Below are positions 1 through 24,673 of a DNA stretch of 24,673 nt, piece after piece. The notes beneath the pieces were generated by a model. The model was not told the origin of the DNA. It was given only the letters and a program-made list of their open reading frames with translations, and made no database searches. The stretch lies in the IMG/VR virus record IMGVR_UViG_3300047319_000524, positions 1 to 24,673 of that record. One strand, written 5' to 3'. This DNA comes from a virus. The translations under genes and the position numbers were made by a program. Every line of letters starts with the position of its first letter. Position 1 is the stretch's first letter.

Positions 1-1005
1 GCCAAGGACGTTCGTGGCGGCCGAGAAGCCGCCCGCGCCGTCGCTGAGCTGCACGGTGCCGCTGGCGCCCGTCGAGCTCGCGCCGGCCGGCGTAGCCACG
101 GTGACCTTGCCCGTGTTGTCGATCGCGAGGAACTTCGTGGCGCCCCCGAGCGACGAGTAGTGCGAGCCGGTGAGGAAGAGGAACCCGGCCGACCCCATCA
201 CGCCGGTGATGTTCGCGTTGCCGTAGAGGTCGATCGGCGTGAGCGGGTTCGATGCGTCGCCGAGGAAGACGTGACCGCCGGAGATGCCGATGGCGGCTTG
301 CTGGACGTTCGCAGCGCCGCTCGAGCGGTAGTAGGCGGCGATCGTGATCGAGTTGAAGCCGCCGTTGTCCGCGAGCTGGTCCGAGTAACGGAGCGTGCCG
401 ATGTTTGGGACGCCGGACACATCGCCGCCGGTGCCGCGGAACGTGATGCCTCCGCCGTTCGTGCTGTTGGCCTGGTAGGTCGATGCCAAGTTTCCGGTCG
501 CTGGGTTCGGGCCGAACGTCCAGAAGCTCGGAACGGCGAGATCACCGCCGACTGCAGCCTGGACCTGGATGTCGCCGGGGCCGCCTGCTACGTGGGCGCC
601 GGAGCCTCCCCCGCCGCCGCCGCTCCCTGCCCCACCGAAAAAGTTAAGGTAGACCGCACCGTCCGCATCGCACGAGCCCACTACCTGATCCGAGCCAGAC
701 GGCGAGGCCACGCGTTCCAGTGTCCCGGTCGTCGAGACGCGCACGGCCTCATTCGCGGACCCAGCGCCCACGTTTGCGATGGCCGGATCGAGAGGACCTA
801 TGACCTGGACCTCGATCGCAGGCTCCGTCTGATCGCCGGAGGTGATCGCGACGCCGCACGCGGGTCGCCCAGAGGCGGTTCGGTTGGCCGAGGTCGCGAT
901 GAGCACACCCGTGCGCGTGGCGTTGAACCCTACGACCTGACCGGCCGTGGCCGTGCCCGCCGACAGGTAGAAGGTCCAGACTGTCTCGTGCTGCTGCGCC
1001 GTCAT
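1..1005 (-). CDS. Tail fibre/spike-like protein, N-terminal part (runs off the left edge)
   Basis: The minus-strand frame from the ATG at 1005-1003 stays open for 335 codons to base 1, so the C-terminus lies outside the window. In-frame codons strongly prefer G or C at the third position, and an in-frame TGA at 1026-1024 makes this ATG the only ATG start. Residues 1-122 form a beta-rich, Val/Ala/Gly-rich domain resembling capsid-cement or fibre-base modules. A glycine-rich linker follows (about 124-142), then a module starting GDIQVQ (about 144). A second, similar phrase starting GTVQLSDGAGGF lies near the edge. Such G-x-I/V-Q repeats after a flexible linker are typical of phage fibres and spikes. 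Its place last after the ejection genes fits a receptor-binding appendage. The Shine-Dalgarno site is weak, so coupling to the 96-aa gene 7 nt upstream is likely. Fibre identity is inference; the open frame is directly seen. Confidence 0.72.
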   Translation of the reverse strand, partial: MTAQQHETVWTFYLSAGTATAGQVVGFNATRTGVLIATSANRTASGRPACGVAITSGDQTEPAIEVQVIGPLDPAIANVGAGSANEAVRVSTTGTLERVASPSGSDQVVGSCDADGAVYLNFFGGAGSGGGGGGSGAHVAGGPGDIQVQAAVGGDLAVPSFWTFGPNPATGNLASTYQANSTNGGGITFRGTGGDVSGVPNIGTLRYSDQLADNGGFNSITIAAYYRSSGAANVQQAAIGISGGHVFLGDASNPLTPIDLYGNANITGVMGSAGFLFLTGSHYSSLGGATKFLAIDNTGKVTVATPAGASSTGASGTVQLSDGAGGFSAATNVLG

Positions 1006-1012
1006 CGGCGGC

Positions 1013-1303
1013 TCAGTAGAAGATCACGCCGGTGGGGGATGACGCGTAGACCTTGGAGAAGCACAGGTAATACACGTTGCCGGCAAGCACGCTGATGGCG
1101 ACGCCCGTGGACGCCGGCCGCCCGTCGATGCCGCCGATGAAGTCGATCGTGAGTGTGCCGTTGGCGGTCGGAGTGAAGCCTCGCGCCTGGGTCGTCAGGA
1201 TCTTGTCAGCGCCCGTCGTGAATGCGTCGCCGTCGACAAACGGATCCCGCGCGCCGAGACGTGCGCCGGCGAGCCGGGGGTTCTGGGTCGTAGGTGTGGC
1301 CAC
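1013..1303 (-). CDS. Small virion-associated protein (96 aa), function unknown
   Basis: The start is GTG at 1303-1301, chosen because a GGAGG site lies five bases upstream. The sequence is beta-rich and uncharged in the centre (PTANGTLTIDFIGGIDGRP) and ends in an aromatic tail (NVYYLCFSKVYASSPTGVIFY). It has no signal peptide and no obvious membrane segment. It sits between the largest ejection protein and the fibre gene, so a minor structural role, such as a tail or fibre-base component or fibre chaperone, is plausible but only inferred from context. It does not match any family I recognise with confidence. Confidence 0.72.
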   Translation of the reverse strand: MATPTTQNPRLAGARLGARDPFVDGDAFTTGADKILTTQARGFTPTANGTLTIDFIGGIDGRPASTGVAISVLAGNVYYLCFSKVYASSPTGVIFY

Positions 1304-1308
1304 GATGG

Positions 1309-1313
1309 CCTCC
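1309..1313 (-). promoter_or_regulatory. Strong Shine-Dalgarno site of the 96-aa gene
   Basis: Minus-strand GGAGG, five bases before a GTG start. The block GGAGGCCATC followed by a start codon and GC is also found in front of the capsid gene. Confidence 0.7.
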
Positions 1314-1328
1314 GCTTGCGAGACCCGG

Positions 1329-4007
1329 TCAGCTCGAGAAGCGAGCCTCTACCGAGTCGAATCCACTTTGGCTGACCTTCATGTTGACCGGGCCGTTCGG
1401 CTGGGTCGTGGGGCCTGCGGATTGCCCTTGCGGGCTCGGAGCGAAGTTGCCCTGGAGTCGGGCAAGCGCGGCCGGCTTCTGTTCCGGCGATGCTGGGTAT
1501 CCTAGCAGCTTGGAGATTCTGAGCCGCTGCGAATCGGACATGCGTACGTTCCGGATCATCTGTTCCTCGACATGGTCCATGAGATGCCCCTGGAAGGTCG
1601 CGAAGCTGTCGGCCATGAAGGCTTTTGCCGCTGCGATGCCCTCCGGGGTGACCTTGCCGCGTTCGAAGTCATCCCACACCGTCGCCGGCTTCGTGGCATA
1701 GGTGGCCGCGCGCACCAGGCGATCGGCTTCATCGAAGGTCAACGGCGGGACGCTGCGCGGGTCGAGCGGATCTCGCCGCTCCTTCACCGGGATGTAGGAC
1801 GAGATGAAGTTCACCGCTCGGAGCGTGGCGCCCGAATAGGACTGAGCCGCGTTCGGGCCGGCGGAGCGGCCGATGACCGAGCTCGCGGCGTCCAGCTCGT
1901 CCATGAGCTTCGTGGGATCCGCCTTGGTCTCGCCCATCCACTTCACGATCGCGCCGGCCTTCGCTTGCGTCTCGCGCGTGGCTGCCCGGCCTGCCTCGGC
2001 ATCGTCCGGCGTGCCACCCCCGGCGGTCGCACGCTTCGGGACGCGGATCGTAGCCTTGTCGGGGCCGTCTCGAAGCGAGCCCTTCGCCGCGCTGGCCACC
2101 TTGGCGTCGAACTGGTCGAGCAGCCGCGTGAATGTCCCCTGCTCGGCCGCGCGCTTCAGGAACGCCGCCGCGGCAGCTTGGCCCCGCTCCTTAACGATCT
2201 TACCGCCGACGGCGAGGACGGGGGCCGCGAGGAAGTGCCCGCCAGCGGCTGCAGAGCCTGCGGCGAACATCTCGCGCAGTCCGAAGAATCCCGCCTTCGA
2301 CTGCCGAGCAGCAGAATCGGCGGCGGTATCCTGAATGAGCCGCAGGCGCCCATAGTCGCCCTTCAGGCTTTCGTACTGGTCTCGGAGTGCTCCGGGAACC
2401 TTTCCGCTCGCCTTGTCCAGGGCGTCGCTGACCAAGTCCTCGATCTCGGCACGTACATCGCGGAGCGCTTCCACGCGCTGGTTGGGATCGAGGGTCTTCG
2501 TCTCCTTCCAGACGATATCGTCGAGCGCCTTGCGCTGCTTGAGCACGTCTTGGACAGCAACGGTCCCGTCCTCCGCGATCGGAAGATGCGACAGGATGGA
2601 CATGTGCGCGTCGTCGATGGCCCTGACGACGTGCTCGTGAAGGGCCTTGCTCGCCGGCTCGGCACGAACGCGGCCGAAGGCGTCGCTGATTTCGCCCGCG
2701 GGGATACGCGCGCCGCTTGCCGCCGTGATCTCGCCGAGCCGCTGCCCCACATGCTCCACGGCGGCGTCGGCCTTGGGGAGAATGTCGGCCGCAGTGCCGT
2801 GCAGTCCGGCATGCATGGCGGCAGTCGCCGGGCCGGCCGAGACGTCGGGGCCCATGTCGACCAGGCCGTACCGGAACATCGTCTCGCCAACGGCCTGCTT
2901 GCCACCGACCTTGGCCAGGCTCTTGACGAAGCGGGTCGTTTGCAGCCCGTTGCCCTTGCCGATGGCGTCCCAGGCATATTCGTGTGCCGTGTCGAGAAGG
3001 TTGCCAGTCGACGACGCCCGCCGGGCGATGTTGCTCGCCGTCTCCGCTGGACCGACTGCGGCCTGCGTCGCCTGTGCCTTTGCGTCGGAGACGGCCTGAT
3101 CGACGTTCGCCTTGGCGCCGGCAACGCCTTCCTCGAGAGCCGCCTTGGCGGTCGCCGTGCCCTTCCGGAGCGCCTGCGAGCCCTCTTCCAGCGCCGCGCC
3201 GGCGTCGTTTGACCCCTGGACGAGCTTGGCGAGCAGGTTCCGCGTCCCAGAAGCCGCGAGCGAGCCGCCAAAGCCGAGCGTCGTCCCGAGCGCGCCGCCC
3301 ATGAGCGCGCCATGTCCGATGGCGGCGTACATCTTCTCTCCCGTCTCCGGGGTGTCATGGAGGACGCTCTGCGTGTACTCGCCGAGCGCGCCATAGGCAC
3401 CGCCCTCGAGCGCGCTGCGGACGCCGAGCCCGGCCGCGGTGGTCGCCGCGCGCCCGAGCGCGCCTTGCGCCGCCACGCGGGCCAGCGCCCGCTCCGTCCC
3501 CTGCTCCGCGAGGCCGCCGAGCGCTCCGATCACGCCAGGCGCGCCTCCGCCGGCGCCGAGCGCCGTGCCTCCGACGAAGCCTGCGACGTTGCCGAGGACC
3601 TTGGCCCACGGGCTGGCCGCTTCCTGTTGGTCGATCTGCTCCGCATAGGCGTTTCCGGCCGCCTTCCCGCCGACCGCATCGGCCAGCTTGCGCGATCCGG
3701 CCTGGAAGAGGCCTCCGGTCCGCCCTTCGCGGACGCCCTCGCCATAGGCCGCGACCGTCGGTGGCGCATCCGGGCTCGCGCCGGCGAGCAGCGGGTTGAG
3801 GACGCCCGTCGCCGCAGCGATCCCGCCGAGCACCTTGCGGCCGGTCGGGAGTGCGGCGTAGCGGTCCTCAACGGCCTTCTCGGCGAGCTGCTGCTTGGTA
3901 AGGACGCGCGCGCCGTCCGGGAGCTGGTCGATCTCCTCCTCCGGCAGCGTGCCGAAATTGCCATCGGGGTCGAGGACCGCGACGCGCTTGCCGGGCGTGT
4001 CTGCCAT
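1329..4007 (-). CDS. Large internal virion / DNA-ejection protein (892 aa)
   Basis: The largest of three consecutive Ala/Gly-rich proteins between the tail nozzle and the fibre. The ATG at 4007 directly follows the TAG of the upstream gene, so translation is probably coupled. Residues about 130-260 contain several Gly/Ala-rich segments (for example NVAGFVGGTALGAGGG) that could form glycine-zipper membrane helices. Ala-rich coiled-coil segments follow (about 270-320), and there is a long helical region around 420-560 with heptad-like spacing. A second hydrophobic Ala-rich patch lies near residue 590-640. In T7- and P22-like phages three proteins in this position leave the capsid and build the conduit through the cell envelope; size, order and composition fit that role. 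No lytic transglycosylase signature was seen. Known by analogy, not by sequence similarity. Confidence 0.68.
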   Translation of the reverse strand: MADTPGKRVAVLDPDGNFGTLPEEEIDQLPDGARVLTKQQLAEKAVEDRYAALPTGRKVLGGIAAATGVLNPLLAGASPDAPPTVAAYGEGVREGRTGGLFQAGSRKLADAVGGKAAGNAYAEQIDQQEAASPWAKVLGNVAGFVGGTALGAGGGAPGVIGALGGLAEQGTERALARVAAQGALGRAATTAAGLGVRSALEGGAYGALGEYTQSVLHDTPETGEKMYAAIGHGALMGGALGTTLGFGGSLAASGTRNLLAKLVQGSNDAGAALEEGSQALRKGTATAKAALEEGVAGAKANVDQAVSDAKAQATQAAVGPAETASNIARRASSTGNLLDTAHEYAWDAIGKGNGLQTTRFVKSLAKVGGKQAVGETMFRYGLVDMGPDVSAGPATAAMHAGLHGTAADILPKADAAVEHVGQRLGEITAASGARIPAGEISDAFGRVRAEPASKALHEHVVRAIDDAHMSILSHLPIAEDGTVAVQDVLKQRKALDDIVWKETKTLDPNQRVEALRDVRAEIEDLVSDALDKASGKVPGALRDQYESLKGDYGRLRLIQDTAADSAARQSKAGFFGLREMFAAGSAAAGGHFLAAPVLAVGGKIVKERGQAAAAAFLKRAAEQGTFTRLLDQFDAKVASAAKGSLRDGPDKATIRVPKRATAGGGTPDDAEAGRAATRETQAKAGAIVKWMGETKADPTKLMDELDAASSVIGRSAGPNAAQSYSGATLRAVNFISSYIPVKERRDPLDPRSVPPLTFDEADRLVRAATYATKPATVWDDFERGKVTPEGIAAAKAFMADSFATFQGHLMDHVEEQMIRNVRMSDSQRLRISKLLGYPASPEQKPAALARLQGNFAPSPQGQSAGPTTQPNGPVNMKVSQSGFDSVEARFSS

Positions 4008-5735
4008 CTACTTCTTCCCGACCGGCTTGGCGAAACCGGGGGGCATCTTGCCGGCCGACTTCGCCGGTGCCCCGGCGTAGGTCGACACACGGGCTGCGGC
4101 CTTCGACTGCGCGGTCTCCACCATGCGATCCAGGCGAGCGTCGACCGAGGGGCCCACCTCGAACAGATCCGCCGTGCCGCCGACCGCCAAGCCCATGTCT
4201 TCCTTGGAGATTGCCCCCAGGTTATTCTGGACGGCGAACTGCGTGATCATGTCCTTTTGGATCTGCCCGAGACGTCCGCGCGACTTGAGGTCCACGCGCC
4301 AGTCGTTGGCCGCCCGGATCGTCTTGGCCTCGCGGACGAGTCGCTGGACCGCCGTCTGCGACGCCGCGAGGTCGCGGAGCGTCTTCGCCTCCTGCTCGCT
4401 CGGGGGATAGACGGTCTCGCCGTTCGGCATGACCACGGCATGCTCGGTGGCCTTCGATTTCGCATCCGCCTCCGCCTTCGCGCGCGCCGTCGCGGCGGCA
4501 ACCCCTGCACCGACCTCGCCGCCGAGGATCGTCTCGTCCGCCTTCTGGGCCGGCTTCGTCTGATGCTCGATGAAGTTCTGTTGCGCCTGCTGCTCCGAGA
4601 AGGTGCCAGGAGCGACGTGCCCGCGGAAGGCCATCTGGTAGCGCGGCGCGGACTGCGTGGCCGGGATGAATCGGAAGCCCGCGGCGATCGTGTTCTCGCG
4701 CGCCCCGGCGAGGTCGCCTAGAAGCGTCGCCGTCTGGTTCTGCGCACCGGTGCCCTTCCACTGCGCGGCCTCTTGCTGGACCTTCGCCGTGGCGTAGTCG
4801 AGCGCGGCCGCGCGCGCGGCGGCAGTCGCCGCATCCTCGCTGCCGTAGCGTTCCATCATCATGCCGAACGCGGTCTGACGGGCCTTGGCCTGGTCGAGAC
4901 CGGCGTTGTAGTCGAATTTCTGCGACTCAATGTCCTGGTCAATCGTCTTGTAGATGCGCTGCGCCGCTCCGTTGGCGCCGCCGAAGAAGCCGCCGGCGAA
5001 CATGGCCGCCAGGTTTCCGATCTTCTCGCCGGTCGATTGGTTGCCCCACCACCGGTTCTGGTCGAGGTGCATTTCGCCGAGACGCTGCACCTGCTCCTGG
5101 TAGTCCTGCATGGCGGACTGCATTTCGGCCTGGCGACGGAGCTGGACGCGTGCGGCGGCATCCTGGCGAGCTTGGGCGGCTTCCGCCTGCCGCTCGTACA
5201 TGTCGGCTTCGTGCTGGGCCTGGAGCGCGGTGCGCAATTCGTTCGACTGCGCGGCTTCCGCCGGCGGCCCGAAGGCGGCCAGCATGTGCCCCTCTTGCTG
5301 CGGTCCGCGGATGTGCGCCTCTCTCGCGGGCGAGTAGCCTCCGCCGACCGGCCGGAATTCCACCTGCGTCGGGTCCAGCCCGGGAGGTTCGGCGGCGGCT
5401 GCCGGCGGCGCTGCGGGGGCCGCGACAGGCGTGGCCGGAGGCGCGGGGGGGCCAGCCGGCGTCGGCGCGGCGACCGGGGGTGCTGGCGCGGCCGGCGGCG
5501 GAGGCGCGGCGGGCAACGAGACACCCTGGATCGTCGCCGGATCGAAGTCATTGTAGACGCGCGGAGGCGACAGGCCTGCCGCTTGCGCTCCGGGAGCGAA
5601 CGGATCGGGTGCTGGCGCGGCCGGCGGCGGAGGCGCGGGCGGTCCGAACGGGGCCGGGGCGATGCCCGCGTTCTTCGCGCTCGCGTCGAGCGCACTCTGT
5701 AGCGCCGCGAGGTAGTCCGCCGAGGGCCCAGCCAT
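4008..5735 (-). CDS. Putative internal virion / DNA-ejection protein (575 aa)
   Basis: The ATG at 5735 shares one base with the upstream stop (TGATG), so it is coupled to the 669-aa gene. Residues about 28-120 are an extreme Pro/Ala-rich low-complexity stretch, and the DNA there holds an in-frame 32-bp direct repeat. Residues about 160-235 are Gln/Ala/Arg/Glu-rich and predicted helical or coiled coil. A short Gly/Phe-rich segment (AAMFAGGFFGGANGAA) could insert in or peripherally touch a membrane. The C-terminal half is mostly helical with a basic end. The composition and the middle place in a three-gene series suggest one of the three ejection proteins. The order and lengths are seen; the function is inferred. 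Confidence 0.65.
   Translation of the reverse strand: MAGPSADYLAALQSALDASAKNAGIAPAPFGPPAPPPPAAPAPDPFAPGAQAAGLSPPRVYNDFDPATIQGVSLPAAPPPPAAPAPPVAAPTPAGPPAPPATPVAAPAAPPAAAAEPPGLDPTQVEFRPVGGGYSPAREAHIRGPQQEGHMLAAFGPPAEAAQSNELRTALQAQHEADMYERQAEAAQARQDAAARVQLRRQAEMQSAMQDYQEQVQRLGEMHLDQNRWWGNQSTGEKIGNLAAMFAGGFFGGANGAAQRIYKTIDQDIESQKFDYNAGLDQAKARQTAFGMMMERYGSEDAATAAARAAALDYATAKVQQEAAQWKGTGAQNQTATLLGDLAGARENTIAAGFRFIPATQSAPRYQMAFRGHVAPGTFSEQQAQQNFIEHQTKPAQKADETILGGEVGAGVAAATARAKAEADAKSKATEHAVVMPNGETVYPPSEQEAKTLRDLAASQTAVQRLVREAKTIRAANDWRVDLKSRGRLGQIQKDMITQFAVQNNLGAISKEDMGLAVGGTADLFEVGPSVDARLDRMVETAQSKAAARVSTYAGAPAKSAGKMPPGFAKPVGKK
5478..5509. repeat. 32-bp direct repeat, copy 1
   Basis: An identical 32-bp block recurs at 5607-5638, offset by 129 bases (43 codons), so both copies encode the same Pro/Ala phrase in the 575-aa protein. 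It looks like an in-frame duplication in low-complexity coding DNA. Confidence 0.85.
5607..5638. repeat. 32-bp direct repeat, copy 2
   Basis: Second copy of the block at 5478-5509. Identity ends after base 5638, where the two sequences differ. Confidence 0.85.
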
Positions 5736-7744
5736 CAGCGGCCCCCACCCTGCGCGAGCACGTCGGGAGACGTCGCGAACAGCCAGTCATAGAGAGCCGC
5801 GAGCTTGCCCGGCTCGGTCTTCTGGCCGGCCGTCGCCTGCTCGCGCGCAAGCTGCTCGTCGGCGAGCCGCGCCGCCTTCGCATCCGCCGCGGCGCGCACC
5901 TCCGGCCTCGTGACCGGCGGCTGCTCGACGTAGACGGGCGGCGTGGCCGCCTCCTCCCTGCTGCGTTGCTCATTCGCCTGGAGGTAGCTCCGCACCGCCT
6001 GCCCGCTTCCGACGATGCCGCGGCCCACATTGGCGAGGCCGGCGGGAACCTGCCCCGGAAGAAGCATCATCTGAGCGATCCCGCGCATTGCATGCTCATC
6101 GGCCGCCTTGCCCTGCCCGTCGCCCTTGGCGTTCAGCTCGCGCGAGGCCGGGACGACCGCCTCGGGCCCCTTCTCGCCCGCGACATAGGCCTTTCCAGGC
6201 TCGACCGGGCCGCCGCCCTCGCGGTAGCCGCCAAAGAAGCCGCGTCGGCCGCGATCGAGTGCGGCGACGACGTCTGCCGCGTTGCCGCCGCCCTTCTTTG
6301 GCTCAGTCGATTCGAAGTCGGCGGTCCCCGGGGCGACCCCACGGCGCGCGTCCGCATCCGCGTTGTCGTTCGACGGCATGGCGCCGCCCTTCCGGAGCGA
6401 TCCACGCTCCTGCGCGATGCGCTCGAGACCGACCGCCGGATCGTTCGGGTTGTACGCCTTCGGCGCGCCCGTGAGCGCCGCCTCCCAGGCCGCTTGGCTC
6501 ATGCGAGGGCCAGGGGCCGCCGCCGCGGCGGCGTCCTGGCGGTCGCGCTCGGCTTGCGCCACGAGCGCGGCATCGAGACCGGCCGTGGGCACACCTCGCT
6601 CGTTCTGGAAGGCTCGATCATCGAGCATCGAGGCCGTGTCGCGCGCGCCCATGCCCTGGAGGCCGTTTCGCTGGATCGCTGCGCCACCGCGCGCAAGGGT
6701 CGGCGGCAGCCGGTTGTTCGGGATGACGTAGCCAGGCCGGCGCGGGAGGATGAGCTCCGGCCCCTTCTCGCCGACGAGCACGGGCTGGCCTGGCGTGATG
6801 GGACCGCCCTTGGCCGCCGCCTGGACCGGCGTACCGCCGCCGCTCCCGCCGCTCTGGAAGCTCTTGCCCATGGCGTCCCAGTTCTTGTTTTCGTAACCCG
6901 CATTCTCGGCGCCGCGCTGCGCGTGGTTCGTCTGCTGGCCATTGAACGAACCCACCATCTGGCCCTGATTCTGGAGATTCGCATTCAGCGCCACATCGTT
7001 GGCATGCTGCTGCATCTGCTCATAGCCCATTGCGCGCGCATCATTCGAATCTCGGTTGGCCTGCTGCTGCTGCGCGTTGAACTGGGCCTGGTTCGTCGCG
7101 AGGTTCGCGTTGTACTGCTGACGCGCGATCTCCGCGTCCCGCGCATTCGCGTCCATCGAGTTCAGGCCAGTGAACGCGTTGCTCGCCGATTGCGTATACC
7201 CTGCGCGCTCCTGGGCCGCGTTCACCTGCGTCTGCCCCGCGATGCCCTGTTGCGCGTTCGCAGTGTTGTTCGCTGCCGTCTGCCCGGCGAGCGCGACTCC
7301 GGCCGCTCCGCGCGCGCTGGCCGCCGTCGCCGCCTGCTGCGCCGCGACTCGTCGCATGTCGACGGCGCCCTGCTGCTCGGCGACCGTCGGGATCTGCCCG
7401 GTCGCGCGCTGCATCATAATGCCCGCGACGTTCGACGCCGCGTCTCGGTCCGCGCCCGCCATCGCCGCCGACCCCGCCGCGTACTGGTAATCGGGCTGCG
7501 CGCCGGAGAAGTTCGCGGTGTTCGCGTCGCGAGTGTCGGCCAACCCTTCGCGATAGTTCAGGTTCGCGTTGTTGTCCTGAAGGCCACCCTGGTAGCCGCC
7601 GTACAGGTGGGCGTTCGGATCGTACTGCGTCGTGTTCTGGTAGTCCGTCGTGGCCGTCGTGTCTTTGCCGACACCGGCCGCGCCCTTGATCAGGCCCCCG
7701 ACGATGGGGGCGGCAGCTCCAATGATCAATCCTCCGAGCGGCAT
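5735..7744 (-). CDS. Putative internal virion / ejection protein with duplicated GEKGPE motif (669 aa)
   Basis: The ATG at 7744 lies inside the end of the upstream GNAT gene (19-nt overlap), with GGAAAGG eight bases upstream. The N-terminus (residues 4-25) is a Gly/Ala/Ile hydrophobic segment that could be a membrane anchor or fusion-like helix. Residues about 50-290 are rich in Gln, Asn and Ala, a composition common in long helical ejection or tape-measure proteins. Two related segments occur at about 312-343 and 509-540. Each reads GGP, two or three residues, PG, then GEKGPE followed by hydrophobics and P. Motifs of this type (VGEKGPEL) are known near the C-termini of siphovirus tape-measure proteins. 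Context, directly after nozzle and GNAT and before two more large Ala-rich proteins, favours a podoviral ejection protein. Confidence 0.65.
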   Translation of the reverse strand: MPLGGLIIGAAAPIVGGLIKGAAGVGKDTTATTDYQNTTQYDPNAHLYGGYQGGLQDNNANLNYREGLADTRDANTANFSGAQPDYQYAAGSAAMAGADRDAASNVAGIMMQRATGQIPTVAEQQGAVDMRRVAAQQAATAASARGAAGVALAGQTAANNTANAQQGIAGQTQVNAAQERAGYTQSASNAFTGLNSMDANARDAEIARQQYNANLATNQAQFNAQQQQANRDSNDARAMGYEQMQQHANDVALNANLQNQGQMVGSFNGQQTNHAQRGAENAGYENKNWDAMGKSFQSGGSGGGTPVQAAAKGGPITPGQPVLVGEKGPELILPRRPGYVIPNNRLPPTLARGGAAIQRNGLQGMGARDTASMLDDRAFQNERGVPTAGLDAALVAQAERDRQDAAAAAAPGPRMSQAAWEAALTGAPKAYNPNDPAVGLERIAQERGSLRKGGAMPSNDNADADARRGVAPGTADFESTEPKKGGGNAADVVAALDRGRRGFFGGYREGGGPVEPGKAYVAGEKGPEAVVPASRELNAKGDGQGKAADEHAMRGIAQMMLLPGQVPAGLANVGRGIVGSGQAVRSYLQANEQRSREEAATPPVYVEQPPVTRPEVRAAADAKAARLADEQLAREQATAGQKTEPGKLAALYDWLFATSPDVLAQGGGR

Positions 7745-8142
7745 GGTGCAGGCCTTTCCGGATCGCCAAAATTGGCGACCATCAGCGAGTAGCCTGCGGA
7801 AACTACGGACATCCCGTGGCGCTCGAGACGAGCGCGAACCGCGGGAATGTCGACGGGAATGAAGATAGCACGCGTTCCGGCCGCGCGGGCCTCAGCGAAG
7901 ACGCGTTCGATCACGGCGTCCAGCCCCGCGCCTCGCACGACGCCGGGCAGGTCGGGATTGCCTGCCAGGAAGCCGGTGTAGGCGATGCTCGAGTCGGTCA
8001 GATACAGCCACCAAGCCGCGACGCCTGGGACCGAGAAGCCGAGGCCGGAGAACATGTCCGACTGGATGCGCCCAAGCCCGCGCGCGGACGTCCAGCGCTG
8101 GACCTCGGCCACGGTCGCCTCGGTCGCGCGGACAACGTTCAC
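7726..8142 (-). CDS. GNAT-like N-acyltransferase in the tail cluster (138 aa)
   Basis: The GTG start at 8142-8140 overlaps the TGA of the nozzle gene (GTGA), with GAGG six bases upstream. After an N-terminal strand (MNVVRATEAT) comes a short helix, a strand region with SSIAYTGFLAGNP, a helix (DAVIERVFAEARAAG), then RAIFIPVDIPAVRARLERHGM and a final strand. The last part matches the C-terminal half of GNAT folds, where a strand, an Asn/Asp-containing turn and a helix ending in RHGF or RHGM precede the terminal strand. GNATs transfer acyl groups from acyl-CoA to amines. The classical acetyl-CoA pyrophosphate loop (R/Q-x-x-G-x-G/A) is not clear, so activity is uncertain. Its substrate is unknown; the position among tail genes suggests modification of a phage or host protein early in infection or in the virion. 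Confidence 0.62.
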   Translation of the reverse strand: MNVVRATEATVAEVQRWTSARGLGRIQSDMFSGLGFSVPGVAAWWLYLTDSSIAYTGFLAGNPDLPGVVRGAGLDAVIERVFAEARAAGTRAIFIPVDIPAVRARLERHGMSVVSAGYSLMVANFGDPERPAPCRSED

Positions 8143-11100
8143 GCGCCGCCTCGCTGCGCCCCGGTCGTGCGCTTCGGCCCGCGGTGGGGCTGACCGCTGA
8201 GCGTCAGGCATACCCACGTGGCGCCTTCTCCGGTCAGAACGGGTGGCTCTGGTACCGCGCTGGGCACAGCGTCCGTGATCTGGACACGGATCGCGTTGCT
8301 CGTCGTCTGCGAGACCTCCTTCACGAGCCATTCACGCGCGAGCGCGTCGATCTGATCCGATGTGAACGTCTTGGTGGATGTGAAGGTATCGGCGTAGTCG
8401 AAGGCGAGCGAGATCGTGACGTCATGCGACGTCACACGCTGCGCAAGCAGCAAGACTTGGTCAATGAACTGCTCGCCCTGAAGCCCGGCGATATGGATCC
8501 ACGGCGTCGTCGCACCCATCGTGACCCAACCGCCGCCAGGATCCAGGTAGTCGCTCCCGTCACCGACGGCGGTCTCGAAATAGACGGTTCCGTCGGCCGC
8601 GAGCCAGGCATACCGCCACGAGCCTGCAAGGAACACCATCCCGGAGTCCTGGGATGGCTGATCCGCCACGGTGCCGCTCTTTCGGTCGATGCTGATCCAC
8701 TTCTTCAGGATCAGGTCGTAGACGACATCACGACCGTTGCCGGAGACGAAGCCATTCCCGTCCAGCGACTGGGCGAGCGAGAGGCGAGCGAGGTTGTTTT
8801 TTGTGTCGAGCGCCATGCACGCGACGGATGGGAAGTTCGCGACCTCGTCCTGGACGTTCGCGCCGATGAAGTCGACGGCAAGCCCTCGGTTGAGCAGGTC
8901 GATCCCCCGGTCGGAGCGGAAGAAAATGCCGGCGCTCGTCGAGAGCGTCTTCCCGTCGATGCTGCCGACGTCGACCGACAGCCGACGAGGAGTGGCGAGG
9001 CCGCCCGAGCTCCCGTTGTCGCTCGGAATGTCGCCCGAGGTGACGTAGATCCGGCGCTTCATGAAAATGACGAGCGCGCCGTCCATGACCTCCAACGCCG
9101 TGACGTCGTCTTCCATGACCGCAACGAAAGCCGGCGAGAACCACTGGCCCTGACCGTCGATGGGCTGCGAGCTGAAGAACAGGACGTTGTCGGCCGCTCC
9201 GACGATCATGCCGTTGTAGGCAACGATGTGCTTGAGCCCGGGGGGCGCACGATGGTCCTGGCTCGAGCCGTCGGTCCCCGGAAGTGAGCCGGTGGAGTAG
9301 AGAAGCGCCGTGGTGCCGAAGTTCGCCTCTGCGACGTTGTCCGTGACCGTCAGCGTGTTGCTCTGCGGGTTGTTCGCGACTTCGCCGATTCGGAAGTAGG
9401 GCGCCGTGCCCCCGTCGTGCGTGCCCCAGACCGCGATCCGGAGCGACGTCCCTCCAGCAGCTGCGTTTGACCCGCGGGCGGTGATCGATAGCGGCGGGAC
9501 GGTGAGCACGATCTTCTTACTCGTGCACGTGCCGGAGCTGACCGGATCGCTCACGCCAGAAACGTGCCAGTTGCCGTAGGCGTCGATCTCCTCGTAGGTC
9601 ACGACGTAGTTGCGCCCCGTTGCCAGCGTCACCGAGCCGGCCAGCGTCTTGTTGATCGACGGCTTGGGGGGTCGACAGAGGAACGCAGCCTCGAACACGC
9701 GAACACCATCGAAGACCGCGACGATCCCCCCCGCGAGACAGGTTGACCCGTTCGCGACCGCCGGCTTCCAGCGCTCGACCGACGCGAAGTCGAACTCGGC
9801 GAGCGTCGTGCCGGTCGTCGTCCCGCTCTTCTTCGTCAGGAAGCCGAACCAGAAGGCGCTCGCGCTGACCGCTGCGCTCCGTGCCTGTCGCCTAGCGGCC
9901 GGCACAGAGAGAAGGCCGCGCTGGATCGGCGAGGCCACCGGGCGGAGGTACATCGTAGTGGCCGACCCGGTCGTATCCGGCGTGCAGTCGCAAAGCACGA
10001 CCTCCTCCCCGTTGCTCGAGGCGAACGGAGCATAGACGCGGGAGTTGAAATAGAACGGTCGGCCGATCAGCTCGGCGTTGAAGGCCGTCAGAAGCGCGCC
10101 GTTGGTGGCCGTGGCGCCGGCGGCGATCTTGATCGCCCGTGTGGTCGTGGCTGCGTCGCCGCTTGTCCCAAAGACCGCAGCTTGTCCGGCCGCGGTCGCG
10201 GCAACCCAGACGGAGATCGGAGTGGCGCCAGCGGCGGTGAACACGGCCGTCGGCGTGGCCGTCGTCGCGAGGGTGGACGGATCGAGGCCCATCGCGCGAA
10301 CCGTCGTATTTTCGGACCAGGTGAGCCATAGCGTCGCGCCGCCCTCGGAGATGCCGATGCCGTCCTCAGGGGGTTGGATGCTCGACGTGTTGACCGTCGT
10401 CGTCGCGAGCACCCCGGCGATGGTCAGCGTCTTGACGGTGATCAAGTTCGTGCCGCCGCTCGCGTTGGAGTAGGCGAACGCGACACGATCGGAGAACGAT
10501 GAGACGTCGAATCCGACCGGCGACGGCGGCACGATCACCGCATACACGTCGTTCGCCACGGTCCCGATGCTCACCCATCCCGCCGCCAACGTGGTCGCGC
10601 TCGTTGTGTCCAGGTAGTGCGCCCGGATCGTGTTGTCGGAGGAGTTGAGGGTCAGCGCGATGACGTAGACCCCGTACGTCGCGAGCCTGCAGCCGTCGAG
10701 CGATGCGGCGCTGAAGAGCACCTCGGGCTTCCGGAGGATCGCCTCGTTGGCCCGGTCGAGCACCGTGACGTAGTGGTAGTCGGTGAGCGCGACCTGAAAG
10801 ACGTAGCTTGAGATCACCGCTACGCCGTTGCAGTAGACGATGTCGCGGACGTACGCCGTGGACGTCCCTAGCGTCGGGGCAGGGATGAGCCGGCACGAGG
10901 CCTCGGGCACCAGCCCTTTCGGTACGCTGCGGGCGAGCTTGGGGCTGTAGACGTCGAGCTGCGGCGTCTGGTCGATGGTGCAGAGCTGGTCGCCGCTCAT
11001 GAACTGGCGGAGCGCCGCACCGCGCGTCGTGCCGTCGAGTCGCGTTGCGGGCAGCGCGCCAAAGCCGGGCCGCTTGCTGACGCCCCCGACGGTGCCCTGA

Positions 11101-11207
11101 CGCACGTTGTAGAGCGCGGTGTACGCCTGCGACGCGTCCACAACCTCGCTGCGGACCGACTGATCGATCCCGGCGAGGAACGGCACCTCCAGGACGATGT
11201 CGGCCAT
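8139..11207 (-). CDS. Tail nozzle / tail-tube-B-like beta protein (1022 aa)
   Basis: The ATG at 11207 overlaps the TAA of the 127-aa gene (TAATG). The N-terminus MADIVLEVPFLAGIDQSVRSEVVDASQA, with a following phrase on RQGTVGGVSKRPGFGALP, resembles the start of podovirus tail nozzle proteins (T7 gp12 and P22 gp10 types), where an RxGxxxKRPGF-like segment is common. The rest is almost wholly short beta strands and Thr/Ser/Gly loops with repeated blade-like units, as expected for a beta-propeller-containing nozzle. It is longer than P22 gp10 (472 aa) and T7 gp12 (about 790 aa), so extra domains are likely. It follows the adaptor in the usual podovirus order. It forms the distal tail ring through which DNA leaves. 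Confidence 0.72.
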   Translation of the reverse strand: MADIVLEVPFLAGIDQSVRSEVVDASQAYTALYNVRQGTVGGVSKRPGFGALPATRLDGTTRGAALRQFMSGDQLCTIDQTPQLDVYSPKLARSVPKGLVPEASCRLIPAPTLGTSTAYVRDIVYCNGVAVISSYVFQVALTDYHYVTVLDRANEAILRKPEVLFSAASLDGCRLATYGVYVIALTLNSSDNTIRAHYLDTTSATTLAAGWVSIGTVANDVYAVIVPPSPVGFDVSSFSDRVAFAYSNASGGTNLITVKTLTIAGVLATTTVNTSSIQPPEDGIGISEGGATLWLTWSENTTVRAMGLDPSTLATTATPTAVFTAAGATPISVWVAATAAGQAAVFGTSGDAATTTRAIKIAAGATATNGALLTAFNAELIGRPFYFNSRVYAPFASSNGEEVVLCDCTPDTTGSATTMYLRPVASPIQRGLLSVPAARRQARSAAVSASAFWFGFLTKKSGTTTGTTLAEFDFASVERWKPAVANGSTCLAGGIVAVFDGVRVFEAAFLCRPPKPSINKTLAGSVTLATGRNYVVTYEEIDAYGNWHVSGVSDPVSSGTCTSKKIVLTVPPLSITARGSNAAAGGTSLRIAVWGTHDGGTAPYFRIGEVANNPQSNTLTVTDNVAEANFGTTALLYSTGSLPGTDGSSQDHRAPPGLKHIVAYNGMIVGAADNVLFFSSQPIDGQGQWFSPAFVAVMEDDVTALEVMDGALVIFMKRRIYVTSGDIPSDNGSSGGLATPRRLSVDVGSIDGKTLSTSAGIFFRSDRGIDLLNRGLAVDFIGANVQDEVANFPSVACMALDTKNNLARLSLAQSLDGNGFVSGNGRDVVYDLILKKWISIDRKSGTVADQPSQDSGMVFLAGSWRYAWLAADGTVYFETAVGDGSDYLDPGGGWVTMGATTPWIHIAGLQGEQFIDQVLLLAQRVTSHDVTISLAFDYADTFTSTKTFTSDQIDALAREWLVKEVSQTTSNAIRVQITDAVPSAVPEPPVLTGEGATWVCLTLSGQPHRGPKRTTGAQRGGA

Positions 11208-11590
11208 TAGCCGGCCTCTTCCACGCGGATGCTGATCGTCCCGATCGTCAGGAACGTCAGCATCAGGACGTCATTCGTGCTGCTGTTGCTGTAGATCGGC
11301 TGGGCCGAGAAAACGGCGTTCCGCCAGTCGAGAACCCACCAGTTCACGCGGCCGCCGAAGTTGTGGACGAAGCGGTAGATGGTGGTCCCAGTCCCGTCGA
11401 CCGTGATGTCTCGGAAGTCGATCCGGCGCGGAACGAATCGGCGCTTGAGTGTGGCCACGTCTTTCAACAGCCCGGCGACGATACGCACGAGCTTGCTCGG
11501 GTCCTGGACCTCGTCCTCCGTCGGCGCCGAGTCGGGCTGGGCCTTCGTGTCGAGCTGCCGGACGCCGGATCGGTCGACGAGCGCGCTCAT
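11207..11590 (-). CDS. Virion-associated protein of unknown function (127 aa)
   Basis: The start overlaps the adaptor stop (ATGA at 11590-11587). Residues 1-35 are polar and probably disordered. A helix follows (KLVRIVAGLLKDVATLKRRF, about 34-53), then a compact beta domain with the phrase RFVHNFGGRVNWWVLDW and a terminal strand TISIRVEEAG. The beta part resembles small phage domains that carry a histidine, a hydrophobic GR segment and a terminal IxV strand. Its position between adaptor and nozzle points to a tail-assembly or minor structural role. No enzyme motif is visible. Confidence 0.7.
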   Translation of the reverse strand: MSALVDRSGVRQLDTKAQPDSAPTEDEVQDPSKLVRIVAGLLKDVATLKRRFVPRRIDFRDITVDGTGTTIYRFVHNFGGRVNWWVLDWRNAVFSAQPIYSNSSTNDVLMLTFLTIGTISIRVEEAG

Positions 11591-12294
11591 CGGCAGCGGT
11601 ACCGCCGGCCGAAGCGGTCTCGGTAGTGGCCCGCAAGACGCAGATTGGCGACGCGCCCTGGCGCACTTAGGTCGAGCGACCGCGCCAGGATGCGAATGTC
11701 ACCCTCCATTTCGCCAAGGCGCTGCGCGAGTCGGTCGACGCGACTCCAGTTCTCGCGCTCTTGGGCGATTTCGCGCGCCGCCCACCAAATGACGTATTGG
11801 TCGAGCCGCTCCATCGTGTCGAACACCGACGAGTCACCGGAGAGCTGCGTCACCGACGTGGCGAACCAGAGCAGCGCGGTGTCGTTCTTCGGCGGCTTCG
11901 GTAGGAACTCGATGTTCGTCCCGACGAGCTGGTAGCCGGCTGCGCGCGTGGCGTGCGAGACCGTCTCCGGCGTCGTCAGCACGGCTCGCTCCGGCCATTC
12001 GAGCGGTTGCATCCACGTCTTGCGCTTGTTCGAGTCGGTGTAGACGACCGAGATGAGCGATCGGAAGTTGCCAGGCAGCCCGTAGACCGTCGCCGAGCCA
12101 TCCATCGTGATCGTGGTCGAGGCGACCGGCTGGAACTCGGGGTTCGTCGTGCGGCAGACACGGGAGAGCGCGCCGAGGCCGCGGTTTACCAGGTCGTTGA
12201 CGTAGGTGGCCGGGTGCTTGTCCGTAAATGCGGCGACATCCGCGGTGCGCATGACTGCATCGCGGATGTCGCCAAGCTGTCGGTTGAGAGCCAA
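11587..12294 (-). CDS. Head-tail adaptor (connector) protein (235 aa)
   Basis: The start is TTG at 12294-12292, selected because GGGGAGG lies eight bases upstream at 12309-12303; the next in-frame ATG is 14 codons on. The N-terminal half is helical (RDAVMRTADVAAF, TYVNDLVNRGLGAL). A central beta domain has the phrase YGLPGNFRSLISVVY, and a C-terminal helical segment reads WWAAREIAQERENWSRVDRL and onwards. The order helix bundle, 'Y-x-LP-x-x-F-R' strand and a helical tail is characteristic of podovirus adaptor or tail-tube-A proteins (P22 gp4, T7 gp11 families), which form a ring below the portal. It lies directly upstream of the nozzle cluster, as in those phages. The last residues (RDRFGRRYRCR) are strongly basic. 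Confidence 0.65.
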   Translation of the reverse strand: MALNRQLGDIRDAVMRTADVAAFTDKHPATYVNDLVNRGLGALSRVCRTTNPEFQPVASTTITMDGSATVYGLPGNFRSLISVVYTDSNKRKTWMQPLEWPERAVLTTPETVSHATRAAGYQLVGTNIEFLPKPPKNDTALLWFATSVTQLSGDSSVFDTMERLDQYVIWWAAREIAQERENWSRVDRLAQRLGEMEGDIRILARSLDLSAPGRVANLRLAGHYRDRFGRRYRCR

Positions 12295-12297
12295 GCG

Positions 12298-12540
12298 TCA
12301 GGCCTCCCCTTCGTCGCTCTCCTCGCCGTAGTCCTTCGAACAGGCGCGCACGGCCGCCTTGAAAGCAGCGCGCGCGCCCTCCGAATCGCCGTCCTTCACC
12401 GCCGACACGAAGTCGTCGATGAGGCCGTCTTCGTCCGACGGCTCCGCCGACTCGTCGTCGCCACCGGTGTCGCCCATCGAGGGCTTGCCTTTCGGCTTGC
12501 CCCCGAGGAGCGCCAGGATCCCGATACCCTTACCGGCCAT
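12298..12540 (-). CDS. Small acidic protein in the head cluster (80 aa), unknown
   Basis: The start ATG shares one base with the stop of the upstream gene (TGATG at 12542-12538). The first 20 residues are hydrophobic then basic (GIGILALLGGKPKGKP). The remainder is dominated by Asp, Glu and Ser, with one helix (LIDDFVSAVKDGDSEGARAAFKAAVRAC). Small acidic proteins in this place occur in many podovirus head clusters, but no role can be assigned. Possible roles are an assembly factor or a DNA-mimic-like virion protein, both speculative. Codon use matches its neighbours. Confidence 0.68.
   Translation of the reverse strand: MAGKGIGILALLGGKPKGKPSMGDTGGDDESAEPSDEDGLIDDFVSAVKDGDSEGARAAFKAAVRACSKDYGEESDEGEA
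12303..12309 (-). promoter_or_regulatory. Strong Shine-Dalgarno site that sets the TTG start of the adaptor gene
   Basis: Minus-strand GGGGAGG, eight bases before the TTG at 12294, inside the last codons of the 80-aa gene. It argues for the rare TTG start over the ATG 14 codons downstream. Confidence 0.65.
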
Positions 12541-12965
12541 CAGGACACCGTGACCGGGTAGCCGTCGGTCAGGACATCGTTGGACAGGTCGAACGACAGC
12601 ACGAGAATGTCCCCGTTGGCCGGGTTCGTCGCCGTACCGGTCTCCGTCCGCGTCTCGAGAACGACGCTCGCGCTTCCGTCCGCGTTGGACGTGGCGATCG
12701 TCGTACCGTCGTTGCACACGGGGAAGAGGACGGCTCCGGCAGCCTTCTTTTTCCATGCATGGCTGAAGTGCACCAGCTTGCGGTAGGCACGGCTGAACGA
12801 GACCTTGATCTGTCCCGTTCCGGTGTTCTGGACTCCGTTGAAGTCCCTCCCGTTCGCGGTCGACGGCCCGGAGGCGCCGTAGACGACCTCCAGGATCATC
12901 GTCCGCCGCCCCGGCACGTTGTGTGGCGGGGCGACCGGGATGAGGGCGGGTTCTCGGGCGGCCAT
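12540..12965 (-). CDS. Virion structural protein (141 aa), function unknown
   Basis: The ATG at 12965 lies one base past the stop of the 164-aa gene, with GGAG about ten bases upstream. The N-terminus (REPALIPVAPPHNVPGRRT) is Pro-rich. Residues about 24-141 appear as a series of beta strands: TMILEVVYGA, TGQIKVSFS, then GAVLFPV, SASVVLETRTETG and DILVLSFDLS. This fits an immunoglobulin- or jelly-roll-like minor capsid or decoration domain. It follows the 164-aa gene in the head cluster. The family was not recognised. Confidence 0.7.
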   Translation of the reverse strand: MAAREPALIPVAPPHNVPGRRTMILEVVYGASGPSTANGRDFNGVQNTGTGQIKVSFSRAYRKLVHFSHAWKKKAAGAVLFPVCNDGTTIATSNADGSASVVLETRTETGTATNPANGDILVLSFDLSNDVLTDGYPVTVS

Positions 12966-12966
12966 C

Positions 12967-13461
12967 TCAGATGTACTCCACCGTGACGGTGACCTTGCCG
13001 ATCGGCGTCGCCGGGGTGCTGGTCTCCGTCGACTTGAAGGTCATGACGTTGCCCGCCGCGAACACGAGGTTGGCGAACGTGCTGGAGAGGACGAACGCCG
13101 CCGGCACGAAGGCCGCGATCGATACGTTGCCGCCTGCGGTGTTCGTGTCGAGCGTCGCGGTCGTGACGGCCGCCCCTCCAGCGCCGTCACGCTTCTGGAG
13201 GAGCATCGTGACGAAGGCGGAGCCGCTGGCCGCAAGGGCCGTGGCACCCACAAAGTCGACCTTCTTGACCCTGCACGCCTTTCGCAGGGCCATCGGGGTC
13301 TCGGCGATGGTGGCATCCGCCGGGATTTCGAAGGTGAACGTCTCCTCGTTTTGCCGGCCAACCTCACCGATGACGTCCACGATCGGGGAGACCGTGGACG
13401 CCGTGCGAAGTTCGCCGATGGTGAACGCCTTGATGATTGCGCGATCCGTTGCAGTAGGCAT
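12967..13461 (-). CDS. Capsid-adjacent structural protein, decoration candidate (164 aa)
   Basis: This is the first gene after the major capsid gene. It has an almost ideal ribosome site, AAAGGAG, six bases before the ATG, which also overlaps the capsid stop region. High translation would suit a protein needed in many copies. The sequence alternates short strands and loops; segments such as ETFTFEIPADAT, GSAFVTMLLQK, NVSIAAFVPAAFVL and GKVTVTVEYI indicate a beta-sandwich. No cysteine-based or enzymatic motif is visible. Location, strong initiation and fold make a head-decoration or cement protein plausible; that is inference. Confidence 0.72.
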   Translation of the reverse strand: MPTATDRAIIKAFTIGELRTASTVSPIVDVIGEVGRQNEETFTFEIPADATIAETPMALRKACRVKKVDFVGATALAASGSAFVTMLLQKRDGAGGAAVTTATLDTNTAGGNVSIAAFVPAAFVLSSTFANLVFAAGNVMTFKSTETSTPATPIGKVTVTVEYI

Positions 13462-13467
13462 TTGGGG

Positions 13468-13474
13468 CTCCTTT
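13468..13474 (-). promoter_or_regulatory. Near-ideal Shine-Dalgarno site of the 164-aa gene
   Basis: Minus-strand AAAGGAG, six bases before the ATG at 13461. The first base of this block is also the last base of the capsid stop codon. Confidence 0.75.
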
Positions 13475-14772
13475 CAGACCGCCACGCGCACCCAGGCGCC
13501 GGGCTTCTTGACCAAGAATCCGGGGTCCGAAACAGCTCGGAGCTCCCGCATGTCCGTCGCGTCTTCCGTGCGCATCGTGCCGAGCGTGCCCATGCCGTTG
13601 CCCATGTCCCAGTGAACGAGGGGTCCGATCGAGCCCATGACGACGGTGTCGAGCTCGCCGCATCGCTCGACGTTGTCCGGCATCCACATTGACGCCATGA
13701 CGTTGATCGGGCCGCGCGGGCCCTGGATGACGGCGGCGTTGTATTCGACGCCCGTCTGGTACTTGCCCACCGGCGCCGACGGCACCTTCGTATAGACGAG
13801 CTTGTTGTCCATCTCGAACTCGAACTTTTCGAAGTTCCGCGTGGACAGCAGGTACGTGTCCGGCTTGTTTCCGGCGTCCACGCAGATGCGCGCGGCGCGC
13901 TTGATCCGCTGGTAGACGCTGAGGTTCGTCCCGACCATCGGACGACCCGCGAGCCAGCCTGGGTTCTGGTTCCGGTCACACGTCAGGAGCGTGCCGGGCT
14001 TCGTCGACGGCCAGTTGTAGGTCGGCAGGAAGCCGTCCAGGCCGATGATGTAGTCGTTGTCGTAGCAGCCGGCGCCGTAGATGCTGAACCCGGTCGCGAC
14101 GGTGAGGTCAGGGAAGGCGTTGGCCCACGTGACCGAAGCTCCCGAGGAGTCCACGATCTGGACGCTGGGGGCGCCCTCCATGCCGACCGCCTTGACGAAC
14201 GCGACGAAGGTGGACGCCGTGCCACCGGTGAGGCCGGTCGCCTCCACCGTGATCGGACGGCCCTCTTCGAAGTTCTTCAGGTCGTTGTCGTTCGTCAGCG
14301 TGATCGTGTCGGTCGTGACGGTCGACGTGGAGTTGATGACTCCGAGGACGCCGACGCCGTTGCCGTGGATCGCCGTCGAGAAGCGGCGCCGCATCCGGTC
14401 GATGGTGGCCTCCCCGGCGCGGGTCACCGGATCGACGAGCAGGGCCTCCTGCTTCGTGTACTCGTACGTGCGGAGCAGCTTCCCCTCGAGAGAGAGGGAG
14501 GCGTACATCTCGCGCGTCGTGTACTGGAACTCAGCCTCGCGCTGAGTCGTCTTGTACTGCTTGGCGTCCGCGTAGGTTCGCCCGATGCCCTGGTTCGCGC
14601 CCCAGCCCAGCGGGTGGTGGCGGATGCCGTTGGTCCAATCGGTTTCCTTCGCGCACGACCCGAGGAGCGGCTCTTCCGAGATGATCTCGTCGAGCAAGCT
14701 CTCCTGCGGCCAAATCTGTCGAACGAGCCCGCCAGCAATGTAGATGGCGGAGGTTTCCGGTCCGGATGCCAT
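13474..14772 (-). CDS. Major capsid protein (432 aa)
   Basis: Placed directly after the scaffold gene and before a strongly translated small structural gene. The ATG at 14772 has GGGAGG five bases upstream. The sequence starts with an extended arm (SAIYIAGGLVRQIWPQESLLDEII), followed by helical and beta segments, with a central sequence RPITVEATGLTGGTASTF and many aromatic and Gly turns. The C-terminus has repeated Met/Gly turns (VHWDMGNGMGTLGTMRTE). Its length of 432 aa is near that of the P22 coat (430 aa), but I see no motif proving that family. It forms the icosahedral shell and is assembled on the scaffold and portal. The call is based on position, length and expression signals and is a confident inference. 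Confidence 0.8.
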   Translation of the reverse strand: MASGPETSAIYIAGGLVRQIWPQESLLDEIISEEPLLGSCAKETDWTNGIRHHPLGWGANQGIGRTYADAKQYKTTQREAEFQYTTREMYASLSLEGKLLRTYEYTKQEALLVDPVTRAGEATIDRMRRRFSTAIHGNGVGVLGVINSTSTVTTDTITLTNDNDLKNFEEGRPITVEATGLTGGTASTFVAFVKAVGMEGAPSVQIVDSSGASVTWANAFPDLTVATGFSIYGAGCYDNDYIIGLDGFLPTYNWPSTKPGTLLTCDRNQNPGWLAGRPMVGTNLSVYQRIKRAARICVDAGNKPDTYLLSTRNFEKFEFEMDNKLVYTKVPSAPVGKYQTGVEYNAAVIQGPRGPINVMASMWMPDNVERCGELDTVVMGSIGPLVHWDMGNGMGTLGTMRTEDATDMRELRAVSDPGFLVKKPGAWVRVAV

Positions 14773-14777
14773 GATGG

Positions 14778-14783
14778 CCTCCC
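14778..14783 (-). promoter_or_regulatory. Strong Shine-Dalgarno site of the capsid gene
   Basis: Minus-strand GGGAGG, five bases before the ATG, between the capsid start and a hairpin at 14799-14814. Confidence 0.75.
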
Positions 14784-14798
14784 GGTACGAGTCGCAAT

Positions 14799-14814
14799 CC
14801 CGGCTCCCGCCGGG
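14799..14814 (-). promoter_or_regulatory. GC-rich RNA hairpin between scaffold and capsid genes
   Basis: Perfect stem CCCGGC / GCCGGG with a four-base loop (GGGA) on the minus-strand transcript, just after the scaffold stop. No T-tract follows, so it is not a classical terminator. It could mark an RNA-processing or mRNA-stability site that raises capsid output. Confidence 0.5.
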
Positions 14815-14817
14815 CGG

Positions 14818-15855
14818 TTACTTGCGCCCGTACTTCGCCCTCACGCGCGCGATCCGGTCTGCTTTGGACAAGCGGTGAAGAGGGACCTCTTCGACCAGCG
14901 TTTCGCGTCCGGCAGTGGCTCGGTTGCTGAGGGTGGTGGCCGGCTGGTCTGCGCCGGGACTCTTCGACGATTCGCCTGAGGTGGCTTCTGCGCTCGGAGC
15001 GCTGAGCCCACCGACCTGAAACAGCTCAAGAAGCTGCTCTGTGTGATCGTGGAGCTGCTCGACAGTGTAGTCCGGTGGCAAGTGCGGTGCCAGGAAGTTG
15101 TTCGCGAGCGCGATCAGCGCGTTCGCTCCGCGCGCTTTCGCGAAGTTCGCCGTGAGCGGGTACTCGCCGGACTTCTCCGAGACGCGCGCGTGGAACTCGA
15201 CGGCCTTCTGTTGCCCCGCGGCCTGCTCGCGCGCCTGCTGGACTTCCGCCTGCCGTTGCTTCTCGGTCAAGTCCAGCTTCTCGTTGATCGCCTTGATCTC
15301 CGCCCGCAGCGTCTGCTCGAGCGTGCGCGTGGCCGACTGCGCTTGCGCGGCAGCAACGGCCTCGGGGTTCGTCTGCCGGTCGCGGAGCGCCGCGACCATG
15401 TCGCCGGCCTTCACGCCCTTCTTTTCGGCCCACTCGAGGACCGACATTGGGTCCTTCCAGGCGCCTTCCAGAGGCTCGAGCTCGGCGAGGCGCCGACGGA
15501 GCTTCTCCACCTCGCCCTGGTTGGTCTGGTACTTCGCCCGCTGCTGCCGCTCGGCGAGGGCCGCGGCTTCCTTCGCGCGAAGCTCGGCAACTCCCTTCTG
15601 GATCCGCGCCATGCGCTCGGCGCGAATTTGAGCGGCAGCGTCCGGGGCCGCAGGAGCGCCCGCCGCGCCCGAATCTGCCGGCGAAGGGCTGGCAGGAGTG
15701 GACGACGAGGACGACCCATCGTCGGCAGATTCCGGAGCGGCGGAAGCCTTGGCGAGGATCGCGCGAGCGCGCGACGCCGCGGTGGTGCGCGGAGCAATCG
15801 CGGCTGGAGCGGCGACAGGGGTGGCGGGAGCGCTGGGGGTGGCGGGCTGGGTCAT
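14818..15855 (-). CDS. Capsid scaffold protein (345 aa)
   Basis: Sits between portal and capsid, the usual scaffold place. Residues 1-75 are Ala/Pro/Ser-rich and disordered. Residues about 75-245 are predicted continuous helix with many Arg, Glu, Gln and Ala (for example EVEKLRRRLAELEPLEG and NEKLDLTEKQRQAEVQQ), a typical elongated coiled coil. The C-terminal end is basic (HRLSKADRIARVRAKYGRK), as in scaffold C-terminal helices that bind the coat. The ATG at 15855 has GAGAGG a few bases upstream. It is expected to be lost or degraded on maturation. No protease domain was seen within it or elsewhere in the window. Confidence 0.72.
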   Translation of the reverse strand: MTQPATPSAPATPVAAPAAIAPRTTAASRARAILAKASAAPESADDGSSSSSTPASPSPADSGAAGAPAAPDAAAQIRAERMARIQKGVAELRAKEAAALAERQQRAKYQTNQGEVEKLRRRLAELEPLEGAWKDPMSVLEWAEKKGVKAGDMVAALRDRQTNPEAVAAAQAQSATRTLEQTLRAEIKAINEKLDLTEKQRQAEVQQAREQAAGQQKAVEFHARVSEKSGEYPLTANFAKARGANALIALANNFLAPHLPPDYTVEQLHDHTEQLLELFQVGGLSAPSAEATSGESSKSPGADQPATTLSNRATAGRETLVEEVPLHRLSKADRIARVRAKYGRK

Positions 15856-15862
15856 GGGCCTC

Positions 15863-17848
15863 TCAGGCCGCCATCGGTGGCGGCGTCATGAGCTGGTCTC
15901 CCGCGGGCGCGACGCCCATCGGGAGGATCGGTTGTCCGCCCATTGGCGGCGGCGCTGGAGCTCCAGGGCCAGGGCCCGTCGGCATCGGAGGCGAGCCAGG
16001 AGGCACAGCGCCATCGACGACGGCTTGCGCGTTCTGGACCTTCGGAGTCATGAGGAAGTCGCAGTCGTCAATGAAGCGCGTCAGCAGATCGAGAACGTGC
16101 TGCGGGGCGCCGTCCATCTGGGCCTGGAGCCTGCGCTGGTGAGCGCGCTTGTGCGCCCATGCGAGGGGCAGGTAGCCGTTCGGGGCCAGGTAGTCGCCGT
16201 TGTCGTTCGCGGCGGTGTCGGCCTTGTCCGAGTCCAGCATCGCCTCGATCATCTCGTCCACGCAGATGCGGTCGACCGTCTCGAGGTCGAGCTCGCTCTG
16301 GAGATCGCCCGCGTCGAGATGGCGCATGAACGTTTGCGCGTCGATGGCGCCCATCTCGAAAAGCGTCTTGAGCTTGTCGAGCCGGCCGGCGAACGACGTG
16401 TAGAGCGCCCCCACGCTCTGGAGCTGGAGCTGGAAGCCGTCGACGTGGACGTCCGACCATTTGAGGTCCAGGAAGGCGCCCTTGAGCGGGACCTGGACAG
16501 CGTAGTCGCCATACCTCTTCGCGAGGTCTTTCGCGCACTCGATGAGCAGGCGCATGACGTTCATGCACCACGACTCGAACCGACGTCCGAAGACGATGTG
16601 CCGCTGACTCTCGATGTCGTCGAGCGTCTGAAGCGCGATGCCCGCTTCGACCCCGGCCGGCTTCTGGCTCTGCGCGCTCATCTGCGAGACGCCGGCGGCG
16701 TTCAGGGCGCGCTGCACCAGCTCCGGCGCGCGCTCCATCATGACCTCGTCCGCGAGGTTCATGTCGAAGACGGTGGGCTCATACGGCCCCGGGCGGGCAT
16801 GGCCGATGCGCAGGCCGTTCTGGATGTCCTGCTCGAACACACCCGAGCCGTCCCGAAGGATGACCATCTTGCCGGAGTGCTCCAGCGACTCGTTCGCCTT
16901 GCAGTTCGCGTCGTTGATGCTGACCTGGTAGCCCTCCAGGGTCTGCACCAAGCCCGTGCCCCAGTAGCCGGTGTTCGGCGTGTCGTAGGTCAGGCTGGCG
17001 AATGGGAAGAATCCCTTGTGCCACTCCTCGTCAACGAGCAGCGCGCCGTTGTTCGTCACGATGACGTGGCGACCCTCGCATTTGTGCGCCGGGTCCATGT
17101 CGTCATGCCCAATGCACCGGAAGAACGTCTCGAGCAGCTCCACCCGGTCGACGGTGCTGCAGCGCTCCTCGTCGCGGTTGTGGCGCGCCAGCGAGCTGAA
17201 GTGCCCAGCGTTCTTGATCTTGTCCCGTAGATCCGGCCTGCCCTTGCCGTACATCCGCATCGCACGACCGCGATCCATCGTCCGAAGGCGATGGATGGTC
17301 GCCGGCTCTCCAGACTCGGCGTCCCAGTCGTCGACGTAGAGCGTCCAGGAGTAGACGCGTTCGACGGTTGGCTTGCGGGCGCCATGCTCGACATGGACCT
17401 GAACCACGCCGGCGCGCGAGACGAGCGAATCCTTGATGATGCGCGGCGCCAGCTCCTCGTGGATCTTCTGCCGGAAGAACTCACCTTCTCCGAACTGACG
17501 GAGCTTCCGCGCGCGGCGCTGATCCTTCCAGTTGCCTCGGCTCGTGAGCACCTGCGGGATGGGCCGAATCGTCGCCACCTTCGCCGTGAGCGTGTCGACG
17601 GCCATCTTGCAGACGTTGTCTGGAAGCGTAGCGTTCTCGTATTCGAAGCCCTTGCGGGACTTCGTCGTGATGCCGCCTACGCCGGTGCCCTCGTACAGGC
17701 CCCAGTGGTACTCGTCCTTGCCGGTGCGCCATTCGTTCTCGTCGCGGACGATGGTGAAGACGCGCGCGAGCGTGGTGGCCAGCTCTTCGCCGTCCTTCTC
17801 CTGCCAATTGGCGTCGCGAAGAACGCTAGCTGTTGCCGTCGTCGCCAC
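15863..17848 (-). CDS. Portal (head-tail connector) protein (661 aa)
   Basis: The start is GTG at 17848-17846, overlapping the upstream gene by 23 nt; no ATG exists before residue about 80. The N-terminal domain carries aromatic helices (DENEWRTGKDEYHWGLYEG), then mixed alpha/beta, a long middle with GFFPFASLTYDTPNTGYWGT typical of podoviral portals, and a helical bundle to about residue 600. The last 50 residues are Pro/Gly/Met-rich and probably disordered (PPPMGGQPILPMGVAPAG). Length is close to other P22-like or podoviral portals. It forms the dodecameric ring for packaging and ejection. Context after the large terminase and before scaffold supports this. Confidence 0.8.
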   Translation of the reverse strand: MATTATASVLRDANWQEKDGEELATTLARVFTIVRDENEWRTGKDEYHWGLYEGTGVGGITTKSRKGFEYENATLPDNVCKMAVDTLTAKVATIRPIPQVLTSRGNWKDQRRARKLRQFGEGEFFRQKIHEELAPRIIKDSLVSRAGVVQVHVEHGARKPTVERVYSWTLYVDDWDAESGEPATIHRLRTMDRGRAMRMYGKGRPDLRDKIKNAGHFSSLARHNRDEERCSTVDRVELLETFFRCIGHDDMDPAHKCEGRHVIVTNNGALLVDEEWHKGFFPFASLTYDTPNTGYWGTGLVQTLEGYQVSINDANCKANESLEHSGKMVILRDGSGVFEQDIQNGLRIGHARPGPYEPTVFDMNLADEVMMERAPELVQRALNAAGVSQMSAQSQKPAGVEAGIALQTLDDIESQRHIVFGRRFESWCMNVMRLLIECAKDLAKRYGDYAVQVPLKGAFLDLKWSDVHVDGFQLQLQSVGALYTSFAGRLDKLKTLFEMGAIDAQTFMRHLDAGDLQSELDLETVDRICVDEMIEAMLDSDKADTAANDNGDYLAPNGYLPLAWAHKRAHQRRLQAQMDGAPQHVLDLLTRFIDDCDFLMTPKVQNAQAVVDGAVPPGSPPMPTGPGPGAPAPPPMGGQPILPMGVAPAGDQLMTPPPMAA

Positions 17849-18284
17849 GACGTACCAGGCCGCCCGTCGCGCTCATGCGCTTCGGCGGTCCCTTGGGTTC
17901 GTCGTGCTTGGTGTCGGCCGTCCGAGCGGCCGGTGTTGCGAGCGGCCCGAATTCGACGGAGGCCAGCGAGCCGTCGGGGTGGAACGCTGCGCGCGTCACT
18001 CCCTTCGCTCGGAGGTCGTCCAGGTCGATCTCGGCCATTCGCTGCTCGGAATGTAGCTGGACTGGCGGCGACGCGCAATCCGGCTTCGGGTATCGTGCCG
18101 CTAAGACCTCGCGGTCGACGTACTCGATCGGGGTGAGCCAGGCGGGTCGCGCGCTTGAGCAATGGCCCTCGCCGCAGAACGGCCCGGGCTGCCCCGGGTG
18201 ATTCGCGGCGGTCGCGAACATGGCGCTGGTGTTCGGACAGCGTCGACCGCCCACGAGCCCGCGACAGCGGAGCCCGTCGCTCAC
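17826..18284 (-). CDS. Cys-rich protein between terminase and portal (152 aa), unknown
   Basis: The start is GTG at 18284-18282, overlapping the TGA of the large terminase (GTGA) with GGAGG five bases upstream; an ATG 14 codons earlier lies in terminase coding DNA and is less likely. The first 40 residues carry four cysteines (C at about 7, 16, 37 and 42) with His/Gly, suggesting a zinc-binding module. The C-terminal half contains a small segment (MAEIDLDDLRAKGVTRAAFHPDGSLASVEFGP) that reads like the separate small proteins often placed before portals. So the gene may be a fusion of a zinc-like module to that domain. The protein may belong to the packaging complex; this is inference. Confidence 0.68.
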   Translation of the reverse strand: MSDGLRCRGLVGGRRCPNTSAMFATAANHPGQPGPFCGEGHCSSARPAWLTPIEYVDREVLAARYPKPDCASPPVQLHSEQRMAEIDLDDLRAKGVTRAAFHPDGSLASVEFGPLATPAARTADTKHDEPKGPPKRMSATGGLVRRGDDGNS

Positions 18285-19906
18285 GATCGCCTCCAGTGCT
18301 TCGCCTGCGTCGCTCCGCGCTTCCAATACGGCCGCTCCGCCTCCTCGCGGAACGCCTTGGCCCGGTCGGCCTTCAACACCGCCTCGTGCTCAGGCGTGCC
18401 TGGCTTCGGCGCGGGTGCCTTTACCTCATCGCCGTAGAGTTGCCAGAGCGCCAGGACGAGGGCCGCGACGAGGTCGCCGTGGCCTCCTTTCGCCCACCGC
18501 GGATGCATGATGCTCATCCCGCCGCCGGCGGTCGGCCTGCCCTGCACTTCGCGCATCTGCTGTAGCAGCCGTTCACGAAATTCCATGCCGCCGTGGATGC
18601 GCACGCGCCCTTCCCGGAACAGCATGCGCGCGCGTATGTAGGTGTCCGCGGGGGTCGCCGGCGCCGGCACGTAGGCGAGGCCGTGCGTCTCTAGGTGCTC
18701 CACGATGGCCTCCCGGTAATGGGAGTCTGCCATCAGGAAGCGGCATCGGCCTGCGAGCTTCGCCGCGAACGCCTTGACCGTGGCGCTCGGCTTGAGCGGG
18801 GCGTCCTCGGATGGCCGTTCCTCTGCGCCGTCGAAGACGTGGAGCAGGTCCCGCGACCCAACCGAACCATCGGGCTTGGTCACCTGCTCGACCCGGCGCG
18901 CCACGAGCATGAGTGCCGACGAGTCGGACCTGAAGCCGAAGTCTCCGCCGGCGGCGACAGCGTCATGCGTCTGGAGCGAGAACGGCTCGTCCAGCAGCGC
19001 AGCGTCGATGCTCGCGCCCTCGAAGAACACCGTGGTGCCGCTCGTCATAAACTTCGCGTCGAACTCGCGCGCCGCGTTGTCCGGATCGCGGAGCCGCTCG
19101 CGCTCGACGATGGCGCGGGTCATCTCCGAGTCATGCATCACCAGCGTCGGCGCGTGCGCCACGAGCGCATCCACCGGCTTGCCGAAGTTCCGCTTGTGGA
19201 GGTCGTAGAGCAGACCCGCCTGGGCCCACGGGGTCGATGCGACGATTGTCTGCCCGCCAGGGAGCACGCGTGCCGAGCCCGCGCGGAAAATCTCCTCGTC
19301 GTTCACCTTGAAGCTTGAATCGCGGAAGAACGCGCACTCGTCGAGCGCGAAGTCCGTCAGAGCCCGACCGCGCGCGCCGTAGCCGCCGGCAGTCGCAACG
19401 CCGGTCTCGAATCGCACGACCTTGCCATCGTGTCGGCGCATCCCGAAGCCGTCCGCGCTGTCCTCGATGACCATCGCGTCGAGCTCGGGCTTGCTCCGCA
19501 CGGCGCCGCGGGCGTAATTCGCCACCTCGCGCCGCAGCTTGTCGTTCGGCGCCACGATCAAGGCGACGGCTCGTTGGCCTGGAGCCAGCGAAGACAGGTC
19601 GCGCATGAGCATTCCATGCACCAGTCGTAGAGCCACAGCGACATAGCTTTTGCCGCCGCGGGCTCCGCAGACAGCCGCGACGACGGAACGCGCGCCCACC
19701 GGCACACCACCGGTGAAGCCAAAAAGCCGCTCACCAAGTCCGCCGCCGGGCTCACGTCGATCATAGGCCACGGCCGCGAACTCAGCCTGCCCGTCGGTGA
19801 GCGCAACCCCGAGCCATTCGCAGAAGCCGAGGAAGGTCGCCGGGACATCTGCATCAGTGTGCAGCCGTTGAGGCCGGCGCTTGAGCAGCGCCTTCTCCAA
19901 TGACAT
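18281..19906 (-). CDS. terL: Terminase large subunit (ATPase-nuclease, 541 aa)
   Basis: The ATG at 19906 has GGGAGG seven bases upstream; it overlaps the small subunit by 53 nt. The Walker A-like loop is CGARGGKS (80-87). The Walker B segment is TDFALDE (about 184-190) with D and E as metal and catalytic residues. A coupling phrase IVASTPW follows (about 221-227). The C-terminal nuclease domain carries D322 (AGGDFG), D394 (MADSH) and D478 (GHGDLV), the usual three-acid RNase H-like set. The subunit pumps DNA into the capsid through the portal and cuts concatemers. It is complete. Confidence 0.9.
   Translation of the reverse strand: MSLEKALLKRRPQRLHTDADVPATFLGFCEWLGVALTDGQAEFAAVAYDRREPGGGLGERLFGFTGGVPVGARSVVAAVCGARGGKSYVAVALRLVHGMLMRDLSSLAPGQRAVALIVAPNDKLRREVANYARGAVRSKPELDAMVIEDSADGFGMRRHDGKVVRFETGVATAGGYGARGRALTDFALDECAFFRDSSFKVNDEEIFRAGSARVLPGGQTIVASTPWAQAGLLYDLHKRNFGKPVDALVAHAPTLVMHDSEMTRAIVERERLRDPDNAAREFDAKFMTSGTTVFFEGASIDAALLDEPFSLQTHDAVAAGGDFGFRSDSSALMLVARRVEQVTKPDGSVGSRDLLHVFDGAEERPSEDAPLKPSATVKAFAAKLAGRCRFLMADSHYREAIVEHLETHGLAYVPAPATPADTYIRARMLFREGRVRIHGGMEFRERLLQQMREVQGRPTAGGGMSIMHPRWAKGGHGDLVAALVLALWQLYGDEVKAPAPKPGTPEHEAVLKADRAKAFREEAERPYWKRGATQAKHWRRS
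18290..18294 (-). promoter_or_regulatory. Shine-Dalgarno site that decides the GTG start of the 152-aa gene
   Basis: Minus-strand GGAGG, five bases before the GTG at 18284. This is inside the last codons of the large terminase gene. Confidence 0.65.
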
Positions 19907-20288
19907 CGCGCAGCCTCCCATGCAGATCCGGATCTGCGGCCACCTTTGCGAGCAGCGACTCGCGCTCGTCGCTGATGGTCGCGCGCACGCGTCCGCCCCA
20001 GCGAGATGGCCAGCGCCGTTCCATGATCCACGCCTTGCTCTGCCAGCCGTCGACGCCGGCGCGCACCTGCTTGAGCAGCCGACGCTCCGCTGTCGCCTCC
20101 GCTTTTTGGAGGGCGTCGGAGAATTCCGCGAACGGCTCCTCACCACGCGCGCCCCGCTGCTCCCATCCGTGGAGCGTGTCTCGGTGGATGCCCGCCGCCT
20201 GGCAGGCCTGCGCCTTGTAGTTGCCAGCTCGGATCGACGCGAGGATCCGAGCCGCGACCTCCGGCGTCAGCAAGGTGGGGCGCGCCAT
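19854..20288 (-). CDS. terS: Terminase small subunit (144 aa)
   Basis: The start ATG at 20288 joins the stop of the upstream gene (TAATG); an in-frame GTG nine bases upstream is less likely. The N-terminal region (LTPEVAARILASIRAGNYKAQACQAAGIHRDTLHGWEQRG, within about 6-46) is a helix-turn-helix of the type that recognises packaging sites. A helical segment (EATAERRLLKQVRAG) and a WQSKAWIMERRWPSRWG-type phrase, typical of phage small terminases, follow. Its place directly before the large subunit is the standard arrangement. It recognises phage DNA and regulates the large subunit. Confidence 0.85.
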   Translation of the reverse strand: MARPTLLTPEVAARILASIRAGNYKAQACQAAGIHRDTLHGWEQRGARGEEPFAEFSDALQKAEATAERRLLKQVRAGVDGWQSKAWIMERRWPSRWGGRVRATISDERESLLAKVAADPDLHGRLRDVIGEGAAQAPASTAAH

Positions 20289-20602
20289 TAGAGCCACTTC
20301 GTAGGCGACTTGCCCTTAGACCGGTCGCGCCTGCGGACGTTTCGGATGTGCCGGAACATGGCCGCTTCGGCCTCGTTCATGGGGTGGACGACGACCGGGC
20401 TGAACTCAGTCTGACCGATCGGTTGTCTAGGCTTCCTGCAAGCTGCGCGGCAGTCACCATTCCGCTTGTGCCAGTGCGCCGGCATGACCTTCCAGCGCGA
20501 CTCGATCTCGGCCCGCATCTGGCGCCGGCCAGTGCGCGCATTCGCGAGGCGCACGAGGCGCACCGCCTCGCGAATCCTCGACTTGGTATCGTCCGGGCTC
20601 AC
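20288..20602 (-). CDS. Small basic protein (104 aa), unknown
   Basis: The start is GTG at 20602-20600, overlapping the groES stop (GTGA). The first half is a helical, strongly basic segment (SRIREAVRLVRLANARTGRRQMRAEIESRW). The C-terminal end is also basic (RHIRNVRRRDRSKGKSPTKWL). Two cysteines and two histidines in the middle (PAHWHKRNGDCRAAC) could bind a metal, but the spacing matches no family I know. Charge and the position between co-chaperonin and small terminase suggest a nucleic-acid-binding accessory protein. This is inference only. Confidence 0.62.
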   Translation of the reverse strand: MSPDDTKSRIREAVRLVRLANARTGRRQMRAEIESRWKVMPAHWHKRNGDCRAACRKPRQPIGQTEFSPVVVHPMNEAEAAMFRHIRNVRRRDRSKGKSPTKWL

Positions 20603-20916
20603 GACTCGATCACCGCGATGATCTCCACCTCGGGCAAGAGGACCGGCGAGCCCTCTTTGCTCTGCGGCGTGATGCGCTGCGCGATCGTGTTCTCGAGGTA
20701 GACGACGACATCGCCGCGCTTCACCTCGGGCTCAACGCGAGCGCCCCTGTCGGTGACCCTTCCCGGGCCTACGCGGAGCACGGTCCCGATCTGCGTCTTG
20801 TCGCGCACCGTCTTCGGGATCACGATGCCACCCTCCGTCCGCTCCTCGTGCGGGTGCGGCTGGAGCAGGACGAAGTCGCGGATCGGTCGGCAGTTCTCGG
20901 CGTTCGGCTTCTGCAT
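20599..20916 (-). CDS. groES: GroES-type co-chaperonin (Cpn10, 105 aa)
   Basis: The sequence follows the GroES family from RPIRDFVLLQPHPHEE (matching RPLxDRV-type starts) through the mobile-loop phrase GGIVIPKTVRDKTQIGTV and VGPGRVTDRGARVEPEVKRGDVVVY to VEIIAVIES. The GGIVIP segment corresponds to the loop that binds GroEL, so it is probably able to cap host GroEL. The length of 105 aa is near the bacterial 97. The ATG at 20916 has GAGG nine bases upstream; its first 185 nt overlap the upstream frame. Codons here favour G or C at position 3, showing this frame is the main coding one. Phage co-chaperonins, such as T4 gp31, help GroEL fold the coat; the location before packaging and head genes fits that. 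Confidence 0.88.
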   Translation of the reverse strand: MQKPNAENCRPIRDFVLLQPHPHEERTEGGIVIPKTVRDKTQIGTVLRVGPGRVTDRGARVEPEVKRGDVVVYLENTIAQRITPQSKEGSPVLLPEVEIIAVIES

Positions 20917-21109
20917 CTGGCGAATCCTCGCGGTAATGTGCGACGTAACCGACGCCGCAGATGGTCAATCGCTGCGGCCCCTTGCGGAGCTGCACCAGGT
21001 AGTCGTCGGCGGCGATCGTCCAGCCCTCGGAGGCGTAGAACGTGCGCGAGTGAGGCATCCCGTTCTGAGGGATCGGCAGATCGCGGACGAACTCGATCGT
21101 GACGATCAT
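20732..21109 (-). CDS. Small beta-type protein whose 3' half overlaps groES (126 aa)
   Basis: The ATG at 21109 overlaps the TGA of the GNAT gene (ATGA). Residues 1-60 look like a compact beta domain (MIVTIEFVRDLPIPQNG, then RTFYASEGWTIAADDYLVQLRKG and RLTICGVGYVAHYRE) with normal GC-biased codons. The remaining half lies in the out-of-phase frame of groES and becomes Arg/Pro/Asp-rich with relaxed third positions, so it looks passively encoded rather than selected. The gene may end natively near residue 62 if a stop was lost, or the tail may be a true overprinted extension. Function unknown. Confidence 0.6.
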   Translation of the reverse strand: MIVTIEFVRDLPIPQNGMPHSRTFYASEGWTIAADDYLVQLRKGPQRLTICGVGYVAHYREDSPDAEAERRELPTDPRLRPAPAAPARGADGGWHRDPEDGARQDADRDRAPRRPGKGHRQGRSR

Positions 21110-21654
21110 CGCGCCGCCATCCTGGTCGCGAGCCAGATCGGGTCGAGCCGCCACTCCGTCGGCCGGTCAAAGCCGAACCAATCCGGCTGCGAGCGCCAGC
21201 CGAGGCGCGGCGCGCGCATCTGCGGAAGCTCGAGCGTCAGGATCTGGAACCGCTTCCACCGGTCGCCGAGCAGGTCCATGACCAGATCGCGGCAGACGCC
21301 AGCAGCGATGGCGCTGCGCTTTACGCCGACCGCGTGGAGCACATCGGCGCCGCTCGTGACGAGCCAGGCCCATATGCTCGTCTCCGGATTCGCCGGATCG
21401 ACCATGAGCGTCACGTCGGCGTTCTTCAGGAGCCACTCCCAGACCGCCCGGGTGGCGCCCTGGAACTTGCGTCGGCGCTCCTGGCCTTCGGAGTCCGACT
21501 CACGAAAGCCGGAGGCGCCCGCGTATTTGCCGGCCGCGCTGCGACAGTAGCTGCCGGACAGGAACGACATCATCCCGTCCTCGTCCAGCGCCGCATCGTA
21601 GGGACGGAGCAGCCATGGCCGATCATCGTCCGAGAGGGCTTCGGCAGCGCTCAC
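21106..21654 (-). CDS. GNAT-like N-acyltransferase (182 aa)
   Basis: The start is GTG at 21654-21652, overlapping the KGG gene stop (GTGA), with AGGGG four bases upstream. Residues about 15-50 (LLRPYDAALDEDGMMSFLSGSYCRSAAG) resemble a phage GNAT-like family that begins LRPY..D and contains a serine/tyrosine-rich turn. A central phrase (WEWLLKNADVTLMVDPANPETSIWAWLV) and the following HAVGVKRSAIAAGVCRDLV match the strand, VK and helix of the acetyl-CoA-binding half. The exact pyrophosphate loop (R/Q-x-x-G-x-G) is degenerate here (RSAIAAG), so catalysis is unproven. The substrate is unknown. It sits between a KGG protein and a small beta protein and before packaging. Confidence 0.62.
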   Translation of the reverse strand: MSAAEALSDDDRPWLLRPYDAALDEDGMMSFLSGSYCRSAAGKYAGASGFRESDSEGQERRRKFQGATRAVWEWLLKNADVTLMVDPANPETSIWAWLVTSGADVLHAVGVKRSAIAAGVCRDLVMDLLGDRWKRFQILTLELPQMRAPRLGWRSQPDWFGFDRPTEWRLDPIWLATRMAAR

Positions 21655-21875
21655 TCGGCCCCTGCGATGTGCGGCTCGACCGGCTCGGAGGACGATGATG
21701 TTCGCTCGGCGCGTGCTCGCGCCTGCTTGATCAGGCCGCCCTTGCGACCAGCGGCCTGTGCCTCTTCGCTCGTGAAGACGTGGGCTTTGCCCGCAGCGTG
21801 CGCCGCCGCTCCGCCCTTCGCGGCAATCTCCCGCACGCGAGCAGGATCCATTCCGCCAAAACCTCGCTTGCCCAT
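21651..21875 (-). CDS. KGG-motif (stress-protein-like) small protein (74 aa)
   Basis: The N-terminal half contains RGFGGMDPARVREIAAKGGAA and then SEEAQAAGRKGG, the pattern of bacterial KGG or 'general stress' proteins. The C-terminal third is Ser/Glu-rich. The ATG at 21875 has no clear Shine-Dalgarno site and is preceded immediately by a six-base inverted repeat; a second in-frame ATG at codon 9 is an alternative start, but RGFGGMD is part of the family motif, so the first is preferred. Its role in phages is not known. It is the first gene after the AT-rich gap and so a likely beginning of the late operon. Confidence 0.7.
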   Translation of the reverse strand: MGKRGFGGMDPARVREIAAKGGAAAHAAGKAHVFTSEEAQAAGRKGGLIKQARARAERTSSSSEPVEPHIAGAE

Positions 21876-21877
21876 AC

Positions 21878-21896
21878 AGAGCAGCTAACGTGCTCT
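21878..21896. repeat. Inverted repeat immediately upstream of the KGG start
   Basis: Arms AGAGCA and TGCTCT are separated by seven bases. They lie 2-21 bases upstream of the ATG on the minus transcript, where a ribosome site would normally be. Could be an operator or an RNA hairpin. Confidence 0.6.
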
Positions 21897-21930
21897 TGCG
21901 TGCGGCGTAAAGCTCCAGCATTGCACTTTT

Positions 21931-21983
21931 GTCCCACCCATCAGTCGCGGCACTGTCCCATCGTCCCATCAATTCCATGGGAC
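21931..21983. repeat. GTCCCA repeat cluster
   Basis: Copies are GTCCCAC (21931), GTCCCAT (21955) and GTCCCAT (21963), plus an inverted ATGGGAC (21977-21983). The last two form a 7-7-7 dyad. This resembles an operator or iteron array but is short. Confidence 0.65.
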
Positions 21984-22062
21984 CAACGGGAGGCTAAAAC
22001 CCCTGTACTGCTATAGGTATAATCAAATACATATTACTAATCATATAGGACAGGATAGGACG

Positions 22063-22103
22063 TTGGGCCAAACTGCGTAATCATTAAAGAATTAGCGGCC
22101 CAA
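22063..22103. repeat. Inverted repeat across the vapE stop
   Basis: Arms TTGGGCC (22063-22069) and GGCCCAA (22097-22103) enclose 27 AT-rich bases and the TAA stop. No T-tract follows, so it is at most a weak terminator or an mRNA 3' stabilising structure. Confidence 0.5.
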
Positions 22104-23369
22104 TCCGTCAAGTGCTCGCCCATTGTAATCGCGGAAGTACCGCCACTGACGGGCCTCTCCTACGGTCGCGCGATGACGCTCAAACCCTTCTGACTTCAGG
22201 ATTTTTGCGACCCTTGTTTCGTCACTTCTCGACCAGCGACCCCGGTCTACACCCACATGCTCCAAAACCTCCCCGACGGAGACGCTCTCACGTGCATTCG
22301 CGTAGTTGAGAACCACGTCTGTCCACGCATCTCCTTGATATCGCTTGTCAGTGTGAATTCGCAGATCGCGGAGCAAACTCGGGTCTTTGATGTAGGTGTC
22401 GCCATTGTCGCGGTAGAGAATTACAGCCTCAGCCCACAACAAATCGACATCGCGCCTTAGCTCATCCAGCCTCACGGGCCCGCATAGGACCGGAAGCCAC
22501 CTCCGATTACCGGAGTCGTCCCGCAGGTAGTCGCTTTGATTCGTGGTGCCAGCGAAGACGCAGGACCGGGGATGCTCGGCGATGTGGCGGCCGTACGGCG
22601 CGCGGAATCGCTCCACCCGCCGCGTGATGAAGCTTTTTACGCGCGTGACCTCCGCGCGGCTGAGCGCGTCGAGCTCGGACAGCTCCACGATCCAGGCGCC
22701 GTGAAGCTGCATTGCGGCGTCCTTCGACCCGATGTCCGCCAGCTCATCGGTAAAGAAGCCGAGCGCGAGCGTACGGAGCGCACTGCTCTTTCCAGCGCCT
22801 TGGATGCCTTCCAAGACGAGCGCGGCGTCGACCTGGCACCCGGGAGAGAACGCACGCGAAACGGCCCCCAGCATCCACGTGGACGCGATGGCGCGGTGCA
22901 CGGGCGTGTCCTCCGCCCCCAGGTAGACAGACAGCCAGGTGGCGAGCCTCGGGACGGCGTCCCACCGCAGGCTGTTCAGCTTGTCGCGGAGCGGATGGAA
23001 GGTGCACCGGTGGGCGGCTTCCGGCACTGCCTCAGAGACCTTCGGAGCCGACACGTCGAGCTTCCACCGCGACTGCTGGAGCCAGTTTGCGGCCTTCAGA
23101 TCGGCGAGGTCGTTCCAAGGTCCTGGCTCCCCAGCGGGGCACGCGCGCCGGATCATGATGCGCTCGGCGAAGGCGTCGAAGCCGATCGCGCCGCGCCAGT
23201 CGTCCTCGCTCGTCAGGATCATGGCGATGTTGTGCGAGCACTTCTTGAGTGGCCCCGGCTTGCCATTGTCGGAGCCGGATCGCAGAAGCTGGCGCTCCCA
23301 TAGGTTCGCGACATTCGACGAAGGGAGGGGCTTAGGCTTCCGCCGAGACTCCGGAGATTCTTCGCTCAT
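22092..23369 (-). CDS. VapE-family P-loop ATPase / replication protein (425 aa)
   Basis: The start ATG at 23369 overlaps the preceding stop (ATGA), with GGAGGAG eight bases upstream; an in-frame ATG at 23390 with its own GGAGG is the alternative. A Walker A loop GIQGAGKS occupies residues 188-195, preceded by VDAALVLE. A Walker B segment WIVELSELD lies near 226-234, followed by FITRRVERFRAPYGR and the diagnostic TTNQSDYLRDDSGNRRWLPV (about 275-294). This pattern is that of virulence-associated E proteins, SF3-like helicase ATPases used by phages and satellite islands to replicate. The C-terminal 50 residues (SVGEVLEHVG to WRYF) look like a winged-helix domain. No primase catalytic motif was seen in the N-terminal part, so a separate primase may lie outside the window. 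Confidence 0.85.
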   Translation of the reverse strand: MSEESPESRRKPKPLPSSNVANLWERQLLRSGSDNGKPGPLKKCSHNIAMILTSEDDWRGAIGFDAFAERIMIRRACPAGEPGPWNDLADLKAANWLQQSRWKLDVSAPKVSEAVPEAAHRCTFHPLRDKLNSLRWDAVPRLATWLSVYLGAEDTPVHRAIASTWMLGAVSRAFSPGCQVDAALVLEGIQGAGKSSALRTLALGFFTDELADIGSKDAAMQLHGAWIVELSELDALSRAEVTRVKSFITRRVERFRAPYGRHIAEHPRSCVFAGTTNQSDYLRDDSGNRRWLPVLCGPVRLDELRRDVDLLWAEAVILYRDNGDTYIKDPSLLRDLRIHTDKRYQGDAWTDVVLNYANARESVSVGEVLEHVGVDRGRWSRSDETRVAKILKSEGFERHRATVGEARQWRYFRDYNGRALDGLGR

Positions 23370-23785
23370 CCGATCAGCTCCTCCAGACATGAGGCCACCT
23401 CCTCGTTCCAATCCGGATCGTCGGCGACGACACACCGTGCCAAGTCCTCCGAGTGCTCGATCACCGCGTCTCGGTAAGCGAGCGCCTTCTCCGCGCGGCG
23501 GCGCGCGCGCTCGAGATTCGTGACGGCCTTCTCGAGCTCCTCCTTCGCGGAGGGCACAAGGCCCATGACGTGAAGAGCGTAGCCCCGAACGCGGATGCGA
23601 TGGATCGGATCTGCCTCCGATGCCGGGACGTCCTCCGAGAACTCGGCCGCGTACATCGCATCGCTTTCCGGCGGGTACTCGAACGTGCCTTCCCACTCGA
23701 CGAGGCCGTCCAGGATCTGTCGATTGCGCTCGAGCCGCGCGGCCAGTCGGATCTCGGCTTCCGCCCAAACGTCCTCGTCTGTCAT
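23366..23785 (-). CDS. Acidic helical protein between nuclease and VapE (139 aa), unknown
   Basis: The start ATG overlaps the nuclease stop (ATGA), and its own stop overlaps the VapE start in the same way. The protein is acidic. Residues about 78-115 (PSAKEELEKAVTNLERARRRAEKALAYRDAVIEH) form a strong heptad coiled coil, followed by a conserved-looking DPDWNEEVASCLEELIG end. No enzymatic residues are evident. Tight coupling suggests it acts with the nuclease or the ATPase, perhaps as a regulator or partner subunit; that is inference. Confidence 0.7.
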   Translation of the reverse strand: MTDEDVWAEAEIRLAARLERNRQILDGLVEWEGTFEYPPESDAMYAAEFSEDVPASEADPIHRIRVRGYALHVMGLVPSAKEELEKAVTNLERARRRAEKALAYRDAVIEHSEDLARCVVADDPDWNEEVASCLEELIG

Positions 23786-24114
23786 GACGGCAGCCTCCGC
23801 GCCATGTCGAGCAGCCGGAAGGCCTCCTCGATCGACCTCGCCTCGCCGGCGACGCCCTTGAAGCGACGGATGACGTCCATGAAGCGGAGCTGGTCCTCGG
23901 TCGCCTTCCCGCGCTCGCTCTTCACCTCGATGGCGAGGAAGCGCCCCCAGGGGGGCACGCAGCAGATCAAGTCGGACGAACCGACGCCCATACCGTCCGT
24001 CTTCTTCGGCTTCGCGCCGCAGGACCAGCAGCTCTCGATCCGGTTCTTCTTCACGAGCGCGTAGGCCTGCGAGAGCGCCTCGCGGATCGCGGCCTCGATC
24101 TGCCGCTCGCTCAT
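23782..24114 (-). CDS. VRR-NUC-type PD-(D/E)XK nuclease (110 aa)
   Basis: Start at ATG 24114, overlapping the upstream stop (ATGA); an in-frame GTG three codons before is possible. After an N-terminal helix (ERQIEAAIREAL) the sequence has GMGVGSSD at about 41-48 (the D of the PD motif), then FLAIEVK at 59-65 and GK..EDQ at 69-75. This is the signature of the VRR-NUC family, endonucleases that cut branched DNA or resolve replication intermediates. A CWSC pair at 29-32 between helix and core, together with CC at 51-52, may bind a metal. The length of about 110 aa is typical of stand-alone phage versions. It is tightly coupled to its neighbours, so it probably processes phage replication intermediates. 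Confidence 0.85.
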   Translation of the reverse strand: MSERQIEAAIREALSQAYALVKKNRIESCWSCGAKPKKTDGMGVGSSDLICCVPPWGRFLAIEVKSERGKATEDQLRFMDVIRRFKGVAGEARSIEEAFRLLDMARRLPS

Positions 24115-24290
24115 CGCTCCCACCCCTGCTTGATGCTGCGCGGCACCAGGTCACCCTGGTCGGGCATCATGTTCAGGAGCTTCCGGCACACGAAGCACCG
24201 GAACAGCGCCAATTCACGATCCGCCGTCCGAGTCGGCATCGCCCAGACCTGAGGTCCGTGGGCGCGACACTTGAAGCCAACGTACCGCAA
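24111..24290 (-). CDS. Small Cys/His protein (about 59 aa), start uncertain
   Basis: The reading frame ends at 24111 and is open from an ATG at 24398. However, its first 36 codons lie over a strong terminator and carry relaxed third bases, so a TTG at 24290-24288 preceded by AGGTGGG is chosen here as a possible start; 54 residues into the long frame another ATG (24239) would give 42 aa. The coding part has CRAHG and later CFVCRKLL, a likely zinc-ribbon-like C..H..C..C arrangement. The stop overlaps the VRR-NUC start (ATGA). Function unknown. Confidence 0.5.
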   Translation of the reverse strand: MRYVGFKCRAHGPQVWAMPTRTADRELALFRCFVCRKLLNMMPDQGDLVPRSIKQGWER

Positions 24291-24355
24291 CCCACCTGCG
24301 AGAACGTGCCCCTGCGACTCGCGATTAGACGCCGGATGTCCAGTATTTGAGGCCG

Positions 24356-24380
24356 AAAAAAAAGCGGGCCGCGGCCCGCT
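24356..24380 (-). terminator. Rho-independent terminator after the helicase gene
   Basis: Minus-strand perfect palindrome AGCGGGCCGCGGCCCGCT (24380-24363) followed by a run of eight T (24363-24356). It lies 22-46 bases past the helicase stop. This is the clearest intrinsic terminator in the window. Confidence 0.88.
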
Positions 24381-24401
24381 CGGGAAATACCTTGCCATGC
24401 T

Positions 24402-24673
24402 TCACCCCGAAGTAAGAGTCTTCGCCTTCTGAACCAACTCGCGCGACGGCCATACGCCGTAGGCGCCCTTGAACCGATGCAGCGCGCGGCCCTCCTTCCA
24501 GCGCTTCGCCCTGCACTCACTCAGCCACCGACTCAGCCGCCGCGCGCGCGCCTCGTCGTCGTCTTGTCGGACGCGAGCGAAGCGGTCGATCGGAAGCCCC
24601 AACACTCGCGGCGGACGGAGGCGCATCTCCCCCGAGTGGCCGCACTGCTCGCACGCTGGGCCAGAGACGGGGT
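24402..24673 (-). CDS. C-terminal fragment of a probable DEAD/DEAH-box helicase (runs off the right edge)
   Basis: The frame continues past the ATG at 24626 to the window edge without a stop; before that ATG it reads CEQCGHSGEM, with a CxxCG zinc-knuckle-like pair. The end is SEC, a basic stretch, and then RWKEGRALHRFKGAYGVWPSREL. The phrase W/K..GRA.H.FK..YG.WP is characteristic of the extreme C-terminus of phage DEAD/DEAH-box helicases (ending ...GWKPGWAAHRFKEKFGxWP). The catalytic domains would lie to the right, outside the window. The gene stops 22 bases before a terminator. Fragment call is moderate: it rests on this C-terminal motif. Confidence 0.6.
   Translation of the reverse strand, partial: PVSGPACEQCGHSGEMRLRPPRVLGLPIDRFARVRQDDDEARARRLSRWLSECRAKRWKEGRALHRFKGAYGVWPSRELVQKAKTLTSG

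Follow-up and report, generated by a model that had tools for sequence, protein, structure and literature searches.

The protein considered here is a GroES of a bacterial virus; in bacteria GroES forms the small lid on the GroEL folding machine. Among phage co-chaperonins, gp31 of T4 is its best-studied analogue. It is described as essential for folding of the T4 coat protein gp23, and the differences that set it apart from GroES, a mobile loop of 22 rather than 16 residues and the lack of the roof loops, are thought to let the 56-kDa gp23 fit (PMC6318259). Phage-encoded lids have also been described outside the T4 group. HTVC023P-type pelagiphages, which are podoviruses, carry GroES as a core gene of their clade (PMC9599517), and the Pseudoalteromonas siphovirus B8b, a non-T4 phage, has GroES among its virion genes, two ORFs from the tape-measure gene; according to the authors of the latter report, GroES had been found before in myo- and podoviruses (PMC4294664). 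Further reports concern Roseobacter CHAB-I-5 phages (PMC10149686), jumbo phage CBB (PMC5259590) and marine viral genomic islands (PMC6487183). An earlier note on the DNA analyzed here had named T4 gp31 as the classical case and had held that phage co-chaperonins are not standard in podovirus operons of this order; going by these published descriptions, GroES genes of phages are not confined to the T4-like group.

We analyzed a stretch of 24,673 nucleotides (the window), positions 1 to 24,673 of the IMG/VR virus record IMGVR_UViG_3300047319_000524. A complete ORF on the minus strand (20599-20916), preceded by GAGG ~9 nt 5' of its ATG, encodes a protein of 105 residues (11.7 kDa); a plus-strand reading of the same interval as groES was rejected. 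The earlier note had read this ORF as a complete Cpn10, and profile searches place the product inside that family: it matches PF00166 (Cpn10) with E 3.1e-18 and a score of 66 bits (cut-off 21.1), over profile positions 2-93 of 93, as well as the co-chaperonin GroES family PHROG 3188 (E 2.3e-18, profile 2-95 of 96). Comparison with PDB sequences likewise matched Cpn10 chains. In all 15 listed NCBIfam models the protein scored below the cut-off (best 69.5 bits against 136, NF001530), indicating a Cpn10-family member outside any single bacterial groES model. Judged by family, loop sequence, placement and conservation in its clade, the gene is a phage member of the GroES family and probably a functional one.

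The hydrophobic tripeptide that follows GG in the mobile loop of Cpn10 proteins binds GroEL. In the window protein the core of this loop reads GGIVIP (residues 29-34; 20815-20832, minus strand, coordinates derived from the ORF), intact as the earlier note had proposed, and the pattern GGI[VFL]IP is present in all four clade proteins, those of the window and of the relatives L008, L011 and L027. The printed alignment with Thermus GroES is gap-free across the mobile loop and the roof hairpin. The window protein has neither the longer loop nor the missing roof of gp31; with no loop insertion or roof deletion relative to Thermus GroES, a lid of the gp31 type was rejected. What distinguishes the clade is a segment after the roof hairpin, where the window protein has LENTIAQ and Thermus GroES reads AKYGG-T. 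The pattern E[YFN][NT]xxQ occurs here in four of four clade proteins and in none of six other Cpn10s compared (four bacterial regions and two other phages), so function could have shifted.

An AlphaFold2 model of a single chain, built from five phage sequences, had a mean pLDDT of 74.8, with low values for residues 21-40, the loop region (61, 55). All 34 Foldseek matches of this model at E <= 0.001 were Cpn10-family chains, led by solved Cpn10s (E 1.7e-7, TM about 0.65); T4 gp31 (1g31), likewise a phage lid, ranked below the cellular Cpn10s (E 3.2e-4). The predicted fold is thus a beta-barrel with a roof hairpin. The window protein resembles cellular GroES/Cpn10 in its full-length domain, its GGI-x-IP loop and its roof hairpin of normal length. 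It differs in that no GroEL was detected in the window record and in sharing 38-43% identity with three bacterial loci. These three were the only groES genes found in genome_contigs by a pattern-limited scan; at one of them (L032) the neighbouring ORFs look like GroEL by eye. Relatives of the terminase large subunit (TerL) were not found in genome_contigs, and these scans point to no donor or host.

All genes of the cassette lie on the minus strand, in the order orf21978, ovl, groES, a 104-aa ORF, the small terminase subunit (TerS), TerL, portal, putative scaffold and coat. At the upstream end, orf21978 (21106-21978; translation may in fact begin downstream of the listed ATG) is a conserved gene, 45-49% identical to its counterparts in L008, L011 and L027 and 31-34% to those in L002, L012, L017, L018 and L022. 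The 104-aa ORF (20288-20602) begins with a GTG that overlaps the groES stop and ends with a stop that overlaps the ATG of TerS; it has no Pfam match above the cut-off and no PHROG match. These stop/start overlaps suggest that translation of groES, the 104-aa ORF and TerS is probably coupled. TerS (19854-20288) matches phrog_4102 (E 4.1e-28) and TerL (18281-20146; true start probably downstream) matches phrog_2 (E 8.1e-16). The portal (15863-17848) gave a sub-threshold match to SU10_portal (E 0.0086) and is about 64% identical to the portals of L008, L011 and L027, and the putative scaffold between portal and coat is named by position only. Thus, the earlier placement of groES directly before the packaging genes holds for the order of the operon, but the 104-aa ORF separates groES from TerS. 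A consensus scan of 19500-22300 found no promoter or terminator. Upstream of the packaging operon, at 22092-24123 on the minus strand, are a VapE-like helicase (PF05272, E 3.5e-74) and a VRR-NUC nuclease (PF08774, E 2e-8). In contrast to this arrangement, GroES of B8b, compared by its published description, does not stand before the terminase (PMC4294664). The HTVC023P-type genomes are also set apart by description, at about 59 kb and 42% GC (PMC9599517) against 67% GC for the window; the records of the groES-bearing relatives are about 37 kb long.

The gene upstream, ovl (20732-21109, minus strand), encodes a conserved domain of ~62 residues followed by a tail that runs out of frame through groES. 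The ovl product has no family match, and a profile of the clade ovl proteins finds homologues in the groES-less relatives L012 (E 2.6e-5) and L002 (E 0.0015) and, weakly, in L003/L005 (E 0.017). In the window ovl extends 185 nt into groES (20732-20916, minus strand), and corresponding overlaps are present in L008 (7754-7926), L011 (6917-7092) and L027 (1955-2160). In all four phages the overlap is 173-206 nt including the stop, lies in the same relative frame and is reached without an ovl stop before groES. The ovl frame is open inside groES for 60 (window), 56 (L008), 57 (L011) and 67 (L027) codons. When groES was recoded with each phage's own codon usage (5000 trials), runs at least as long arose in 38, 63, 35 and 29% of trials, respectively. 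Similarity of the translated tails, compared with recoded controls in six pairs, gave P values of 0.046-0.73, one below 0.05, and the same test on the unused frame gave two pairs below 0.05. At identical residues, two of six pairs had a higher share of identical codons inside the overlap than elsewhere in groES, and four had a lower one. Selected dual coding of the ovl tail was rejected, since codon usage alone explains the openness of the frame and conservation of the tail is unconvincing. The overlap is conserved, with no clear sign of selection.

To follow the distribution of groES we used 23 relatives: 21 virus loci obtained through TerL scans, L006 from the phage collection and L027 through a portal scan. 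L003 and L005 give identical figures, as do L014 and L020, and each pair is probably the same virus twice. Several of the groES-less records are fragments and any record may be incomplete; L023 is a 4-kb fragment, and L007 (coat 43% identical), which opens just 28 bases ahead of its TerS match, is not informative. Cpn10 was sought in whole records, with none positive among five and two (L008 and L011) among 17, plus L027, which was positive; Cpn10 was also detected in L031, which is not one of the 23. The three positive relatives carry groES in the same place, with 48-51% identity to that of the window, together with coats 58-68% and portals about 64% identical. Put differently, groES was found in three of three relatives with a coat at least 57% and a portal at least 63% identical, and in none of the other 20, of which 14 have a coat match of 24-43% and six have none in the stretches fetched.

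Terminase type did not follow this division. L027 has groES, with coat and portal at 58% and 64% identity and TerL at just 26%; in L002 the terminase is of the window type (TerL 67%), the coat is of another type (37%) and groES is absent. L008 has TerL directly after groES, and BLAST finds no homologue of the window TerS there. In the groES-less L003, the stop of the weak ovl homologue (E 0.017) shares one base with the TerS start, leaving no room for groES. On this comparison, groES goes with the kind of coat and portal rather than with the terminase, a correlation among four records that could come from shared ancestry alone. Set against the window (18281-20146), L027 (2591-4153) shows a terminase difference within an otherwise conserved head module. 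A fragment outside this set, L031 (3440-5294), encodes a P22-type coat (E 2.4e-32), one small ORF and then groES, its sole match to any window protein.

The scans depend on short conserved peptides and are pattern-limited. Scanning with the groES sequence alone recovered neither L008 nor L011 nor any other relative, and a groES alignment scan missed L027; the coat sequence alone likewise brought up no relative. Two further scans, with alignments of the coat and of a downstream gene, returned the same three records and a 5-kb fragment, L042. The groES clade may thus have more than four members. Within the phage collection, 41 records match window GroES at E <= 1e-3, all below 60% identity. In a literature search over partial texts, we found no paper describing the groES-bearing phage clade of the window.

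At least one of these 41 records is bacterial DNA: CAKLQH020000021.1 (H1, L037), filed as 'Acinetobacter phage MD-2021a', has a groES region that is bacterial chromosome (groS-groL, glpK, glpD, pckG). The same could be supposed of the window, namely that misassembly or contamination joined a bacterial groES to a phage contig. We regard this as having next to no probability, because synteny is conserved: the gene sits in the same cassette in three further virus records that carry three different sample numbers. In addition, no GroEL lies beside the window groES, and its GC content (0.670) matches that of the phage (0.674). The synteny supports a phage rather than a host origin of the gene, and the concern that it was assembled host sequence falls away.

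The proposed client of the lid is the probable major capsid protein (13474-14772, minus strand; 432 residues, 47.1 kDa), identified through a PHROG match of its relatives and a low-confidence model. Neither coat nor portal of the window has a PHROG match, and the only Pfam match of the coat is sub-threshold (SU10_MCP, E 0.068). The family phrog_14242 ('major head protein') was matched by three of 11 aligned coat relatives (best E 3.9e-5), the window coat being unmatched. A model of the coat reached a pLDDT of 54.2 (low confidence), and HK97-fold capsids made up most of its best Foldseek matches, of which none reached E <= 0.001; aligned against PDB sequences, the coat gave nothing at E <= 1. 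At 47.1 kDa it would need no enlarged chamber. The coats of the groES-less relatives L002, L003 and L004 are of similar size (44-45 kDa), which argues that coat size is no explanation for needing groES. Among nine downstream window proteins the only matches were weak and mixed, one to an internal virion protein (E 9.7e-5) and one to a tape-measure family (E 1e-6), the latter of which would favour a long tail. The earlier label of podovirus is thus not established.

We propose that the window encodes a functional GroES lid that would act on host GroEL in folding virion proteins, most likely the coat, a reading to which we assign a probability of roughly three in four. Cpn60 was detected in none of the five records searched (window, L008, L011, L027 and L031), so the partner is probably host GroEL. 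The phage GroES would be expressed together with the packaging and head genes, would form the usual seven-membered lid and, through its GGIVIP loop, may dock on host GroEL. It could then supply extra or better-suited lids for the folding of virion proteins, with the 47-kDa coat as the most likely client, and this help would presumably come late in infection. The role in coat folding is indirectly supported by the pairing of groES with a single type of coat and portal despite the terminase difference; the coat itself may be the client and, as the earlier note suggested, the lid may compete with host GroES. A narrower version would have the lid adapted to a single coat/portal lineage: it would pass on together with the head module even where the terminase differs, the clade-specific segment would tune the GroEL chamber to the coat, and related phages with other coats would manage without it. 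We offer this version as a tentative possibility.

The position of groES before the terminase genes, and not adjoining the coat, is a counterpoint. It would fit a lid that works in general proteostasis or on phage proteins other than the coat (tail, replication) and whose location ahead of the terminase is incidental. In a Flavobacterium immuto phage groES adjoins GroEL and DNA polymerase rather than the coat, GroEL or GroES genes of other phages are described in DNA-polymerase neighbourhoods (PMC11348598), and the authors of a Southern Ocean virus report tie viral GroEL/ES to cold adaptation (PMC8407431). Yet groES tracks coat and portal identity even where the terminase differs, and in L031 it is one ORF from the coat gene; a role apart from the coat is, in our judgement, unlikely. 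If the loop can dock on GroEL, it would displace host GroES as well, and together with the segment common to the four phage proteins and absent from the six other Cpn10s this could point to a takeover factor that modulates or jams the host GroEL-GroES system instead of folding phage proteins. We consider this quite improbable, as the lid is otherwise canonical and of full length. Moreover, gp31 is reported to fold clients and to be able to replace GroES (PMC6318259).

In conclusion, a phage lid that would assist host GroEL in folding virion proteins remains our preferred reading of this gene. As such the finding is mostly ordinary: genes of this kind are known from other phages, podoviruses included, and what is understood of phage co-chaperonins is unchanged. 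What the clade provides is a natural comparison between related uncultivated phages with and without a GroES of their own, in which presence of the gene tracks coat/portal type and not terminase. This comparison would make the question of which protein needs a phage lid testable outside T4.
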